Shown here: positions 1-64,000 of the stretch, piece after piece
How positions within the stretch are numbered: position 1 is the first letter of the stretch
How the letters are laid out: each line of letters opens with the position of its first letter
Assembly: GCA_022846035.1 (NCBI GenBank)
Contig: AP025580.1
Span: forward strand, 434,001 to 498,000
DNA from: Christensenellaceae bacterium
GTDB lineage: Bacteria > Bacillota > Clostridia > Christensenellales > Christensenellaceae
DNA length: 64,000 nucleotides
Direction: 5' to 3'
The notes under the pieces: model-generated
Told to the model about the DNA's origin: nothing
Databases searched by the model: none
What the model saw: the letters and a program-made list of their open reading frames with translations, nothing else
Translations under genes and position numbers: made by a program

Positions 1-1
1 G

Positions 2-91
2 CGCATGAAAGTGCTGCGTTTTGAAAAAACGGACTGGATTGCCGCGGTTTTGATGTTTGCGCTATGCATTGCATTTATGATTTGGCTCTGA
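2..91 (+). CDS. ecfT: EcfT transmembrane subunit, 3' fragment
   Basis: Only the last 29 codons lie in the window. They read through a basic stretch, then a hydrophobic segment ending in IWL and a TGA at 89-91. This fits the final membrane helix of the energy-coupling factor transporter T subunit, which anchors the two ECF ATPases for vitamin uptake. The identification rests mainly on gene order: in Firmicutes ecfA1-ecfA2-ecfT is normally followed by truA, rplM and rpsI, exactly as here. The sequence alone is too short to prove it. Confidence 0.6.
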   Translation, partial: RMKVLRFEKTDWIAAVLMFALCIAFMIWL

Positions 92-148
92 TCACTGTTT
101 TGTAAGGGATCAAGGAAAAATAGCAGCATAAGAAAGTGAGTAAAAGAT

Positions 149-883
149 TTGCGGGTGGCCCTTTTGATCGAGTACGACGGTACGAATTATTGCGGATGGC
201 AAATACAAAGAAATGGCGTCAGTGTCCAGCAGAAACTGGAAGAAGCCTTGCAGGAAGCACTGGGGGTAAAAACGCCGGTGCATGGTTCCGGACGTACGGA
301 CGCGGGCGTGCATGCTTTAGGACAGGTCGCGCATTTTGACGCGGATACGGACATTCCGGCGGACAAATTTTTTTATGTATTGAATACGCTGTTGCCAGAC
401 GACATTCGCATCAAGCGGTCATACGAGGCAACGGATGATTTTCACGCGCGCTTTGGCGCAAAGGGTAAGCGTTACCGGTATGTGATTCATAACGCGCGCG
501 CGAAAGGCGCGGTAAACCGTTTATACAGCATGTTCGTACCGGTGCCGCTCGATGTTGAGCGAATGCAGGAAGCGGCAAAGTATATCGAGGGGACACATGA
601 TTTTACAGCCTTTTGCGCGGCAGGAACGGATATTAAGGGAACGGTGCGCACGGTCGATAAGGTACAGTTGACACGCGACGGCGAGTATATTTATGTTGAC
701 GTAACGGGAAGCGGTTTTTTATATAATATGGTGCGCATTATTACAGGCACGCTGATTGCGGTCGGCAAAGGAAAGATGGAACCGGAGCAGGTCAAGGAAG
801 CGATCGATCAAAAGGACCGAAAGCTTGCAGGCGCGACGGCACAGGCGCAGGGACTTTTTTTGATGGAAGTATATTATGAATAA
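149..883 (+). CDS. truA: tRNA pseudouridine(38-40) synthase TruA
   Basis: A 244-aa protein of normal family length that isomerises uridines 38-40 in the tRNA anticodon arm. The family signature GRTDAGVHA, containing the catalytic aspartate, is near residue 50, and the C-terminal GSGFLYNMVR motif is present. The proposed start is TTG at 149, preceded by a GAAAGTGAG purine stretch; the GTG at 155 is an in-frame alternative giving a protein two residues shorter. The stop overlaps the next gene by 8 bases, implying translational coupling. Confidence 0.93.
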   Translation: MRVALLIEYDGTNYCGWQIQRNGVSVQQKLEEALQEALGVKTPVHGSGRTDAGVHALGQVAHFDADTDIPADKFFYVLNTLLPDDIRIKRSYEATDDFHARFGAKGKRYRYVIHNARAKGAVNRLYSMFVPVPLDVERMQEAAKYIEGTHDFTAFCAAGTDIKGTVRTVDKVQLTRDGEYIYVDVTGSGFLYNMVRIITGTLIAVGKGKMEPEQVKEAIDQKDRKLAGATAQAQGLFLMEVYYE

Positions 884-1370
884 GACTGATGTGAAAATGA
901 GGCAATATGGACGGCAGGATATTCCGCAGATGACGACGCTGTGGAACAGTGTCGTCGAAGCGGGCAACGCGTTTCCGCAGGAAAAACCGATGGATGAAGA
1001 GGAAGCGGCGGCCTTTTTTGGCGGACAGTCCTATACCGGTGTGGCGGTACGCGAGGGAGAAATTGTCGGCCTGTATATTTTGCATCCGAATAACGTTGGA
1101 CGCTGCGGGCACATTGCCAATGCGTCTTATGCGGTAAAGCAGGGCTTGCGGGGAATGCACATTGGTGAGACCCTGGTACGCGACAGTATCGTGCGCGGAC
1201 GCGGGCTGGGGTTCCGGATTTTGCAGTTTAACGCTGTCGTAGCGGACAACATTGCGGCGATCAGGCTTTATGAACGTATTGGTTTTGAACGGATCGGTAT
1301 GGTGCGGAATGGGTTTCACGACAAAAGTGGCGAATATAAGGATATTGTTTTGTTCTATATTGCATTATAA
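876..1370 (+). CDS. GNAT family N-acetyltransferase
   Basis: A 164-aa protein with a GNAT fold: the acetyl-CoA binding motif A is recognisable around GLRGMHIGETLV, followed by NxxAIRLYERIGF, the typical motif B region where the acyl-CoA pyrophosphate and pantetheine are held. The substrate cannot be told from sequence. The ATG overlaps the truA stop (ATGAATAA), so it is probably co-translated with truA. No terminator follows, but a new consensus promoter starts 24 bases downstream. Confidence 0.85.
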   Translation: MNKTDVKMRQYGRQDIPQMTTLWNSVVEAGNAFPQEKPMDEEEAAAFFGGQSYTGVAVREGEIVGLYILHPNNVGRCGHIANASYAVKQGLRGMHIGETLVRDSIVRGRGLGFRILQFNAVVADNIAAIRLYERIGFERIGMVRNGFHDKSGEYKDIVLFYIAL

Positions 1371-1393
1371 GTGTATGGTTTTAATCAAAATAC

Positions 1394-1422
1394 TTGACAA
1401 CCATGCCTGTTTTCAGTAAAAT
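1394..1422 (+). promoter_or_regulatory. sigma-A promoter of rplM-rpsI
   Basis: TTGACA at 1394-1399 and TAAAAT at 1417-1422 are separated by 17 bases. It lies immediately upstream of the structured rplM leader. Confidence 0.8.
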
Positions 1423-1450
1423 ATTTAATGCGCCTATATGCACAATTAGC

Positions 1451-1510
1451 CCTGTGTATGCGCGAAAGCGGTGGATTTTGCCACGGGACTTGGGACATCC
1501 CATGCGTAGG
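1451..1510 (+). promoter_or_regulatory. L13-type ribosomal protein leader RNA
   Basis: A closing stem of ten pairs (CCTGTGTATG at 1451-1460 with CATGCGTAGG at 1501-1510, including G-U pairs) encloses three small hairpins: CGC-GAAA-GCG (1461-1470), GTGG/CCAC (1471-1484) and GGGA/TCCC (1485-1501). That makes a compact four-way junction directly upstream of rplM. Firmicutes are known to have an L13 leader that mediates autoregulation of rplM-rpsI. Assignment to that family is inferred from position and architecture, not from a covariance search. Confidence 0.7.
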
Positions 1511-1563
1511 AAAAGCTGCGACGAAAAAGAAAAATATGAAGATACTCATGGGAGGAAAGCCTA

Positions 1564-1992
1564 ATGAAAACATATATGGCGAAACCCGGTGAAGTGCAGC
1601 AGAAGTGGTATGTTGTCGATGCCAAGGGACAGGTATTCGGCAGACTCGCGAGTAAAGTTGCGAACATTCTCCACGGCAAAAACAAACCGGAATATACTCC
1701 GCACGTTGATACAGGCGATTTTGTAATCGTGATCAATGCGGATAAAGTAGTTTTTACAGGAAAGAAGCTGGAACAGAAATTATACCGCAGCCACTCGGGT
1801 TATCCGGGCGGCCTTAAGGAAACGCCTTACAAGGAACTGATGGAAAAGAAACCGGAATTTGCCTTGTATGAAGCCGTTAGAAGAATGCTTCCGAAAAACA
1901 GACTGGGCAGGAAGATGCTCAAAAAATTGCGCGTTTACAGAGGCGCTGAGCATGAACATGCAGCTCAGAAGCCAGAAGTGATCGAGCTGTAA
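1564..1992 (+). CDS. rplM: 50S ribosomal protein L13
   Basis: A 142-aa protein matching bacterial L13 throughout, including [15 protein letters not shown] near the N-terminus, the HTGDF-like [13 protein letters not shown] segment and the [12 protein letters not shown] block. GGGAGGAAAG just upstream is a strong ribosome binding site for ATG 1564. It heads the rplM-rpsI operon, 16 bases from rpsI. Confidence 0.98.
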
Positions 1993-2008
1993 GGGAGGGA
2001 GCAAAAAG

Positions 2009-2404
2009 ATGGCAAAGAAAGAACAGTTCTTAGGAACAGGTAGAAGAAAAAAATCCATTGCCAGAGTCCGCATTATGGCAGGCAAAGGCGAGATCAATGT
2101 GAATAAAAGGGATATTGAAGAATATTTTGGTTATGAAACATTGAAGATGCTGGTGCGTTCCCCTTTGGTGCTTACGGAAACCATAGGTAAATATGATGTA
2201 TTCGTAAACGTAAAGGGCGGCGGTTATACCGGTCAGGCTGGCGCGATCCGTCACGGTATCGCAAGGGCGCTCATCAAAGCGGAGCCGGAGCTTCGCGGCG
2301 CTCTCAAATCGGCAGGATTCCTGACGCGCGATCCGAGAATGAAAGAGAGAAAGAAGTACGGTCTTAAGGCTGCAAGAAGGGCACCACAGTTCTCCAAGCG
2401 TTAA
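2009..2404 (+). CDS. rpsI: 30S ribosomal protein S9
   Basis: A 131-aa S9 protein with the N-terminal [14 protein letters not shown] motif, the central [19 protein letters not shown] block and the conserved C-terminal tail ending in FSKR, which reaches the P-site tRNA. The ribosome binding site is GGGAGGGAG. It is followed by the terminator at 2500. Confidence 0.98.
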
Positions 2405-2499
2405 AGAGAGGTTTCTTTCGTCGGCAGGATTTGGCGTATTTGTATTCTAAAATATACGAGCGCCTGAGCGGCAGACAAAATAAAATAGGATTATCTTGG

Positions 2500-2529
2500 A
2501 ACAGGATGTTTTTTAAAACATCCTGTTTT
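2500..2529 (+). terminator. Intrinsic terminator of rplM-rpsI
   Basis: A 13-bp perfect stem (AACAGGATGTTTT with AAAACATCCTGTT) and a 2-base loop, followed by TTC. The A-rich left arm means it could also work on the minus strand. Confidence 0.8.
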
Positions 2530-2594
2530 CATTTAAGCGGGCATGCAATATAATATTTATAAAAGTATTTCTGGGTCATATATAATTGGATTAA

Positions 2595-2610
2595 TGGCTT
2601 AAGTAAGCCA
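2595..2610. repeat. Inverted repeat TGGCTTA-AG-TAAGCCA
   Basis: A perfect 7-bp inverted repeat with a 2-base centre, located 42 bases upstream of the -35 of the GntR promoter. It has no T-tract. It could be an additional regulator site or an activator site for the downstream cluster. Confidence 0.5.
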
Positions 2611-2628
2611 ATCGAGCATTTGTATGAG

Positions 2629-2674
2629 TTACCAGTGGTAATAAAAAATACTTGACATGTACTACCAATGGAAA
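2629..2674. promoter_or_regulatory. Twin operator for the GntR regulator
   Basis: A perfect palindrome TTACCAGTGGTAA (2629-2641) lies just upstream of the -35. A degenerate copy CTACCAATGGAAA (2662-2674) fills the spacer between -35 and -10. Their centres are 33 bases apart, about three helical turns, so dimers would sit on the same DNA face. Repression by the adjacent GntR protein is inferred from position. Confidence 0.6.
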
Positions 2675-2680
2675 TATAAT
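2652..2680 (+). promoter_or_regulatory. Consensus sigma-A promoter
   Basis: A perfect TTGACA (2652-2657), a 17-base spacer and a perfect TATAAT (2675-2680). Such a strong core promoter in front of a regulator and catabolic genes implies repression by the overlapping operator. Confidence 0.9.
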
Positions 2681-2706
2681 TATTTTAGACGCAGGAGGAA
2701 CCAAAG

Positions 2707-3480
2707 ATGGCGAAACAGGAGACTTTATCGGACAAAAACGGGATGCGGGATGGGGAAAATGCAAAAACGCCCTTATACCAGGTGGTTAAAGAGCGTCTCA
2801 TGCATGATTTCGGTACGCTCCCGTATTATTCGACGTTTCCGAGCGAACGGGAGATTTGTGAAACATACGAGGTCAGCAGGCCGACGGTAAGGACGGCGCT
2901 CGATTTACTCGAGCAGGAGAAGAAGATTATCCGTATGCCGAGAAAGGGTGCATTTTTTGTTGGCAATAAGCCGCATGTGGATCACCAGTTGGCGGCGGCA
3001 ACGGGCTTTTATAACGATGTGAAAATGCAGGGCAGGAATACGACGAGCAAAGTACTGTTCCAGAATATCGACAGGGCGCCGGCAGATGTTGCGGAGCGTT
3101 TGGGAATTGGGAACGGAGAGCCTGTTTTTCGTTTGGAGCGCCTGCGCTATTTGGACGGGATGGTATATTCCCTGACCAATTCCTATTTACCGATAGAATA
3201 TTTGCAGGACCTGATCAAGGTCGATTTTACGGAGAGGTCACTCTACGATACGCTCTCGGAGCAGGGGGTCGTTCCCTATCGCGGCTTCCAGAGCCTGACG
3301 TTTGCAGGCGCAAACGCGTATGAAGCAATGCATCTTGATATTGAAAAGGGAACGCCGTTAAGCGTGCTGGGATCCCTTATGTATACGGAGGATGGCAGAT
3401 TAATCGAATTTGTTATCGTAAAATCCGAAGCGTATAAAACGCGTTATGAAATGACGGTTTATCATGATAATCAAAAATAA
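2707..3480 (+). CDS. GntR/HutC-family transcriptional regulator
   Basis: A 257-aa protein. Residues about 20-90 form a winged helix-turn-helix (FPSEREICETYEVSRPTVRTALDLL), and the remainder is a UTRA ligand-binding domain (GEPVFRLERLRYLDGMVYSLTNSYLP). HutC-type GntR proteins usually sense sugar phosphates, amino sugars or related metabolites and repress neighbouring catabolic genes. AGGAGGAA precedes the ATG. It is first in the cluster, 22 bases before the GlpA-like gene, and probably controls itself and all five downstream genes through the twin operator. Confidence 0.9.
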   Translation: MAKQETLSDKNGMRDGENAKTPLYQVVKERLMHDFGTLPYYSTFPSEREICETYEVSRPTVRTALDLLEQEKKIIRMPRKGAFFVGNKPHVDHQLAAATGFYNDVKMQGRNTTSKVLFQNIDRAPADVAERLGIGNGEPVFRLERLRYLDGMVYSLTNSYLPIEYLQDLIKVDFTERSLYDTLSEQGVVPYRGFQSLTFAGANAYEAMHLDIEKGTPLSVLGSLMYTEDGRLIEFVIVKSEAYKTRYEMTVYHDNQK

Positions 3481-3502
3481 ACGCTGAGAGGTAGTATGGA
3501 CC

Positions 3503-4969
3503 ATGTGTTATGACGTAGCGGTGATTGGCGGCGGCGTGATTGGCAGTTTTATCGCGCGCGAACTGATGAGGTGGCGGCTTCAGGTTTGTATTCTGGAGAA
3601 AGCAAGCGATCTTGCGTACGGCTCCAGCGGGGCAAACAGCGGAATCGTCCACGGGGGCTTTGACCCAGAACCGGATACGTTAAAAGCGCGCTTCAATGTG
3701 CAGGGGTGCCGTATGATGAGCGAGGTTTCAAAAGACCTCGATATTCCGTATAAAAAAATAGGTTCTCTTGTCTGCGCGTTTGAGGAAAAAGAAAAAGAAA
3801 CCCTTTTGCATTTGCTTAAGCAGGGGCGGAAAAACGGCCTTTATGGTCTTGAAATCCTGGAGGGAGAAGCTTTGCGCTCCAAGGAAGCGGGACTATCTGA
3901 TAAAATTATTGCCGCGTTATTCTGCGAGGAAAGCGGGATCGTCTCGCCTTATGAACTCACGATGGGCGCGGCGGAAAACGCGGTGCAAAATGGGGCAGAG
4001 CTGTATTTTGATTCGCCGGTTACGGCGATTGAAACGAAAAACGATGGTTTTTCGATCACTGCCGGCGGTAGGCGGTTTGAAGCGAAATATATCGTTAATG
4101 CAGCAGGGCTGTACGCGGACGACATTTATAAGATGATCCTGCATAACGGAAAGGCTGGCCGCCGCGACGCTTTTGATATTGAGCCACGGCGCGGGGAGTA
4201 CCTGTTGATGGATAAGACGCAGGGCAAGGCGGTGGAACATGTGATTTTCCGCGTCCCGAGCAAAGCCGGAAAAGGGATTCTCGTGACCCCGACAACTGAG
4301 GGCAACCTGCTTTTAGGGCCGACCAGTGTGCCCGTTGAGAGCAAAGAGGAAAATTGCACGACGCATGAGGGAATTGAGAAAGTGAAAAGCGACGCTTTGC
4401 GCATGGTTCCTGCTGTAAACCTGCGGGACGTCATTACTTCCTTTGCCGGACTGCGGGCGTCAAGCGATGCCGCGGGCGGAGATTTTATCATTGAAGAAAG
4501 TGCGGAGAATTTTTATAACGTCGCGGCGATCGATTCGCCGGGGCTGACGTCCGCGCCCGCGATCGGAAAATATGTCGCGGGGGAAGTGGCGCAAAAGCTG
4601 CATGCAAAAGAAAATCATGCCTTTGAGCCAAAGTGCGCGCCGCGTTTGAAATTCAATTCCTTATGCGACGAGCAAAGAATGGCCGTGATCGCAAGGGATC
4701 CGGCTTACGCGAATATTATCTGCCGGTGCGAGACGATTTCCGAGGGGGAAATACGCGATGCGATCCGCAGGCCGGCGGGAGCGAGGACTGTGGATGGCGT
4801 AAAGCGCCGGACGCGCGCGGGTATGGGACGCTGCCAGAGCGGGTTTTGCATGCCGAAAGTGATAGATATTCTGGCGCGCGAACGGGAGATACCGCCTTTT
4901 GCAGTGCGCAAAGCGGGACCTGGTTCCTATATTCTTACCGATTACACCAAGGCTATTGAGAAAGGCTGA
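3503..4969 (+). CDS. GlpA-like FAD-dependent glycerol-3-phosphate dehydrogenase
   Basis: A 488-aa protein of the DAO/GlpA family. The N-terminal Rossmann motif GGGVIGSFIAREL binds FAD; ANSGIVHGGFDPEP resembles the substrate-loop region of GlpO/GlpA. At the C-terminus a BFD-like [2Fe-2S] domain has four cysteines, C407-x-C409 and C444-x4-C449. The combination is typical of anaerobic, quinone- or ferredoxin-linked GlpA rather than aerobic GlpD. It oxidises glycerol 3-phosphate in known relatives, but no glycerol kinase or facilitator is nearby, and the companions (G1PDH and RpiB families) suggest a related polyol phosphate could be the substrate. Confidence 0.8.
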   Translation: MCYDVAVIGGGVIGSFIARELMRWRLQVCILEKASDLAYGSSGANSGIVHGGFDPEPDTLKARFNVQGCRMMSEVSKDLDIPYKKIGSLVCAFEEKEKETLLHLLKQGRKNGLYGLEILEGEALRSKEAGLSDKIIAALFCEESGIVSPYELTMGAAENAVQNGAELYFDSPVTAIETKNDGFSITAGGRRFEAKYIVNAAGLYADDIYKMILHNGKAGRRDAFDIEPRRGEYLLMDKTQGKAVEHVIFRVPSKAGKGILVTPTTEGNLLLGPTSVPVESKEENCTTHEGIEKVKSDALRMVPAVNLRDVITSFAGLRASSDAAGGDFIIEESAENFYNVAAIDSPGLTSAPAIGKYVAGEVAQKLHAKENHAFEPKCAPRLKFNSLCDEQRMAVIARDPAYANIICRCETISEGEIRDAIRRPAGARTVDGVKRRTRAGMGRCQSGFCMPKVIDILAREREIPPFAVRKAGPGSYILTDYTKAIEKG

Positions 4970-4984
4970 AAGGGGATTCCTGTT

Positions 4985-6274
4985 ATGAAAAAGCATGTAC
5001 AATTGCTGGTGATTGGCGGGGGACCTGCCGGACTGGCGGCTGCTGTTGAGGCATATGACAAGGGAGTACGGGATATTCTGATCGTAGAGCGGGGCGATCT
5101 GCTGGGCGGAATTTTGAACCAGTGTATTCACACCGGCTTTGGACTCCACATTTTTAAGGAAGAACTTACCGGTCCGGAGTACGCGCTGAAGTTTTGCGAT
5201 ATGGTACGTGAGCGTGAGATACCATACCTTTTGAATTGCATGGTGCTGAGCCTTGACGATCATGCCGTTACGGTGGTGGGCAGGGAATGCGGCATGCTTT
5301 GCATATCGTGCGACGCGCTTATTCTGGCGATGGGCTGCAGGGAACGCCCGCGCGGCGCGATCGGTATTCTGGGCGATCGTCCGGCGGGAGTTTTTACGGC
5401 GGGAACGGCGCAGCGATTGATCAACCTCGAGGGATATATGGTCGGACGGGAAGTCGTGATACTGGGTTCCGGCGACATCGGGCTCATTATGGCGCGGCGC
5501 ATGACTCTCGAGGGAGCCAAGGTAAAAATGGTATGCGAGATCGAGCCTTATTCTAACGGATTGGCGCGCAACATCGAGCAATGCCTGCGCGATTTTGAGA
5601 TTCCACTGCTGTTATCGCATACGATCACGGCCATCCATGGGAAAGAACGGATCACGGGCGTCACCATTGCCAAGGTAGACGAGGCAAAACGCGTAATACC
5701 CGGCACGCAAGAGGATGTTAAGTGCGATACGTTATTGCTTTCCGTCGGCCTGATTCCTGAAAACGAGCTGAGCAGGAATGCGCAAATAGAGCTTGATCCG
5801 AAAACGAACGGACCTGTCGTAAACGAGGGGATGCAGACATCCAAGGAGTGGGTATTCGCCTGTGGAAACGTTGTGCATGTGCATGACCTTGTGGACTTCG
5901 TGACGCAGGAAAGCAGGCGCGCTGGGCAGGCCGCAGCGCGGTATATCCTTGAACATGCATACCGTAGGGAAGACGAAACGCGCGTGGTTGAGGTGAAAAA
6001 CGGGCAGGGGGTACGGTATGTCGTTCCCCAGAAAATATGGGTGGACGCGCCTGTGACGGCGGCAACGCTTTTTTTCCGTTCCGACAGGGTGTATGGCGAT
6101 ACGACGATCAGGGTACGCATGGGAAGCGAGGTTTTGGCCTCGGTACGCCGTAAGCGTATTATGCCCAGCCAAATGGAAACGGTCGTTTTGCCCAGGGAAA
6201 AAATGCAGGATATGAAAAAACTGGGCGGCGCGGTGTTGGAAGTAGAGATCGTGGCGGCAGAGGAAAGAAAATAA
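4985..6274 (+). CDS. NAD(P)/FAD-dependent oxidoreductase, partner of GlpA-like protein
   Basis: A 429-aa pyridine nucleotide-disulphide-type flavoprotein. It carries the FAD motif VIGGGPAGLAAA at the N-terminus, a second nucleotide-binding motif VILGSGDIGLIMA near residue 160, and the terminal FAD-binding ACGNVV segment. FAD proteins of this group occur beside a GlpA-like subunit and a DUF1667 subunit in many Clostridia and are thought to form a multisubunit glycerol-3-phosphate oxidoreductase. It starts 15 bases after the previous stop with an AAAGGGG site and lies in the same operon. Confidence 0.8.
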   Translation: MKKHVQLLVIGGGPAGLAAAVEAYDKGVRDILIVERGDLLGGILNQCIHTGFGLHIFKEELTGPEYALKFCDMVREREIPYLLNCMVLSLDDHAVTVVGRECGMLCISCDALILAMGCRERPRGAIGILGDRPAGVFTAGTAQRLINLEGYMVGREVVILGSGDIGLIMARRMTLEGAKVKMVCEIEPYSNGLARNIEQCLRDFEIPLLLSHTITAIHGKERITGVTIAKVDEAKRVIPGTQEDVKCDTLLLSVGLIPENELSRNAQIELDPKTNGPVVNEGMQTSKEWVFACGNVVHVHDLVDFVTQESRRAGQAAARYILEHAYRREDETRVVEVKNGQGVRYVVPQKIWVDAPVTAATLFFRSDRVYGDTTIRVRMGSEVLASVRRKRIMPSQMETVVLPREKMQDMKKLGGAVLEVEIVAAEERK

Positions 6275-6300
6275 TACGAGGCGGACGAGGTGAATCGTTG

Positions 6301-7479
6301 ATGAGCAATATATTGGAATTACCTATGAATCAAATGGCAGGGATTTCTTTTGACTGCGATTGCGGCAGGCATCATTCCCTGCCCATCAAGTATCTTTCGA
6401 TCGGCAGCGGCGTGCTGCCGGACATTGCAAAGATGGCCGGACGGTTTCAGGGAAAACAGATTTTTATGCTGAGTGATAATCATACGTTTGAAGCAGCCGG
6501 AAAACGCACGCTCAATATTTTGCAGGATGCGGGACACAATGTAAAAAGCTTTGTGTTCCAGACGGGGGAAGATATTCTGATTCCCGATGAAAAAGCGCTG
6601 GGCAGGCTCTTTATGGAGTTGGAGTCAAATACGGGACTGATTGTGGCCGTCGGCTCGGGCACGCTCAACGATCTGGGAAAATATATGTCCGCACGAACCG
6701 GCATCCCTTACATCATAGTTTGTACAGCCCCCTCGATGGACGGATATGCTTCGGACGGCGCGCCTATGATTTGCGACGGGTTTAAAATATCTTTTGTGGC
6801 AACGCTTGCTTACGGTATCGTTGCCGATACGGACATTATCAAAAAGGCGCCTATGCACCTCATTCATGCGGGTTTTGGCGACGTATTGGGCAAGTTTACC
6901 GCGCTGGCGGACTGGCTTCTCGCCAAGGAAGTATGCGGGGAATATTATTGCGAAACCTGTGCGGACCTGATCCGTGCCGCGCTGGCAAAGGTGACGGATC
7001 ATGTGGACGGATTGAAAAACCAGGACGAACAGGCGATTTGTAGCCTGACGGAGGCTTTGGTTTTAAGCGGCGTGGCGATGGGGCTGATCGGCGTTTCCCG
7101 TCCGGCGTCCGGAGCGGAGCATATGCTCTCGCATTATTGGGAGATGTATTACATCGCGCATAACCGCTTTCCTGAATTGCATGGAATCAAAGTGGGGATC
7201 AGCACACCGGTGATTGCGGAGATGTTTGAGCTGATGGGCGATAAGGTGCCGCGCAGCGTAATGGATATTTGTCCTTCGCGGGAAGAAATGGAAAGGCTGC
7301 TTCGGCGCGTGGGCGCTCCGGTGCTGCCGACGGATATTGGCCTGGAAAAAGAGTTGTTCCACAAAAGCCTGCTGGAAGCGTACACCGTAAGGAAACGTTA
7401 TAGCATTCTGCAGTTCGCGGTGGACGAAAAAAGAATAGGGGCTTGCGCCGACGCAATCACAAAGCGTATTTATGGTTAA
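6301..7479 (+). CDS. sn-Glycerol-1-phosphate dehydrogenase family protein (copy 1)
   Basis: A 392-aa iron/zinc-type alcohol dehydrogenase fold protein of the AraM/EgsA group, which interconverts dihydroxyacetone phosphate and sn-glycerol 1-phosphate with NAD(P)H. Visible are the nucleotide-binding SGTLNDLGKY, the substrate motif TAPSMDGYAS, and probable metal ligands D194 (GFGDVLGK), H274 (SGAEHMLSHYW) and H294 (LHGIKV). ATG 6301 is preferred over the adjacent TTG 6298 because GAGGTGA lies 8 bases before it. In this operon it may act on glycerol 1-phosphate or a related ketose phosphate. A paralog is at 62031. Confidence 0.85.
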   Translation: MSNILELPMNQMAGISFDCDCGRHHSLPIKYLSIGSGVLPDIAKMAGRFQGKQIFMLSDNHTFEAAGKRTLNILQDAGHNVKSFVFQTGEDILIPDEKALGRLFMELESNTGLIVAVGSGTLNDLGKYMSARTGIPYIIVCTAPSMDGYASDGAPMICDGFKISFVATLAYGIVADTDIIKKAPMHLIHAGFGDVLGKFTALADWLLAKEVCGEYYCETCADLIRAALAKVTDHVDGLKNQDEQAICSLTEALVLSGVAMGLIGVSRPASGAEHMLSHYWEMYYIAHNRFPELHGIKVGISTPVIAEMFELMGDKVPRSVMDICPSREEMERLLRRVGAPVLPTDIGLEKELFHKSLLEAYTVRKRYSILQFAVDEKRIGACADAITKRIYG

Positions 7480-7493
7480 ATAAGGGGAACGCT

Positions 7494-7862
7494 ATGAAAA
7501 CAATAAGGGAAATTACCTGTATTACCTGTCCGGTAGGCTGCGTCGTACAGGTGGAAACCGAGGACGGTAAAATACTTTCTATGAACGGAAACGGATGCGC
7601 TCGCGGCGCGCAGTATGTACAGGCGGAAGTGACGGCTCCTGTTCGCATGCTGACGACTACGGTGCGCGTTGAGGGAGGGAACCACCCGTTGGTATCGGTA
7701 AAAACGGCGGCTCCTATTCCCAAGGAGTTGGTAATACCGTCGATGAAAGTGCTAAGCGAGGCAGTCGCCAAGGCGCCTGTGCATAGGGGAGACGTTATTG
7801 TAAAAAATGTTCTCGGCTCCGGCGTTGATATTATATCGACAACGGAAGCAGGATGCGCATAA
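7494..7862 (+). CDS. DUF1667 small Cys-motif protein, probable dehydrogenase subunit
   Basis: A 122-aa protein with the family motif CITCPVGC at residues 8-15 and a third cysteine in GNGCARG, suggesting an iron-sulphur or metal site. DUF1667 proteins recur beside GlpA-like and FAD oxidoreductase genes in Clostridia and are considered the small third subunit of that complex; this role is inferred. ATG 7494 is chosen because TAAGGGGA precedes it; an upstream ATG at 7443 would overlap the G1PDH gene. Here the subunit is separated from its two presumed partners by the G1PDH gene. Confidence 0.8.
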   Translation: MKTIREITCITCPVGCVVQVETEDGKILSMNGNGCARGAQYVQAEVTAPVRMLTTTVRVEGGNHPLVSVKTAAPIPKELVIPSMKVLSEAVAKAPVHRGDVIVKNVLGSGVDIISTTEAGCA

Positions 7863-7885
7863 AAAACAAAAAGGAGAATGTGGGG

Positions 7886-8335
7886 ATGGAAACAAAAAAA
7901 ATAGCGATTGGTTGTGATGAAGCCGCTTTCGATATGAAAGAGACTTTGAAGAAGCATTTGGAGGGAAAGGGATACGAGGTCACGGATTGCGGCGTTTACA
8001 ATACGGATCCGGTTCTTTATCCGGATATTGCCTACAAGGTTTGCAGCGAAATCACAAAAGGACGTTGCGAGCGAGGCGTCCTTGTATGCGGCACGGGCAT
8101 CGGTATGGCCATGACCGCCAACAAGGTCAAGGGGATACGCGCGGCGGTATGCCATGATCCGTTCTCCACCGAGCGTTCCGTGAAGAGCAATAACGCGCAG
8201 GTTTGCTGTATGGGAGCGCGCGTAATCGCGCCGCAGCTTGCGACCTGCCTGCTCGATATATGGCTGGGGTGTGAATTTATGGACGGCCCCTCTACAAAAA
8301 AGATCGGGCGGATCTCTTATTACGAAAATAAATAA
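7886..8335 (+). CDS. RpiB/LacAB-family sugar-phosphate isomerase
   Basis: A 149-aa protein. The active-site cysteine lies in LVCGTGIGMAMTANK and the phosphate-binding end in the SNNAQVCCMGARVI region. Relatives isomerise ribose 5-phosphate, allose 6-phosphate, galactose 6-phosphate or, in erythritol catabolism, tetrose phosphates. ATG 7886 follows AAGGAG by 9 bases; the longer in-frame version would start inside the previous gene. As the last gene of the GntR-controlled cluster it probably converts the keto product of the dehydrogenases into an aldose phosphate, but the substrate is unknown. Confidence 0.85.
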   Translation: METKKIAIGCDEAAFDMKETLKKHLEGKGYEVTDCGVYNTDPVLYPDIAYKVCSEITKGRCERGVLVCGTGIGMAMTANKVKGIRAAVCHDPFSTERSVKSNNAQVCCMGARVIAPQLATCLLDIWLGCEFMDGPSTKKIGRISYYENK

Positions 8336-8345
8336 TAGCATAACA

Positions 8346-8401
8346 ATGGCAAAAGGAAAGGCCGGAATATCATAGGATATTCCGGCCTTTCCTTTTGCCA
8401 T
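8346..8401. terminator. Long bidirectional hairpin between convergent operons
   Basis: A perfect 26-bp inverted repeat (8346-8371 and 8376-8401) with a 4-base ATAG loop. It separates the rpiB-like gene from the convergent mgtC-like gene. It is unusually long for a terminator and lacks a clean terminal T-run, but position suggests transcription termination in both directions. Confidence 0.75.
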
Positions 8402-8414
8402 GAAGCCGTTTTGG

Positions 8415-9113
8415 TCACAATTCTTTAAACGCTACAATTGGCATCCGTTCGGTGAGGTAAGCGACCAGGTCAGCCATACTGAACGACTTTTCTACCTTGA
8501 TAGAAAGCTGAACCTGTATGACCCCGGGCCGCGAGGCTCGCCTGGGATTATCATTAATATCGACATTGCGTATGTGCGCGCCGCACGCTTTCATGCCTGA
8601 TATTAGGGCTGGGAGATCCTCGGTTTTTTCAAGCTCGATCATCAGGTCGATCCAGGTAAAGATATTGGACGAACCGCGTGATTCCCATTTATGAAGCATA
8701 GCGATGGTAACCAATACGATCACTGTAGCGACGATCCCGCCTTCAAAATAACCGGCGCCATAGGCAAGGCCGATGCACGCGGTAGACCATAAGCCGGCAG
8801 CAGTTGTGAGGCCTGTTACCTGCCTGCCTGTGATCAGGATAGTACCCGCGCCAAGGAAACCGATACCGCTGATGACCTGTGCGCCCAAACGGGCAGGGTC
8901 TGCATTGGGGTTCATATACGTGACCAGGTATTGGTCGGTAATCATAACAATACAGGCCCCCAAGGATACCAGAATGTGCGTACGCAGTCCGGCGGCGCGC
9001 CCCTTGCGTCCGCGGTCGATACCGATAATGCCGGCAGACAGGCAACAAAGCGCGAGCCTGAGGATCGCGGACAGTACGCTAAAATCTCGAATGGAGTCAA
9101 AAAACGGTATCAT
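8415..9113 (-). CDS. MgtC/SapB family membrane protein
   Basis: A 232-aa protein. The N-terminal two thirds contain about four membrane helices with the family motifs GIIGIDRGRKGRAAGLRTH and QVISGIGFLGAGTIL. The C-terminal third is a soluble ACT-like domain. MgtC proteins modulate ATP synthase or Mg2+ and acid-stress adaptation in some bacteria; function here is not established. It is 52 bases downstream of the SAF-domain gene and likely shares its transcript. Confidence 0.88.
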   Translation of the reverse strand: MIPFFDSIRDFSVLSAILRLALCCLSAGIIGIDRGRKGRAAGLRTHILVSLGACIVMITDQYLVTYMNPNADPARLGAQVISGIGFLGAGTILITGRQVTGLTTAAGLWSTACIGLAYGAGYFEGGIVATVIVLVTIAMLHKWESRGSSNIFTWIDLMIELEKTEDLPALISGMKACGAHIRNVDINDNPRRASRPGVIQVQLSIKVEKSFSMADLVAYLTERMPIVAFKEL

Positions 9114-9165
9114 GGAGACCGCCTCCCCTCTATCTAAATGATGTCAATCAAAATATTGATACTGT

Positions 9166-10479
9166 TTACCAGACGAGCTTGCCGGCAGCGAGCAGTTCGT
9201 CCTGCTCACGGCGCAGTTTTAAAATATAGGAATCTTCATCAAGGTCGACCATGTCATAGGTGATCAGTTCGCCAGCCTTTACGTCTGTCTTGAGTTTTGT
9301 TTTTTTATTGACCAGTCCCAAGGGCAGGGCATTTTTGGCCTGTGCATCCTTGAAACTGTAAAAACCGCCATATACGGTATAGCCGCCGATCCCGTCCAGC
9401 ATTTCGCCAGCTTTCATATCTTTTTTGGCGATTGTAGTAGTCTCGGAATACGGTGCGCCGAGTTTAGGAACGATACTGGGTACGCCGAACTGCACGATCC
9501 TGGCAACGGACATAGGCGTTTCAAGGCTGGTCAGGTGATAGGGGCGGAACAGCGTATAATTCGGTCCGGGACCAACCTGCAGGTAAGTAAGCTCATGACG
9601 TACTTCTGGAAGCTTGCTGGTGATGATCGCGTAGACGCCGGGCGCAACGCCGTTGATATAGTCGACAGCCTGGTAGTGATCGAGGATACCGCCTTCGCTC
9701 TTTAAACGGTAGACCTGATCCAATTTTTTAACAGTCGATTCGTAACCGGTGCCGTTGGTGACTGCGGGCAGGAAGCCCGTCGCGTTTGACATAGCGGTCA
9801 TTTCAACCATCGTTTTGGTACCGTCTTTGAAAGCCGTCAGCATTTTGGGACTCATAACCTTGCGTGCGGCTTCTTCCGCGGCAAGGTCAGGATTGCACGC
9901 GAGGTTCACTTTGTTGTTTTTGCCTTTACCGACAACGAGGACATCGAAGCCAAGGGCGGTAGCAAAATCATATAATTCCATTACGGCGCCCGGTTCGTCT
10001 CCGGCAGAACCGGAATAAATAACGCCCTCTTCTTTGGCCATCTTATAAAGGAGAGGCCCGATTACAACGTCGGCTTCTACATTGAGCATAACGATGTGCT
10101 TATGCGCTTTGATGCTGTTTACTGCAAGCCGAGCCCCGATTTCAGTCACGCCGGTAGCGTCTACGATACACGGGATACTGTCCGCCGCAACCGCGACATC
10201 CGCATCCTCGGTGATGACGTATTTACCTGCTTTGATATAGTCGCTTGCCTGCGCGCCCGTCGTCGCGATCTTGATTTCTTCTTCCGGAATACCGGCGTGC
10301 AGCAAAGCGTTGCGTGCATTATCAAGCTGTATATCAGCTACGATCGAGGGGATCATACCTTTCATTAGTACCACCTGACTGACCATGCCGCGTCCCATCT
10401 GTCCCGCGCCAATAACAGCCATTCTGATCGGCTTGCCCTGTTCCTCTAACCTCAGGAGTTCATCGCTCATTCCAAACAT
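9166..10479 (-). CDS. NAD(P)-dependent oxidoreductase with C-terminal SAF domain
   Basis: A 437-aa protein of the predicted homoserine-dehydrogenase-like group (COG4091 type). The N-terminal Rossmann motif is VIGAGQMGRG, followed by a catalytic domain with YSGSAGDEPGAVMELYDFA, and a C-terminal SAF domain (KDMKAGEMLDGIGGYTVYGG onwards). Homologs occur in catabolic clusters for sugar acids and polyols, but no single reaction is established for the family. AAGGAAGG precedes the ATG. It may be co-transcribed with the PHP gene upstream, although an inverted repeat at 10523 suggests its own control. Confidence 0.8.
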   Translation of the reverse strand: MFGMSDELLRLEEQGKPIRMAVIGAGQMGRGMVSQVVLMKGMIPSIVADIQLDNARNALLHAGIPEEEIKIATTGAQASDYIKAGKYVITEDADVAVAADSIPCIVDATGVTEIGARLAVNSIKAHKHIVMLNVEADVVIGPLLYKMAKEEGVIYSGSAGDEPGAVMELYDFATALGFDVLVVGKGKNNKVNLACNPDLAAEEAARKVMSPKMLTAFKDGTKTMVEMTAMSNATGFLPAVTNGTGYESTVKKLDQVYRLKSEGGILDHYQAVDYINGVAPGVYAIITSKLPEVRHELTYLQVGPGPNYTLFRPYHLTSLETPMSVARIVQFGVPSIVPKLGAPYSETTTIAKKDMKAGEMLDGIGGYTVYGGFYSFKDAQAKNALPLGLVNKKTKLKTDVKAGELITYDMVDLDEDSYILKLRREQDELLAAGKLVW

Positions 10480-10522
10480 AGAATCTTACCTTCCTTTACA
10501 GTGAATTATTTATAATCGTATA

Positions 10523-10545
10523 AACTATGGAAACAGAACATAGTT
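10523..10545. promoter_or_regulatory. Candidate operator AACTATG-N9-CATAGTT
   Basis: A perfect 7-bp inverted repeat with a 9-base centre in the 80-base gap between the PHP and SAF-domain genes. A minus-strand TATAA-like sequence lies just downstream, so the repeat may control a promoter for the SAF-mgtC pair. Confidence 0.45.
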
Positions 10546-10559
10546 ATACACATAGCTTA

Positions 10560-11405
10560 CTATGGCAGTCTTTTTTTGATTTGCTCCAAAAATGAATCCG
10601 GCACCGCAAGGTCTCCGTAACCACTGCCAAGGGCAAGGCCCGGTTTGAAAATACCGTGGAAATCGCTGCCGCCCGAGCGCAATACGCCATATTCACGGGC
10701 AATCGCCTCCGTTTGCTCCCGCCAAAAATCGTCATATTCGCAATACAGCGTTTCCAGCCCGTCCGCGCCGTCCGCTAAAAGCCGTTTGCAAATGTCTATA
10801 CAATGCCCGGGGTTTTCCGGATCAATCTGATGCAGGTGCGCCACGAACACAAGACCGCCTGCCTCATGGATGATTCTGATAAATTCTGACGGATCGGGCG
10901 TTCGCCTTTTGACATACCCGACAGTTCCTTTGCTTAAGTAACGTTTGATCAGCTCCTTAGGCGTGAGGTCGTGATATTTACTGTGGATCAGGGCCTTGGC
11001 AATATGTCCGCGCGAAATGGCGCCGTCTCCATATTGCTTAACATCCTGCATGGAAATAGGAAATCCGGCTTTTTCAAGAGCCTTTACCATATTAACGTTG
11101 CGTTCGTCGCGGCTGGCCGCGAGGTCCTGAAGCGCTGTTTTCAGCGCCGGATAGTCCGGATCAAAGAATAGACAAACCAAATGAACGTCGCAATCGTCGA
11201 TGGAAACGGTCGTCTCCATACCGCGTATCGTTTCGAGATGCAAATTTCTGCCTGCAGCCATGAATTCCTCAAGGCCATCGACCGTATCGTGGTCGGTCAG
11301 GGCGATTGCGCTAAGTCCGATTTCTTTTGCGTGCTCCGCAAGTTCAGTGGGCGAATAAGAACCGTCCGAGGCAGTGCTGTGAGCGTGTAAGTCGATGGTT
11401 TTCAA
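10560..11405 (-). CDS. PHP-domain phosphoesterase, TrpH/YciV type
   Basis: A 281-aa protein of the size usual for TrpH/YciV phosphoesterases. PHP metal-binding motifs are clear: DLHAHSTASDGSYSP at the N-terminus, TDHDT near residue 40, FVAHLHQ around 190 and SGGSDFHG near 240. Characterised relatives (RNase AM, 3',5'-nucleoside bisphosphate phosphatase) remove phosphates from nucleotide or RNA ends. AAGGAGGT precedes the ATG. It is transcribed divergently from the ABC importer at 12015, and a shared promoter element suggests co-regulation with it. Confidence 0.85.
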   Translation of the reverse strand: MKTIDLHAHSTASDGSYSPTELAEHAKEIGLSAIALTDHDTVDGLEEFMAAGRNLHLETIRGMETTVSIDDCDVHLVCLFFDPDYPALKTALQDLAASRDERNVNMVKALEKAGFPISMQDVKQYGDGAISRGHIAKALIHSKYHDLTPKELIKRYLSKGTVGYVKRRTPDPSEFIRIIHEAGGLVFVAHLHQIDPENPGHCIDICKRLLADGADGLETLYCEYDDFWREQTEAIAREYGVLRSGGSDFHGIFKPGLALGSGYGDLAVPDSFLEQIKKRLP

Positions 11406-11599
11406 ACGGCAGACCTCCTTTTCCGTTTTTTACATGATGAATATATAATATTTCTAAATTTATATAATAAAAATCTATGATTTATATATATTGTTTAAAC
11501 AAAGGGGTGAATGCTCATGATGATTATCTAATGGAGCAACCAGATATGACATCTGGTAATAAAACTTGTTGAAAAATTGAATCCTGTTTACAATTCAGT

Positions 11600-11628
11600 A
11601 TTCTATTCCCTTTTCAAATTGGTGTCAA
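11600..11628 (-). promoter_or_regulatory. Minus-strand promoter toward the PHP gene
   Basis: On the minus strand TTGACA (11623-11628), a 17-base spacer and TAGAAT (11600-11605) form a good sigma-A promoter. The -35 lies in TTGACACCAATTTG, a 14-mer repeated in the opposite orientation at 11911. Confidence 0.7.
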
Positions 11629-11702
11629 TAGGAGAAACGAATTTTTTGCAATAAATATACCTGTTTCATAAAAATATGCACAAATGTGAATTTATTTCTA
11701 GG

Positions 11703-11742
11703 TGTCAATGTATTGACAGACAGGAAGTATGGGTGCTAAAAT
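11703..11742 (+). promoter_or_regulatory. Plus-strand promoter with palindromic -35
   Basis: TTGACA (11713-11718), an 18-base spacer and TAAAAT (11737-11742) with a TG extended -10. The -35 is the right half of a perfect palindrome TGTCAAT-GT-ATTGACA (11703-11718), a probable operator. Confidence 0.6.
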
Positions 11743-11910
11743 ACGAGAAAAGAAACCCCCATAAAGCAGTTTGATTTTTTCAGAATAGAAAAATTTTTAG
11801 GCGCGTGAAACGGTGGGCGCGCAAATAATATATCATTACTAAAGGTCACCGTCACTTATACTCAACTAGTTAACTAAATAGCATAGCAAAGGGCTTTTTA
11901 GCTTTGTTTG

Positions 11911-11937
11911 TTGACACCAATTTGTCTTGTGCTATCT
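11911..11937 (+). promoter_or_regulatory. Proximal plus-strand promoter of the ABC operon
   Basis: TTGACA (11911-11916) begins a 14-mer that is the exact reverse complement of 11615-11628. It is followed by an extended -10, TGTGCTATCTA. The 12-mer TCTTGTGCTATC (11925-11936) recurs at 56971-56982 before the second solute-binding-protein operon. Confidence 0.55.
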
Positions 11938-11970
11938 ATCGCAACCGAAAGAATTTTATCTTTTTTTTTA

Positions 11971-11990
11971 GGTTTCGCAGGAGCGAAACC
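11971..11990 (+). repeat. Leader hairpin GGTTTCGC-N4-GCGAAACC
   Basis: A perfect 8-bp stem-loop in the 5' leader of the ABC operon, ending 12 bases before the ribosome binding site. It may influence mRNA stability or translation. The rest of the 609-base gap 11406-12014 is AT-rich and shows no gene. Confidence 0.5.
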
Positions 11991-12014
11991 ACAAAGGAAA
12001 AGGAGGAATAGAAA

Positions 12015-13127
12015 ATGAACTTAAAGAGGATTGTTGTAACAGTACTTGCAGTAGTGATGGCGTTTACGTTGTTTGCATGTGCACCGGCAACGCAGAGCAC
12101 ACCGAGCGAATCGGTTGCCGCTTCTACCGAGCCGAGCGCGGACGCTACCACTGGTGCAGATGCGAGTAAAGGAGCTGCTACCACTGGCACTGATGTAAAA
12201 GGCGAACTGACGCTTTATACGTCCGAGCCGGAGGAGCTGGTCGCGGAGATGGTTTCCGTGTTCAATGAAACGTATCCGGACGTCAGCATTGAAGTGTTCC
12301 GCTCCGGAACGGGTAAAGTTACATCCAAGCTGGACGCGGAGCTGCAGACAGGGAGCACTCCGGCAAATATTCTCTGGTTTGCTGATGTCGGATATATCAA
12401 CAATCTGGACCAGCAGGGGATGATCCTGCATTATGCACCGGAAGCGCTGGCAAACATTGATAAGCAGTATGCTTATAACGAGGGGATGGGACACGAGGTC
12501 CGCCTGATTTATAACATTATTGCTTATAACACAAATGAAGTGTCGGAGGGCCCCAAGGATTGGAAAGACGTCACAACCGAAGAATATAAAGGAAGCTTTG
12601 GTATGGCAAATCCGAACTATTCGGGCGGCGCGTTCTCTGCGCTGGTCGTTCATACACAGTATCCGGATGTAGTTGGCTGGGATTGGTATCAGGCGCTTTC
12701 GGATAACGATTGTAAATATGAAGAATCCAATGGAAATCTGCAGACAAAAGTTTCTTCAGGCGAATATAAAGCGGTAGAGATAGTAGATTTTATGGCGCGC
12801 AATGCAAAAGCGGACGGTTCCCCGGTAGAAGCGGTTTATCCGGAATCCGGAGCGGTATTGGTTCCTACGCCTATGGCGCTGATGAACAATATTCCGGAAG
12901 AAAGCATTCCGGCGGCGCAGGCGTTTGTAGATTGGTGCCTGACGGATGAAGCGCAGCAGTTGTTTGTTAAACAGGGATATATTCCGGTAACGGATATTGC
13001 GGGACCGGAAGGCGCTCCGGCGGCATCTGAAATCAAAACATTGCCCTTTGACCTCAATTACTATGTAGAAAACTCCACAGCAATCCGTGAAGAGTATACG
13101 GAACGCTTTGGCGGAGCGAATGCATAA
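12015..13127 (+). CDS. ABC transporter solute-binding lipoprotein, AfuA/FbpA type
   Basis: A 370-aa protein. Residues 1-22 form a lipoprotein signal peptide ending in LFAC, so it is anchored by Cys22 on the outer membrane face. A low-complexity Ser/Thr/Ala linker follows, then a type 2 periplasmic-binding fold beginning GELTLYTSEPEELV. This family includes ferric-iron, 2-aminoethylphosphonate and, in AfuA, sugar-phosphate binders. The ligand is not certain; no Tyr-Tyr iron ligand pair is evident, and flanking phosphoesterases favour an organophosphate. It has a strong AAGGAGGAATAG site and is the first gene of the operon. Confidence 0.8.
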   Translation: MNLKRIVVTVLAVVMAFTLFACAPATQSTPSESVAASTEPSADATTGADASKGAATTGTDVKGELTLYTSEPEELVAEMVSVFNETYPDVSIEVFRSGTGKVTSKLDAELQTGSTPANILWFADVGYINNLDQQGMILHYAPEALANIDKQYAYNEGMGHEVRLIYNIIAYNTNEVSEGPKDWKDVTTEEYKGSFGMANPNYSGGAFSALVVHTQYPDVVGWDWYQALSDNDCKYEESNGNLQTKVSSGEYKAVEIVDFMARNAKADGSPVEAVYPESGAVLVPTPMALMNNIPEESIPAAQAFVDWCLTDEAQQLFVKQGYIPVTDIAGPEGAPAASEIKTLPFDLNYYVENSTAIREEYTERFGGANA

Positions 13128-13156
13128 ATAGCATTCCTGATTAAACCCTGAACGGG

Positions 13157-13189
13157 ACCCTGCCGCAGCCCTAAAAGCTGCGGCAGGGT
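13157..13189 (+). other. Intercistronic stability hairpin
   Basis: A 13-bp GC-rich perfect stem (ACCCTGCCGCAGC with its complement) and a 7-base loop, followed by AAAAAGGG rather than T residues. It is therefore not a plus-strand terminator. Such hairpins after a binding-protein gene usually protect the upstream mRNA from 3' decay, giving more binding protein than permease. Confidence 0.65.
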
Positions 13190-13235
13190 TAAAAAGGGAT
13201 ATATGTGAAGCGTTGTGACTTCAGGAGGGCATTTC

Positions 13236-15008
13236 ATGGGGAAAGAACTTTACAAAACAAAAAAGGGATGGATTGGCCCTGCCGCCATCTGGTGGATTAT
13301 TGTTTTATTTTTGATTTTTGTCGTAGTATATCCGATTATCGTTCTTATTCTAAATAGTTTTCAAACCGGCGATACTTTTTCGCTTGGCAACTATGCAAGG
13401 ATTTTTCAGGACAACTCTATTGTAAACAGTATGTTGAATTCACTTAAAGTGGTTGTGCCTTCAACATTGATAGCGACTGTGCTGGGAGTATTCCTTGCAT
13501 GGGCTGTAGTACGTACGAATGTTCCGGGAAAGAAAGTATGGAAAACCCTGCTTTCCGTCCCGTATTTTATCCCGCCGTTTATCGGGGCGATTGCGTGGAC
13601 TTTTTTGCTTGGACCAAAAGGATTTTTTAATGAAGCGGCCATGCAGATGTTTCATTTATCAGAACCGCTTTTCGACGTGTATAGTATCGGCGGCATGATT
13701 TTCGTAATGTCCATTTACAGGTTTGCGGTTCCGTTTATTGTCGTGATGCCGACCATGCAAAAAGTTTCCGCATCTGTTGAGGAGGCTGCGAGGGTTTCCG
13801 GAGCCTCACCGTGGAAAACGATGAAAGACATCACCCTGCCGCTGCTTGGACCGTCCATTATCGGCGCAATGCTGCTGGTATTTATGTTCTTGCTCGCAGA
13901 CTTCGGCGTTTCGGCCGTTTTGGGGGCGCCTAATCAAATTCGCCTGATGACGACGGAGATATTCTATATTATCAACAGGCCGGATATGGCGGATCACTTA
14001 CAGATCGCGGCGGCGTATTCCATGCTTTTGTCGGTATTTGCACTGCTGGGGCTATGGGCCTACAACCGTGTCCTACGGACCAACAAATACGCGGTGGTAA
14101 GCGGGAAAAGCGCGGTTGTGGAGCCGACAAGATTAAGCAACAGGGCAAAATGGATCCTGTTTGCCGTCCTGCTTATCATTTTCCTGGTAACGACGTGTTC
14201 GCCCATTGTTGCGTCGCTGGTAACATCTCTTACAAAGGTTTACGGAGTGCCTTTCGGTCCGGGTAACATTACTTTTGACAACTTCTTAAATCTTACGAAC
14301 ATCAAAAATATTGCGCGGGCGTTCCAAAACAGTGCGGTATTGTCCATCGTAGCGGCCCTTGTAATCATGGTAGTTACGCTCATTGTGGCGTACATCGCCA
14401 TTCGCAAGAATGTGCGGGGCGTAGCAGGGGTAAAAGTCATGCAGGCAATGGTAACTTTGCCATATGCGCTGCCCGGAACAATTATTGCCCTGGGGATGAT
14501 CCTATCTTTCACGCAACCCTTGCCGATTGTCGGATGGGAGCTTTACGGAACTTTTGGAATATTATTGATTGCTTACATCGCCCGCTTCCTGAATCTGGGA
14601 TACAACAACATAGCGGGCGCAATCAGTCAGATCGATCCGTCGCTTGAAGAAGCCGCGCGAATATCCGGTGCCAGCCAGATGAAAACGTTCAAGGATATTG
14701 TCGTGCCCTTGCTCAAAACCAGTTTGTTTAGTTCTTTCTTCCTGGTAGTCGCGCCGACATTGTCGGAAATCAGCTTGTCTTCGTTGTTGTGGTCGGTTGG
14801 AAACGAAACGATCGGTACCGTGGTGTACTCATCACAGGAAGAGGGCAAAATACTGCGCACCGCCGCACTTGCGATCCTGTTGATTGTAATAGTCGTGCTG
14901 CTTAACTTCCTGGTACAGGTTATTTCGGAGCGAAGCGGAAAAAAACGCGGTAAAAAGAAAAAAACATCAGGAAATATCGATCCTGCGTTTACGATGGAGG
15001 AATATTAA
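13236..15008 (+). CDS. ABC transporter permease, fused double domain (FbpB type)
   Basis: A 590-aa protein with about 12 membrane helices, made of two homologous permease halves. Each half carries an EAA loop that contacts the ATPase: EEAARVSGASPWKTMKDI near residue 182 and EEAARISGASQMKTFKDI near residue 470. Duplicated permeases are normal in the iron/AfuB family. ATG 13236 is preferred over GTG 13215 because AGGAGGGC ends 6 bases before it. The stop is directly abutted by the ATPase start. Confidence 0.9.
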   Translation: MGKELYKTKKGWIGPAAIWWIIVLFLIFVVVYPIIVLILNSFQTGDTFSLGNYARIFQDNSIVNSMLNSLKVVVPSTLIATVLGVFLAWAVVRTNVPGKKVWKTLLSVPYFIPPFIGAIAWTFLLGPKGFFNEAAMQMFHLSEPLFDVYSIGGMIFVMSIYRFAVPFIVVMPTMQKVSASVEEAARVSGASPWKTMKDITLPLLGPSIIGAMLLVFMFLLADFGVSAVLGAPNQIRLMTTEIFYIINRPDMADHLQIAAAYSMLLSVFALLGLWAYNRVLRTNKYAVVSGKSAVVEPTRLSNRAKWILFAVLLIIFLVTTCSPIVASLVTSLTKVYGVPFGPGNITFDNFLNLTNIKNIARAFQNSAVLSIVAALVIMVVTLIVAYIAIRKNVRGVAGVKVMQAMVTLPYALPGTIIALGMILSFTQPLPIVGWELYGTFGILLIAYIARFLNLGYNNIAGAISQIDPSLEEAARISGASQMKTFKDIVVPLLKTSLFSSFFLVVAPTLSEISLSSLLWSVGNETIGTVVYSSQEEGKILRTAALAILLIVIVVLLNFLVQVISERSGKKRGKKKKTSGNIDPAFTMEEY

Positions 15009-16082
15009 ATGGGGAAACTAACAGTAAATAATCTGGTGAAAAAATTTGGGGAGACGGCGGCCGTCAACGATGTATCGCTTACGGTAGAAGACGGGGAATT
15101 GCTGACGGTAGTCGGGCCATCCGGCTGCGGAAAAACGACGTTTCTGCGTATGGTGGCCGGTTTTATCGAACCGACCGGCGGAAAGATTATGATTGACGAC
15201 CACGTGCTTTCGGACCGTGCAAAAGGTTTGAGGGATGTAACGCCGGAAAACCGTGATATTGGCATGGTATTCCAGTCGTATGCAGTCTGGCCGCACATGA
15301 ATGTATTTAATAATGTAGCGTATCCGCTTAAAATCAGGAAAATGAAGAAAGCGGAAATACATGACAGCGTGATGTCGGTCTTAAAACTGGTGCATCTGGA
15401 CGGGCTGGAACTACGTATGGCTTATGAGTTATCGGGAGGCCAGCAGCAACGTGTCGCCCTGGCAAGAGCTCTCGTTATGCGGCCGAGGCTGCTTTTGCTG
15501 GACGAACCGCTTTCCAACCTGGATGCGGCGCTTCGCGAAACAATGCGCAGCGAGATCAAAGAAATCCAGAGAAAGCTGGGGATCACGATCATTAACGTTA
15601 CGCATGACCAGATCGAGGCGATGACGATGTCCGACAAGGTCGCGGTTATGCGTTTGGGGAACCTAATCCAGTACGATTCACCGTATAACTTATACGAACA
15701 TCCGGTGAACACGTTTGTAGCGAAATTTATCGGATCTGCAAATATCATTCCGGCGACAAAAGAAGCGGACGCGAAAGCGGACGCCGACGGGATGATGGAG
15801 GTCAGAGTAATGGGAAAAGCGACGATCAAGGTTCCGTATGTGGAGTCGGGCCAGACAGATGGATTTATCGCGGTACGCGCGCACCACGTACTGATTACAG
15901 AAGAAGAAACCGCTATCAAACCAGTTATTTCAAGAAGGCTTTATCAGGGTAACCAATTCGAATATTTCTTGGATATGGGAGAGGGCGTCATTATTCGTAT
16001 GCTTACGTCTACGACGCAGGATATTCCCACGGGGGAAGAAGTACCGGTTGAACTGATAAAAGCAGTGTGGCTGGATGAATAA
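15009..16082 (+). CDS. ABC transporter ATPase, FbpC/AfuC type
   Basis: A 357-aa ATPase with Walker A GPSGCGKTT near residue 40, signature LSGGQQQR, Walker B LLLLDEPLSNLDA, and a C-terminal TOBE-like regulatory domain from about residue 250 typical of the iron/sugar/polyamine CUT1-like class. The start codon directly follows the permease stop. It energises the importer formed with the two preceding genes. Confidence 0.92.
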   Translation: MGKLTVNNLVKKFGETAAVNDVSLTVEDGELLTVVGPSGCGKTTFLRMVAGFIEPTGGKIMIDDHVLSDRAKGLRDVTPENRDIGMVFQSYAVWPHMNVFNNVAYPLKIRKMKKAEIHDSVMSVLKLVHLDGLELRMAYELSGGQQQRVALARALVMRPRLLLLDEPLSNLDAALRETMRSEIKEIQRKLGITIINVTHDQIEAMTMSDKVAVMRLGNLIQYDSPYNLYEHPVNTFVAKFIGSANIIPATKEADAKADADGMMEVRVMGKATIKVPYVESGQTDGFIAVRAHHVLITEEETAIKPVISRRLYQGNQFEYFLDMGEGVIIRMLTSTTQDIPTGEEVPVELIKAVWLDE

Positions 16083-16827
16083 TAGCTGGACCATGAAAGC
16101 GACTGTCCTGGGATGGTGCGGCGGATTCCCACGGAGCGGCGAAGCGACATGCGGGATTCTGGTGGAAACGTCTGAGGGCTCGGTGCTGCTGGATTGCGGG
16201 AGCGGCGTTTTATCCCGCTATTTCGGCGCGTCGGACGTCGATCAGCTGAGCGGTTTGCTGATTTCACATTTACACTACGATCATATGGCCGACCTGGGAT
16301 GCCTGCAATACTCGATCAATCACGCGATGCGGGTAGGCATGCGCAGGGAAAAGCTTCCTGTTTATGCGCCGGACTCTCCGGAGAATATGTGGAACGCGAT
16401 ACAATATCCTTATACGGATTCGATCGCTGTCACGGACGGGATGGAGTTTGAGCTTGCGGGTATGCGCATTATTACAAAAAAAGTGGAGCACACCATCGAA
16501 TGCTACGCTTTCCGCCTGGAAAAAGACGGAAAATCGATCGTCTATTATACGGATACGGTATACCTGCCGGATGGGAAAGACTTCATCAACGGCACGGACC
16601 TGTTGTTTTGTGAAGCGACGATTTCGGAAGGAACGCGGCATTCGACAGGGAAAGGACACATGACGGACATGGAAGCCGGACGCAGTGCGAGAGAAGGAAA
16701 CGCGAAAGCGTTGTGCCTTTATCACCTGCCTAGTGACGGAGATCTTCTGTTCATGCGGGAACGTGCGGCGGCAGAGTTTGGAAAGCCGGTATTGACGCCG
16801 GACTTGCGGCATATCTATTATGTCTGA
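16075..16827 (+). CDS. Metallo-beta-lactamase-fold hydrolase, YhfI-like
   Basis: A 250-aa protein. The metal-binding motif SHLHYDHMADLG is near residue 65, and further ligands occur in VEHTIECYAF, YYTDTVY and the C-terminal LYHLPSDGD. The opening VLGWCGGFPRSGEAT resembles B. subtilis YhfI and RNase Z-like phosphodiesterases. The ATG overlaps the ATPase stop by 8 bases; ATG 16093 is an alternative that matches YhfI-type starts better. Placement in a transport operon suggests it hydrolyses the imported compound, possibly a phosphodiester. Confidence 0.82.
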   Translation: MNNSWTMKATVLGWCGGFPRSGEATCGILVETSEGSVLLDCGSGVLSRYFGASDVDQLSGLLISHLHYDHMADLGCLQYSINHAMRVGMRREKLPVYAPDSPENMWNAIQYPYTDSIAVTDGMEFELAGMRIITKKVEHTIECYAFRLEKDGKSIVYYTDTVYLPDGKDFINGTDLLFCEATISEGTRHSTGKGHMTDMEAGRSAREGNAKALCLYHLPSDGDLLFMRERAAAEFGKPVLTPDLRHIYYV

Positions 16828-16866
16828 ACAATCAAGGCTTACTTCTGTCAAATATAAATACGCATT

Positions 16867-16901
16867 GGAAAAACGGGCTTTTGTCAAAAGCCCGTTTTTC
16901 C
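16867..16901 (+). terminator. Terminator of the ABC-MBL operon
   Basis: A 16-bp perfect stem (16867-16882 with 16886-16901) and a 3-base loop. The right arm contains TTTTT followed by CCTTTT. Confidence 0.85.
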
Positions 16902-16926
16902 TTTTGAAAGGATGAGAAACAGGCTT

Positions 16927-16956
16927 TTGCGGGCATAGCGGCGGGTGTGCTACAAT
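16927..16956 (+). promoter_or_regulatory. Promoter of the Gfo/Idh gene
   Basis: TTGCGG, an 18-base spacer and TACAAT preceded by the extended -10 bases TG. Confidence 0.5.
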
Positions 16957-17045
16957 AAAGGAAAAGAATGCGAAGACGTTGCGTATGGACTGTATCCGCC
17001 GGAGGCTGCCGGTGAGGATGAAAAACAAGACGGAGGATTTAAAAA

Positions 17046-18053
17046 ATGAAAGGTTTTAGATGGGGAATCGTCGGAACGGGATATATTGCCGGAAATTTTG
17101 CCTGCAGTATGCGGCAGGTTGCCGATGCTGCGTGCACCGCCGTAACGGGAACAAGTTTGGAAAAAGCGAATCGATTTGTAGAGGAGCATGGATTTGAACA
17201 AGGGTTTGCTAACTTTGAAGAAATGCTCGCGCAGGCAAAGCTGGACGCTGTTTATATCGCGGTGCCAAACCATTTGCATTATGATTTTGTGATGCAGGCG
17301 CTGGACGCAGGCGTAAACGTTTTGTGCGAAAAGCCGATGGCTGACAATATGCCGCAATTGCAAAGGATGATGAATAAAGCGCGCGAAAAGAACGCTTTTT
17401 TAATGGAGGGAATGTGGACGCGCTGTTTTCCCGCGGTCCGCAAAGCCGCCGGATGGATAGAAGACGGAAGAATCGGCAAGGTGCGGTCGGTCCGTGCGGA
17501 TTTTGGTTTGCGGTCTGCGCCAGACTGGCAAAACTGGAAAACAAGCGCGCAGGCGAGCGCGGGCGCGCTGCGAGACGTAGGTGTGTATTCGGTCGCGATG
17601 GCATTTTTAGGGTTTGGGGAAGCGCCAGAGTCGATCGCTTCGTCATGCGTCATAAAAAACGGGGCGGATACGCACCAGGAGATGATGTTTCGCTATGCGC
17701 AGGACCGCGCCGCTTATTTAACGGGGTCGTTTGAGATGATTACGGACCATCATGCATATTTTTACGGAGACGAGGGTATGATTGTTTTGGGCGACAGGTT
17801 TTGGTGTCCGACATACGCGGAGCTTTACGCGTATGACGGTGGCGATATTTTTGAAAAAAGGTTGCTGGAACGCTTTGAGGAAAAATATGAGCCGTTTGGT
17901 TTCCAATATGAGATCGCCCACGTGCAGGACTGTATACGGAGCGAGAAAAAGGAAAGCGGTTTTTATTCGCTTGCGGAAAGTGCGGCGATCATGGAAATAA
18001 CGGATACGCTGCGCAGGGAGTGGGGCGTTCGTTATCCGTCCGATCCCGCGTAA
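17046..18053 (+). CDS. Gfo/Idh/MocA family oxidoreductase
   Basis: A 335-aa protein with an N-terminal NAD(P)-binding motif IVGTGYIAGNFA and the family CEKPMA motif near residue 98, where the lysine participates in catalysis. The C-terminal half is the alpha/beta substrate domain. Members oxidise or reduce sugars, inositols or trans-dihydrodiols; the substrate here is unknown. GGAGGA precedes the ATG. It appears to be a single-gene unit between two terminators. Confidence 0.88.
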   Translation: MKGFRWGIVGTGYIAGNFACSMRQVADAACTAVTGTSLEKANRFVEEHGFEQGFANFEEMLAQAKLDAVYIAVPNHLHYDFVMQALDAGVNVLCEKPMADNMPQLQRMMNKAREKNAFLMEGMWTRCFPAVRKAAGWIEDGRIGKVRSVRADFGLRSAPDWQNWKTSAQASAGALRDVGVYSVAMAFLGFGEAPESIASSCVIKNGADTHQEMMFRYAQDRAAYLTGSFEMITDHHAYFYGDEGMIVLGDRFWCPTYAELYAYDGGDIFEKRLLERFEEKYEPFGFQYEIAHVQDCIRSEKKESGFYSLAESAAIMEITDTLRREWGVRYPSDPA

Positions 18054-18065
18054 AACAGCAAAGCG

Positions 18066-18100
18066 GCCCCGCCTGGTTTGGTCTGGGCGGGGCGTTTTTT
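18066..18100 (+). terminator. Terminator after the Gfo/Idh gene
   Basis: GC stem GCCCCGCC with GGCGGGGC, then GTTTTTT. Confidence 0.88.
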
Positions 18101-18159
18101 ATTGCATGGATTTTTACCTGGAATTGGTGTAAAATAAAAGAAGTATCGGAGGGGCAAAT

Positions 18160-18738
18160 ATGCAGGAAATAAAATTCACGACCACCACCAATTACCAGAT
18201 TTTTAAAGATTACTGGATGTTCTCGTTGTTTGAAAAAAAGGGACCGAGCGGCAAAATGAACGCTTTTGCAAAATTTGTGACAGTTCTGTGTATCCTGGTT
18301 GGAATTGCCGTTGTGCTTATTATATGCAACTATGCGCTGCTCGATAACGCGATGGGCGTTGTGCCGGTAATTTTACTTGGCGCAGTCGCGGCAGCGTTTG
18401 CATCCTGCTATATTACCGTGACGCGGACGCAGCCTAAAAGGCAATATAAGACGATAAAAGAGGCGGTGGAAAATCCGCAAAAGTATACGTTTTCAGATAC
18501 GCAGATGCAGGTGCGCGAGTACGACGCGGAAGAAGAGAGGGAGACGCTGGCGGAGTTTCGGTATGACGATTTGGCCTATATTTATGAAACGCCCAAGGCC
18601 TTTTATTTGTTTATCAGCGACATGAATGCGTTTTTGATTCCTAAGGAACAGCTTACAGATATTTCTCCGAGCGAATTTGCGGCATTTCTGAAAGAGAAAA
18701 CAAAAGAACGCTATTTAAAAAGCAAAAAATGCGCTTGA
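18160..18738 (+). CDS. YcxB-like membrane protein
   Basis: A 192-aa protein with a cytoplasmic N-terminus, two hydrophobic helices between about residues 45 and 90, and a soluble C-terminal domain resembling the YcxB C-terminal region (YDDLAYIYETPKAFYLFIS, then an IPKEQ motif). The family has no assigned function. A GGAGGGG site precedes the ATG. It seems monocistronic, with a new promoter for trxB behind it. Confidence 0.7.
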   Translation: MQEIKFTTTTNYQIFKDYWMFSLFEKKGPSGKMNAFAKFVTVLCILVGIAVVLIICNYALLDNAMGVVPVILLGAVAAAFASCYITVTRTQPKRQYKTIKEAVENPQKYTFSDTQMQVREYDAEEERETLAEFRYDDLAYIYETPKAFYLFISDMNAFLIPKEQLTDISPSEFAAFLKEKTKERYLKSKKCA

Positions 18739-18770
18739 GCTGAATGTAACGCGTTTTATAGATACTGGAA

Positions 18771-18800
18771 TAGACATGCGGTATCTTTATCCTGTATAAT
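18771..18800 (+). promoter_or_regulatory. Promoter of trxB-glmM-glmS-lepB
   Basis: TAGACA (18771-18776), an 18-base spacer and a perfect TATAAT (18795-18800). Confidence 0.7.
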
Positions 18801-18861
18801 ATATAATGGTATGAAAGGCGCGCTGCATATGGGGAGCGGACCTTCTAAGGAGATGAAACGA

Positions 18862-19767
18862 ATGTATGATGTGATTATTGCGGGCTGCGGACCGGCAGGG
18901 CTTACGGCGGCGATTTACGCTTGCCGGAGCGGCCTTAAAACACTGCTTTTGGAGCGGGCGTTCGCCGGAGGACAAATGGCGATCAGCCATATGATCGATA
19001 ATTATCCCGGATTTGAACACGAAGTAACGGGCGCGGCGCTGGCAAACAGCATGAAATTGCAGGCGCAGAAGTCGGGCGCAGATATGGTAACCGAAGAGAT
19101 CAAATCCTTTGAACTTACGGGAGAGGTCAAAAAGGTCGTTACCAGGAGCAATACCTATGAAGCGAAAACGGTGATCTTGGCGATGGGGGCGGAGCCTAAG
19201 AAGCTGGGGATTCCCGGGGAAGAAGAGATGATCGGCGCGGGCGTATCCTATTGTGCGACATGCGACGGCGCGTTTTTCCGCGACGCGGATGTGGCGGTGA
19301 TCGGCGGCGGCAATACTGCGGTTGAGGACGCGCTGTACCTGGCGAAGTTTTGCAGGAAAATCTACCTGGTACACCGCAGGGACCAGTTCAGGGCGAGCCC
19401 GTCGCTGGTGGATGCGGCAAAGAAGCTCGATAACATTGAATTCGTGTTGGACAGCATTCCCGAGTCGGTCAATGGGGAATATACGGTGCAGAGTTTATCC
19501 GTAAAGAATAAAAAGACGGGCGAAACGCGGCAGATATTTGTGACCGGCGTGTTTTTCGCGGTGGGGCAAATCCCCAAAACCAAGCTGATCGAGGGACAGG
19601 TTGAGCTCGACGAGGGCGGATACATTAAATCCGACGAGGGGTGCAAGACAAACCTTTGTAATGTTTTTTGCGCGGGCGATATACGCAGCAAACCGCTTCG
19701 GCAGATCGTTACGGCGGTGGCTGACGGTGCGGTGGCGGCTACGGCGGCGCTGGGATTCGACATATAA
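18862..19767 (+). CDS. trxB: Thioredoxin reductase-like flavoprotein
   Basis: A 301-aa protein. It has FAD motif GCGPAGLTAA, redox pair C131-A-T-C134 in YCATCDGAFF, the NADPH motif GGGNTAVEDAL and the terminal FAD motif CAGDIR. It transfers electrons from NADPH through FAD to thioredoxin. ATG 18862 follows AAGGAG by 9 bases; two earlier in-frame ATGs have no ribosome site. It is the first gene of an apparent operon with the amino-sugar genes glmM and glmS. Confidence 0.93.
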   Translation: MYDVIIAGCGPAGLTAAIYACRSGLKTLLLERAFAGGQMAISHMIDNYPGFEHEVTGAALANSMKLQAQKSGADMVTEEIKSFELTGEVKKVVTRSNTYEAKTVILAMGAEPKKLGIPGEEEMIGAGVSYCATCDGAFFRDADVAVIGGGNTAVEDALYLAKFCRKIYLVHRRDQFRASPSLVDAAKKLDNIEFVLDSIPESVNGEYTVQSLSVKNKKTGETRQIFVTGVFFAVGQIPKTKLIEGQVELDEGGYIKSDEGCKTNLCNVFCAGDIRSKPLRQIVTAVADGAVAATAALGFDI

Positions 19768-19795
19768 TTTTTTAATATATGAGTGAGGGAAAAGA

Positions 19796-21142
19796 ATGGC
19801 AAGACTTTTTGGTACGGATGGAGTGCGCGGGATCGCAAATGAAAAACTGACGTCAAAGCTGGCGTATGATTTGGGACGCGCCGGCGCATACTGTCTGACA
19901 AATGAAATACACAGTGCGAAGATATTGATCGGCAAGGACACGCGCGGAAGCGGAGACATGCTGGAATCCGCGATGGTGGCTGGGATCTGTTCCGCAGGCG
20001 CGGAAGCGGTGGTTGCCTGCACGCTGCCCACATCCGCGATTGCGTATTTGACACGCCACTCCGGTTACGATGCGGGGGTTGTGATTTCCGCTTCGCATAA
20101 CACGATGGAATATAACGGTATCAAGTTTTTTAATTCGAACGGCTATAAGCTGGCCGACGAAATTGAGGACCGTATCGAGAATATTATTTTGAACAATTCG
20201 GAAGAGGTGCCCCAGCCGACGGGGAGAAAGATCGGACGGCGGGTGCGCCTGAAAAAAGCGGCGCAGGATTATATCGATTTCGTAGTGGAAACGACGGATG
20301 TGAATCTTGACGGCATGAAGATCGTTCTCGATTGCGCAAACGGCGCGGCGAGCGAGGTGGCGCCGTGGATATTCAAGCTTTTGGGAGCCGAAGTCATTCC
20401 TTATTATAATACGCCTGACGGTATGAATATCAATGAAAATTGCGGGTCCACGCATCCGGATCAGCTTTCACGCCTGGTATCTGAGCTGGGAGCGGATTTG
20501 GGGCTGGCGTTTGATGGGGACGCAGACCGCCTGATCGCGGTTGACGAGCACGGAAGTATTGTCGACGGCGACAAGATCATGTCTATCTGCGCAATGGATA
20601 TGAAAAAACGAGGCGCCTTAAAGCAGGACACGGTTGTGACGACGGTTATGAGCAATATGGGTATGGAAGTGACGCTCAAAGAAAATGGGATCAATATGGT
20701 GCGGGCGGACGTAGGAGACCGCTATGTTCTGGAAGAAATGATCAGGAGCGGATACAATTTCGGCGGAGAGCAGTCCGGCCATATCATTTTTTTGGATCAT
20801 AATACGACGGGCGACGGCATCCTTTCCGGCGTACAGCTTGCGGCAGTCATGAAACGCGAGGATAAGCCTCTTGCGCGGCTTGCGCGTCCTGTGAACATCT
20901 ATCCGCAGGTACTCGTAAATGCTAAAGTAAACGACGACAAAAAACATGATTATCAGACGGACGATATGATCGCGCAGGAAATAGGCAAGCTGGAAAAGGA
21001 GTTCCATGGCGAGGGCAGGGTGCTCATCCGTACATCCGGCACGGAGCCGCTGGTACGCGTAATGATAGAGGGCAAGGACAAGGACGCGATCACAAAGCAC
21101 GCGGTAGCGATGGCAAAGTTGATCGAAGAACGCTTAAAATAA
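19796..21142 (+). CDS. glmM: Phosphoglucosamine mutase
   Basis: A 448-aa protein of typical length. It begins LFGTDGVRGIAN; the phosphoserine loop is VISASHNTMEYNG near residue 100, the metal loop DGDADRL near residue 240, and the phosphate-binding loop RTSGTEPLVRV near residue 418. It converts glucosamine 6-phosphate to glucosamine 1-phosphate for cell-wall precursors. It lies 21 bases before glmS. Confidence 0.97.
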   Translation: MARLFGTDGVRGIANEKLTSKLAYDLGRAGAYCLTNEIHSAKILIGKDTRGSGDMLESAMVAGICSAGAEAVVACTLPTSAIAYLTRHSGYDAGVVISASHNTMEYNGIKFFNSNGYKLADEIEDRIENIILNNSEEVPQPTGRKIGRRVRLKKAAQDYIDFVVETTDVNLDGMKIVLDCANGAASEVAPWIFKLLGAEVIPYYNTPDGMNINENCGSTHPDQLSRLVSELGADLGLAFDGDADRLIAVDEHGSIVDGDKIMSICAMDMKKRGALKQDTVVTTVMSNMGMEVTLKENGINMVRADVGDRYVLEEMIRSGYNFGGEQSGHIIFLDHNTTGDGILSGVQLAAVMKREDKPLARLARPVNIYPQVLVNAKVNDDKKHDYQTDDMIAQEIGKLEKEFHGEGRVLIRTSGTEPLVRVMIEGKDKDAITKHAVAMAKLIEERLK

Positions 21143-21163
21143 GAAAGAGAGAATATAGGATCT

Positions 21164-22990
21164 ATGTGTGGAATTGTTGGGTATGCGGGCGATAGAAACG
21201 TTATTCCGGTGTTGATCGGCGGGCTTCAGAAGCTGGAGTACCGAGGGTACGACAGTGCGGGAGTAGCTTACCTTGACGACGGAAAAATGAATGTCATCAA
21301 GGAAAAAGGCAAGCTTGCAGGACTTGAAAAGCTACTAGAAGGGAAAAGCGCGGACCATACGATCGGTATCGGACATACGCGCTGGGCGACGCATGGGGAA
21401 CCAAGCTGCGCAAACGCGCATCCGCATATCAATACGGTGGGCGATCTTGCGGTTGTGCATAACGGTATCATCGAAAATTACCTGCAACTGAAAGAATCCC
21501 TGGAGAGAAAGGGCATACGCTTCGTATCGCAGACGGATACGGAAGTGATCGTGCACCTGATCCACTATTACTTAAAGGACGACCTGAAAGAAGCGGTATC
21601 AACGGCGATCTCCAAACTGAAAGGCAGCTATGCGCTGGGCGTAATCAGCGAACGTTTTCCGGACGAGATCGTGGCGGTCAGAAAAGACAGTCCGCTTGTC
21701 GTTGGCCTTGGCAAAGGGGAGAATATGATTGCATCGGATATTCCGGCAATCCTTGAGTATACGCGCGACGTATATTTCCTGAATAACGGTGAGATTGCCG
21801 TGATCAAAAAAGATTCCGTGACCTTGTACGACGAAGTGCTCAACCAGATCAAGTGCGAGCCGTATACGGTGGAATGGGATGTCTCCCAGGCTGAAAAGGC
21901 GGGATACCCGCACTTCATGATCAAGGAGATCGAAGAACAGCCGCGCGTACTGGCAGATACGCTGAATCCACGCGTGCGGGATGGGGAAGTATGCTTTGAC
22001 GAAGCAGGACTCAGCGACGAAACGCTTAAAAATATCAGGAAGATCACGATTATTGCCTGCGGGACGGCCTACCACGCGTCGTATGTGGGTAAATATATTA
22101 TTGAACGTTTTGCGCGCGTGCCGGTGGAGGTGGAGATCGCTTCGGAATTTCGCTATAAAGCCCCGATCATGGATAAGGACGATTTTGTAATCGTCGTGAG
22201 CCAGTCTGGAGAGACTGCGGATACAATTGCCGCCATGCGTGAAGCCAAAAAGCACGGCGCCTATGTGCTGGCGATTGCGAACGTAGTAGGCTCTACCGTA
22301 GCGCGCGAGGCAGACGGCGTATTATATACCCGCGCGGGGATGGAAATCGCGGTGGCCTCTACCAAGGCGTATACGACGCAGCTCATGTGTTTATACCTCT
22401 TTTGCTTAAAGCTCGCTTACGCGAAAGGCGAAATGCCACAGGAAGAATACCGCGCGAATGTAGCGGAACTGGCGACGATACCTGACAAAGTGGCGGCGAT
22501 TCTTGAGCAGAAAGATCTGCTGCAAAAATTTGCTTATGAGCACTTTACGGAAAAGAGCGTTTTCTATATTGGGCGCGGCCTCGATTATGCGCTGGCCATG
22601 GAAGGATCGCTGAAGCTAAAGGAAATCAGCTATATCCATTCGGAAGCGTATGCGGCGGGAGAATTAAAGCATGGCACGATCGCTTTAATCGAGGATGGCA
22701 CGTTGGTAGTAGCCGTGCTAACGCAGGGAGACCTGATTGAAAAGGCACTGAGCAACGTGAAAGAGGTGACGGCGCGCGGCGCTGTCGTACTCGTCATTAC
22801 GCAGGAAAAATATAAGGACATGGCCAAGGATGTAGCTGATAAGCTGGTGGCGATTCCGGATGCAATGGATTTTATGGCGACGATGACGGCCATCATCCCT
22901 ATGCAGATTTTTGCCTACTATATGGCCGTACAGAAAGGATGCGACGTTGATAAGCCGAGAAACTTGGCAAAGAGCGTCACAGTGGAATAA
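21164..22990 (+). CDS. glmS: Glutamine-fructose-6-phosphate aminotransferase
   Basis: A 608-aa protein. The mature N-terminus begins with Cys2 (MCGIVGYAG), the amidotransferase nucleophile. Two SIS domains follow (SQSGETADT near 345 and SLKLKEISYIHSEAY near 490), and the family C-terminus ends in KSVTVE. It makes glucosamine 6-phosphate. Unlike many Firmicutes there is no room for a glmS ribozyme in the 21-base gap to glmM, so control must be at the operon promoter or protein level. Confidence 0.98.
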   Translation: MCGIVGYAGDRNVIPVLIGGLQKLEYRGYDSAGVAYLDDGKMNVIKEKGKLAGLEKLLEGKSADHTIGIGHTRWATHGEPSCANAHPHINTVGDLAVVHNGIIENYLQLKESLERKGIRFVSQTDTEVIVHLIHYYLKDDLKEAVSTAISKLKGSYALGVISERFPDEIVAVRKDSPLVVGLGKGENMIASDIPAILEYTRDVYFLNNGEIAVIKKDSVTLYDEVLNQIKCEPYTVEWDVSQAEKAGYPHFMIKEIEEQPRVLADTLNPRVRDGEVCFDEAGLSDETLKNIRKITIIACGTAYHASYVGKYIIERFARVPVEVEIASEFRYKAPIMDKDDFVIVVSQSGETADTIAAMREAKKHGAYVLAIANVVGSTVAREADGVLYTRAGMEIAVASTKAYTTQLMCLYLFCLKLAYAKGEMPQEEYRANVAELATIPDKVAAILEQKDLLQKFAYEHFTEKSVFYIGRGLDYALAMEGSLKLKEISYIHSEAYAAGELKHGTIALIEDGTLVVAVLTQGDLIEKALSNVKEVTARGAVVLVITQEKYKDMAKDVADKLVAIPDAMDFMATMTAIIPMQIFAYYMAVQKGCDVDKPRNLAKSVTVE

Positions 22991-22992
22991 AT

Positions 22993-23568
22993 ATGGAAGA
23001 AAGGAAAAGCTCTGCGGGCAGCCGCGTAGAACAAAAGCAGCAGCAGGGAAAGGCCAGGGAAAAGGCAGTGTGGGGCTGGGTGCTTGCTATTGTGATCGCT
23101 GTTGCGGCGGCGTTTTTGATTCGCGCTTTCCTGTTTGAGATCATTATGGTGGACGGTCCGTCCATGCAGCCTACGCTGCATACGGACGAACGGCTTGCGG
23201 TGGAAAAGGTCACGCGCTATGGCGGCTTGCCGCAGCGCGGAGAAATTATCATCGTACATTATCCGGATGGAACGAACCGGAATTATGTGAAGCGCGTAAT
23301 CGCTCTGCCGGGGGAAACGGTGGAAGTCAGGGACAGTATCGTTTATATTGACGGCCAGCCGCTCGAAGAAGAATACGTCAGCGAAGAACCATACCAGGAT
23401 ATGGCCGCCGTCACCGTGCCTGAAAACAGCGTCTTTGTGATGGGCGACAACAGGGCCAATTCCATGGACAGCCGTATGGTGGGCGCAATTCCAAAAGAGC
23501 AGATCGTCGGACATGCGATGGCAGTCATTTTTCCGTTTGACGAATGGCGCGGACTGAATAATGAATAA
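22993..23568 (+). CDS. lepB: Signal peptidase I
   Basis: A 191-aa type I signal peptidase with one N-terminal membrane anchor (about residues 36-56) and the Ser-Lys dyad S57 (GPSMQP) and K100 (NYVKRVIALPGE). The GDNRANSMDSR box follows. It cleaves exported preproteins outside the membrane. It starts 2 bases after the glmS stop and closes the operon. Confidence 0.95.
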   Translation: MEERKSSAGSRVEQKQQQGKAREKAVWGWVLAIVIAVAAAFLIRAFLFEIIMVDGPSMQPTLHTDERLAVEKVTRYGGLPQRGEIIIVHYPDGTNRNYVKRVIALPGETVEVRDSIVYIDGQPLEEEYVSEEPYQDMAAVTVPENSVFVMGDNRANSMDSRMVGAIPKEQIVGHAMAVIFPFDEWRGLNNE

Positions 23569-23575
23569 GGAATAA

Positions 23576-23607
23576 AAAACGGGGCAGCCGTAAGGCAGCC
23601 CCGTTTT
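23576..23607. terminator. Terminator between lepB and the convergent zinc-ribbon gene
   Basis: AAAACGGGGC pairs with GCCCCGTTTT around an inner GCC-GTAA-GGC hairpin. It is symmetric and so likely serves both strands. Confidence 0.88.
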
Positions 23608-23613
23608 ATTTGC

Positions 23614-24123
23614 TTAAGTGAATGGTGAAAACAGAAACCAGACAAGCCAGATAAGCCACGCGGCGGCCGGAATCAGGAGAATCAGCAGCGCGCGTCCGCC
23701 TGCTCGGCGGAAAAAGGGGATTTCGTCCAGGGAATCATCCTGTGCGGGAACGTCCGTGGTATCGCCGGCAGCTAAAAAGCTTTCCAGAATTTCCTGTGCC
23801 CTGCTAAAGTCCGCTTCATCCACATAAAGTTTTTTGCCATATACGGAATATCCGGAATAAATACTGACGTAATTGCCAGCAAGCGTTTTATCACGCACCA
23901 GGACGGGAATGCCCTCCTGCTCCAAGATATTGGCGATGAGCTGGCTTTGCAGACCGTCCGTGGAATAGAGCAAGGCCGGCCGCATAGCGCGAAGCGGCGG
24001 CTCTTCCGGCGGCGCAGCTGTCTTTAAAAGCTCGTCTACAAGCCCGCAGCCACAATCGGCGCATACCGTATAACCCTTGTCATATTCGGCGTGGCATTCG
24101 GGACAAAAGGGCATGACTCTCAC
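23614..24123 (-). CDS. Zinc-ribbon DUF2007-type membrane-anchored protein
   Basis: A 169-aa protein. The N-terminal zinc ribbon is CPECHAEYDKGYTVCADCGCG, a DUF2007-like domain lies at about residues 45-115, and a C-terminal hydrophobic helix is near residues 143-165. DUF2007 is a small ferredoxin-like fold described as a putative signal-transducing domain. The GTG start overlaps the P-type ATPase stop by 4 bases (GTGA); ATG 24114 is an alternative. Tight coupling suggests it modulates or senses for that ATPase. Confidence 0.7.
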   Translation of the reverse strand: MRVMPFCPECHAEYDKGYTVCADCGCGLVDELLKTAAPPEEPPLRAMRPALLYSTDGLQSQLIANILEQEGIPVLVRDKTLAGNYVSIYSGYSVYGKKLYVDEADFSRAQEILESFLAAGDTTDVPAQDDSLDEIPFFRRAGGRALLILLIPAAAWLIWLVWFLFSPFT

Positions 24124-26516
24124 ACATCCTTTCGTTTACTGTTTTTCTCCAGCTGGTCCATGATTTTTTTTTGCTGTTTTTTCATGAGGACGGAAAACGC
24201 GCCTTTGGTGACGACACGCTCGATCAGCTTCATGATGAACGGCATCAATATGACGTTGATACCGATTACGACGATTTGCGGTATACTCAGAGGAGAGATG
24301 TCGAAAAACCCGCGCAGGAAAATGAGGCAGAGGGCAAATACGCCGATGGAACTGCCAAGTATGATTTTACGTGCGGTGGTAAACGGACGGCTGACTTTGA
24401 CGACAACCCAAAGGCCTGCGGCGACGGCAAGCATCATGCACATGGTGGATACCGAGTCCGGCGAATACTGGAACACGCCTGCGAGGACATCTACAACGAG
24501 AATGCTGATGACAACGCACAGGCCACCGGGCAGGGATTTTTCGAGAATGCTGATGAGAAAGTGTTTTTGTATGGGCGCATAATTTGGCTCCAAAGCGAGG
24601 AAAAACGCTGGGAAACCAATATTGACAAAGCTGATCAGCGTCAGTTGCAGCGGGGTAAACGGATAGCTGCTGTCGATCAGGATCAGCGTCATCAGCGCGA
24701 TCAGGACGGCATAGACGGTCTTGGTAATAAACAGCGTCGCCACGCGCTGGATATTATTGATGACCTTTCGCCCTTCATTGACAATGGAGGGCATCGTTGC
24801 AAAGTTGGAATCCATCAGTACAAGGTTGGAAATATTCTTGGCGGCGTCGCTGCCCGAGGCCATAGCAATGCTGCAATCCGATTCTTTTAAGGCGAGAACG
24901 TCGTTGACGCCGTCGCCCGTCATGGCAACGGTATGGTCCTGCATTTTGAGCGCCGCGATCAGTTCCTTTTTTTGCGACGGCGTTACCCTGCCGAATACGC
25001 TGTAGGTTTTGGCTGCCGCCGCGATTTTATCCGGCGTATCGAGCGTAGTGGCGTCCACGGCTTCCGGATTCTTCACGCCGGCTTTGCGCGCGATGGCGCT
25101 TACCGTAACCGGACTGTCGCCGGATATGATTTTAATATCCACCTGCTGCTGCTCGAAGAACGCCAGGGTCTCCGGCGCGTCCTTGCGGATGCGGTCGGCG
25201 ATCATGATGAAAGCGAGCGGGTGCATGCCCTGCGGCACCTTATTGTCTTCCGCAAAATAATCGCTGTGCGCCAGCACAAGCACGCGAGAACCGTTCTGTG
25301 CATACTGGTCTGGTGGGTCAACGCCCTCAAAAGGCTGCGGGAAAATGAACTCGTACGCCCCCAAAAGGTATGTTCCCCGATCTTCGAATGCAACGCCGCT
25401 GTATTTACGTGCGGAGGAAAAAGGGATGATATGTTTGACGGAATAATCGAAGCGTTTTCCGAATTTTTCACGGATGGCGTTCATGGTGGCGTTATCGTCC
25501 TGCAACGCGCCCGCCATATTGGCAAGGAGGTTGGGAATATCCGCCTTACGCAAAGGCACGACATCCTCTACCTGCATGCGGCCTTCGGTGATAGTACCCG
25601 TTTTATCCAGACACAAGACATCTACGCGCGCAAGCGTTTCAATACAATACAAATCCTGCACCAGCGTATGCTTCGTGGCGAGGATGACCGCGCTCGCGGC
25701 CAGCGAAATACTGGTCAGAAGAATTAGCCCCTCGGGTATCATACCGATGAGGGCGCCTACTGTTTTGACCGTATTGTCGGCAATCGGAAGACCGACGCCC
25801 AGCCATTGCTTTAAGAACAAAAGGATACCGATGGGGATGATAATGATACTGATGATCTTGAGGATTTTATCCAGCGCGCTGCGGAGTTCGGAATGTCGTT
25901 TTTTGGTTACCTTTGCATCTGCGGAAATTTTATTGGCATAGTTATCAAGACCCACGTGGTCCACGCGCGCATAGGCGTTGCCGGAGACGACAAAACTGCC
26001 CGAATATAAAAAATCGCCCGGAGATTTTATGATAACGTCCGACTCGCCGGTGATAAGCGATTCGTTCACCTCGAGGGTGCCTTCAAGCAGGATACTGTCC
26101 GCGCTGATCTGGTTGCCGGTTTTCAGCAACATCACGTCGTCAAGCACAAGGTCCGTTACGTTGATCGTACTTTCCATGCAATCCCTGACCACCGTTACTT
26201 TGGCTGTGACGAGGACGGAGAGCTTATCCAGGGTTTTCTTGGTGGTGATCTCCTGTACGAGGCCGATAATCAGATTCCCGCCGACGACCAGCAGGAAAAC
26301 AAGCTCCTTGATATAGCCGGTCATTACAATAAGGACCGTAAAAACCAGATTTAATATGTTAAAAAACGTCAGAAAATTATCCCTGAAAATCTGCCGGTAG
26401 GTTTTTGTCGTATGCGTGTTGCAATCATTGGTAAGCCCCTGGTCTATACGCTCCTTGACTTGCTGGGCGGTAAGACCGTTCTTGCACGGCGATTCAAAGC
26501 GGGGAGTATTAGCCAT
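24120..26516 (-). CDS. Cation-translocating P-type ATPase, CtpE-like
   Basis: A 798-aa pump. The phosphorylated aspartate is D304 in DKTGTITEG, the TGES-like actuator motif is ITGESDVI, and the hinge motif GDGVNDVLALKESD lies near residue 545. Hydrophobic helices precede and follow. The IxDKTGTI context and lack of N-terminal metal-binding domains exclude heavy-metal P1B pumps; Ca2+ or Mg2+ transport by CtpE-like relatives is the best guess. ATG 26516 is chosen because AAAGGAG lies just upstream. Confidence 0.85.
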   Translation of the reverse strand: MANTPRFESPCKNGLTAQQVKERIDQGLTNDCNTHTTKTYRQIFRDNFLTFFNILNLVFTVLIVMTGYIKELVFLLVVGGNLIIGLVQEITTKKTLDKLSVLVTAKVTVVRDCMESTINVTDLVLDDVMLLKTGNQISADSILLEGTLEVNESLITGESDVIIKSPGDFLYSGSFVVSGNAYARVDHVGLDNYANKISADAKVTKKRHSELRSALDKILKIISIIIIPIGILLFLKQWLGVGLPIADNTVKTVGALIGMIPEGLILLTSISLAASAVILATKHTLVQDLYCIETLARVDVLCLDKTGTITEGRMQVEDVVPLRKADIPNLLANMAGALQDDNATMNAIREKFGKRFDYSVKHIIPFSSARKYSGVAFEDRGTYLLGAYEFIFPQPFEGVDPPDQYAQNGSRVLVLAHSDYFAEDNKVPQGMHPLAFIMIADRIRKDAPETLAFFEQQQVDIKIISGDSPVTVSAIARKAGVKNPEAVDATTLDTPDKIAAAAKTYSVFGRVTPSQKKELIAALKMQDHTVAMTGDGVNDVLALKESDCSIAMASGSDAAKNISNLVLMDSNFATMPSIVNEGRKVINNIQRVATLFITKTVYAVLIALMTLILIDSSYPFTPLQLTLISFVNIGFPAFFLALEPNYAPIQKHFLISILEKSLPGGLCVVISILVVDVLAGVFQYSPDSVSTMCMMLAVAAGLWVVVKVSRPFTTARKIILGSSIGVFALCLIFLRGFFDISPLSIPQIVVIGINVILMPFIMKLIERVVTKGAFSVLMKKQQKKIMDQLEKNSKRKDV

Positions 26517-26714
26517 AACGCTCCTTTCAATCAAACATCTCTGATAATAAGCGAAGTGTAAAACTAGTACTTATTATATCATATTTTATGGACTGTGTAT
26601 GAAGAAAGGCGTACGAATTTATTACGAAAAGATAAAAAATACCGGTATTTGGATTGAAAGGCCTTTTCGCCGTTTATATAAAGCAAAAAGGTTCGCACAT
26701 GGGAGATGAAAAGA

Positions 26715-27101
26715 ATGAACGTACCGGAAGACTTAAGATACACCACGACACATGAATGGATTTCTTTTATAGAAGACGGTAAGGCAAAAATCGGTATCAC
26801 GGATTATGCACAGCAAGTTTTAGGCGACATTGTGTACGTGAGTCTGCCACATTCGGGCGAGGAGTACAAAAAAGGAGATATTTTTGCTGATGTGGAATCC
26901 GTCAAAACGGAGACAGAAATTTATATGCCGATGGACGGCCGGATTTTGACTGCCAATATGGGATTGATGGAAGAACCGCAAAGAGTCAATGAGGACGCAT
27001 ATGGCGCGTGGCTTGTAGAAGTGCGCGGCTTAAAGGACGAAGGGCTGATGAGCGCTTCCGAATATCAGAAATACATAGAAGACACCGACGCAAACGCTTA
27101 A
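26715..27101 (+). CDS. gcvH: Glycine cleavage system H protein (lone)
   Basis: A 128-aa lipoyl-carrier protein. The lipoylated lysine lies in VESVKTETEIYMP, with the family GDIVYVSLP and PQRVNEDAYGAWL segments around it. It carries the aminomethyl group between GcvP and GcvT, but no other gcv gene is in the window. Stand-alone H proteins can also act as lipoate relay for other complexes. ATG 26715 has GGGAG at a suitable distance; ATG 26706 sits on that site. Confidence 0.92.
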   Translation: MNVPEDLRYTTTHEWISFIEDGKAKIGITDYAQQVLGDIVYVSLPHSGEEYKKGDIFADVESVKTETEIYMPMDGRILTANMGLMEEPQRVNEDAYGAWLVEVRGLKDEGLMSASEYQKYIEDTDANA

Positions 27102-27106
27102 ATCAG

Positions 27107-27137
27107 AAAAAGAGCAGAATTACCTGCTCTTTTTTTC
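27107..27137 (+). terminator. Terminator after gcvH
   Basis: AAAAAGAGCAG and CTGCTCTTTTT around a 6-base loop, followed by more T residues. Confidence 0.92.
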
Positions 27138-27184
27138 ATAAAAGCTTTTGCAAGAAACGGAAAATGTGGTATAATAATTTTCGC

Positions 27185-27261
27185 GGAGGCATAGCTCAGT
27201 TGGTCAGAGTACCTGCTTCACATGTAGGGGGTCGCTGGTTCGAGCCCAGCTGTCTCCACCA
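27185..27261 (+). tRNA. tRNA-Val (anticodon CAC)
   Basis: A complete cloverleaf: acceptor GGAGGCA with TGTCTCC, D stem GCTC/GAGT, anticodon stem CCTGC/GTAGG around loop TTCACAT giving anticodon CAC, a five-base variable loop, T arm GCTGG-TTCGAGC-CCAGC, and an encoded 3' CCA. It decodes GUG valine codons. Confidence 0.97.
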
Positions 27262-27266
27262 ACACG

Positions 27267-27301
27267 AAAACCCGATAAGGATACACATTATCGGGTTTTT
27301 T
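27267..27301 (+). terminator. Terminator after tRNA-Val
   Basis: AAAACCCGATAA and TTATCGGGTTTT with a 9-base loop, extended by T residues. Confidence 0.9.
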
Positions 27302-27503
27302 GATACCTATTTCTAGAGCGATTAACTCCAGAAATAATCCTTTTTGTTACTTGTTTTGTTTCAAGATGCCATTAAACTTGTCATAAACCAGTTTAGCTAT
27401 TTCGCCATTGATAACATGACCGTATAGCAGGTGCGGACAGGGCGCTTACCATGCTCAGTTTTTCTCCTTATTTCAAATTAAATTTAAAAGAGCATTCTTT
27501 AGA

Positions 27504-27627
27504 GTAAGCGTTGCGCTCCGTTTTGGAGCTGCGCAGAGTATACGGGCGGATGCATGCTGTTCGAACGGAGCGAAGAGGCTGCTGCCCTCAAAAAGCAGGG
27601 AAACGTTTTTGTTCTTGCGACGCTTAC
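27504..27627 (+). ncRNA. Candidate structured RNA (unassigned)
   Basis: GTAAGCGTTGC (27504-27514) pairs over all 11 positions, one of them G-U, with GCGACGCTTAC (27617-27627), closing a 124-base domain. Inside, GCTCC-GTTTT-GGAGC forms a second clear hairpin, and CCCT/AGGG and GAGG/CCTC pairings are possible further in. The right arm is followed by GGTTTTT. I do not recognise the family. No open frame of note covers 27302-27695; the nitroreductase promoter must lie at its 3' end near TATAAT 27653. Confidence 0.35.
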
Positions 27628-27695
27628 GGTTTTTAAAAAGCGTGGAATGATATATAATATATGGTACATAAATCTTTTTAAGGAGAGACACGGAT

Positions 27696-28256
27696 ATGGA
27701 ATTTTTTGAGTTGATCAAGGTGCGTGAGAGTTGCCGGAAATACTCGGATAAGCAGGTAGAACCGGAAAAGATAACAAAAATACTGGAAGCGGCGCGGCTT
27801 GCGCCCAGCGGGTGCAACAGCCAGCCATGGCATTTTACGGTTATATACGGGGAACAGGAAGTGGACACGCTGCGGGATATGATTATAAACGGCGCCGAGG
27901 ACGGATCTTCCAGGCTGAATACCTTTGTCAAAAGCGCGCCGGTTTTTCTGGTTGTCTGCGAGGAGCAAGCGAAGCTGCTGCCCATGCCGGAGAAAAAATA
28001 CGGTTCCCAGCATTTTGCACAAATGGACGTGGGACAGGCCGTCGCTTATTTGACGCTGGCCGCCGCGGATATTGGGCTTGGAACGTGCATGATCGGCATG
28101 TTCGCGGACGACGAAGTCAAAAAGCTGGTTAACGCGCCGCGCGGCAGTGTGGTACGTATGATCGTTGCGCTTGGGTATCCGGCAGATGAGAGCAAACCGC
28201 CGCGCAAAAAAGACAGGAAAGATTTAGGCGAAATTGTAACCGAACACCACAGATAG
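27696..28256 (+). CDS. Nitroreductase-family protein
   Basis: A 186-aa FMN-dependent nitroreductase fold. ESCRKYSDKQV near the N-terminus and the FMN-binding APSGCNSQPWHF follow the family pattern, and the late GLGTCMIGMF segment is conserved. Members reduce nitro compounds, quinones or flavins with NAD(P)H. AAGGAGAG precedes the ATG. It appears monocistronic. A second, diverged member is at 63388. Confidence 0.88.
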   Translation: MEFFELIKVRESCRKYSDKQVEPEKITKILEAARLAPSGCNSQPWHFTVIYGEQEVDTLRDMIINGAEDGSSRLNTFVKSAPVFLVVCEEQAKLLPMPEKKYGSQHFAQMDVGQAVAYLTLAAADIGLGTCMIGMFADDEVKKLVNAPRGSVVRMIVALGYPADESKPPRKKDRKDLGEIVTEHHR

Positions 28257-28464
28257 ATCATTTGCGTGGGATTTATGGCGATTTCCCCTAAATATAGCAC
28301 TGGACAAGCGATTTCAAAAATGTTAAAATAAACAGGTAATTTAGAGCACGAATTGATTTTACATATTTGAGAATCATTTGTTCCTTTAAATGATCATCAG
28401 ATATGTATTTTTTCATTCTGAGATCTCTGTTACACATATTTTTTATTTTTTGGGAGGTACCGGA

Positions 28465-28677
28465 ATGAATAATGGTACAGTAAAATGGTTTAATGCAGAA
28501 AAAGGGTTTGGATTTATCACGAACGATGAGAGCGGCGAAGATGTATTCGTACATTTCTCTGCAATTCAGGCAGACGGTTACAAGTCTCTGCAGGAAGGTC
28601 AGAAAGTAACTTTTGACATGGAGCAGGATACGCGTGACAGCAGCAAAATGAGAGCTGTTAACGTTACGCCTATGTAA
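28465..28677 (+). CDS. Cold-shock protein, CspA family
   Basis: A 70-aa OB-fold protein with RNP1 KGFGFITND and RNP2 VFVHFSAI motifs, starting [12 protein letters not shown]. It binds single-stranded RNA/DNA and melts RNA structure. The start has a GGGAGG site. The roughly 200 bases upstream (28257-28464) contain no gene and may form the long 5' leader usual for cold-shock mRNAs. Confidence 0.96.
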
Positions 28678-28694
28678 TTAACGTAAACCAAAGG

Positions 28695-28723
28695 AAAAGC
28701 ATCCGCTTGCGGATGCTTTTTTA
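28695..28723 (+). terminator. Terminator after the cold-shock gene
   Basis: AAAAGCATCC and GGATGCTTTT around a 6-base loop, followed by TTATT. Confidence 0.92.
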
Positions 28724-28817
28724 TTATGCCCTGCAAACGCTTATATACAAAAAGGATGATTGCAGAGCGTTTGATGTGGTATACTTAAGGAAAGAAAAGC
28801 AGGGAGGAACATTCTAC

Positions 28818-29480
28818 TTGATAAAAGCGGTGATCTTTGATTTGGACGGAACGCTTCTTGATACGCTGACGTCGTTAGAAACCACGGGAAACCGGATGCT
28901 GCGGGCGCTCGGCCTCAAAGAGCAAAAACGCGAGCAATATAAGTATTTCGTGGGCGACGGGGCCGTAGAGTTAGTCAAAAGGGCGCTTGCGGCCGCGGGC
29001 GATACGAAAGCGGAGCATTTTGAAAGGGGGATGAAGCTGTTCCGGAAGTATTTCAAAGAGGGGTGCAGCTATGAGGTGCATCCATATGATGGAATCCATG
29101 AAACGTTGCATGCGCTTTTGCAGAGGGGCATTCAGATAGCGGTATTATCAAATAAACCGCATATGCAGACAGAGGAAGTTATCCGTGAATATTTTGGAGA
29201 GGGAGTTTTTACCATCGTACGCGGCCAGATGGACGGTGTACCTAAAAAGCCCGATCCGGCAGGCGCATATGCGATCCTGGAAGAGTTGGGTGTGAAACCC
29301 GAAGAATGCCTGTATGCCGGCGACACTAATGTAGATATGCAGACCGGCCGCGCGGCGGGTATGCATACGGTGGGCGTGCTGTGGGGATTTCGGCCGCGCA
29401 GGGAACTTGAGGAAAACGGCGCGCAGATGTTGATCGAAACCCCGCGCGAATTGGTGGGGCTTGTTGAAGCCGTAGGCTAA
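28818..29480 (+). CDS. HAD-family hydrolase, phosphoglycolate phosphatase-like
   Basis: A 220-aa protein. HAD motif I is FDLDGTLLDT near the N-terminus, motif II LSNKPH near residue 110 and motif IV GDTNVDMQTGRAAGM near residue 170. Predicted to dephosphorylate 2-phosphoglycolate or other small phosphates. The start is TTG 28818, 9 bases after AGGGAGGA; an ATG at 28707 lies inside the preceding terminator and has no ribosome site. It overlaps the convergent ImmA/IrrE-like gene by 4 bases. Confidence 0.85.
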   Translation: MIKAVIFDLDGTLLDTLTSLETTGNRMLRALGLKEQKREQYKYFVGDGAVELVKRALAAAGDTKAEHFERGMKLFRKYFKEGCSYEVHPYDGIHETLHALLQRGIQIAVLSNKPHMQTEEVIREYFGEGVFTIVRGQMDGVPKKPDPAGAYAILEELGVKPEECLYAGDTNVDMQTGRAAGMHTVGVLWGFRPRRELEENGAQMLIETPRELVGLVEAVG

Positions 29481-29932
29481 AGTTCCTTAATATCAAACGG
29501 ATCAAATTGAAGCATATAATTCTTATATTGAGTGCGCTGCCCATAGATCGTCGAATAGATATACAGACCGCGCCGGAAGAACGGAGCAGTGATTTCCAGG
29601 AAATCGCAATATTCATCCGGCAGGCGCAGTCCGCGCCGAAAGGCTGCAATGAGTCTTTCAAGAGGCATGACCTTTAAGGTGGCCCAGCGGTCGGCCAGAT
29701 ACTCGAAACGCTGCTGCAGCTCGGGCTCAAGCTCCAGAAGATTGACAGGACAGGTATACTGGTGCCCCAGTTCGTGTACGGTAACAGCATTGCGCTGCGC
29801 AGTGTCTTCCAGCTTACTGCTGAGGATAATGGTATTATCCACCGTAAGCGCGTTAAAGTCGCTGCGAAAAGTTCGCGTTTCTAAGGTTACGCCAATATTC
29901 TTGATTTCTTCGTCCAATAAATCATTCAGCAT
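29477..29932 (-). CDS. ImmA/IrrE-like metalloprotease
   Basis: A 151-aa protein with the zinc peptidase motif HELGH near residue 53 and a downstream acidic segment EYLADRWA supplying the third ligand. ImmA/IrrE proteases cleave phage or mobile-element repressors, or respond to DNA damage. No Xre-type repressor partner is adjacent, which is unusual because these genes normally come in pairs. It is a single minus-strand gene between two plus-strand genes. Confidence 0.75.
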   Translation of the reverse strand: MLNDLLDEEIKNIGVTLETRTFRSDFNALTVDNTIILSSKLEDTAQRNAVTVHELGHQYTCPVNLLELEPELQQRFEYLADRWATLKVMPLERLIAAFRRGLRLPDEYCDFLEITAPFFRRGLYIYSTIYGQRTQYKNYMLQFDPFDIKEL

Positions 29933-30074
29933 TTTCTTTGTCCTCTAGTAACAAGTATAGCACCGGAGGCTGTCGAATCTTGTCGCTGTGTGTAGGTATT
30001 TGAAAAAATTGCAAAAATTTCCTTTTGAAATTTGCCTGCGAAAGGAAGAATAGAACGAAAGAGGAAATAAGGCT

Positions 30075-31085
30075 GTGAGCTTCGTGAAATGGCTTGGAAA
30101 AACAATATTTATGTACGCGGGTTTCATAGTATTATTCGTGTTCTATTATTTTGCCTCGCCGGATTGGGCGGCATGGTATTTGCGGGCGATGTTTGACGGA
30201 AGCGGATATAGCAGGTCTAAGGATTTTCCGCATATCCTGGATAAAGTGGAAATCATACGGGATATTGATTACGGATCGGCCTATCCGAATGGGAGGATGG
30301 ATGTGATTCGTCCTAAAAACCAACAGGGCAGGCTTCCGGTCATCTTCTGGATGCATGGGGGCGCGTATGTGGGCGGCGATAAACAGGATACAGAGCCGTA
30401 TGGCGTTTGCCTTGCGGGCAGGGGATATGTCGTAGTCAACATGAATTACGCGCTTGCACCGGAATCGCGCTATCCCACGCCCCTGATGCAGATGGGGGAA
30501 GCATACTGTTACGTGGCCAAGCACGCGATAGAATATGGGATAGATATGGATAATATCTATTTTGGCGGTGACTCGGCCGGCGCGCAGATTGTGTCTGTTT
30601 TTGTTAACGCAGAGACGTGCAAGGACTACGCAGACAATCTGGGGCTTACACAGGTGGTTGCGAAAAAGGATACGATACGGGGTACGCTCTTGTTCTGCGG
30701 TCCTTATGATATGCGAAAGCTTGCGGATATTGATGCGCCCATCGTAGGGTTTATGCTGAACCGCGCGGCATGGGCCTATATGAAAGATAAAAAATGGTAT
30801 GATTCCAAGGCGGGACAGCTTAATTCTTTGCCGGACAAGGTGAGTATGAATTTTCCGCCCGCTTTCCTGACGGATGGCAACACAGGCTCCTTTGAAGGGC
30901 ATGCCAGGAGCCTGGAACGCGCGCTGAAAGCACACGGCGTACCTGTTTACGGTGTATATTATCCTCGCGGGGAAAAGATATTGATGCATGAATACCAGTT
31001 TCATATGAGAGAGGCGCACGCGCAAAAAACATTCGAACAGGCTATTGAATTCTTAAGAAAAACAACATTAAAAAAGATCCGATGA
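30075..31085 (+). CDS. Membrane-anchored alpha/beta hydrolase, HSL type
   Basis: A 336-aa protein. An N-terminal hydrophobic helix (residues about 10-27) likely anchors it outside the membrane. The oxyanion motif is MHGGAYVGG, the nucleophile elbow GGDSAGAQ holds the catalytic serine, and a C-terminal histidine lies in LMHEYQFH. Hormone-sensitive-lipase-type esterases act on short acyl esters; the substrate is unknown. GTG 30075 is the start. The stop codon lies within the terminator hairpin. Confidence 0.82.
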   Translation: MSFVKWLGKTIFMYAGFIVLFVFYYFASPDWAAWYLRAMFDGSGYSRSKDFPHILDKVEIIRDIDYGSAYPNGRMDVIRPKNQQGRLPVIFWMHGGAYVGGDKQDTEPYGVCLAGRGYVVVNMNYALAPESRYPTPLMQMGEAYCYVAKHAIEYGIDMDNIYFGGDSAGAQIVSVFVNAETCKDYADNLGLTQVVAKKDTIRGTLLFCGPYDMRKLADIDAPIVGFMLNRAAWAYMKDKKWYDSKAGQLNSLPDKVSMNFPPAFLTDGNTGSFEGHARSLERALKAHGVPVYGVYYPRGEKILMHEYQFHMREAHAQKTFEQAIEFLRKTTLKKIR

Positions 31086-31101
31086 TCGGATCTTTTTTAA
31101 T
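31067..31101. terminator. Bidirectional palindromic terminator
   Basis: A perfect 17-bp inverted repeat around a single central base (31084), with A6 on the left and T6 on the right. It serves the hydrolase gene and, on the other strand, the feo operon, and contains the hydrolase TGA stop. Confidence 0.9.
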
Positions 31102-31122
31102 GACAGTGAGCTTCATGATAAT

Positions 31123-31266
31123 TTATTTGCAACAGCCATGCTGCTGTGAACAGCCGCTGCACGAGCCGCATGAGCTGCATCCGCCCCGCCTATGGTTGCG
31201 GACTGCCCGCACAACGACCAAGATAATCGCTGCGGCGATGATACCACCAATGATAATGTCCGTCAT
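31123..31266 (-). CDS. FeoB-associated Cys-rich membrane protein
   Basis: A 47-aa protein below common ORF cutoffs. It has one membrane helix (MTDIIIGGIIAAAIILVVV), an arginine-rich stop-transfer, and a tail with repeated Cys motifs (CSSCGSCSGC, then CC) and two histidine-containing spots. The layout matches the small FeoB-associated cysteine-rich family that follows feoB in Firmicutes, perhaps handling Fe2+ at the membrane. AGGAAGTG precedes the ATG, which lies 14 bases after the feoB stop. Confidence 0.85.
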   Translation of the reverse strand: MTDIIIGGIIAAAIILVVVRAVRNHRRGGCSSCGSCSGCSQQHGCCK

Positions 31267-31280
31267 AAAATCACTTCCTT

Positions 31281-33431
31281 TTAACTTCTGACTTGTGCAG
31301 AGACAAGGCTCTCTTTTCTATCTTCAGGCCGGTAGCCTTTGCGCGCCATGAGCCATACGATAAGGGCGATGAACGCAATGGCGATCACGGTACCTACGCC
31401 AAATGCGGTTCCAAGGAACATAACGCTTCCAAGCTGGAAAATAATGAACGCGATGACGTAAGCGAGCAGCGTCTGGTAACCGATTGCGGCCCATGTCCAT
31501 TTTGCGCTGTTCATCTCGCGGCTGATGGCGCCGATTGCAGCGAAGCACGGGGCACACAACAGGTTAAATGCCATGAACGAGAAAGCACTGACCGTTGTGA
31601 AAGTCGCGGCAACGCTGGATAACAGCGCCGTCGTTTCTTCGGTCGCGTCCATGAGGCCGTGCAGGACGCCCATCGTGCCGACCACATTTTCTTTGGCCAC
31701 AAGTCCGGTGATGGTAGCCACCGAGGACTGCCAGTCGCCAAAGCCGAGCGGTGCAAACACGGGAGCGATGAACGAGCCGATTGCCGCCAACATGCTGTCG
31801 CCCGTATCCACCATTTCAAGGCTGGTGTTGAAGTTGCTGAGGAACCAGATCACGACTGCGGAAACAAAGATGATGGTACCTGCCTTGATGATGAATGATT
31901 TTGCACGTTCCCACATGTGCATGAGTACGCCCTTTGCCGCAGGAACGCGGTACTGGGGAAGCTCCATGACAAACGGCGCTACTTCTCCCGCAAAGGGCTT
32001 CAGCTTCTTTAGGATGATACCGGAGACGATTACCATACCGATACCGAGAAAATAAGCGCACGGTGCAAGCCACCATGAATTTTCCGGAAACAATGCGCCT
32101 GCTATGAGAGCGATAATGGGGAGCTTGGCGCTGCAGGGAACGAACGTTGTCGTCATAATCGTCATACGCCGGTCGCTTTCGTTTTCAATAGTGCGGCTGG
32201 CCATGATGCCGGGAACGCCGCAGCCCGAAGCTACCAGTAATGGAATGAACGATTTTCCTGAAAGTCCGAATTTGCGGAAGATACGGTCCATGATGAACGC
32301 GACGCGCGCCATATAACCGCAGTCTTCAAGCAGCGAGAGCAGCAGGAACAGGATGAGCATTTGCGGTACGAAGCCTATGACCGCGCCTACGCCGCCGATG
32401 ATACCGTCTACAACAAGGCTCAATACCCAATCGGACGCGCCGATCGCGGTGAGTCCGTTGGTCGCCCAGTCCGTAATGTATGTGCCGAACAACTCGTCGT
32501 TGGTCCAGTCCGTAACGAACGTGCCGACGGTGCTGACCGCGATGAAATAGACAAGGAACATGACGCCGATAAAGATCGGGATCGCCGCGACGCGGTTGGT
32601 AACGACACGGTCGATGCGGTCGGATATGGTCATCTTGTTCGCGCGCTTTTTCACGCATTCGTGCATGAGCTTCTGGATATACGCATACCGTTCGCCCGTA
32701 ATGATGCTTTCACTGTCGTCGTCGAACTGGTTTTCGCATTGCGTGATGATTTCTTCAACGTATTGCCTTTTTTCAGAAGACAATCGTAGCGCCTCCTCTT
32801 CTTTCTCGTCCCGCTCGAACAACTTGACGCTGTGCCAGCGAAGTGTCTCCGGATTCACCATGCCTTCGATGGTATGGCCGATGGACGCAAGTACGTTTTC
32901 GACCTCTGAAGCAAATTTGTGGAGCACGACCTGTGTTTTGACGGTCTGCGCCACGGTCATCGCGGTGTCGATCAGTTGCCCAAGGCCCGTCGCCTTAAGG
33001 GCGGACGTTTCCACAATGGGGCAGCCGAGCTTCTCGCTCAATTTCCTGATGTCGATCTTATCGCCGGTTTTTTTGACGACGTCCATCATGTTGAGGGCGA
33101 TGACGACAGGAATCCCTGTCTCTAAAAGCTGTGTCGTCAGATACAGGTTGCGTTCGATGTTCGTTGCGTCTACGATGTCGATGATTACATCTGGATTTTC
33201 CTGAAGCAAATAATTTCGTGCAACGACTTCTTCCAAGGTATAAGGAGATAATGAATAAATGCCGGGCAGATCGGTTATGACGATGTCTTTATGGTCTTTC
33301 AGTTTTCCCTCTTTTTTTTCCACGGTGACGCCGGGCCAGTTGCCGACATACTGCGAGCTGCCGGTCAGTTCGTTAAACATGGTGGTTTTCCCGCAGTTAG
33401 GGTTTCCTGCGAGAGCGAATTTCATTTTCAT
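31281..33431 (-). CDS. feoB: Ferrous iron transporter FeoB
   Basis: A 716-aa protein of normal length. The N-terminal G domain has G1 GNPNCGKTT, G3 DLPG and G4 NMMD motifs; a helical GDI spacer follows to about residue 270, then two gate-containing membrane halves (SGCGVPGIMASRTIE, and FVPCSAKLPII near it). It imports Fe2+. GGAGGAAG precedes the ATG. Iron-dependent control is inferred from DtxR-like palindromes at 33456 and 34014-34067. Confidence 0.97.
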   Translation of the reverse strand: MKMKFALAGNPNCGKTTMFNELTGSSQYVGNWPGVTVEKKEGKLKDHKDIVITDLPGIYSLSPYTLEEVVARNYLLQENPDVIIDIVDATNIERNLYLTTQLLETGIPVVIALNMMDVVKKTGDKIDIRKLSEKLGCPIVETSALKATGLGQLIDTAMTVAQTVKTQVVLHKFASEVENVLASIGHTIEGMVNPETLRWHSVKLFERDEKEEEALRLSSEKRQYVEEIITQCENQFDDDSESIITGERYAYIQKLMHECVKKRANKMTISDRIDRVVTNRVAAIPIFIGVMFLVYFIAVSTVGTFVTDWTNDELFGTYITDWATNGLTAIGASDWVLSLVVDGIIGGVGAVIGFVPQMLILFLLLSLLEDCGYMARVAFIMDRIFRKFGLSGKSFIPLLVASGCGVPGIMASRTIENESDRRMTIMTTTFVPCSAKLPIIALIAGALFPENSWWLAPCAYFLGIGMVIVSGIILKKLKPFAGEVAPFVMELPQYRVPAAKGVLMHMWERAKSFIIKAGTIIFVSAVVIWFLSNFNTSLEMVDTGDSMLAAIGSFIAPVFAPLGFGDWQSSVATITGLVAKENVVGTMGVLHGLMDATEETTALLSSVAATFTTVSAFSFMAFNLLCAPCFAAIGAISREMNSAKWTWAAIGYQTLLAYVIAFIIFQLGSVMFLGTAFGVGTVIAIAFIALIVWLMARKGYRPEDRKESLVSAQVRS

Positions 33432-33455
33432 TGTACCACTTCCTCCAATCGATGA

Positions 33456-33469
33456 TTAGCTAAGGCTAA
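33456..33469. promoter_or_regulatory. TTAGC-TAAG-GCTAA operator before feoB
   Basis: A perfect 5-bp inverted repeat with a 4-base spacer in the feoA-feoB gap, of the same form as the palindrome at 34014. It suggests additional metalloregulator control directly at feoB. Confidence 0.5.
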
Positions 33470-33511
33470 CTTTTGTCCATAAAATATGCAGAGTCTATGC
33501 TCTGCGAAAAT

Positions 33512-33745
33512 TTAATCGACGAATATCGTTTCGGCATCCGCTTTACGGATGGAAAGCTCGTATCCCCTGACGGTTACTTCCACAGGATCGCCAAGGGGCG
33601 CTACCTTGCGGACAAATACAGGGGTTCCTTTGGTGATCCCCATATCCATGATCCGCCGTTTTACGGCCCCGTTGCCGGTCAGTTTCGTAACAGTCACCGT
33701 TTCGCCGCATTTCGTATTGCGCAATGTTTTAGCAGCTTCGTTCAT
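33512..33745 (-). CDS. feoA: FeoA family protein (second feoA)
   Basis: A 77-aa SH3-like FeoA protein (GNGAVKRRIMDMGITKGTPVFVRKVAPLGDPVEVTVRGYELSIRK, read as consecutive motifs rather than one exact match). FeoA is a cytosolic partner needed for FeoB activity. It lies between another feoA and feoB, 19 bases from the former. Confidence 0.92.
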   Translation of the reverse strand: MNEAAKTLRNTKCGETVTVTKLTGNGAVKRRIMDMGITKGTPVFVRKVAPLGDPVEVTVRGYELSIRKADAETIFVD

Positions 33746-33764
33746 ATCCGGTTACTCCTTTCTT

Positions 33765-33989
33765 TCAGGACGCCTGTTCCTTAATCATGATCCGGTTTGC
33801 CATGCTTTTACTGATGGCGATACGCGCATCTTTTACGCTGACGATCATGTTGCCGCCCATTTCGGAAATCACGGTTACGTTTTCGCCCTCAACAAAACCG
33901 AGGTTCCCCAAAAACCGGCGGACCTCATCCTTGCCGTTGATCTTACAGATAAAGCTCCGGACACCTGCACGTGCCATAGTGAGAGGCAT
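33765..33989 (-). CDS. feoA: FeoA family protein (first feoA)
   Basis: A 74-aa FeoA homolog with the LGNLGFVEGENVTVISEMGG core and the DARIAISKSMANRI end. It is clearly diverged from the neighbouring copy. Twin FeoA genes before feoB are common in Clostridia. It is the first gene of the feo operon, whose promoter region carries the 34014-34067 palindromes. Confidence 0.9.
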   Translation of the reverse strand: MPLTMARAGVRSFICKINGKDEVRRFLGNLGFVEGENVTVISEMGGNMIVSVKDARIAISKSMANRIMIKEQAS

Positions 33990-34013
33990 AATGAACAGTC
34001 ACTCCTTTCGATT

Positions 34014-34067
34014 GTTAGCGGAAGCTAACATTTGTATAAAATATATTGGTTAGCATTACCTAACCAA
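34014..34067. promoter_or_regulatory. DtxR/IdeR-like operators in the feo-dtxR region
   Basis: GTTAGC-GGAA-GCTAAC (34014-34029) and TTGGTTAG-N6-CTAACCAA (34046-34067) are perfect inverted repeats. The second matches the TTAG...CTAA architecture of iron-dependent DtxR boxes. A further half-site GCTAAC is at 34090. They lie between the divergent feo operon and the DtxR-family gene. Confidence 0.75.
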
Positions 34068-34125
34068 GTTACAATTTGAGTTTACTACCGCTAACTAGAT
34101 TTGTCAATCATTTTCAGAAATTTTA

Positions 34126-34134
34126 TGTTATAAT
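34126..34134 (+). promoter_or_regulatory. Extended -10 of the DtxR-family gene
   Basis: TGTTATAAT gives a perfect -10 with an extended TG; no good -35 lies at the usual distance. Confidence 0.5.
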
Positions 34135-34187
34135 CAATGCAAAGCGTTTACTACGAATACCGGAGAAGTAACAGAAAGGGTCTGGTC

Positions 34188-34556
34188 ATGGATTTAAGAG
34201 AATCGGGTGAAAATTATCTGGAAGCAATTCTGATATTGGAGCAGAGGACGGGCGCGGTGCATTCGATTGACGTTGCAAACTATCTGGATGTAACCAAGCC
34301 GAGCGTAAGCCGCGCAATGGGTATCTTAAAGGATGCGAATTATATCTGGATGGAAAAGGGCGGCTTGCTCCATCTGACAGACGAAGGCAAAAAAATTGCC
34401 GAGAGCATTTATGAGCGTCACCGCCTGCTGACGGAATACCTGGTACACCTGGGCGTGGATAAAGAAACGGCGGCGCAGGACGCTTGCCGGATCGAGCATG
34501 TGATCAGCGAACAGAGTTTCCGCAAGATCAAAGAGCATGTGGCAGGGAAAAAATGA
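34188..34556 (+). CDS. DtxR/MntR-family metal-dependent regulator
   Basis: A 122-aa protein. It has an N-terminal winged helix (SIDVANYLDVTKPSVSRAMGIL) and a metal-binding dimerisation domain (HRLLTEYLVHLGV, with CRIEHVISEQ supplying ligands). It lacks the C-terminal SH3-like domain, as in MntR. The target metal, Fe or Mn, is not certain; divergence from feo and the operators favour iron. ATG 34188 has AAAGGG 8 bases before it. Confidence 0.88.
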   Translation: MDLRESGENYLEAILILEQRTGAVHSIDVANYLDVTKPSVSRAMGILKDANYIWMEKGGLLHLTDEGKKIAESIYERHRLLTEYLVHLGVDKETAAQDACRIEHVISEQSFRKIKEHVAGKK

Positions 34557-34677
34557 TACAAACGTGATACATTCCCCTTATATCATTATTAATGAAGTTT
34601 TCATAATTATTGTAAGTCGTTTATGATATAATGAAAACGGATGATATATGGGGATGGACACCATTTTTTAAGTTTGC

Positions 34678-34710
34678 GGTTCCCGTATATTTACGGGGCC
34701 TTTTTTTATT
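34678..34710 (+). terminator. Leader terminator or attenuator before the MacB-like operon
   Basis: GGTTCCCGT and ACGGGGCC pair with one bulge, followed by seven T residues. It lies between an extended -10 (TGATATAAT, 34624-34632) and the ABC ATPase, so it either ends the regulator transcript or attenuates the ABC operon. Confidence 0.7.
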
Positions 34711-34797
34711 TTATCAAGCCGCCCACAGAGCGTAATAAGCGGCTGGAATTCATTGAAAATAACTCTGAATGCCTGGAGATGTTTGGGGAGGTATGGC

Positions 34798-35544
34798 GTG
34801 GAGCCGATCATCGCAGCGAGAAATCTGAAAAAAATTTACCGTATGGGCAATGCGAAAATCCATGCGCTGGACGGCGTGGATATTAATGTAATGCCCGGGG
34901 AAGTGTGCGCGATCGTAGGTACGTCGGGGAGCGGGAAATCAACGCTTCTTTCGTTACTCGCGGGGCTTGAGCACCCGACGTCCGGTAAGATATTCATCAA
35001 GAAAAAACCTACGTATAAGATGAATGAAAAGGAGCTGGTCGATTTCAGGCTGCAGCACATTGGTTTTGTGTTCCAGTCTTTTAATTTGATGCCGACCATG
35101 AGCGCGGCGGAGAATGTGGCCCTGCCGCTTATGTTTCGTGGAGTCAGCCGCCAAAAGAGGATGAAGACGGCCAAAAAGCTCCTGATTGAAATGGGATTAA
35201 AGCAACAATTGAACCATCTTCCAAGCCAGCTCTCGGGCGGCCAACAGCAGCGCGTGTCTATTGCGCGCGCGATCATTTCGCAGCCGGAGATCATTTTCGC
35301 AGACGAGCCGACGGGCAACCTTGATTCCGTGACCGCGACGCAGATCATGGACATAATGTGCCAGGCGGCAAAAAAGCGCGGCGCGACTTTGCTTTTCGTG
35401 ACGCATGATCCGCAAAAAGCGGAATATGCGGACCAGATCATCCATATCATTGACGGAAAAGTAGCGAAGCGGGAAGCGCGCGGCGAGGTGACTGAAGCAA
35501 GGACCATCATAGAAGCAGAATTAGGAACACGAGGAGAGAATTGA
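34798..35544 (+). CDS. ABC transporter ATPase, MacB/LolD type
   Basis: A 248-aa ATPase. Walker A is GTSGSGKST, signature LSGGQQQRVSIARAI and Walker B IIFADEPTGNLDS, the last diagnostic of the MacB/LolD/FtsE class that drives extracytoplasmic mechanotransmission or export. GTG 34798 follows GGGGAGG by 6 bases; an upstream TTG lacks a site. The next gene begins one base after the stop. Confidence 0.92.
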   Translation: MEPIIAARNLKKIYRMGNAKIHALDGVDINVMPGEVCAIVGTSGSGKSTLLSLLAGLEHPTSGKIFIKKKPTYKMNEKELVDFRLQHIGFVFQSFNLMPTMSAAENVALPLMFRGVSRQKRMKTAKKLLIEMGLKQQLNHLPSQLSGGQQQRVSIARAIISQPEIIFADEPTGNLDSVTATQIMDIMCQAAKKRGATLLFVTHDPQKAEYADQIIHIIDGKVAKREARGEVTEARTIIEAELGTRGEN

Positions 35545-35545
35545 G

Positions 35546-37258
35546 ATGAAGAAACGGATCATAGTATTTGCAGTTGTGATCATGCTTGCGCTGGGGTGCA
35601 TGGTCTCGCCGGCGATGGCGGCGGTATCCGAAAGTAACAGGGGAACCGCGCTGCGGATCGATAACCAGACGCAGTATATGGGCATGGATTCCACCTATAA
35701 GGACGGATACAGTCCAACCGTTGCGGATAACCAAGCGAATATTATCCTGCCGCTTATTGCAAGCGGAGGGTCGCAGCAGGTAAAGGCGGGCGAACCCATC
35801 AATATTTCCGTCAATTTGGGCGATCCGCAAAAAGCGCCCTTTGTGTTTAACAATTATAATGAAAAGGTTACGCTGGAAAACAACAAACTGGCGGACGGAA
35901 CTGTAAATCCGGTAAAGTCTTACCTTGTTGACCTGAATCTGCCGCTCAGCGACAGCCGCTTAAACGGCAACTATCCTGTGGTAATCACCGCGAAATATCC
36001 GATTGCGGACGGAACGATCAAGATGCAGGAATTTACGGTCTTTGTAAAGATCATAGACGGCCAGGATCCCACCGATCCTGGGACGGAACCGACAACAGGA
36101 CCGACGGAACCCGTTACGCCTGAGGAGCCGAGCGGCGGAGATGCCGGTGGTGGAAGCGGCGGCCCGACTTCCCAGCCGAAAGTAATCATCAGCAATTACC
36201 AGATCAGTCCGGATCCGGTAAACGCAGGCGAAAAGTTTAGCGTACAGGTAACGCTTTTAAATACGAGCAAATCCGTAACGGTCAAAAATATCACGGTTAC
36301 ATTCAAGAGCCAGACGACAGACCTGATGCCGGGAGACAATACTAATACGGTATATGTCGAGAAAATCGCGCCGCAAAAAACGGCGGAGTTCAGCTTTACG
36401 ATGGCGGCGCGTGCAGACGCCAAGGCGGGACCGCAGAAAATCGATATTGCGATTGCCTATGAGGATAACCAGGCGGCGCAGCTTACCGCCGCCGATGAGA
36501 TCAGCGTAGAAGTACACCAGAAGATACGTCTCGAATACGATCCGCCGAAATTTCCCACCCAGTTATATATGGGAGATACGGCATCCGCAAGTCTGAATTT
36601 GTATAATAAGGGAAAAAATACATTATATAACGTGACCGTGACGCTCGACGTACCCGGGCTGACGCCCGAATCCAGTGCTTTTCTTGGGAATATGGAATCC
36701 GGTACGGCCAAAACGGCTGATATTTACGCTTCCGTAGCGCCTGATCCAAACGCGGGCATGGGCGGCGCTATGGGCGACTTTGCGGACGGGGAAGCGGCGG
36801 CTTATGATGCAAAAATAGCAGAAGAACAAGACGCGACTGTGATTGGCGGCGCGGATGCGCCGACTGGTATCTCCATATCGAGCGAAGAGATGGGCGGAAA
36901 AGAGGCGGCGGAGCAGATCGGCGGCGGGCTTTCTCCGGAGACAGGCGGCGGTGAGGACGCAATGATCCAGCCGGGACCGGTGGAGGGGAACTTTGTCGTT
37001 ACCTATGAGGATGAATACGGCGAGGAGTACGAAATCAAGGTGCCCGTTTCTACGGAACTTGTGCCCATGCCTGATTATGGCGACGGTATGGAGCCGGGAG
37101 AAGAATTTCCTGAGGAACCCCAGGGATTCCCGTGGTGGGGCTGGGTGATCATTGCGGGCGGCGCAGCGGCGGCCGTGATCATTGTCGTTGTGAAAAAGAA
37201 GAAGAAAAAGCGCGCTCAGGAGCTCGAGGAGGAAATGGACGACGATGACATTCTTTGA
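35546..37258 (+). CDS. Secreted CARDB/S-layer-like anchored protein of an ABC system
   Basis: A 570-aa protein. A signal peptide ends near AMAA (residue 26), beta-sandwich domains of the CARDB/COG1361 type follow (YQISPDPVNAGEKFSVQVTL near 215 and MGDTASASLNLYNKGKNTL near 345), with a Pro/Thr/Gly linker around 175-210. One C-terminal membrane helix (about 530-552) ends in a Lys-rich and then acidic tail. It takes the place of the periplasmic adaptor between MacB-type ATPase and permease. An inserted stretch DATVIGGADAPTGISIS (near residue 432) resembles a motif of sodium-pumping decarboxylase beta subunits. It overlaps the permease by 14 bases. Confidence 0.75.
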   Translation: MKKRIIVFAVVIMLALGCMVSPAMAAVSESNRGTALRIDNQTQYMGMDSTYKDGYSPTVADNQANIILPLIASGGSQQVKAGEPINISVNLGDPQKAPFVFNNYNEKVTLENNKLADGTVNPVKSYLVDLNLPLSDSRLNGNYPVVITAKYPIADGTIKMQEFTVFVKIIDGQDPTDPGTEPTTGPTEPVTPEEPSGGDAGGGSGGPTSQPKVIISNYQISPDPVNAGEKFSVQVTLLNTSKSVTVKNITVTFKSQTTDLMPGDNTNTVYVEKIAPQKTAEFSFTMAARADAKAGPQKIDIAIAYEDNQAAQLTAADEISVEVHQKIRLEYDPPKFPTQLYMGDTASASLNLYNKGKNTLYNVTVTLDVPGLTPESSAFLGNMESGTAKTADIYASVAPDPNAGMGGAMGDFADGEAAAYDAKIAEEQDATVIGGADAPTGISISSEEMGGKEAAEQIGGGLSPETGGGEDAMIQPGPVEGNFVVTYEDEYGEEYEIKVPVSTELVPMPDYGDGMEPGEEFPEEPQGFPWWGWVIIAGGAAAAVIIVVVKKKKKKRAQELEEEMDDDDIL

Positions 37259-38591
37259 TATTGCCCTGTTTGCGGCGTCCAACTTGTGGCGGCGTAAAAT
37301 GCGCACGTTCCTGACGGTCTTGGGCGTCATTATCGGCACGGCATGTATCGTAATTATGGTGGCGCTGGGGCTGGGCAACTTAGAGCAGTTCCAGGCGAAC
37401 ATCATGCAGAGCACCAATCTCACGCGGATACAGGTATCGCCGATGGGATCGGGGGAAAGCGCGAAACTGACGGACGCGAAGCTGAACCAGATGCGCGCGA
37501 TCCCGGGAGTGAAAAATGTCACCGGCGTGATCGGTATCCCGTCGTATATTGTAATGGGAAAATATAAAGCGGATACCTATCTTTATGCGGTAGACCCTGC
37601 GGCAATGGATTTCCAGTTCATGGAGGGGAGCATATTCTCGGATAGCAGCAATGTAGAGCTGATCGTGGGTTCGAATGCGCGCCAGAATTTTATAGACCCG
37701 AATGAATCGTCGGATATGTACGGCGGCATGGCGTACGGCGGTTATGCGGTCGCGGTAAGTGTGGACGGCGAGGAATACCAGGAACCGACAGGGCCGGATG
37801 TGGACTGGGTGGGGATGAACGTGAAATATTACCCAGGCGACGGTTACCGGATCGAAAATCCGGATCCATCAACGCCCGACCAGCCGATGCCCAAGGAATA
37901 CCGAGGCAAGATTACGGGAATCCTGGCGCAATCGGACAGCGAGCAGAGTTATAATATTTATATGAGTATTCCGGCGGCGAATATGCTCATCCGCGACAAC
38001 CGCAAGCTGATGGACCAATACGGCATCAAGGAGGGACAGTATTCCCAAGGATATGTCAACGCGGTGGATGTGGACGCGGTAGCGGACGTGCTGACAGCTA
38101 TCAAGGAAATGGGCTTCCAGGCGTACAGCGATACCGAATGGATCACGCAAATGCAGGAGGAACAGGCGCGCCAGCAGGCGCAGCTCATTGCCATCGGTCT
38201 GATTTCGCTGCTTGTTTCCGCGATCGGTATCGCGAATACCATGCTGGCCAGTATCCTGGAGCGCAGCAGGGAAATTGGCGTGATGAAAGTCATCGGCCTG
38301 TCTATTGGAAAAATCAACCTGATGTTTTTGGTCGAAGCCGCGATGATCGGACTTTTAGGCGGCCTTATTGGCCTGGGGATCAGCTTTATCCTTGCCGCAA
38401 TCGTGAACACAGGCGGCGGAGCCGACTTTGTGGGCGCATATTTTTCGAGCGGGGTACAGCTCGTCATTCCGTGGTGGCTGGGGCTTGGGGCCATTGGCAT
38501 AGCGGTAGGCGTAGGGATCGTATCGGGCATCTATCCGGCGCGAAAAGCGACCAAGATGAGCCCCTTAGAAGCGATCAGGAGTTCGAATTAA
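37245..38591 (+). CDS. MacB/FtsX-type ABC permease
   Basis: A 448-aa protein with one N-terminal helix ([20 protein letters not shown]), a large extracellular MacB-PCD-like domain (residues about 50-305), and three C-terminal helices including [22 protein letters not shown], ending in [16 protein letters not shown], the usual MacB tail. It works with the ATPase at 34798 and the anchored protein at 35546. Confidence 0.92.
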
Positions 38592-38604
38592 AGCAAAACA
38601 AATC

Positions 38605-38637
38605 AAATCCCCCGATTTTTGTGATCGGGGGATTTTT
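38605..38637 (+). terminator. Terminator of the MacB-like operon
   Basis: AAATCCCCCGAT and ATCGGGGGATTT, a 12-bp stem followed by TT. Confidence 0.92.
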
Positions 38638-38734
38638 AATACGCGAAAACAGTTTAATTTTGGCTGTTTATGGTATCAATAAAGTATCGGAAGAACAATC
38701 GCGTATAAAAACCAAAGAAAGCGAGGGAATGGAT

Positions 38735-39775
38735 ATGTATAACCAGAAGATTCGTGCAGTGCAGTACGGATGCGGAAAAATGGCAAAGTACACAGTGCGG
38801 TATTTGTATGAAAAAGGTGCGGAGATCGTAGGGGCGATCGATGTGAACCCTGACATTGTCGGAATGGACGTGGGGGAGTGGGCAGGCCTCGGTGTACGTC
38901 TTGGCGTACCCATCCGCAGCGATGCCGACGCGGTACTGGATGAGTGCGACGCGGATATTGCCATTATGACCCTGTTCAGCTTCATGGACGATATGTACGA
39001 GCATATCGAACGCTGCGCCCTGCGCGGCATCAACGTCGTTACCACCTGCGAAGAAGCCATTTATCCGTGGACGACGTCTCCAGCGATCACTAACAAGCTG
39101 GACGTGCTTGCCAAGGAGACGGGATGTACCATTGTGGGCACGGGTATGCAAGATATTTATTGGATCAATATGATCGCTTGCGTAGCGGGCGGCGTACACC
39201 GTATCGACAGGATCGAAGGGGCAGTCAGCTATAACGTGGAAGATTACGGCCTTGCGCTGGCGCAGGCGCATGGCGTGGGTTTGACAGCAGACGAATTTGA
39301 AAAGCAACTTGCGCATCCGGAAGTTTTGGAGCCGAGCTATGTATGGAATTCCAATGAATCGCTGTGTGCGAAGATGGGATGGACGATCAAATCGCAGACG
39401 CAGAAAAGCGTGCCATATTTTTATGACAGCGACCTTTATTCGGAAACGATGGGAGCAACCATTCCCAAGGGCAACTGCATCGGCATGAGCGCGGTCGTGA
39501 CGACGCAGACGCATCAGGGACCGGTGATTGAAACGCAGTGCATCGGCAAGGTATATGGACCGGACGACGGCGACATGTGCGACTGGAAAATATTCGGCGA
39601 ACCGGATACGGCATTTTATGTGACCAAGCCCGCAACGGTGGAGCATACCTGCGCTACGGTCATAAACCGTATCCCGACGATTCTGAATGCGCCGGCAGGA
39701 TATGTGACGGTGGACCAGCTGGAGCCGGTGGAATATCTTTCCTATCCGATCCAGATGTATGTGGATGAATTCTAA
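38735..39775 (+). CDS. Dihydrodipicolinate-reductase-like amino acid dehydrogenase
   Basis: A 346-aa protein. The N-terminal NAD(P) motif is [16 protein letters not shown], and the central part resembles the dihydrodipicolinate reductase N-domain group that includes 2,4-diaminopentanoate dehydrogenase of ornithine fermentation. No other ornithine-degradation gene is nearby, so the substrate is uncertain. ATG 38735 follows GAGGG by 7 bases; ATG 38729 is too close to it. Confidence 0.72.
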
Positions 39776-39848
39776 AGAATACTGGTAAAACGCCCGATGA
39801 AAAATGCCGGGCGGTAAACATTGCTGGATCAAAACCATATGACAATAA

Positions 39849-39882
39849 AACCCTGTTTGCGGTGGCAAGCAGGGTTATTTTT
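39849..39882. terminator. Terminator between convergent genes
   Basis: AACCCTG and CAGGGTT enclose TTGC-GGTG-GCAA, with T residues after it. It reaches the 3' end of the EndoQ-UvrD gene. A smaller CGCCCG/CGGGCG hairpin precedes it near 39790-39813. Confidence 0.8.
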
Positions 39883-42800
39883 AGAAAAATCCAAGCTGCT
39901 TTACGGCGTTCTTTTTGTGCGCGAAAGCAGGTGCTTCGATTATGCTTTGCTTGGGAAAACCATTTAAAAACGGCGACGGTTCCTGTTTATCCGCCAGCAA
40001 GACGAGCTCATTCTGCGCGCGTGTCAAGCCTACGTAAAACAGCCTGCGTTCTTCCTCTAAATCACTTTTATGCTTTTCATTGCAGAAAGGGATCGTTCTT
40101 TCGTTTACGCCGCACAGAAACACCACGGGGAATTCAAGACCCTTAGAGGCATGCAGTGTCATCAGCGTGACCGCGTCTGACGTATAGGCTTTATGTCCGC
40201 TGCGGCGCACGTCACCCTCCTTGCCCAGAGTGAGGTTTTTAAGGAATTCATCCATGCGTTCGTGCAGCACGGCTGTGTTGATCAGACGCTGGAGCGGCTG
40301 GGGAAGTGCTTCGAAATCCTGCTCGCCTACCCACATGGAAAGCAGGGCTTCGGGCGATTCCCTCCTGAGGAGCGGCGCAAATTTTTCGAGCATATCGGCA
40401 TTTTTGCTTTCGCCTAATTCGCGCAGTAAACAGGTGAGGCTGGCAATGCATTGTTTTCCCGCGCCGTATTTTTCCAAGACTGCTTGCATGGATGCAGGCG
40501 GAACGCTTGCCGATTTTAAGTATGTCGTCAGCGAGACGCAATCCTTTGGATTGCACAAAAAACGGAAAAACGCTAAAGCGCCCATCACCCGACGGTCGGA
40601 AAGACTGTCATCCCTGCCGGCCACCACATAGGGAACGCCTTCCTTTTTCAGGCATTCTTCGATAATTTCCGACTGGCGGTGCGTGCGGTACAAGACTGCA
40701 ATATCGCCAGGGCCGTATTGCGCGTCCGTATGCTTTTTGGATTTGGCATGCGCGGCCAGCATATCTACGCCGCCTACCATGTGGTTGATCTCTTTTGCGA
40801 GGAATAAGGCCTCGGAAAAAGAGGAGTCCACCGTGAGTAGCCGCACAGCAGCGCCGCTTTCCCGCTTTGCCTCTAAAATTTTCTCGTTTCGCCCTATAGC
40901 GTGGAGCGCACAGTTGATGATTTGAGGCGTGGAGCGATAATTATCCTTTAAACGGATTTCATATACAGGGGCAAGGTCTTCGTGCAGCCGCGCAAAACAC
41001 TGGGCGTCGCTCCCGCGAAAGCCGTAAATAGACTGGTCGGGATCGCCTATTACAAAAAGATCCCCCTGTTTGTTCCACGCGCGGATCAGGCGGTATTGCA
41101 CAGGGTTTATATCCTGAAATTCGTCCACCAGCAAGTGGGAAAAGCGGGGCAGGAAAGCCTGCATTTTCGTGTCGCCGTCCTCAAATCTAGCGAGCGTATC
41201 CAATAAAATATCATCGAAATCCACAACGTTCAGTTGCCTGAGCCGGGCGCAATAGGCGTCGTATACCACGAGCGGCACGTCTCCGGCAGCTCCGTTCTTG
41301 ACGCGTGAAATTTCCGAGAGCGCCTCGCGCGGGCGCATGCTGCAGTTACATGCTTTCAGCACGTCGGAAAGCACGCTGAGCGCCGCGTTTTGGTCGATGA
41401 CGGTGATATTTTTATTCCATGCACAAAGCATGTCCAGGCAAATGGAATGGAAAGTGCCGATATGCATGGCCTTAACGATCTTTTTGTCGTGGAAATATTT
41501 GCCTAAACGTTCGCGCATCTCTGTGGCGGCTTTGTTGGTGAAAGTCACGGCGGTGATCTCCGCAGGATCGACGCCGCATTCCTCGATGAGGTAAGCGATA
41601 CGGCAGATAAGCGTACGCGTCTTGCCCGTGCCCGGACCGGCCAAAACGGCAACCGTAGGCTGCTTTGCACAGGCCGCCATCCATTGTTCGGCGTTTAATC
41701 CATAGGGATGGCCGGACATGATCTGCTCCGGCATATCGGAAACGGATGTTTCGCCGGACGTCTTTCGGACAGGAGAAAAAGGAGCCTGCCGTATGTTTTT
41801 TTCTTGTGCGCCGAACAGGCTCAGTTGACCTGCAAACAAGCTGCGCTCGTCCTTATTCATCACCAGGATTTTGCCGTATTCACCGTCGTAGCCGGGATGG
41901 ATTTCCACCTCGCCGCTACGAAGCCGCCGGATTCCTTCGGCAATGAAAGGGTCGGACGCCGCTTTAATATCCTCGATCGGCGCTTCGCGTAAAATATGCA
42001 GCTCCGGACCGAGCTTATGCAGAATATCCTCGTATTGGGCTTTGACTTTTTTGCTTGCCGTCGTCATCCCCATAGACGCCGCGATAACTTCCGGAAGGGG
42101 AACGATACTTTCAAAATGCTTGGCATTTTCCGGTTTAAAACCGGCTTCACGGTCGGCCAGTTCCACAACGCGATGGTAAACGCCCACCGTAATCCTGCGT
42201 CCGCACACAGGGCATTTGCCACCTGCAGCAATCGTTTCCTCGGGCGTGAGGCATACTTTGCAGTTTCTATGACCGTCGTTGTGGTATTTTCCTTCCTCTG
42301 GGAAAAATTCCAGTGTGCCGTAAAATTCATCCGTATCATGGCTTGCAAGCGCACGGGCGACCGACGGATAGGAAAGCCCTGTATTGAAAAGGTTCGCTTC
42401 GCGCGCGAGGTTCGCGGGGGAATGTGCGTCGGAGTTGGATACCATGGTGAAACGGTCGAGCGCAGACAGCCGCCAGTTCATGGGCGGATCGGAAGAAAGC
42501 CCCGTTTCCAGCGCATGAATATGCGGCGTCAGGTCTTCAAAGCATTCCTCTATCGTATCGAAGCCGGAATACGCCCCAAATAATGAAAAATGGGGAGTCC
42601 AGATGTGCGCGGGAATAAAAATAGCGTCAGGGCAGGTATCGAGCGTAATCTCCAACAGGTCATGGCTGTCAAGGCCGAGGATAGGCCGCCCGTCCGAATG
42701 AAGATTGCCGATCAGCTCTAAGCGGTGCGAAAGCGCCTCGCCTGCTTCCAGTGAAGGAAGCAGGATTACGTTATGAACCTTGCGGACCCTGCCGTTCTTT

Positions 42801-43081
42801 TTATAAATCGAACTGATTTCGCCGGAAATCACAAAACGGGGAGCAGGCGCGTCCCCAACTGTTTCCGCAATACGGAAGTCGTCCTTTAAACGGTAAAGGC
42901 CGTCTTCCGCCGGAACAAATTTTTCTTTCAATTCCTCCCGCCAGACAGGGTGGGTAAAGTCGCCCGTGCCGATGAGGTCAAGCCCCTTGCGGCGCGCCCA
43001 TAAATCAAGGTATTCAGGCATACACTCTTTGCTGGTAGCGCGGGAATATTTGGAATGGATATGCAGGTCCGCGATAAACAT
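39881..43081 (-). CDS. Endonuclease Q-UvrD helicase fusion
   Basis: A 1066-aa fusion. Residues 1-440 match endonuclease Q: PHP motif DLHIHSKYSRAT, GTGDFTHPVW, SNSDAHSP, and a four-Cys zinc site C274/C277 and C290/C293. EndoQ nicks 5' of deaminated bases or abasic sites in archaea and a few bacteria. Residues about 465-1066 form a UvrD/PcrA-type superfamily 1 helicase with Walker A GPGTGKT near 480, DEFQD near 652 and HASKGLEFPVVFL near 1000. ATG 43081 is preceded by AGGAG; upstream in-frame codons overlap the neighbouring gene. Cotranscribed with the small Cys protein 4 bases upstream. Confidence 0.85.
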   Translation of the reverse strand: MFIADLHIHSKYSRATSKECMPEYLDLWARRKGLDLIGTGDFTHPVWREELKEKFVPAEDGLYRLKDDFRIAETVGDAPAPRFVISGEISSIYKKNGRVRKVHNVILLPSLEAGEALSHRLELIGNLHSDGRPILGLDSHDLLEITLDTCPDAIFIPAHIWTPHFSLFGAYSGFDTIEECFEDLTPHIHALETGLSSDPPMNWRLSALDRFTMVSNSDAHSPANLAREANLFNTGLSYPSVARALASHDTDEFYGTLEFFPEEGKYHNDGHRNCKVCLTPEETIAAGGKCPVCGRRITVGVYHRVVELADREAGFKPENAKHFESIVPLPEVIAASMGMTTASKKVKAQYEDILHKLGPELHILREAPIEDIKAASDPFIAEGIRRLRSGEVEIHPGYDGEYGKILVMNKDERSLFAGQLSLFGAQEKNIRQAPFSPVRKTSGETSVSDMPEQIMSGHPYGLNAEQWMAACAKQPTVAVLAGPGTGKTRTLICRIAYLIEECGVDPAEITAVTFTNKAATEMRERLGKYFHDKKIVKAMHIGTFHSICLDMLCAWNKNITVIDQNAALSVLSDVLKACNCSMRPREALSEISRVKNGAAGDVPLVVYDAYCARLRQLNVVDFDDILLDTLARFEDGDTKMQAFLPRFSHLLVDEFQDINPVQYRLIRAWNKQGDLFVIGDPDQSIYGFRGSDAQCFARLHEDLAPVYEIRLKDNYRSTPQIINCALHAIGRNEKILEAKRESGAAVRLLTVDSSFSEALFLAKEINHMVGGVDMLAAHAKSKKHTDAQYGPGDIAVLYRTHRQSEIIEECLKKEGVPYVVAGRDDSLSDRRVMGALAFFRFLCNPKDCVSLTTYLKSASVPPASMQAVLEKYGAGKQCIASLTCLLRELGESKNADMLEKFAPLLRRESPEALLSMWVGEQDFEALPQPLQRLINTAVLHERMDEFLKNLTLGKEGDVRRSGHKAYTSDAVTLMTLHASKGLEFPVVFLCGVNERTIPFCNEKHKSDLEEERRLFYVGLTRAQNELVLLADKQEPSPFLNGFPKQSIIEAPAFAHKKNAVKQLGFF

Positions 43082-43085
43082 ACGC

Positions 43086-43286
43086 TTACTCCTGTTCTTC
43101 GCGTGCGACGAAGTGATCGCATTGGCACTTTTCGCCCGTGAGCATATCCGGATCGATGTCGCCGTAAATCTGGCACGAACGAATTTCCGGCATGCCCGGG
43201 GCAAACGTCAGTACGCCGTAATGAACACAGTTAAAGCAAAGCACGTTTTCTTCATTGATATAATTTTGTTTCAGTTGGATTCCCAT
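43086..43286 (-). CDS. Small five-cysteine protein upstream of EndoQ-UvrD
   Basis: A 66-aa protein, start chosen at ATG 43286 because AAAGGG is 8 bases before it. Cysteines are C17-x2-C20, C38 and C54-x-C56 followed by H58, a pattern fit for zinc or an iron-sulphur cluster. I do not recognise the family. Four bases separate it from the EndoQ-UvrD start, so the two are almost certainly co-translated and it may be a cofactor or regulator of that enzyme. Confidence 0.65.
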   Translation of the reverse strand: MGIQLKQNYINEENVLCFNCVHYGVLTFAPGMPEIRSCQIYGDIDPDMLTGEKCQCDHFVAREEQE

Positions 43287-43512
43287 ACAGTTTTCCCTTT
43301 CATCGCCGCATGGCGGCGCGCCGTGGGGCATAGAATCGATATAGTCTCATTATATCGTTTTCCGGAAAGAATAGAAAGCCGCGCGGACGGATTTTTCGCG
43401 GCGGAGCAAAAAAATTGGGTAAGGAATTACCATAGGTTTCCGCTGGGGCGGTGTTACAATGGCGGTAGGAAAGAAAATATGACTTTTCCAAACAAAAAGG
43501 AGGGATCGGAAG

Positions 43513-44394
43513 ATGGAAGTAAAAATATCAGAAGTGCGTGCGAACGGCTATACGTTCCGGTGCCGTTCCTGCGGGATGGAGAACAGCGGGGATTTGGTTG
43601 TCTTTTTGCACGGCTTTCCGGAAAGCTCTATCATGTGGCAAACGCTGATGCTCAGGCTGGCGGAAATGGGGTACCGCTGTTTCGCGCCTGATCAGCGGGG
43701 GTTCAGCGCGGGCGCGCGGCCCGAGGGATTGGAACATTATACGCACAAAAAGCTGCTGACGGACGTTTTGGAGATGACAGGGACTCTGAAACACGCGGAC
43801 AGATTTCACCTTGTAGGACACGATTGGGGCGCGATCGTGGGTTGGAACATCGTCATGACCGCGCCGAAAAAAGTGATTTCATTTACGGCGATGGCGGTGC
43901 CGCATACGGCGGCGTTCAGTTACTGCGTCGCAAACGACGAACAGCAGCACCGGCTCAGCCAGTATATTTTTGAATACGCGCCGGAAGACGAGCCGGAGGA
44001 GCGGCTGGGCGCGAACGAATGCGCGTTCCTGAAAAAGGCGAAGTGGGACGGGTTCGATTCATCGCTGATCGACGAATACATGACGATTTTTGGGAAAAAA
44101 GAGGGGCTGACCGCCACGCTGGCGTGGTACCGCTCCTGTCTGCTGCACCTGAAAACGCACGAGGAAAACCGCATGCCGGACAACCTCGAGGTGCGTACAC
44201 CCACGCTGCTTTTGTACGGCAGATACGACCCGGCCGTGGGCAACCGCGCCTGCGATATGACGGAACAGTATATGAAAGGGTATTACCGCTTCGTCCCCAT
44301 GCGTTGCGGTCATTGGATGATCGAGAACAACGAGGAGGAATGCACAAAGGAGATCGTCAACCACATTGAGAAATTTTCCAGCGAAAGGAAATGA
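43513..44394 (+). CDS. Alpha/beta hydrolase, epoxide-hydrolase-like
   Basis: A 293-aa protein. Motifs are HGFPESS (oxyanion region), GHDWGAIVGW with the nucleophile aspartate near residue 112, and a late CGHWMIENN histidine. The HGFPE plus GHDWG pair is typical of epoxide hydrolases and haloalkane dehalogenases. No signal peptide. An upstream inverted repeat GGTAA-GGAA-TTACC at 43418-43431 could be an operator. The ribosome site is AAGGAGGG. Confidence 0.82.
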   Translation: MEVKISEVRANGYTFRCRSCGMENSGDLVVFLHGFPESSIMWQTLMLRLAEMGYRCFAPDQRGFSAGARPEGLEHYTHKKLLTDVLEMTGTLKHADRFHLVGHDWGAIVGWNIVMTAPKKVISFTAMAVPHTAAFSYCVANDEQQHRLSQYIFEYAPEDEPEERLGANECAFLKKAKWDGFDSSLIDEYMTIFGKKEGLTATLAWYRSCLLHLKTHEENRMPDNLEVRTPTLLLYGRYDPAVGNRACDMTEQYMKGYYRFVPMRCGHWMIENNEEECTKEIVNHIEKFSSERK

Positions 44395-44400
44395 ACGGGC

Positions 44401-44435
44401 AAAAAGATCCGCCATCGGTCGGATCTTTTTTTGCG
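44401..44435 (+). terminator. Terminator after the epoxide-hydrolase-like gene
   Basis: AAAAAGATCCG and CGGATCTTTTT around an 8-base loop, followed by TT. Confidence 0.9.
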
Positions 44436-44533
44436 CCTCTTCGCGCCGCTTTTCGCGGATGACCCGTTGCGTCCAGCCGACGTTTGCGGTAAGATATTCT
44501 TATATTGTTAATAAACGCATATGGGGGCAGAAT

Positions 44534-45697
44534 ATGAAATTTGCTGACAAGATGAAAGTTTTTGATATGAATATTTTCTCCAAACTGGAAGAAAAGAAAG
44601 CCGAATTATTGAGCGCGGGCAGAGAGGTTATCAATCTTTCCGTAGGTACGCCGGATTTTAAGCCGGACGACCATGTGATCGAGGCATTAAAAGAGGCGGC
44701 GGGAGTCGCCGATAATTTCAAATATTCCCTCGCCGACCTGCCGGAACTTATAGACGCGGTTATTGCATGGTATAAAAGGCGTTATGGGGTAACGCTTGAG
44801 GCGGAGCAGGTGATGTCCGTTTACGGTACGCAGGAGGGGATGGCGCATGTGGCGCTGCCCATCTGCAACCCGGGCGACCTCGTGATCGCGCCCGATCCAT
44901 GTTATCCGGTGTTTATGTTCGGGCCGCGCATGGCGGAAGCTGAAATCTATTATACGCCACTCAAAAAAGAGAATAATTTCCTGATTGATTTTGAAAGCAT
45001 TCCAGGGGACGTTAGCCGCCGCGCGAAAATGATCGTCGTTTCCTACCCGAACAATCCTGTGACGATGAAAGCGGATTATGCTTTTTACGAACGGCTGGTC
45101 GCATGGGCAAAGGAATACGATGTAGTGGTGGTGCATGACAACGCCTATTCCGAACTGGTGATGGACGGGGAACCCGGCATGTCTTTTCTGGCAGTGCCCG
45201 GGGCTATGGATGTGGGCATTGAATTTAACTCGCTCTCCAAATCGTATAACCTGACAGGGCTGCGCATTTCGTTCGCGATGGGCAACCATGAGATTATCCG
45301 CAATTTCCGGTGCCTGCGTTCGCAAATCGATTACGGTATTTCTTTCCCAGTGCAAAAAGCGGCGATCGCCGCCTTAAACGGTCCGCAGGATATATTGGAA
45401 CGTAACCGCAGGGGCTACCGCGAGCGCAGAGACGCCCTGTGTGGCGGCCTTAGGTCCATCGGATGGGACGTGCCGGATTCAACCGGTACCATGTTTGTAT
45501 GGGCGCCGCTCCCCAAGGGATATACAAAGTCGTGGGATTTTGTGCTTGAGCTGATGGATAAGACGGGAGTGATTTGCGTACCCGGCGAAAGCTTCGGACC
45601 TGCGGGGGAGGGATTCGTGCGTTTTGCGTTGGTCGCGGACGTTCCGGTCATGCAAAAGGCGGTGGAGCTGATCCGGAAAAGCGGGATGATCAAATGA
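44534..45697 (+). CDS. PLP-dependent class I aminotransferase
   Basis: A 387-aa protein of the aspartate aminotransferase fold, close in pattern to LL-diaminopimelate aminotransferases. SVGTPDFKPDD near the N-terminus, the YPNNPVT motif, HDNAYSELV and the PLP-lysine K236 in SLSKSYN are visible, with GLRISFAMGN after it. The amino donor is not determined. ATG 44534 fits family starts; a longer upstream frame crosses the preceding terminator. Overlaps the YjbR gene by 4 bases. Confidence 0.88.
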   Translation: MKFADKMKVFDMNIFSKLEEKKAELLSAGREVINLSVGTPDFKPDDHVIEALKEAAGVADNFKYSLADLPELIDAVIAWYKRRYGVTLEAEQVMSVYGTQEGMAHVALPICNPGDLVIAPDPCYPVFMFGPRMAEAEIYYTPLKKENNFLIDFESIPGDVSRRAKMIVVSYPNNPVTMKADYAFYERLVAWAKEYDVVVVHDNAYSELVMDGEPGMSFLAVPGAMDVGIEFNSLSKSYNLTGLRISFAMGNHEIIRNFRCLRSQIDYGISFPVQKAAIAALNGPQDILERNRRGYRERRDALCGGLRSIGWDVPDSTGTMFVWAPLPKGYTKSWDFVLELMDKTGVICVPGESFGPAGEGFVRFALVADVPVMQKAVELIRKSGMIK

Positions 45698-46050
45698 ACG
45701 ATGCGTGGATAGAGGAATATTGCCTCGGAAAAAGAGGCGTTACCAAAGACTTCCAGCCTGAATGGCAGGCAACGCGTTATTTTGTCGGCGGGAAGATGTT
45801 TGCCATGCGGGGGAATGATAAGGAAGGAAGACCGATCTTTACGATGAAGCTGGAACCCGCGCTGAACGATTTTTTGCGGCAGCAGTGGGATGAAATCGTT
45901 CCCGGTTATTACATGAACAAAATACATTGGAGTTCGGTATATCTCGAGGGAAAGGTGCCGGACGGCGTGCTGAAAGATATGATCGACAAATCGTATGAAA
46001 CGGGGATTTTGGCCCTGCCCAAAAAAATACAAAGAGAGATCGTGGAATAA
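45694..46050 (+). CDS. MmcQ/YjbR family protein
   Basis: A 118-aa protein with the YjbR-type fold: early EEYCLGKRGVTKDFQ, central KMFAMRG, and MNKIHWSSVYLEGKVPDGVLKDMIDKSYE at the end (shown as family positions 70-100). These small proteins are described as DNA-binding, but no specific role is established. The ATG overlaps the aminotransferase stop (ATGA), indicating coupled translation. Confidence 0.85.
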   Translation: MNDAWIEEYCLGKRGVTKDFQPEWQATRYFVGGKMFAMRGNDKEGRPIFTMKLEPALNDFLRQQWDEIVPGYYMNKIHWSSVYLEGKVPDGVLKDMIDKSYETGILALPKKIQREIVE

Positions 46051-46121
46051 AGAGGGCAGTCTCGGCAACGTACGGAAATGCGGAAAGCGAAGATTTTACC
46101 ACCAATAGGAAAATGATTGAA

Positions 46122-46150
46122 TTGAATTCATGCAAAGGGAATCCTACAAT
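46122..46150 (+). promoter_or_regulatory. Promoter of the SDR gene
   Basis: TTGAAT (46122-46127), 17 bases, TACAAT (46145-46150). Confidence 0.65.
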
Positions 46151-46191
46151 GAGGGCATAAGAATATAGCGTTTGGCGTAAGGAGGACCTGT

Positions 46192-46971
46192 ATGGAAAAG
46201 AACTTGTTCTCATTAAAAGGAAAGACCGCGATTGTGACAGGTGCGGCAAAGGGACTGGGGAAAGCGATGGCAATGGCGCTTGCGGGGCAGGGCGCGAACA
46301 TCGTGGCTGCGGATATTGACAGTGAAACAGGCAGGCAAACTGTCGAGGAAATAGGCGAAAGCGGCGTGCAGGCTATGTTTTGCCGACTGGATGTGCGCGA
46401 CCAGAAGAGCATTGACGAAATGGTAGAGGCGGTAACGGAACGCTTCCAGACCATTGACATTCTTGTGAACAATGCCGGAATCGGCAGGCCGGGACCATCT
46501 GCGGACGTCAGCCGCAAGGACTGGCAGGATGTGATCGACGTCAACCTGACCGGCGTGTTTTTCGTAGCGCAGGCGGTGGGGCGCGTGATGATCGCGCAGG
46601 AAAGCGGCAATATCATCAATATTGCTTCCATGTCGGCCATGATCGTGAACCAGTCCGTACCGCAGAGTTCGTATTACGCATCCAAGGCGGGCGTGGTTAT
46701 GCTTACCAGGAGCCTGGCGGCGGAGTGGGCGCGGTACGGAATTCGTGTCAACGCGATCGCGCCCGGGGTCATGATGACGGAACAAACGGATTTTATGTTC
46801 AAGGATCCGTCCAAGGCGGAGCAAATCAGGTTATGGATGGAATATACGCCGCTCGGGAGGGCGGGAAATCCGCCCGAGCTGGGCGGCGCGGCCGTCTATC
46901 TTGCATCGGACGCTTCTTCCTTTATGACGGGACATATTATGGTGGTGGACGGCGGATATACGGTTTATTGA
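46192..46971 (+). CDS. Short-chain dehydrogenase/reductase
   Basis: A 259-aa classical SDR. The cofactor motif is TGAAKGLGKAMA, the NNAGI motif is near residue 93, and the catalytic Ser/Tyr/Lys set is in SMSAMI and YYASKAG. ADID after strand 2 favours NAD(H). The closest pattern is gluconate 5-dehydrogenase or FabG-like enzymes; the substrate is unknown. GGAGG precedes the ATG. Single gene. Confidence 0.88.
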   Translation: MEKNLFSLKGKTAIVTGAAKGLGKAMAMALAGQGANIVAADIDSETGRQTVEEIGESGVQAMFCRLDVRDQKSIDEMVEAVTERFQTIDILVNNAGIGRPGPSADVSRKDWQDVIDVNLTGVFFVAQAVGRVMIAQESGNIINIASMSAMIVNQSVPQSSYYASKAGVVMLTRSLAAEWARYGIRVNAIAPGVMMTEQTDFMFKDPSKAEQIRLWMEYTPLGRAGNPPELGGAAVYLASDASSFMTGHIMVVDGGYTVY

Positions 46972-47126
46972 ATTTTTCGAAAGAATAGGGGCGCGGCTTC
47001 GCAATACAGGGCTGCGCCTTTTGTATTTTATGCAGGGAAATATGCATGTTGGAGGATGGCGCTTGCAAAGCGCGGCGCGGCAGGGTATGCTAAAAACAAT
47101 GAAGAAGAACCGGAGGGGAGAAAGTT

Positions 47127-47585
47127 TTGAAGCTATTGATCGACCAGTCGCCGGATAACGAGGAAGTCGAGATCACCATTAAATGCGGGATTATCGATCC
47201 GGCGCTGGAACAACTGATTACGCAGATCAGATTGTATTCTTTTTCTGTCGCCGCGAAAAAGGACGGGAGAACCTATACCGTCAGCCTTGGCGATATTTAT
47301 TATTTTGAATCCATAGATAACCGTACGTTTTTATATACGGAACATGAGGTATATGAATCCAAACTCAGGCTTTATGAGCTGGAGCAACAGCTTACCAAAA
47401 CGGACTTTGTGCGCGTGAGTAAGTCGTGTATCCTGAATGTAAGGATATTACAGAGCGTGCGCGCCCTGCTGAACGGAAAGATGGAAGCGGAACTTGATAA
47501 CGGGGAAAAGGTGATCATAAGCCGTCATTATGTCGAGGGCCTCAAGCGGAAGCTGGGGCTTGCCGGAGGTGAACAGGATGTCTAA
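47127..47585 (+). CDS. LytTR-domain DNA-binding regulator
   Basis: A 152-aa protein without a receiver domain. The LytTR beta domain spans about residues 50-148 (GDIYYFESIDNRTFLYT, then DFVRVSKSCILNV). Start TTG 47127 follows GGAGGGGAG. It overlaps the DUF3021 gene by 8 bases. Stand-alone LytTR-DUF3021 pairs commonly regulate an adjacent ABC-2 transporter, as here. Confidence 0.9.
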   Translation: MKLLIDQSPDNEEVEITIKCGIIDPALEQLITQIRLYSFSVAAKKDGRTYTVSLGDIYYFESIDNRTFLYTEHEVYESKLRLYELEQQLTKTDFVRVSKSCILNVRILQSVRALLNGKMEAELDNGEKVIISRHYVEGLKRKLGLAGGEQDV

Positions 47586-47982
47586 ATTCAAATTTTATAT
47601 CACTATGAATTGTGTGTCATTCACGGTCCTGGTGCTCATTTATACGGTGCTGTGCGTGTTTGGCATGTCGTCCGTCAACGAGGTAGCGATCCTGATTTTG
47701 CTTTTGATGACGACGTGTATTGCGGCGGCTATCTTTTTTGCGGATAAGCTCCCCGTCAATTCCGCGGCGCTGCGGATCGTCATAGACCTTGCGATCATTG
47801 TGGCGGTTGTCTTTGGCATTGGTGGGCCGACAGGCTTTATCCCGCTGGAGCCAGGTAATGTACTGGTCGTCATGGCCATGATCATAGCCGTTTATTTTGC
47901 GACATTCGGCGTGCTCATTATTAAAAACAAGGCGGACGCGGACGACATCAATAAAAAAATAAAAGAATGGAAAAAACGATAA
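47578..47982 (+). CDS. DUF3021 family membrane protein
   Basis: A 134-aa protein with four predicted membrane helices and a short basic C-terminal tail. DUF3021 proteins accompany LytTR regulators and probably control their activity. ATG 47578 has GGAGGTGA upstream, within the end of the LytTR gene. Confidence 0.82.
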   Translation: MSKFKFYITMNCVSFTVLVLIYTVLCVFGMSSVNEVAILILLLMTTCIAAAIFFADKLPVNSAALRIVIDLAIIVAVVFGIGGPTGFIPLEPGNVLVVMAMIIAVYFATFGVLIIKNKADADDINKKIKEWKKR

Positions 47983-48007
47983 AGAGCCGAAAACGGCGGT
48001 AAGATTC

Positions 48008-48036
48008 AGGGAACGTCTGACAGGCGTTCCCTTTTG
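48008..48036 (+). terminator. Terminator after the LytTR-DUF3021 pair
   Basis: A 10-bp stem GGGAACG... with one G-U pair and a GAC loop, then TTTT. It partly separates the regulator pair from the ABC genes. Confidence 0.8.
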
Positions 48037-48136
48037 CATTTTACAATACGAAAAATGCATCTTGTCTTAAAGCGCTTGAAACAGGGATTTTTGCATGATA
48101 TTTTAATAACGTAACCGAAAGAAAGGACCAAATAGA

Positions 48137-49054
48137 ATGGATAAAATGATTGAAGTACAGGACTTAAGAAAATCGTTCGGCGGTGTCCATGCGGTAAACG
48201 GGATTGATTTTTATGTGGAAAAAGGCTCGCTGTTCGCATTTCTGGGACCGAACGGAGCGGGGAAGTCGACAACGATCGATATGATATCGACGCAGCTCAA
48301 ACCGGATGCGGGCAGGATAGACGTGGGCGGATATATACTGGGAAAGGACGATAACGCCATCCGCAGGAAAATCGGTATCGTGTTCCAGGACAGCGTCCTT
48401 GACCCGCTGTTAACGGTAAAGGAAAATTTGGTTTTGCGCGGGAGCCTTTACGGTATGCCGAAAGAACAATTGAAAAATGCGGTAAAAGCAGCCGCGCAGA
48501 CGGCGGACGTAATGGATTTTTATCATCGGCCGTATGGAAAGCTATCGGGCGGGCAGAGGCGGCGCGCGGATATTGCCCGCGCACTCGTGAATACGCCGGA
48601 AATTCTTTTTCTGGATGAACCGACTACCGGACTTGATCCGCAAACGCGGCATAAGGTATGGGATACCATCTCGCGTCTGCAAAAAGAGAGCAATATGACA
48701 ATTTTTCTGACGACACATTACATGGAAGAAGCGGCGCGCGCGGACTATATCACGATCATGGACCACGGGAAGATTCTTGCGAAAGGAACGCCGGCAGAGC
48801 TAAAGGAACAATATACGAGGGATATATTGCGTATGACGCCTAAAAACGCGGCCGCGCTCGAAAAGTGCCTTATGGAAAGTGGAATTGCCTTTGAAAGAAC
48901 AGGCGGTGATTTTATGGTGCGTTTAGACCATACGATAGACGCCTTGGATATTGTAAACCATTGCAGGAATGAGGTTCTCGGACTTGAGGTCAGGCGGGGA
49001 ACGATGGACGACGTATTTTTGAATATTACGGGATCGGAAGTGAGGGACGCATAA
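48137..49054 (+). CDS. ABC-2 transporter ATPase, DrrA/CcmA type
   Basis: A 305-aa ATPase. Walker A GPNGAGKST, signature LSGGQRRRADIARAL and Walker B ILFLDEPTTGLDP are intact, followed by a C-terminal domain of the drug-exporter type. It powers export with the permease at 49054, with which it shares one base (TAATG). Confidence 0.93.
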   Translation: MDKMIEVQDLRKSFGGVHAVNGIDFYVEKGSLFAFLGPNGAGKSTTIDMISTQLKPDAGRIDVGGYILGKDDNAIRRKIGIVFQDSVLDPLLTVKENLVLRGSLYGMPKEQLKNAVKAAAQTADVMDFYHRPYGKLSGGQRRRADIARALVNTPEILFLDEPTTGLDPQTRHKVWDTISRLQKESNMTIFLTTHYMEEAARADYITIMDHGKILAKGTPAELKEQYTRDILRMTPKNAAALEKCLMESGIAFERTGGDFMVRLDHTIDALDIVNHCRNEVLGLEVRRGTMDDVFLNITGSEVRDA

Positions 49055-49908
49055 TGCTGGCAATGACAAGACGTAATTTAAAAGTGTTTTTCAGAGATAA
49101 GAGCGCGGTATTTTATTCGCTGCTGGCGGTGATTATCGTAATCGCGCTGTATGCGGTGTTTCTGGGGGATACAATCACAAGCGGCATGGAAGAAATCAAA
49201 GGAGTCGATTTTCTGATGAACAGTTGGATTATCGCCGGAATCCTCGCCGTGATTTCCATGACTTCTACACTGGGCGCGTTCGGCGTTATGGTAGAGGATA
49301 GGGCGAAAAAAATCAGCAAGGATTTTACGGTGTCGCCAATCAGCCGAAGCAGCCTTGCGGGCGGCTATGTTGTTGCCGCTTACTGTGTAGGCGTGATTAT
49401 GAGCCTGCTTGCGTTCGTCATAGGCGAGATCTATATCGTAGCGTCGGGCGGGGAGATGTTGTCCGCCGTAAATATGGCGAAAGTAATCGGCGGCATATTG
49501 CTTTCCGTGCTCGCCTCGAGTTCCATTGTATTCTTCATTGTATCCTTTTTTAAAAGTCAGAACGCTTTCGCGACGGCAAGTACGGTGGTGGGAACGTTGA
49601 TCGGCTTTTTGACGGGGGTTTATATCCCCATCGGTGCGCTGCCCGACGCGGTGGGCAATATCATCAAAGTATTTCCAGTTTCCTATTCTGCATCATATTT
49701 CCGTACGGTGATGATGGAGCAGAGCGCCGCCGTCTCGTTTGACGGCGCGCCGGCCTCGGCACTGAAAGATTTTAATACGGAACTGGGCGTCACTTTTCAG
49801 TTCGGTGATGCTGCGACGACGCTCACTACATGCATAATAGTGATGATCGTAACGGGCGTGGTGTTTTACTTGTTGTCTCTTTTGAATGTAGCGCGCAAAA
49901 GCAAATAG
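49054..49908 (+). CDS. ABC-2 type permease
   Basis: A 284-aa integral membrane protein with six helices, the first after RRNLKVFFRDKSAVFYSLLA, and the GxxxPIGALPD exporter motif in the fifth segment. It probably exports an antimicrobial or lipid-like compound; LytTR-controlled exporters are often for bacteriocin or antibiotic stress. Confidence 0.88.
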   Translation: MLAMTRRNLKVFFRDKSAVFYSLLAVIIVIALYAVFLGDTITSGMEEIKGVDFLMNSWIIAGILAVISMTSTLGAFGVMVEDRAKKISKDFTVSPISRSSLAGGYVVAAYCVGVIMSLLAFVIGEIYIVASGGEMLSAVNMAKVIGGILLSVLASSSIVFFIVSFFKSQNAFATASTVVGTLIGFLTGVYIPIGALPDAVGNIIKVFPVSYSASYFRTVMMEQSAAVSFDGAPASALKDFNTELGVTFQFGDAATTLTTCIIVMIVTGVVFYLLSLLNVARKSK

Positions 49909-49956
49909 CAGGCATATAAAAACACATCCTTATGGGTGTGTTTTTATATGCCTGCT
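49907..49956. terminator. Long bidirectional terminator overlapping the acp 3' end
   Basis: A 20-bp perfect inverted repeat (49907-49926 and 49937-49956) extended by TCC/GGG to 23 pairs with a 4-base loop. T5 and A5 tracts lie in the arms. The last four acp codons are inside it. Confidence 0.88.
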
Positions 49957-50183
49957 TCTTTGGCCGTCAGGTAATCGATCACGTCCTGCACGGTATCGAA
50001 AAGCCTTAAATCGCGGTCGGGGATCGAAAGGCCAAACTCTTTTTCGAAGCTGGAGACCGTATCCATCAGGCTGAAAGAATCGAGCTCCAAATCTTTAATC
50101 AGATGCTTTTCCGGAGTAATCTCATTTATGTCGACCGGAGAGTTTTCCGAAAGAAGGCTCTGTACTTTTATAAAATCTACCAT
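49944..50183 (-). CDS. Acyl carrier protein (lone)
   Basis: A 79-aa protein with the phosphopantetheine attachment motif DLELDSFSLMD (serine near residue 37) and a four-helix carrier pattern. GGGGG is 6 bases before ATG 50183; a farther ATG 50198 exists. No fatty acid or polyketide gene adjoins; the only partner is the upstream carboxylesterase, 30 bases away on the same strand. Confidence 0.88.
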   Translation of the reverse strand: MVDFIKVQSLLSENSPVDINEITPEKHLIKDLELDSFSLMDTVSSFEKEFGLSIPDRDLRLFDTVQDVIDYLTAKEAGI

Positions 50184-50213
50184 AACAACCCCCTGCAATA
50201 TGTTGCCCTATGT

Positions 50214-51689
50214 TTAACCGATATGTACGATGTTAAAGCCACGGAAGCCTTGCCGTTTGAATTCGCTTTTATCATATTCCTTTTCAATCTCAGGGTCAAC
50301 CATAGGAATCACGGAGAAATTTTTGTCGTAGCATTTGGCGGGCGTATCGACGCCGCAACAGTCCTGCCATGCAAGCTTTCCGTCCCTGGCGAAAGAGACA
50401 AAATCTTTTTGCATTTCTTTTGAAATACACCGCGTCGTTTTGACAGAAGGCAACAGGAACATCCATTTATAAAGGCCCGCATGGAAATTACCAAAGACGA
50501 ATGGAATATCGCATGAGTGGCAGGCCCGCAGCGAGATAGCTTTCATAGCCGGTGTTTCGTAATCAAAGCGGTACATCCAGGTATTGGCATACTGGTTATA
50601 GACCTCCGCATACCAGACGCTTGCCATGCGAAATACACGGTCGGTAAGCATCATGGATTTCGCGCGTTTGCCGTAACGGCGGTAGGCGGCCTTTAAACGG
50701 GTCTTGACCTCTTCTTTTTCCTGATCGATATTCCGCCGGAGTATTTTACTGATATCCAGGACCTTGGATAAGATCTTGATACATAAAAAAGACATTTCTT
50801 CCTTGGTGGTACCGATGAGAATGGGAATATCCCGAGCCGCGCCCTGCGCTGCGGCAGGAATCGGATAATCGGGCACAAGCGTGCCGTCAACCTCGATCAT
50901 GAACGTACCGTCCCCAAGGCCGCAATAGGAAGCAAATTTACGCTGCTTGGATACGAGTTCGCGCACATCCATGTCCTTTAACTGCCGGGCGGTTTTTATA
51001 CCCATGAATTGCATGAATTTACGCGCTACTTCCTGGTATTGCTGTTTGGTATACAAAAGCGATGGTCCGCCGCTCATCATGATGACTTTGGAAACGTATT
51101 TGCGCGCAGTGGGCATGACGGGAAGCACGGAAGCTGCAATCGCGCCTGCGGACTGCCCAAGCACGGTGATACTCTGCGGATCACCGCCGAAAGCACCGAT
51201 ATTATTATAAACCCATTGAAGCGCCATAACGATGTCTGACAGGCCGCAGTTGGGAGAAAATTCCTCGCCCAGAAATGAAAAATCCAAAAAGCCGAGCGCG
51301 CCCAGGCGGTAGTTGATGGTTACGACCACCACGTCGCCGTTCTTTGCGAGATTGGAGCCGTTATATTCCGAAGCGCTGCCCGCGCCGGCACAAAAAGAAC
51401 CGCCGTGGATATAGAAAAACACGGGACGTTTTTTGTGATCGGCAGCCGGAGTCCAGATGTTGAGGGACAGGCAGTTCTCGTCGGAAGATTTGTATTTTTT
51501 GGCCTGGGGACAGGTTGCGCCGAAAGAGGACGCGTCAAGAACGCCTTTCCAGTTTTCTGCGGGCTGCGCGGGCATAAAGCGCAGGGAGCCGACCGGCGGC
51601 TTTGCATAGGGAATGCCCCGATATACCAATATCCCGTTTTCACAGGTTCCTTTAATTTTTCCGTTTTTGGTTTGTATATTTTTTTGCAT
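50214..51689 (-). CDS. Type-B carboxylesterase
   Basis: A 491-aa carboxylesterase/lipase family B protein. The catalytic serine is in GQSAGAIAASV near residue 190, and the YIHGGSFCAGAGS oxyanion motif is near 105. Catalytic Glu and His lie later (RACHSCDIPFVFG holds the histidine). No signal peptide, so cytoplasmic. In one operon with the acp gene. Confidence 0.9.
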   Translation of the reverse strand: MQKNIQTKNGKIKGTCENGILVYRGIPYAKPPVGSLRFMPAQPAENWKGVLDASSFGATCPQAKKYKSSDENCLSLNIWTPAADHKKRPVFFYIHGGSFCAGAGSASEYNGSNLAKNGDVVVVTINYRLGALGFLDFSFLGEEFSPNCGLSDIVMALQWVYNNIGAFGGDPQSITVLGQSAGAIAASVLPVMPTARKYVSKVIMMSGGPSLLYTKQQYQEVARKFMQFMGIKTARQLKDMDVRELVSKQRKFASYCGLGDGTFMIEVDGTLVPDYPIPAAAQGAARDIPILIGTTKEEMSFLCIKILSKVLDISKILRRNIDQEKEEVKTRLKAAYRRYGKRAKSMMLTDRVFRMASVWYAEVYNQYANTWMYRFDYETPAMKAISLRACHSCDIPFVFGNFHAGLYKWMFLLPSVKTTRCISKEMQKDFVSFARDGKLAWQDCCGVDTPAKCYDKNFSVIPMVDPEIEKEYDKSEFKRQGFRGFNIVHIG

Positions 51690-51844
51690 CTTTTAATCCT
51701 TACAACGTTAAGGAAAATAAACAAAATAAAGAAACCTTTTCAAAAATTTAATATTTGGCGCTGCATAGCTTTGTTTTTCATGAACGCTTTGTTATAATGA
51801 CGCTGTAAGGATCTTACCTCAAGAGGGTGGAAAGGATCGGCCGG

Positions 51845-53221
51845 ATGAACAAACTCAAATTAGTTTTCACGATATTATTCTCTGCAATATTGCTGGCCGG
51901 CGGCATTTTTCTGGCGGTTTATCCGGTCGAAATTATCGGCGTTTTTGCGCACGTACTGGGCATTTTGCTTACTGCTCTTGGCAGCCTGGGCATTATCTTT
52001 TTTATTTTTACGCGCGACAACCGGCCCCAGATTACGGCGCAGACCCTGGTAATCGGCGTGATTTCGCTTGCGTGCGGCATTGTTCTACTTGCTTATCCGG
52101 ATCTTATGGACCAGGTTGTATGGATCACTATGCTCGTATGGCTTTTTTTTACGGGAGGGGTCCAGTTCCTGATCGCCTATTCGTATTACAGGAACGCACA
52201 GCGCAGATGGGGACTGTCGCTTTTATGGGGTGGCCTTTTGATGGCGGGATTTGTGTTTTTGCTCATGGCCCGGGAGCTTTGGGTGGTCGTGCTCTCAACA
52301 TTCATCGCCGCTTACTGCATTCTGCTCGGCCTTGCCGGATTGACGCGCCTGTTTTTGATCGTGAATCAGGAAAATAAAAAACGGAAAAATATTCCCTTGC
52401 CATTCTGGATGGAGGCGTTTTTGCCCAAGGTGACTCTGGAATGGATCAAATCTTCGCTGGACGAAAGCGGCGAAGCGGAGGGAAGAAAAGATGGAAGCGT
52501 CGTCACCAGCGAAAATATTGTTAAGGGGCAGACGGACATTGAGGTGCTGATCCATATGTCGGATTTAGGTACGAACGCGCTTGGACATGTGGACCTGTGT
52601 ATCGACGGGCAGGTTCTCTCGTACGGCAATTACGATCACGATAAGGCCAACGTCCATTTTTTCGGGCTCTTTTGGGACGGGGTGTTCGCGATTTGCGAGC
52701 GCAGCAAATACATTCGCTTTTCTTTGGAAAATGCGCGCAAGACGATCGTGGGTTACCGGCTTGCGTTATCGCCGGAGGACGAAAAACGCGTAAAAGCCAA
52801 TATTGCGGATTTTTTGCAGGACTGTGTGCCGTGGAAGCCGGAAAATCCGAAGAAAAACGGGTATGCGAATGCTCTTTTAAAGCAGGACGCATTGCTTTTT
52901 AAGGTAAGCAGGGGAAAGTATAAAACCTATTTTATGCTGGATACGAATTGCGCTCTTCTTTTAGAGGATTTCATGGAAGGAACCAGTATTCCCAAGGCGC
53001 GCGTATTGGGGGGCATCATGACGCCCGGTTCCCTTTTGTCCATGTTTGAGAACGAGTTGAAACGGCAGGGCGGTCCGGTAGTTTCCCGCACGCTTTATTT
53101 AAGCGAGCGCATGGCATCTTTGCAGGCGAAAAGAAAACCGCGCAAGGCGCTTGCCGATTTGCATGAATGCATTGAATGCGAGCTGAATGAAAAGGATGTA
53201 AAAAAGAATCCCGATACATAA
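51845..53221 (+). CDS. HdeD/DUF308 membrane protein with permuted papain-like domain
   Basis: A 458-aa fusion. Residues 1-185 contain six hydrophobic helices in the DUF308/HdeD pattern (IGVISLACGIVLLAYPDLMD). From about residue 235 a soluble domain shows LGHVDLCIDGQVLSYGNYD, and later LDTNCALLLEDFM; a His first and a Cys later is the order seen in circularly permuted NlpC/P60 or YiiX-like peptidases. Catalysis is inferred. AAAGGA lies 8 bases before ATG 51845; GTG 51827 is an alternative. Confidence 0.65.
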   Translation: MNKLKLVFTILFSAILLAGGIFLAVYPVEIIGVFAHVLGILLTALGSLGIIFFIFTRDNRPQITAQTLVIGVISLACGIVLLAYPDLMDQVVWITMLVWLFFTGGVQFLIAYSYYRNAQRRWGLSLLWGGLLMAGFVFLLMARELWVVVLSTFIAAYCILLGLAGLTRLFLIVNQENKKRKNIPLPFWMEAFLPKVTLEWIKSSLDESGEAEGRKDGSVVTSENIVKGQTDIEVLIHMSDLGTNALGHVDLCIDGQVLSYGNYDHDKANVHFFGLFWDGVFAICERSKYIRFSLENARKTIVGYRLALSPEDEKRVKANIADFLQDCVPWKPENPKKNGYANALLKQDALLFKVSRGKYKTYFMLDTNCALLLEDFMEGTSIPKARVLGGIMTPGSLLSMFENELKRQGGPVVSRTLYLSERMASLQAKRKPRKALADLHECIECELNEKDVKKNPDT

Positions 53222-53238
53222 AGTACGGGATCCTTTTA
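53205..53238. terminator. Terminator between convergent genes
   Basis: ATCCCG-A-TAC pairs with GTA-CGGGAT, followed by CCTTTT. The DUF308-peptidase gene ends inside it. Confidence 0.75.
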
Positions 53239-53245
53239 GGCTGCT

Positions 53246-53614
53246 TTAATTTGAGGAGTACGCGTCGTCCACAATGGCAAAGATTTCGTCGATCCATAAG
53301 CCGGAATCGCGCGCTTCGCGCGTTGCGCGCACGAACATATCGCGAATCTCGTTTTTTCTCATGGCTTTGATCTGTGCGGCGTTATCCGCGACAAAATCGC
53401 CTTTGCCGGCGACGGAGTATAAAAACCCCTCATTTTTTAAAATCGCATAGGATTTTTGTACGGTATTGGGATTGACCTCCAGTTGTTTTGCAAGATTACG
53501 CACGGAGGGGATCTGCTCATGTGGATGAAGTTTTCCCATCATAACAAGCGTTTTGAAGCCCTGAACGATCTGCTCGTAAATTGCCTGTTTTGACGTTTTA
53601 TCCAGCTTAATCAT
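53246..53614 (-). CDS. Short GntR (YtrA-type) regulator
   Basis: A 122-aa protein: winged helix (IPSVRNLAKQLEVNPNTVQKSYAIL) and a short C-terminal dimerisation helix, the YtrA layout. These usually repress a neighbouring ABC gene set, but none is directly downstream. Divergent from hppA, separated by 233 bases. Confidence 0.88.
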   Translation of the reverse strand: MIKLDKTSKQAIYEQIVQGFKTLVMMGKLHPHEQIPSVRNLAKQLEVNPNTVQKSYAILKNEGFLYSVAGKGDFVADNAAQIKAMRKNEIRDMFVRATREARDSGLWIDEIFAIVDDAYSSN

Positions 53615-53637
53615 GGCAGAAACGACTTCCTTTCCTC

Positions 53638-53666
53638 AATATAGTGTATGAGTTGCATTAGTACAA
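53638..53666 (-). promoter_or_regulatory. Promoter of the YtrA-type regulator
   Basis: Minus strand TTGTAC (53661-53666), 17 bases, TATATT (53638-53643). The spacer carries an imperfect dyad (TGTATGAGT...ATTAGTACA) resembling YtrA-type operators. Confidence 0.55.
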
Positions 53667-53847
53667 TTTCATTGTATTTTATCCTTACGGCGCTGTCAAG
53701 TAAAAAAGTTGACAAAAATAAAGAAAAAATGAGCAAATTTCCTTTGCTTTTCGAGGGGAACGTATTATAATGAAAATTGATTGGGCGCAGTTCTGAAATT
53801 TATTTCATATAATATATATATATTATTTTGACAGGAGGAGTGAACCA

Positions 53848-55920
53848 ATGGACATTATTTTTTGGGCTCTTATCGGAGCCGTCATTGCGCTTGTATTCGC
53901 GGCGGTAACCGCAGCGCGCGTAATGAAAAAAAGCGAAGGCAGTGAAAAAGTGAAAAAAATCGCTGCCGCAATCCGGAGAGGTGCGAATGCCTACCTAAAG
54001 CGCCAATACAAAACAGTCGCAATCTTTTTTATCATCGTAACCGTTGTATTGGCAATTTTAGCGGCTACCGGCTTCATGTCTTTCTTCGTACCGATCGCCT
54101 TTATCGTGGGCGGCGTATTCTCTGCCCTGGCAGGATTCATCGGCATGAAGATCGCGACGGCGGCAAACTCCCGTACGGTGAACGGCGCGACAAAGAGTTT
54201 AAATTCTGCGCTGCGCGTATCGTTTTCGTCGGGCGCCGTTATGGGAATGACGGTAGTCGGCCTCGGGCTTTTGTACCTGACGATCTGGTATTTTATCCTC
54301 AACGCATATTACGCGGGGGATACGGCGCAGATCGCAAGCAACATGCTGATGTTTGGTATGGGCGCTTCGTGTATGGCGCTGTTTGCCCGTGTGGGCGGCG
54401 GTATCTTCACCAAAGCGGCTGACGTCGGCGCGGACCTTGTCGGCAAGGTAGAAGCGGGCATTCCGGAAGACGATCCGAGAAACCCGGCTACGATCGCCGA
54501 CAACGTAGGCGATAATGTAGGCGACGTTGCGGGTATGGGCGCGGACCTTTACGAATCGTATGTCGGCTCCATCATCTCCGCAGGCGCGCTCGCGATTGCA
54601 GCAGGATTGGGCGGCGGCGGACTGGCGCTCCCGATGATTCTCGCGGCAGTCGGTATCGTTGCCAGCGTAATCGGCAGTTTCTTTGTCAAGACAAAAGAAA
54701 ACGCTTCCCAGAAGAACCTGCTTTCCGCACTTCATAAGGGTGTGTACATCGCTGCGGTGATCGTTGCCGTGGCGGGTTACTTTGTGGTAACGGGCATCCT
54801 TGGCCCGGATCATGTCGGCGTATATGTGGCGATTCTTTCCGGTCTGGTGGCTGGCATCGTCATCGGATATTATACGGAATACGTGACGTCCGACCACTTC
54901 AAACCTACGAAAGATCTCGCGGATTCCACGGTTACCGGTCCTGCGACCACGATCATCAGCGGATTTGCTCTGGGGATGAAATCTACGGCGATTCCGGTTA
55001 TCACGGTTGTGGCCAGCGTTTTAATCAGTTACTTCGCTTCGGGCGGCACGCTTAACGGCGGTACGTTTGAGGTTGGACTTTACGGCGTCGCTATCTCGGC
55101 GGTGGGGATGCTTTCCACGCTGGGGATTACGCTTGCGACAGACGCATACGGTCCGGTTGCGGACAACGCCGGCGGCCTTGCGGAAATGAGCGGACAGGAT
55201 CCGGTCGTGCGCGAACGTACAGACGCTCTCGATTCCCTCGGAAACACGACGGCTGCAACGGGCAAGGGCTTTGCCATCGGCTCTGCCGCACTGACGGCGC
55301 TTGCGCTTATCGCGGCGTTTGCGGACCAGTGCCAGATTGACATGTCGGCCCTGAGCATTCTCGATCCGACGGTGCTGATGGGACTGCTGATCGGCGCGAT
55401 GCTTCCGTTCCTGTTCTCGTCGATGACGATGAGCGCAGTCGGCAAGGCGGCGATGAAGATCGTTGTGGAAGTGCGCAGGCAGTTTAAGGAGATCAAGGGT
55501 ATTATGACAGGAGAAGGCGAGCCGGATTACGAATCGTGCGTGGACATCTGCACGAAAGGTGCGCTGCACCTGATGCTCGCACCGGCGATCCTCGGCTTTA
55601 TTGCTCCGATCGTCGTTGGCCTGATCTTAGGCGCAAACGGCGTTGTGGGTATGCTTGCAGGAGCTACGGCTTCCGGCTTTGTACTGGCGGTCATGATGTC
55701 CAATTCGGGCGGCGCATGGGATAACGCCAAAAAGTACATCGAGAGCGGCGCACATGGCGGCAAGGGCTCCGAAGCACATAAGGCTGCCGTTGTAGGCGAT
55801 ACGGTAGGCGATCCGTTCAAGGATACGTCTGGCCCGTCGCTTAATATTCTCATTAAGCTGATGTCCATGGTAGCAGTCGTATTTGCTGCGGTTATCATGC
55901 AATATGGGATTTTGCAGTAG
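53848..55920 (+). CDS. hppA: K+-dependent membrane pyrophosphatase
   Basis: A 690-aa protein with about 16 helices. The PPi-binding block DVGADLVGKVEAGIPEDDPRNPATIADNVGDNVGD (residues 190-225) carries the acidic metal ligands. A469 in GNTTAATGKG, where K+-independent enzymes have Lys, marks the K+-dependent branch, which includes both H+ and Na+ pumps. It converts PPi hydrolysis into an ion gradient. AGGAGGAG precedes the ATG. A TATAAT at 53766-53771 is the likely -10, with a weak -35. Confidence 0.95.
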   Translation: MDIIFWALIGAVIALVFAAVTAARVMKKSEGSEKVKKIAAAIRRGANAYLKRQYKTVAIFFIIVTVVLAILAATGFMSFFVPIAFIVGGVFSALAGFIGMKIATAANSRTVNGATKSLNSALRVSFSSGAVMGMTVVGLGLLYLTIWYFILNAYYAGDTAQIASNMLMFGMGASCMALFARVGGGIFTKAADVGADLVGKVEAGIPEDDPRNPATIADNVGDNVGDVAGMGADLYESYVGSIISAGALAIAAGLGGGGLALPMILAAVGIVASVIGSFFVKTKENASQKNLLSALHKGVYIAAVIVAVAGYFVVTGILGPDHVGVYVAILSGLVAGIVIGYYTEYVTSDHFKPTKDLADSTVTGPATTIISGFALGMKSTAIPVITVVASVLISYFASGGTLNGGTFEVGLYGVAISAVGMLSTLGITLATDAYGPVADNAGGLAEMSGQDPVVRERTDALDSLGNTTAATGKGFAIGSAALTALALIAAFADQCQIDMSALSILDPTVLMGLLIGAMLPFLFSSMTMSAVGKAAMKIVVEVRRQFKEIKGIMTGEGEPDYESCVDICTKGALHLMLAPAILGFIAPIVVGLILGANGVVGMLAGATASGFVLAVMMSNSGGAWDNAKKYIESGAHGGKGSEAHKAAVVGDTVGDPFKDTSGPSLNILIKLMSMVAVVFAAVIMQYGILQ

Positions 55921-55966
55921 TTTTTATTACAGAACTATCTAGTATGTTCCTAAAAAAGTAATAGAT

Positions 55967-56006
55967 AAAAAAACGGCTGACGCTTCTATGGGCAGCCGTT
56001 TTTTTT
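55967..56006. terminator. Terminator between hppA and the DeoR gene
   Basis: AAAAAAACGGCTG and CAGCCGTTTTTTTT around a 13-base loop. Confidence 0.92.
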
Positions 56007-56041
56007 ATGATGTTCGATGTTGAATCGCACACAAACGCACA

Positions 56042-56803
56042 CTAGTCAGCCAGGATTACCTGGGGGCCGCGCTGTTCGAGTGCCCCCTTGACATCGTCTG
56101 AAAGGCCGCGGTCTGTAACGATGTGATTGATCTTGCGGAGCGCCGTGACCTGCGCAAAGGCAGAATCGTCAATATCATCGCTCTTGATCATCACGATATT
56201 GCGTTTGGCGCAATCAAGTGCGGTGGCTTTCAAATGCGCTGAAGTCTCGTTTTTAACGGTCAATCCGTAGGCGGTATCGAGCTTTTCGCCATTGATAACT
56301 GCTACGTCAAAATTATATTTGCGGATAAAAGCGATCGTGGAGCTGCCCGAGAAGCCGCAGATATCCTCCTGATAGGTACCTGGGGCCATGAGCAACTCGA
56401 CCTTGGAAAAGGTACGCAGAATATTGGCTGCCGCGAGTGAATTAGTCATGACGGTAAGGCGCAGGTTTTTGATGCCGTGTACGATACCCGTGGTCATATC
56501 GCCACTATCTAAAAATACGGAATCGCCGGATTTCAAAAGTTTTCCGGCTGCAATGCCAATTTTACGTGCGTTGTCATCAAACTGGGAACCATCCGGCGAT
56601 ATATTGATGCCAGATGGAATATCACGGTTCAAATATGCACCGCCGTATGTTGTCGTCAGGATGCCCTGTTTTTCATAGATAGCAAGATCGCGGCGGATGG
56701 TCATAGGGGAAACGTCAAAGTGGGCGGACAGCTCACTGACGTCGACCGTTTCATTTTCCATCAGGATATTGTAGATTTTCAAACGTCGCTCGGATGAATT
56801 CAT
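56042..56803 (-). CDS. DeoR-family transcriptional regulator
   Basis: A 253-aa protein. N-terminal helix-turn-helix (VDVSELSAHFDVSPMTIRRDL) and a C-terminal DeoRC sugar-phosphate sensor domain (NSLAAANIL, MAPGTYQEDICGFSG). It probably represses the divergent ABC-isomerase cluster from 57179 and is relieved by a sugar phosphate. ATG 56803 is taken; an earlier GTG at 56824 has no better ribosome site. Confidence 0.88.
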   Translation of the reverse strand: MNSSERRLKIYNILMENETVDVSELSAHFDVSPMTIRRDLAIYEKQGILTTTYGGAYLNRDIPSGINISPDGSQFDDNARKIGIAAGKLLKSGDSVFLDSGDMTTGIVHGIKNLRLTVMTNSLAAANILRTFSKVELLMAPGTYQEDICGFSGSSTIAFIRKYNFDVAVINGEKLDTAYGLTVKNETSAHLKATALDCAKRNIVMIKSDDIDDSAFAQVTALRKINHIVTDRGLSDDVKGALEQRGPQVILAD

Positions 56804-56863
56804 AAGGATACGCTTTCTACACACTGTGAGTGTTGTTGTCTCTTTTCTGCAAGAATTAAGTAC

Positions 56864-56892
56864 AGTATAGCGTTATTAGCGCGATTATTCAA
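56864..56892 (-). promoter_or_regulatory. Promoter of the DeoR gene
   Basis: Minus strand TTGAAT (56887-56892), 17 bases, TATACT (56864-56869). Confidence 0.7.
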
Positions 56893-56955
56893 GCTCTTTG
56901 AAAAACAATAGAATTAAAAAGAACAAAAAAACACATAATTTTTTAAAAAATAGGA

Positions 56956-56984
56956 TTGATTTATGATTTTTCTTGTGCTATCAT
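56956..56984 (+). promoter_or_regulatory. Promoter of the RbsBAC-like cluster
   Basis: TTGATT (56956-56961), 17 bases, TATCAT (56979-56984), extended by TG. It shares the 12-mer TCTTGTGCTATC with the promoter at 11925. The 354-base gap 56825-57178 is otherwise AT-rich, with no gene except the short frame at 57151. Confidence 0.65.
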
Positions 56985-57150
56985 GAAACCATAAAAAGGC
57001 GGTCGAGAAAATTTACCGCAAATATAACAGATATCAAGCTATACAACTGATTACAAAATCTTACTATATATATCCTACTATAAATAACAAAAAAATTCAC
57101 TATAAAAAGAAAATTTTTTAGGTTCCAATAAAAAGAAAAGGAGGAATAGC

Positions 57151-57309
57151 ATGGGCGTACCCTTTTTTAGGGCAACTCATGCGAAAAAGGAAAATGAAAA
57201 AGAAAATTGTAGGTTTGATGCTCGCGGTACTGATGGTGGTTGCTGTCTTCGCGGGATGTGCGGCACCGGCGAAGGAATCCGCGGCGCCGACATCATCGGA
57301 AAGCGGTGA
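57151..57309 (+). other. Short overlapping frame with the best ribosome site
   Basis: ATG 57151 is 6 bases after a strong AAGGAGG, yet opens a 52-codon frame in a different phase from the binding-protein gene and runs over its signal peptide to a TGA at 57307. It could be a leader peptide that couples translation, or a sign that the true gene start was disrupted. The peptide has no recognisable features. Confidence 0.35.
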
Positions 57310-58321
57310 ACAAGCATCCGCGGAGCCGGCTGCTTCGCAGGAGGCTCCGGTAAGTGCGGAAGGGGAAGCAAAAGCAGACGGCAGCGGGCTGAGGTTTGCG
57401 TTTATCGTTCCAGGGCTGGATGCGAACTGGTATGTAGAAATAGCGGACAGCTTCAAGTACGCGGCGGAAGAGATCGGCGCAGAGGTCATGATTTTGCCGT
57501 CTGACTATGACGTAGATAAGGAAGTGGCTAATATCGACCTGTGCATAACGGAGAAAGTGGACGGACTGTGCATGTTTTCCTTTAACGAGAACGGCGCGGC
57601 GCTGGCGGCTAAGAAAATGCAGGAAGCGGGTATTCCGCTGATCGTTCCGGACAGCGTAGGGCAGGCGCTTAATAAGGGGGCCGATCTTGCTGCCTGCGTA
57701 GATTTTGACTGGGAAGAAATGGGTCACATGTACGCGGATTGGATGGCGGAAAACACAACGGGCGATTACGTGATCATCACAGGGAATTTTGAACACTATC
57801 CGTGTATCTATGTGAACAAGGGCATGCAGGAACGTTCGGAAGAACTTGGAAAGAACAAGTGCCTGGATATCCGCGATGCGGACTACAACCCGGACAAAGC
57901 GGCTGCGGCAGCGGAGGACTTGATCAACGGCGGCCTTGAGTTTGAGACGATCTTCGTTATGCAGGAGGAAATGGCGGCGGCGGTCGTACGCGTACTTAAA
58001 AATGCGGGTAAACTCAACAACCCTTATAAAGTTATTTCCCAGAACGGACAGGAAATGGGTATTGAGATGATCAAAAACGGCGACATGCAGATGACGATCT
58101 CAAGTTCGCCGGGACTTGAGGGTTATATTTGTTTCCGCATGCTGTACAGCCAGCAGCAGGGCAAGATCGACTATAAAAACGAACAGAAAATGGTTCCGAT
58201 CACTTCCGTAACGCAGGCGGATACGGAAAACATCGACCCGAAGGTCATCATTCCGTGGCACAGGGATCCCATCTTCAAGGAACTGACAGCGGAATTTTTC
58301 CCGGAACTGATGTGGTATTGA
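57179..58321 (+). CDS. Sugar ABC transporter solute-binding lipoprotein, RbsB-like
   Basis: A 380-aa lipoprotein. A lysine-rich start precedes a hydrophobic core ending in VFAGC (lipobox). The mature part is a type 1 periplasmic-binding fold beginning LRFAFIVPGLDANWYVEI. Relatives bind ribose, xylose and similar sugars. The start is ambiguous: ATG 57179 (AGGG upstream) or ATG 57194, while the strongest site points to ATG 57151 in another frame. First gene of the importer. Confidence 0.85.
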   Translation: MRKRKMKKKIVGLMLAVLMVVAVFAGCAAPAKESAAPTSSESGEQASAEPAASQEAPVSAEGEAKADGSGLRFAFIVPGLDANWYVEIADSFKYAAEEIGAEVMILPSDYDVDKEVANIDLCITEKVDGLCMFSFNENGAALAAKKMQEAGIPLIVPDSVGQALNKGADLAACVDFDWEEMGHMYADWMAENTTGDYVIITGNFEHYPCIYVNKGMQERSEELGKNKCLDIRDADYNPDKAAAAAEDLINGGLEFETIFVMQEEMAAAVVRVLKNAGKLNNPYKVISQNGQEMGIEMIKNGDMQMTISSSPGLEGYICFRMLYSQQQGKIDYKNEQKMVPITSVTQADTENIDPKVIIPWHRDPIFKELTAEFFPELMWY

Positions 58322-58353
58322 TCCAAAAATAAGGTACAGAAGACAGGGAGAGA

Positions 58354-58379
58354 GGCGCATGTCCGAAAGGGCATGCGCC
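58354..58379 (+). other. Intercistronic hairpin with GNRA loop
   Basis: GGCGCATG pairs with CATGCGCC, inner TCC-GAAA-GGG, total 11 pairs. No T-run follows. It sits between the binding-protein gene and the ATPase, like the hairpin at 13157, and probably stabilises the upstream message. Confidence 0.6.
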
Positions 58380-58421
58380 CATCCCGCGTAAAAAGGACTC
58401 TGAAGACGGGAGTTTTGTGGT

Positions 58422-59924
58422 ATGACATACGGGAAACAAATTTTAGAATTGACAAACATAACGAAGAGCTATTCAGGCGTTACCGTACTGCGCAACATGG
58501 ATTTTGCCCTGCATGAAGGCGAGGTTCACTGTATCGTCGGGGAAAACGGAGCGGGAAAATCCACCTTTATCAAAATACTGTCCGGAGCGATCACGCCGGA
58601 TTACGGAGATATTATTCTGTTTGGGCAGAAGAGGGAGTATAACAATCCGCAGGTACCTATTGAACTGGGAATATCAACGATTTACCAGGATTCCGATCTG
58701 ATTGACACGCTGACTGTAGCGGATAATATTTTTCTGGGAGGAGAAGTTGCCAAGGGCGGTGTGGTCAACGAAAAGGAACAGGAAGAAGTCACGCAGGCAT
58801 TGCTTGACGACCTGCACATGACCATCAAAGCGGATACGCTGGTAGAGGATATTTCGCCCGCGCAAAAGCAGATGTTGCAGATCGCCAAGGCGCTTCAACG
58901 CAAGGCGCGGGTTATCATCATGGACGAACCGACAGCCTCGCTGGGGGAAGAGGAATCCAGCATGCTGCTGGCAACGGTGAAACGGCTTGCGAAAGAGGGC
59001 ATCGGCATCATTTATATTTCACATTATTTAGAAGAGGTTTTTGAACTGGCTGACACGATTACCGTTATCAAGGATGGGAACGTAACGGGCTGCTATGAAG
59101 CGTCTAAGGTCTCGAACGAAGAAATTATATCTGCTATGGTGGGACGGGAGACCTCACTCTTTTACCAGCGCGAGCGCGTACCTATCGGCGATGAATATTT
59201 GAAGGTAGAAGGCATTTCGAGACTGCCTGTCGTACATGAGATCAGTTTTGCTGTACGCAAGGGTGAAATATTCGGCATAGGCGGATTGGTTGGCTCGGGC
59301 AGGACGGAGCTGATGCGCCTTTTATACGGCGTGGATAAAAAACAAACAGGGCATATCTGGATTGACGGAAAAGAAGTCAATATCAAATCGCCGCGCGATG
59401 CAATCGCAAACGGCATTTGCATGTTGGGTGAAGACCGCAAGGGCGACGGTATGTTCCTGCAGCGCAGTATCGAAGAGAATATATGTATTGTCCGTAACGA
59501 AAGCAAGGTCTTTTTAAACCTGAAGGAAGATAAAAAGTCTACCGAGGAAATGGTAAGGAAATTAAACCTTAAAGCAACGGGCATCGACCAGGATATCGAA
59601 CGCCTGTCGGGTGGCAACCAGCAAAAGAGCATCTTGGCGCGCTGGCTTTTATCGGATTGTAATATCATCATATTCGATGAACCGACCAAGGGTGTGGATA
59701 TCGGTGCGCGTGAGGAGATATATAAGCTGATGATTCAGCTGGCGCGGCAGGGCAAAGCGATCCTAATGGTATCGTCGGATATGCCCGAGATCCTTTCGAT
59801 GAGCGACCGGATCGGTATTTTGCGTGAAGGAAAACTGGTGAGTATCATATCTCCGGAAAACCTGACGGAAGAAAAACTGATGGCTATGTATCTGGGGATT
59901 GCACAGGAGGAAAGTCAAAAATGA
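58422..59924 (+). CDS. Sugar ABC transporter ATPase, double domain (RbsA-like)
   Basis: A 500-aa protein with two ATPase domains. The first has Walker A GENGAGKST and Walker B IIMDEPTASL, and the second has a degenerate Walker A (GLVGSGRTE), signature LSGGNQQKSILARWL and IIFDEPTKGVDIGA. This is the RbsA/MglA type of monosaccharide importer. The ATG at 58422 is 10 bases from GGGAG. Confidence 0.93.
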   Translation: MTYGKQILELTNITKSYSGVTVLRNMDFALHEGEVHCIVGENGAGKSTFIKILSGAITPDYGDIILFGQKREYNNPQVPIELGISTIYQDSDLIDTLTVADNIFLGGEVAKGGVVNEKEQEEVTQALLDDLHMTIKADTLVEDISPAQKQMLQIAKALQRKARVIIMDEPTASLGEEESSMLLATVKRLAKEGIGIIYISHYLEEVFELADTITVIKDGNVTGCYEASKVSNEEIISAMVGRETSLFYQRERVPIGDEYLKVEGISRLPVVHEISFAVRKGEIFGIGGLVGSGRTELMRLLYGVDKKQTGHIWIDGKEVNIKSPRDAIANGICMLGEDRKGDGMFLQRSIEENICIVRNESKVFLNLKEDKKSTEEMVRKLNLKATGIDQDIERLSGGNQQKSILARWLLSDCNIIIFDEPTKGVDIGAREEIYKLMIQLARQGKAILMVSSDMPEILSMSDRIGILREGKLVSIISPENLTEEKLMAMYLGIAQEESQK

Positions 59925-60898
59925 GAGACAATAGCAGAGCATTGTTACAAAAAAACGCGACACTGAGAAAGGTGGTCAGTTCTCAGTCTTTTTACCTGAT
60001 CCTGATTATTCTGGCGATTGGGATCGTAACATCGGTAATCAATCCAAAATTCGTTTCAATTGATAATATCAAGGGCGTGCTTTCCCAGGTATCGACGCTG
60101 GGACTGATTTCTGCGGGTGTGACCGTGCTGATCATATCCGGCAACTTCGATATTTCTATCGGCGCGATCGTGGGCTTTGCAAGCACGATGATGTGCCTGT
60201 CTATCGAACAGGGTGCGCCGGACGGCGTAGCGATGCTTGTAGGACTGGGCGTGGCGGTCGGCTGCTCGGCTTTAAACGGCGCGTTGTCCGTACTGTTTAA
60301 GGCGCCATCGTTTATCATTACACTCGCAACGACAAGCATCTACACGGGTCTTTGCCTGACTATCACGGGCGGCGGCAATGTAACGATATTCAACCGCATG
60401 GAATATTTTGCGGGGACATATTTGTTTGACGCAATCCCGCTGCTGTTCGTCATTAGTTTAATCGGCTATCTTGCTATCCACTTCCTGTTAAAGCATACGC
60501 AATTCGGCCGCCGCGTATTCGCGATCGGCAACAATACGCAGGCTGCTTACCTTGCAGGTATCAAGGTCAACTGGAACAAAATTAAGTTCTTCATTACAAG
60601 TGGCATCATGACGGGGATCGCGGTCATCATGCTGGTATCGCGTCTGGGCGCGGCGCAGGCCTCGACGGGTGCGGGAATGGAACTACAGGCGATTGGCGCA
60701 GTCATCATCGGCGGCGCGCCCATCAACGGCGGTAAAGGAAACATGCTGGGTACGTTTTGCGGCGTGCTTTTGACGGGTATCATCTTCAATGCATTGAACC
60801 TTTTAAAAGTGAGTCCGTATTTACAGCAGATATCTTTTGGCGTACTGATCATCGTCTCTATTGCCATCAGCTCAATGCGCCTGCGCGTATCCAAATAA
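59921..60898 (+). CDS. Sugar ABC transporter permease, RbsC-like
   Basis: A 325-aa permease with about eight to ten helices and the family GNNTQAAYLAGIKV loop that contacts the ATPase. ISIGAIVGFAS and IGGAPINGGKG motifs match RbsC-like permeases. The ATG overlaps the ATPase stop (ATGA). Confidence 0.92.
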   Translation: MRDNSRALLQKNATLRKVVSSQSFYLILIILAIGIVTSVINPKFVSIDNIKGVLSQVSTLGLISAGVTVLIISGNFDISIGAIVGFASTMMCLSIEQGAPDGVAMLVGLGVAVGCSALNGALSVLFKAPSFIITLATTSIYTGLCLTITGGGNVTIFNRMEYFAGTYLFDAIPLLFVISLIGYLAIHFLLKHTQFGRRVFAIGNNTQAAYLAGIKVNWNKIKFFITSGIMTGIAVIMLVSRLGAAQASTGAGMELQAIGAVIIGGAPINGGKGNMLGTFCGVLLTGIIFNALNLLKVSPYLQQISFGVLIIVSIAISSMRLRVSK

Positions 60899-60910
60899 GG
60901 AGGGTTCGCC

Positions 60911-61858
60911 ATGAAACTGCAAAAACTGGAAGAGATCAACCAGAAGATCAAATATGACTTTGACAAATTAAAGGCGGAACATCCGGAACGCCTGCAAAAG
61001 AGGATAAACCTCTCGTTCAGTACGTGGGTGTTCGGGCTAGAAGACTTGGAAGAATCGGTGGAGCGACTGGCGCGCTTTGGCGTGCCGTACATCGAGCTCG
61101 GCGGTAATTACGGCGGCAAGGATATTGGCTACCAGGCTGACCTGGCCGGAACGAAAGCGATCCTTAAGAAATATGGGGTCAAGTGTTCGGGTATTTGTGG
61201 CTTTTTCTCAGATTCCAACACGCTGTCCACCAACAATAATTTTGTGCGACAGACCGCGCGCGAATACATCATTGAAGAAGTGAAGTTTTGCAAGGCGGTA
61301 GGCGGCGAATATGTGCTTGTCGTACCGAGCACGGTGGGAAGGAGCGAGCCTTACGATACGTCTGATTATGTGCGTAGCGTACAGACACTACGGTCTGTGG
61401 CGGATGTGTTTGTGGAATATGGTATCAAATGCGCGATTGAGCCGATCAACTCGGCGGAGGTCGCCATGTGCTCGACGATTGAGAGTGTGCAGCAATATAT
61501 TGCAGACGTCAACCATCCGGGCGTGCAGTATATCAACGGAGATATTTTCCATATGCTGTGCGGAGAGCGGCATATTTCGCAGGCGATCCTTGCAGCGGGA
61601 GAACGCCTTGTGAACCTGCACATCGAGGATACCAACCGTTTGCCACTTGGCAACGGTATGATGGATGTGGATACGATTATCCGTGCGCTTTATGTGATGG
61701 GCTATAACAGGGACGGCAGGTTTGTGACGGGAGAACCACTCGGCCCGGGCAGGAATTCCTACGCCATCATGTATGGACAGCACCCTGCGCAGGTAAAGGA
61801 CAAGCAGGTCGCAGATACGCTGTATTTTCAGGAACGCGAAGAGGAGCTGCTAAAATAA
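60911..61858 (+). CDS. Sugar phosphate isomerase/epimerase (TIM barrel)
   Basis: A 315-aa protein of the AP-endonuclease-2/IolE/ketose epimerase superfamily. Metal ligands are suggested by CAIEPINSAEVAMC (Glu near residue 178), YINGDIFHM (Asp near 216), VNLHIEDTNR (His near 239) and a late GEPLGPGR Glu. Acts on free or phosphorylated ketoses in known relatives. GGAGG precedes the ATG. It follows the permease by 12 bases. Confidence 0.85.
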   Translation: MKLQKLEEINQKIKYDFDKLKAEHPERLQKRINLSFSTWVFGLEDLEESVERLARFGVPYIELGGNYGGKDIGYQADLAGTKAILKKYGVKCSGICGFFSDSNTLSTNNNFVRQTAREYIIEEVKFCKAVGGEYVLVVPSTVGRSEPYDTSDYVRSVQTLRSVADVFVEYGIKCAIEPINSAEVAMCSTIESVQQYIADVNHPGVQYINGDIFHMLCGERHISQAILAAGERLVNLHIEDTNRLPLGNGMMDVDTIIRALYVMGYNRDGRFVTGEPLGPGRNSYAIMYGQHPAQVKDKQVADTLYFQEREEELLK

Positions 61859-61912
61859 TTTTCCTCAATAAAATAGTGGGAAAACGATTTCAACCGTGAA
61901 TACCACAAGCGG

Positions 61913-61947
61913 AAAACCGGCACGGATCATGATGAGTGCCGGTTTTT
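61913..61947 (+). terminator. Terminator after the isomerase gene
   Basis: AAAACCGGCAC and GTGCCGGTTTT around a 12-base loop, then T. Transcription of the next gene thus may need its own promoter or read-through. Confidence 0.85.
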
Positions 61948-62030
61948 CGTTGTGTGTAGAAAGCGGGCGTTTTTGACAACGAAGCAAAATCACCATATAA
62001 TGCAGAGGAAAGATTTAGGAGGATACCGAA

Positions 62031-63362
62031 ATGAGGAACTGGTCCGAATATCTGAATCGGGAAATCATCTGCGACTGCGGCGCGGTACACCAATGTGATA
62101 TTGCTACGATCGTCATTGGCAGAGGCGCGCTCAAAAAGCTGCCGCAACTGATCGGCGGTCGTTACCGCAATATCTGTATGGTGGCGGACAGGAATACCTA
62201 TGAGGCGGCGGGAAAACGGGTGGACGCCATTTTGCGGGGCGCGCAAATACCGTGTGCTAAGATCGTTTTTCCGGATAAAGAACTGATTCCCGACGAACGG
62301 GCGCTGGGCGTTATTCTGTCGGAAATCCCCAGGGGCACTGATTTGATTTTATCGGTCGGATCAGGTACGCTGAACGATTTGTGCAAATTTGTAAGTTATC
62401 AGTTCGGTATCGATTATTTTGCAGTGGCAACGGCGCCTTCTATGGACGGCTATGCTTCCAATGTTGCGCCTCTGATCGTAAAGGATACGAAAACGACATA
62501 TGAGGTTGGCAGGCCGAAGGCGATTATCGGCGATACGGACATACTCGCGCAGGCGCCTGCGGAAATGATACGCGCAGGGATCGGCGATATGCTGGGGAAA
62601 TACGTATGCCTTGCCGACTGGAAGCTGGCGCATATTGTGACCGGAGAATATTATTGCGCCTTTGTGGAAAATATGATGCGTGAATCCGTTGATACGGTAA
62701 GGAGCGCCGCGAAACGCGCTTTGCAAGGCGACGGTGAAGCGGCGGCAGAGGTCATGGAAGGACTTGTATTATCGGGTATCACCATGAGTTATGTCGGCAA
62801 TTCCCGCCCTGCTTCGGGAAGCGAGCATCACCTGTCGCATTTTTGGGAAATGATGCTTTTGCAGCGGAAAGAGCACGATCCGTTGCACGGACTCAAGGTA
62901 GCGGTCGGAACAGTAATCAGTTTAGAATTATACAAACAGCTTAAAAATAATCAAGAAGTTTTTTGGATAAACGAGTCCGCTTATTCCGAAGAAAAATGGG
63001 AAACGGAAATCAAGAGGATATACGGACCCGCCGCGCGCGAGGTGGTTCGGTTGGAGCATAGCGTGCAGAAAAACGCGGGAGAAAAAGTAGCGAAAAGGAG
63101 AAAAGCGATTGCTGAGAACCGGGACAGGATTCTTGCGGTTGCAAGAAGCCTGCCTTCCGCAGGAGAGATGATCGGGATCCTGAAAGAAATCGGCGCACCG
63201 TGCTTTCCGCGAGAGATCGGCGTTGATGAACAGATGGTTTGGAACAGCATTGTATATGCAAAAGAGCTGAGGAACCGTTATGGACTCTTGCAATTGCTGT
63301 TTGATACGGGCGAAGCCGAAGCAATGGCGGATGCTGCGGTTGCTTTTTTAAAGACACAATAG
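62031..63362 (+). CDS. sn-Glycerol-1-phosphate dehydrogenase family protein (copy 2)
   Basis: A 443-aa AraM/EgsA-type protein, about 50 residues longer than copy 1 because of a charged C-terminal extension (residues about 310-385). The TAPSMDGYAS motif and probable ligands D186, H266 and H286 keep the same 80- and 20-residue spacing as copy 1 (D194, H274, H294). AGGAGGAT precedes the ATG. It follows the sugar importer and isomerase, so it may use a product of that pathway. Confidence 0.85.
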   Translation: MRNWSEYLNREIICDCGAVHQCDIATIVIGRGALKKLPQLIGGRYRNICMVADRNTYEAAGKRVDAILRGAQIPCAKIVFPDKELIPDERALGVILSEIPRGTDLILSVGSGTLNDLCKFVSYQFGIDYFAVATAPSMDGYASNVAPLIVKDTKTTYEVGRPKAIIGDTDILAQAPAEMIRAGIGDMLGKYVCLADWKLAHIVTGEYYCAFVENMMRESVDTVRSAAKRALQGDGEAAAEVMEGLVLSGITMSYVGNSRPASGSEHHLSHFWEMMLLQRKEHDPLHGLKVAVGTVISLELYKQLKNNQEVFWINESAYSEEKWETEIKRIYGPAAREVVRLEHSVQKNAGEKVAKRRKAIAENRDRILAVARSLPSAGEMIGILKEIGAPCFPREIGVDEQMVWNSIVYAKELRNRYGLLQLLFDTGEAEAMADAAVAFLKTQ

Positions 63363-63387
63363 CGAAAGGCAAAAAGGAGAGATATAC

Positions 63388-63909
63388 ATGAGGAACGACA
63401 TGCTTGATTTGATCAAAACGAGACGGAGCATACGCAAATACCGTGCGGAACAGATCGCGGACGAGGCACTTGACGCTGTGTTGGAAGCAGGGACGTATGC
63501 GCCGAGCGGAAAAGGAAAACAGGTTTCGACCATCGTGGCTGTGCAGGATCAGGAAACCTTGCAAAAGCTGGCGCGTATGAACGCAGAGGTGCTGGGAAAG
63601 GACATCGATCCTTACTATGCGCCGCCGACGATTGTGCTGGTCTTTGCCGATCCGCAGCGGCCTACATATATACAGGACGCAAGCTGCGTACTGGAAAATA
63701 TGATGCTGGCAGCGCATGCCCTGGGACTCGGCTCCTGCTGGATCAACCGGGAACGGGAGATGTTCGAGACGCAGGAAGGCAAGGCGCTCATGAAAAAGTG
63801 GGGGCTTGACGAAACGCTGAAAGGCGTAGGCGCTCTTTCGCTCGGTTATATCGAGGGCAATCCGCCCAGGGCGGCCAAGCGGAAAGAAAATTACATCATT
63901 AAGGTATGA
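63388..63909 (+). CDS. Nitroreductase-family protein (second)
   Basis: A 173-aa FMN-dependent nitroreductase. RRSIRKYRAEQI near the start, the YAPSGKGKQ FMN motif and LGLGSCWINRE late in the protein fit the family. It begins 25 bases after the G1PDH gene, so the pair may be co-transcribed. Substrate unknown. Confidence 0.87.
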   Translation: MRNDMLDLIKTRRSIRKYRAEQIADEALDAVLEAGTYAPSGKGKQVSTIVAVQDQETLQKLARMNAEVLGKDIDPYYAPPTIVLVFADPQRPTYIQDASCVLENMMLAAHALGLGSCWINREREMFETQEGKALMKKWGLDETLKGVGALSLGYIEGNPPRAAKRKENYIIKV

Positions 63910-63913
63910 ACGT

Positions 63914-63939
63914 AAACTCCCTTTTTCAAGGGAGTTTTT
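63914..63939 (+). terminator. Terminator after the nitroreductase gene
   Basis: AAACTCCCTT and AAGGGAGTTT around TTTC, then TT. The last 61 bases of the window show no gene. Confidence 0.88.
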
Positions 63940-64000
63940 GATTGCGGGATAATTGGCATGATGACTGTTGCGTTTGCCTGAAATATTCGTCGATACGGCG

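Follow-up and report, generated by a model that had tools for sequence, protein, structure and literature searches.

In the window, the stretch of 64,000 nucleotides that was analysed, the EndoQ-UvrD fusion gene P0001 occupies 39881..43081 of the minus strand (stop codon included), its frame opening with an ATG at 43081, closing with a TAA at 39883-39881 (window positions) and encoding 1066 aa. The protein comprises an EndoQ domain (residues 1-408; 41858..43081), a linker (residues 409-461; 41699..41857) and a UvrD/PcrA-type SF1A helicase (residues 462-1030; 39992..41698), all encoded on the minus strand. The same fused frame was seen at about 120 loci in other genomes, which rules out an assembly artefact, a chimera or chance. 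The original prediction had described an endonuclease Q joined to a UvrD helicase; this observation was confirmed by profile searches, with EndoQ (TIGR00375) matching over residues 4-408 and UvrD-helicase and UvrD_C over residues 462-1030, and by structure prediction of the whole chain, in which the two halves fold as EndoQ and UvrD (each Z 47.0), while the interpretation placed upon it was supported in part. The predicted model (mean pLDDT 89.5) supports the fold of each domain but not their relative placement, with the linker mostly disordered and pLDDT below 50 over residues 419-456.

Directly upstream of the fusion lies a 66-aa ORF, P0002 (43086..43286, minus strand), regarded as real because it is kept there in 6/6 genomes of the same genus. 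Its stop codon lies 4 nt ahead of the fusion ATG and abuts AGGAG (43089..43093, minus strand), a putative ribosome-binding site of the fusion located inside the end of P0002, such that translational coupling of the two is plausible. P0002 had been put forward as a co-translated partner with five Cys; the ORF and its plausible coupling stand, but only C17, C20, C38 and C56 of the five are invariant and P0002 is a genus-level accessory. It has no family match in Pfam or NCBIfam, its poor model (pLDDT 44) supports no fold assignment and none was found outside its own genus, ruling it out as a general partner of the fusion.

Residues 4-408 of the fusion align with residues 5-383 of Pyrococcus furiosus EndoQ (PfuEndoQ) in a phmmer search (E 4e-49), and comparison of the model with PDB 5zb8 (Z 47.0, 387 residues, 2.7 Å) revealed an EndoQ fold over the full length. 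The NCBIfam hypothetical equivalog TIGR00375 was matched over its whole length (177.6 bits, E 5e-52) but below its curated cut-off of 326.6 bits, and P0001 was therefore placed in the same superfamily as a separate subfamily (type B). The PHP core metal ligands H7, H9, E88, H103, H159, E192, D218 and H220, corresponding to Pfu H8, H10, E76, H84, H139, E167, D193 and H195, are invariant in 96 fusions. In PfuEndoQ, loss of E76, H84 or H139 kills activity (PMC8307549); like the remaining metal ligands, and like G169 and S171 of the PfuEndoQ pocket, these three map to residues that are invariant in the 96 relatives. The original prediction had named two findings that would count against it, similarity to a generic PHP domain only and loss of the catalytic metal residues; the former is excluded by the full-length PfuEndoQ match and the EndoQ fold, the latter by the 96-fusion alignment, in which all are kept. 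The zinc-ribbon motif CPxCG is present as C290-P-V-C293-G with both Cys invariant in the 96 fusions, and zinc is most likely bound by H271, C274, C290 and C293 (HCCC), all invariant, C277 being Cys in only 64/96 fusions. The EndoQ half that had been proposed for residues 1-440 is thus upheld in its full-length homology and catalytic residues, but its zinc ribbon appears to be HCCC rather than four-Cys. Full-length homology, fold and all catalytic residues are shared with PfuEndoQ (PDB 5zb8, 7k30) and Thermococcus EndoQ, while the fusion differs from PfuEndoQ, to which it is about 31% identical, in having a zinc-ligand His for Cys249, an extra loop between two metal ligands and GYDGEYG for GGGGKYG, and in adding an in-chain helicase and a second clamp motif.

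The helicase was assigned from family matches, residue invariance and the model. Comparison with Deinococcus radiodurans UvrD (4c2t) gave Z 47.0 over 569 residues with subdomains 1A, 1B, 2A and 2B all present, and among the motif residues checked in 96 fusions Q466, K487, T488, D653, E654, R716, H977, E1010 and R1021 are invariant. With motifs Q, I, Ia, II, III, IV, V and VI and the four subdomains, the full superfamily 1 helicase predicted at residues 465-1066 proved to be a complete UvrD-type SF1A enzyme at 462-1030. UvrD and PcrA translocate 3' to 5'. The subdomains and the motifs checked are shared with UvrD, PcrA and Rep (SF1A), from which the fusion differs in its N-terminal EndoQ and in a C-terminal tail ending in a clamp motif; furthermore, at 344.7 and 280.8 bits it does not reach the PcrA and UvrD equivalog cut-offs (911 and 1144 bits) and in the tree the helicases of the fusions group as a clade separate from PcrA.

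Two candidate β-clamp-binding motifs, neither of which figured in the original prediction, were identified on the minus strand. QLSLF (residues 419-423; 41813..41827) lies in the linker, where a clamp motif is found in 72/106 fusions with Q419 conserved in at least 90%, while QLGFF (residues 1062-1066; 39884..39898) forms the last five residues, a C-terminal motif being present in 107/120 fusions against 1.2 expected in shuffled tails and in 0/11 PcrA tails. By our own pattern, only 1/30 type-A proteins has a clamp-like motif within the last 25 residues. QLSLF and QLGFF both sit in low-pLDDT segments and resemble the QL(S/D)LF-like β-clamp consensus (PMC11139829), here within disordered segments. 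The C-terminal PIP box of archaeal EndoQ has a KD of 55 nM for PCNA and boosts nicking (PMC4858679). A clamp-binding motif that follows the core would thus be common to both, with the linker QLSLF apparently analogous to the PIP box. Though short, the two motifs are likely to be sliding-clamp docking tags, and their conservation points to a fusion that would work while tethered within a repair or replication complex.

The fusion spans at least ten bacterial phyla, including Bacillota, Thermodesulfobacteriota, Myxococcota, Gemmatimonadota, Chloroflexota and Elusimicrobiota, and is present in 6/6 genomes of the host genus, with EndoQ present in 207/398 sampled genomes of the host phylum. The fusion characterises a deep-branching clade of bacterial EndoQs, type B, whose members are mostly fused and come from many phyla. 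In the tree a long branch separates type A from type B, which stands well apart from the assayed EndoQs, those of Bacillus-like and archaeal type. The view of EndoQ as mainly archaeal had to be revised, since the fusion is not a stray archaeal enzyme but belongs to a distinct bacterial clade and EndoQ is common in bacteria. Conserved type-B-specific positions number 42, several of them near the pocket, with T193 for Pfu L168 and W161 for Pfu F141 beside the base pocket, and the conserved extra loop has the form SIYKKxxRxRK. Stand-alone bacterial EndoQ of the Bacillus pumilus/B. subtilis type (TIGR00375) shares family and domain order with the fusion but falls by its signature (type A) in the other deep clade of bacteria and is without a helicase; nicking by the B. 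pumilus enzyme has reportedly been shown. The fusion is stable and ancient, with the EndoQ half surviving alone in some type-B lineages. In the freely accessible papers searched, neither a description of an EndoQ-helicase fusion nor an assay of a type-B EndoQ was found.

The DNA-repair role that had been proposed is supported by the neighbours of the fusion. In the culturable Geobacter argillaceus a family-4 UDG lies 4 bp upstream (L153), and recG (L137) or recX (L152) shares the operon at other loci; elsewhere uvrB precedes the fusion and uvrA follows it after a few genes (L133, from the culturable Moorella stamsii, and L188), or uvrB-uvrA is a few kb downstream (L131). At three loci (L097, L105, L119) yaaA, encoding an oxidative-stress protein, adjoins the fusion 0-8 bp upstream, and dnaN-gyrB is near it at Desulfobacterales loci (L154, L160, L163). 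No universal operon partner was found among the loci compared. Counting the fused and UDG-negative sets by hand from tables, and ignoring kinship, the fusion was carried by 18/41 UDG-lacking against 33/357 UDG-bearing genomes; in one family it was present in 4/4 UDG-lacking genomes and 0/5 of the others. Stand-alone EndoQ was not associated with UDG (16/41 UDG-lacking, 139/357 UDG-bearing), while EndoQ of any type was found in 0/7 EndoV-bearing genomes against 207/391 others, again with kinship ignored. Strict replacement of UDG by the fusion is not general, as 36/39 carriers taken from a wide scan keep UDG; the source genome has three UDG-superfamily matches.

On balance we favour, with some reserve, a clamp-tethered nick-and-unwind repair enzyme for deaminated or abasic nucleotides. 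The linker and tail motifs would dock the chain on the β clamp, and the pocket of the type-B EndoQ domain would take in the flipped-out deaminated base or abasic nucleotide. By homology the domain would cut 5' of the lesion, so that the damaged strand is left with a 3'-OH and a 5'-phosphate, as PfuEndoQ is known to do. Loading at the nick onto the undamaged strand, the SF1A helicase would then peel away the lesion-bearing 5' end while a clamp-bound polymerase would extend the 3'-OH, and another nuclease would cut the flap before ligation. This reading is supported by intact catalytic and motor residues, both folds, the stability and age of the fusion, the clamp motifs, the repair neighbours and the UDG and EndoV counts given above, and we infer that dU, dI or abasic sites may be the substrates. 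Counted against it are the type-B differences beside the pocket, the extra loop, UDG in most carriers of the wide scan, the UDG-superfamily matches in the source genome and the lack of a universal partner. The earlier description of a self-contained excision machine was overstated, as polymerase, flap-removing and ligase activities must still be supplied, and the clamp motifs suggest tethering.

Unwinding might instead precede nicking, with the helicase opening the duplex ahead of EndoQ, lesions being shown in single strands or forks and the clamp motifs leading to the replisome for pre-replicative scanning. In keeping with this, PfuEndoQ cleaves U and Hx in single-stranded DNA (PMC11354406). 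The two clamp motifs and the nearby dnaN-gyrB in Desulfobacterales also fit. Such a search motor is nevertheless unlikely, given that PfuEndoQ needs no unwinding to act on duplex and that a single-strand cut at a fork would break the chromosome. Nicking and unwinding could also serve a repair other than that of deamination, were the type-B pocket shifted to, for example, oxidised pyrimidines, abasic sites only or ribonucleotides, a reading to which the long branch, the 42 positions and the adjoining yaaA lend themselves and for which PfuEndoQ, also cutting oxidised pyrimidines and abasic sites (PMC8307549), offers a precedent. We regard this as quite unlikely, as the reportedly T/A-excluding residues (Pfu H139, G169, S171) are invariant here and the way UDG and EndoV are distributed speaks for deaminated bases.

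Anti-phage activity, as a Gabija-like nuclease-helicase directed at phage DNA that may contain uracil, would accord with the defence role proposed for Bacillus EndoQ (PMC8307549) and with the matches of PADLOC GajB models to the helicase part. These matches reflect generic UvrD similarity, scoring under the PcrA models, and the fusion matches 0 of 50,697 phage and 0 of 72,556 plasmid records, such that defence was rejected as the main reading; with housekeeping or repair genes as neighbours, no GajA partner, nuclease partner or defence gene recognised at the loci examined, and the fusion kept throughout its genus, it is highly improbable. Gabija (GajA-GajB) does share a nuclease and a UvrD-type helicase with the fusion, which is by contrast a single chain, PHP-type, chromosomal and in repair contexts, GajA being an unrelated nuclease. 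It is equally improbable that the helicase is mainly an ordinary PcrA-like accessory helicase whose linkage only co-regulates the two activities: despite the long disordered linker and the lineages with EndoQ alone, a separate PcrA is present in every examined fusion-bearing genome of the order (G000, G398, G401, G407, G446, G448), the fused helicases cluster by themselves and stand-alone type-B EndoQs mostly lack a clamp motif too.

Clamp-tethered nicking and unwinding bears on an open question in EndoQ repair, namely the step after the nick, when the downstream strand still carries the lesion at its 5' end and needs displacement. The natural linkage of EndoQ with a presumed 3'-to-5' helicase, flanked on both sides by likely clamp tags, points to an answer and opens the question to tests in mesophilic, partly culturable bacteria. 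It is conceivable, although we would put it at somewhat under even, that a glycosylase-independent, sliding-clamp-coupled excision pathway, widespread in bacteria, has type-B EndoQ-UvrD as its key enzyme and that in this pathway one chain would find deaminated or abasic nucleotides, nick 5' and strip the damaged strand, replacing UDG or EndoV in some lineages. If active as predicted, the fusion may also find use as a reagent in which one enzyme both nicks and unwinds DNA at uracil or inosine.

The EndoQ-UvrD fusion gene lies on the minus strand, with its ATG at 43081 and its stop at 39881-39883, encoding 1066 aa. Fusion residues 4-408 align end to end with Pyrococcus furiosus (Pfu) EndoQ (E 4e-49), the EndoQ part covering all 374 positions of TIGR00375, and residues 462-1030 match both the UvrD N- and C-terminal helicase domains and the structures of PcrA, UvrD and Rep. 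An AlphaFold2 model built from 96 fused sequences has a mean pLDDT of 89.5, with the linker (419-456) and tail disordered, the EndoQ half matching 5zb8 (Z 47.0, 387 residues, 2.7 A) and the motor half matching UvrD 4c2t (Z 47.0, 569 residues). The original prediction of an EndoQ joined to a UvrD-type helicase is thus borne out by alignment, domain matches and both folds; the gene is real and was well interpreted. Its parts are already known individually; no description of the combination, its spread, the type-B subfamily (see below) or the paired clamp motifs was found in the searchable literature.

Alanine mutants of PfuEndoQ E76, H84 and H139 are inactive, and exclusion of T and A has been attributed to pocket residues G169 and S171 together with H139 (PMC8307549). 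The former three correspond to E88, H103 and H159 in the fusion and the pocket residues to G194 and S196, with Pfu H8, H10, E167, D193 and H195 corresponding to H7, H9, E192, D218 and H220. All of these are invariant in the 96 fusions, the catalytic metal residues being retained, as are the helicase motif residues checked (Q466, K487, T488, D653, E654, R716, H977, E1010 and R1021). The predicted zinc ribbon is also present, its four-Cys motif being better read as HCCC because H271, C274, C290 and C293 are invariant but C277 is not.

Two motifs overlooked in the original prediction, QLSLF in the linker directly after the EndoQ core and QLGFF at the C-terminal end, both match the bacterial clamp-binding consensus QL(S/D)LF (PMC11139829). 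A clamp-type motif occurs within the last 16 residues of 107 of 120 fusions, compared with a mean of 1.2 and a maximum of 5 for shuffled tails and 0/11 for PcrA tails, and in most of the remaining fusions a degenerate version (QPGLF or QTTLF, for example) survives. In the linker, 72/106 fusions have the motif, with Q419 at least 90% conserved. By inspection, 11 of 12 stand-alone type-B proteins lack such a tail motif, the one pattern match in locus L180 lying inside the folded core and the protein of L186 ending in GQTTLF. In archaeal EndoQ a C-terminal PIP box, which stimulates nicking, binds PCNA with a KD of 55 nM; the paper reporting this also remarked on clamp-like motifs in the bacterial counterparts (PMC4858679). 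The linker motif holds the place of this PIP box and, by this comparison, the fusion has gained a second putative clamp motif after the motor.

Cleavage by EndoQ yields 3′-OH and 5′-phosphate ends and keeps the lesion on the strand downstream (PMC4357722). The EndoQ domain would nick 5′ of the lesion, leaving a damaged 5′ end downstream, and a UvrD-like 3′-to-5′ motor, if it loads at this nick on the undamaged strand, would traverse the lesion site and displace that end. In mismatch repair, UvrD displaces the strand likewise once a nick has been made on the 5′ side. A polymerase on the same clamp could then fill in behind the motor. This order of nicking, unwinding and filling fits the anatomy of the fusion and gives a concrete mechanism, each functional step of which we infer; the chief alternative is a motor that aids lesion search rather than excision.

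The EndoQ-domain tree splits the bacterial proteins into two deep clades. Type A is stand-alone, includes high-scoring TIGR00375 members and ends, like PfuEndoQ, in GGGGxYG. Type B (56 fused, 12 stand-alone, 1 split; SH-aLRT 99) carries the signatures EISSIYKKxxRxRKVH, PAHIWTP, ETGLSSD, the HCCC ribbon and GYDGEYG. Stand-alone type-B proteins fall at several points among the fused ones, suggesting that the helicase was lost repeatedly. The helicases of the fusions form one group apart from PcrA (support 87). On a Nitrospirota contig (L147:5583-8813) a type-B EndoQ gene (423 aa, ending GQGTLF) and, about 10 bp downstream, a 650-aa UvrD gene stand apart; this may represent an independent pairing since that helicase groups on the PcrA side. 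Fused and stand-alone type-B copies coexist in four genomes (L174; L175; G278, loci L176 and L177; G324, loci L178 and L179), only a few kb apart in L174 and L175, the stand-alone copies lacking the clamp motif.

The fusion was present in 5/5 same-genus genomes tested (68-86% identity) and in 51/398 genomes sampled across the phylum, a hand tally taking in a few fusions cut by contig ends. In a wide scan, 84,980 species genomes yielded at least 592 stretches encoding relatives; the best 80 were retained. Among these, 52 of those counted by record title were Bacillota, with others from Thermodesulfobacteriota, Gemmatimonadota, Myxococcota, Spirochaetota, Chloroflexota, Latescibacterota, Calditrichota, Elusimicrobiota, Melainabacteria, unranked groups and, in split form, Nitrospirota. 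As many of these records are metagenome bins, single-phylum cases such as that in Treponema could be mis-binned. An in-frame TAA interrupts the N-terminal part of the fusion in one complete genome (G341:C1; L045, L187); this may be a decaying copy.

UDG-superfamily genes were absent from 41 of the 398 genomes, and the fusion, by the same tally, occurred in 18 of these 41 versus 33 of the other 357 (Fisher p 1e-7), with family f32 showing it in 4/4 UDG-lacking and 0/5 UDG-bearing genomes (p 0.008), both tests ignoring phylogeny and including some incomplete genomes. Stand-alone EndoQ was equally frequent with and without UDG in this draw. The pattern is not one of strict replacement of UDG by the fusion, as UDG was present in 36/39 wide-scan carriers; this genome has three UDG-superfamily matches alongside the fusion. 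EndoV was found in seven of the 398 genomes, three of them from one family, with EndoQ in none of the seven (p 0.006, again ignoring phylogeny). EndoQ itself occurs in about half of the sample.

The predicted co-translated five-Cys partner, a 66-aa ORF (P0002, 43086-43286, minus strand), stands in part. It is conserved (72-87%) in 6/6 genomes of the genus and immediately precedes the fusion in each. The AGGAG of the fusion overlaps the last codons of P0002, making translational coupling plausible; P0002 lies outside the general EndoQ-UvrD system. C17, C20, C38 and C56 are invariant in the six genomes, suggesting a small metal site; P0002 gave no family match and no reliable structure model.

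Neighbours are not conserved overall among fusion loci, as expected of a housekeeping gene, and no relative was found in phage and plasmid records. In a raw tally of loci, repair genes recur near the fusion. In Geobacter argillaceus (L153) a family-4 UDG lies 4 bp before it; Moorella stamsii (L133) and G212 (L188) have uvrB upstream and, a few genes downstream, uvrA; in L131 uvrB-uvrA follows at a distance of a few kb; recG occurs in L137 and recX in L152. The peroxide stress protein YaaA is encoded 0-8 bp upstream at three separate loci (L097:140-892, L105:7166-7990 and L119:7195-7998), and dnaN-gyrB lies close by at three Desulfobacterales loci. At L174:2895-7786 and L175:2476-7202, from two genomes of a single family, the fusion start overlaps by 4 bp with a DUF763 gene (PF05559, E 5e-127), a possible clue to DUF763 function.

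Follow-up and report, generated by a model that had tools for sequence, protein, structure and literature searches.

The 66-aa ORF on the minus strand directly ahead of the EndoQ-UvrD fusion gene is a real gene, coding for an orphan protein of the gut-bacterial genus Christensenella, and not a chance ORF, because it is present in 6/6 genomes of the genus, shows a pN/pS of 0.18 and is preceded by an SD-like sequence. The family to which the encoded small protein belongs is unrecognised and has a single clear neighbour gene, so that the role of the protein is directly testable in one genus. As a finding it is modest; the stronger and more testable lead is EndoQ-UvrD itself, which carries two sliding-clamp-type motifs. 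The window refers throughout to the whole stretch of 64,000 nucleotides that was analysed.

An orphan gene of the genus Christensenella

The following features of the small gene were located in the window:

43086..43286, minus strand: gene of the small cysteine protein, 66 aa plus stop; orphan family, matched only in Christensenella among the genomes searched
43088..43086, minus strand: stop codon of the small gene
43089..43094, minus strand: CAGGAG, SD-like sequence for EndoQ-UvrD, within the 3' end of the small gene
43349..43354, minus strand: TATAAT, putative -10 box of the small gene (by match to the consensus only)

The plus-strand frame across 43086..43286 encodes an unrelated sequence. 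On the minus strand, the original prediction of a 66-aa ORF with C17, C20, C38, C54, C56 and H58, located 4 bases from EndoQ-UvrD, was borne out in full: the stop codon of the small gene and the ATG of EndoQ-UvrD (43081) are separated by 4 nt. An SD-like sequence is found ahead of the small-gene start, and in the tightly spaced cases the SD-like sequence for EndoQ lies within the 3' end of the small gene. TATAAT was present upstream of the small gene in four of the six Christensenella genomes. LexA-type boxes were also looked for in this upstream region, and no consistent box was seen.

In a search of 101 genomes, comprising the genome itself and its relatives, orthologs were identified in all six Christensenella genomes with E values of 1.1e-33 or better and with 71-85% identity to the window protein. 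Three of the matching loci are named, i.e. those of Christensenella sp. Marseille-P2438, C. intestinihominis and C. hongkongensis. For all 15 pairs taken together, pS was 0.638 and pN 0.117 (ratio 0.183), and the same comparison gave a pN/pS of about 0.15 (0.146) for the adjacent EndoQ domain.

No family match for the small protein was obtained in Pfam, NCBIfam, PHROGs or PADLOC, and no relative was found in plasmids, phages or IMG/VR. A search of PDB sequences returned only two antibody light chains (E 1.3). When a profile of the six orthologs was used, nothing credible was detected beyond these six in 297 genomes of the order, and nothing credible beyond the three genus members included in that draw in 391 genomes of the class; both sets are samples of larger groups. 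Within the 297 order genomes, the six genus genomes with the small gene all carry EndoQ-UvrD.

Weak genome matches with E values of 0.0009-0.05 were read singly, and many proved to be parts of longer frames or to be broken by stop codons. One of the candidates (L036) turned out to be read out of frame across an rpsU-like frame. Among the still weaker hits in the 101-genome search (E up to 0.76) ten were read, and L012, L013, L015, L016, L019 and L022 were left out. A DNA pattern of the four cysteines matched 3/199 genomes besides the own genome, compared with one for the reversed control pattern. After translation, one of these three matches contained a stop codon and the other two were unlike the family beyond the pattern itself.

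Conserved cysteines and a candidate phage relative

Alignment of the six orthologs showed that C17, C20, C38, C56, H22 and H58 are invariant and thus candidate ligands, whereas C54 was found in 1/6 orthologs, that of the window's genome. Therefore, the C-x-C is not a feature of the family, and of the metal-site motif proposed originally all positions except C54 were retained. The cysteine layout of the family is CxxC-x17-C-x17-C. With four cysteines and two histidines invariant in 6/6 orthologs, a metal site in the small protein is plausible. The cysteines may bind one structural zinc, or another metal, and would thereby stabilise a small domain; the small protein is probably such a metal-stabilised mini-domain. 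Short Cys4 zinc proteins in general contain a CxxC and two further cysteines. The small protein is like them in its length and in this arrangement, and differs from them in having no family match in the databases searched.

The same invariant CxxC with two further cysteines could also belong to a redox or metal-sensing switch for EndoQ-UvrD. However, the four cysteines and two histidines suit a structural metal site equally well, and the small protein is absent from 51 other EndoQ loci (see below), so that a switch is considered very unlikely.

Structure prediction was performed with AlphaFold2. For the small protein alone the mean pLDDT was 39 and no fold was obtained, with six close sequences in the alignment. 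Co-folding with the fusion protein, which had been suggested along with the prediction, was run as a read-through chain. The small protein was again disordered, with block means of 24-31 over residues 1-60 and six close sequences, and in the same read-through model (made from the genome G001) much of the enzyme was folded well. This lends no support to an association of the two proteins, and the alignment is too shallow to refute one. Since six close sequences are too few to weigh much, the models do not decide the role of the small protein.

Among the weak matches with E values of 0.0009-0.05, only one, at the locus L038, aligns at all four cysteines. It is an 85-aa ORF (L038 1459-1716) in a prophage-like neighbourhood, and the gene preceding it is taken to encode a MuF-type phage head protein, an assignment made by reading the neighbour without a family search. 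In addition to the four cysteines, the two proteins have GDI in common and the spacing to the last cysteine is also 17. The L038 ORF could therefore point to descent of the small protein from small Cys4 proteins encoded among tailed-phage head genes, one of which would have been recruited or kept for a host role; such a domesticated phage protein would be compatible with an accessory as well as with a passenger role. Indeed, 1/2000 shuffles in which the cysteines were fixed and 0/2000 free shuffles attained the profile score of L038 (15.1), but L038 was selected, at E values of 0.02-0.05, out of scans that covered several hundred genomes. Moreover, hhalign gave a probability of 36%, the phage and IMG/VR searches returned no relative of the small protein, and L038 used as a query found no relative in the 391 class genomes except its own. 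L038 is a possible distant relative of the small protein, and a phage origin is regarded as distinctly improbable.

Pairing of the small gene with EndoQ-UvrD

The small gene adjoins EndoQ-UvrD in 6/6 Christensenella genomes, with gaps of 4, 4, 0, 0, 0 and 245 nt. The pair stays together despite a differing upstream gene: a P-type ATPase family is common to the upstream regions of G002, G004 and G005, and other sequences are found in G000, G001 and G003 (the names of the flanking genes were assigned by reading of the sequence). The order of the flanking families in G001-G003 is the reverse of that in G000 and G004, with which G005 agrees on one side. Many neighbouring gene families are common to the six genomes and gene order is kept over part of the region. 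Because gene order is partly conserved within the genus anyway, the adjacency of the two genes is weaker as evidence.

The gap of 245 nt is that of C. hongkongensis. This intergenic region (L025 5205-5449) contains a strong hairpin (5311-5344) with a 14-bp stem followed by a T-rich sequence, and a stretch of 201 nt folds at a z of -3.1 compared with shuffles, of which 0/200 were as stable. The hairpin is possibly a terminator that uncouples the small gene from EndoQ-UvrD. With 245 nt and a strong hairpin between the two genes in this species, tight coupling is dispensable. In C. hongkongensis the gene ahead of the small gene, read as a P-type ATPase gene, belongs to the family also seen upstream in G002 and G004, and an M-box (magnesium) riboswitch (Rfam RF00380) was detected upstream of this ATPase gene at L025 1211-1367.

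The spacing also bears on whether the small gene might be a mere leader ORF, of which translation would only couple the translation of EndoQ-UvrD while the peptide itself is without function. A spacing of 0 or 4 nt in 5/6 genomes and the SD-like sequence inside the small gene would fit such an arrangement. However, a functionless peptide is difficult to combine with the strong purifying selection on its amino acids (pN/pS 0.18) and with its persistence in the species in which 245 nt separate the two genes, and this is the least probable of the explanations considered here.

To follow the pairing outside the genus, 57 EndoQ loci were scanned for neighbours in six frames with flanks of up to 1.5 kb. 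Of these loci, 28 come from the order, and the other 29 are only the best matches of a phylum draw (see below), in which the weaker matches are mostly stand-alone EndoQs. The six genus loci matched at 2.1e-46 or better and the next match had an E value of 0.13. By six-frame scan and inspection of upstream ORFs on the same strand, a homolog of the small protein was found at 0/51 EndoQ loci outside the genus, three of which have a short upstream flank (109 nt in L060, 392 nt in L065 and 719 nt in L052). Even within the family, a second genus (g3, genomes G010 and G016) was observed to have EndoQ-UvrD without the small protein.

Since EndoQ-UvrD occurs in other lineages without the small protein, the enzyme cannot universally require it. 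The recurrence of the pair that had been anticipated across genomes thus holds within Christensenella and not at the 51 loci outside it. In view of these 51 loci and of the g3 genomes, the originally proposed role as a cofactor, loader or redox switch of EndoQ-UvrD in general is not supported; homologs are absent beside the EndoQ genes examined outside the genus, an outcome that the original prediction had itself named as speaking against it.

Our best single guess, put forward tentatively, is that the small protein is a Christensenella-specific accessory of EndoQ-UvrD; this role is inferred from the retention and the spacing of the pair only. It is closely followed by the explanation that the small gene is an operon passenger, encoding a functional metal-binding protein of which the job is unrelated to EndoQ-UvrD and which shares only promoter and position with it. 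For a passenger, which we consider nearly as likely as an accessory, argue the 51 EndoQ loci without a small gene, the distance and the strong hairpin in C. hongkongensis, and the many neighbouring gene families common to the six genomes. Against it stands the observation that the pair was kept in all six genomes, with 0-4 nt in five of them, across a change of the upstream gene and of the order of the flanks. As an accessory, the small protein would be encoded first in a two-gene unit and be made just before EndoQ-UvrD, and it would perhaps help the enzyme to engage nicked or single-stranded DNA.

The EndoQ-UvrD fusion and its sliding-clamp-type motifs

The fusion gene and its parts are located in the window as follows:

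39881..43081, minus strand: EndoQ-UvrD fusion gene, 1066 aa plus stop
41867..43081, minus strand: EndoQ domain, residues 1-405 (PfuEndoQ 5zb8 match, residues 4-405, E 1.6e-48)
41813..41827, minus strand: internal sliding-clamp-type motif QLSLF, residues 419-423 (48/49 fusions have Q at this position of the alignment)
39959..41701, minus strand: UvrD-type helicase part, residues ~461-1041 (PF00580 and PF13361; PcrA-type match; GajB model match to residue 1041)
39884..39898, minus strand: C-terminal sliding-clamp-type motif QLGFF, residues 1062-1066 (present within the final 12 residues of 25/26 fusions)

Compared with PfuEndoQ (PDB 5zb8 and 7k30-7k33), the window protein is alike in the alignment of residues 4-405 and in the three catalytic ligand positions, as the alignment to 5zb8 retains the positions that correspond to Pfu E76, H84 and H139. 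These Pfu residues are described as zinc ligands essential for cleavage in PMC8307549, where a bacterial EndoQ of Bacillus pumilus is also cited. The window protein differs from PfuEndoQ in being fused to a UvrD helicase, in carrying clamp-type motifs and in its score of 177.6 bits against NCBIfam TIGR00375, which is below the curated cut-off of 326.6. With the PcrA/UvrD superfamily 1 helicases it has PF00580 (E 2.5e-61) and PF13361 (E 1e-44) in common, but with 344.7 bits it lies far below the cut-off of the PcrA equivalog TIGR01073 (911.2).

EndoQ was found in 28/297 order genomes and in 130/299 genomes of the phylum draw. By count from the listing, 33 of these 130 genomes have a frame of at least 980 aa, i.e. 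of fusion size. EndoQ-UvrD fusions recur in many families of the phylum, alongside divergent stand-alone EndoQs of ~400 aa.

The linker that follows the EndoQ domain starts with GQ and continues with hydrophobic residues. The relaxed form of the internal motif, Q..[LMFI][FLW], was present in 44/49 fusions, compared with 0.0019 per position over the same proteins, and a stricter expression matched 36/49. The 49 fusions are the alignment rows minus three rows containing the small protein only; L066, L082, L093, L096, L102 and L103 (short frames or frames at contig edges) and L105 and L106 (split matches) were left out of this alignment. For the strict C-terminal motif, the 25/26 fusions compare with 0.0048 per 12-residue window, the 26 C-termini being those of 20 hand-picked loci and the six Christensenella proteins. 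The expressions for the motifs were formulated after inspection of the first alignment. The relaxed motif occurred in the last 60 residues of 0/20 divergent stand-alone EndoQs, which were hand-picked from the weaker matches of the phylum draw and do not include the closer EndoQs with short frames (L082, L093, L102 and L103). In the read-through model of G001 a low-confidence segment starts at residue 488 of that chain, which is the internal Q, and a second one spans the C-terminal tail.

QL(S/D)LF is given as the consensus for clamp binding in PMC11139829, and EndoQ-UvrD has motifs of this type in segments that are either terminal or modelled with low confidence. The motifs predict that EndoQ-UvrD is an incision-plus-unwinding enzyme tethered to DnaN. 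Binding of EndoQ to PCNA in Thermococcales is described in PMC4858679, where clamp-type motifs of bacterial EndoQ homologs are mentioned as well. The two systems would be alike in the use of a short motif by which EndoQ is attached to a sliding clamp. They differ in that two motifs are present in the window protein, the first where the linker to UvrD begins and the second at the C-terminus of the helicase, and in that its binding to DnaN is a prediction only. No description of a two-motif EndoQ-UvrD fusion was found in a literature search at the level of titles and abstract openings.

EndoQ-UvrD might thus act as a repair machine in one chain, in which EndoQ would nick 5' of a deaminated base, UvrD would unwind from this nick and the two clamp-type motifs would tether the protein to the DnaN sliding clamp. 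If so, a fusion of EndoQ and helicase with two clamp motifs would be a complete incision-and-unwinding module on the replication clamp, and it would become possible to test repair by bacterial EndoQ as a pathway that is coupled to the clamp and parallels EndoQ-PCNA of archaea. A more far-reaching proposal, unlikely as a whole, is that a dedicated metal-binding subunit was added in Christensenella to the doubly clamp-tethered enzyme. Deaminated bases would then be repaired independently of glycosylases by the EndoQ nick, strand opening by UvrD and the DnaN tether, and the small protein, possibly derived from a phage, would tune DNA binding or hand-off.

The genome also encodes a separate PcrA-like helicase, which scores 828.7 bits, also below the cut-off of 911.2, and has no clamp-type motif. 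Three UvrD-family frames of the genome other than EndoQ-UvrD were inspected at their ends and no such motif was present. Three UDG-family matches were also obtained in the genome, so that EndoQ-UvrD exists there in addition to these and to the PcrA-like helicase. The helicase part of the fusion (39959-41701, minus strand) also matches the PADLOC models of GajB (Gabija), with a best E value of 1.1e-80, and this match probably reflects shared UvrD ancestry.
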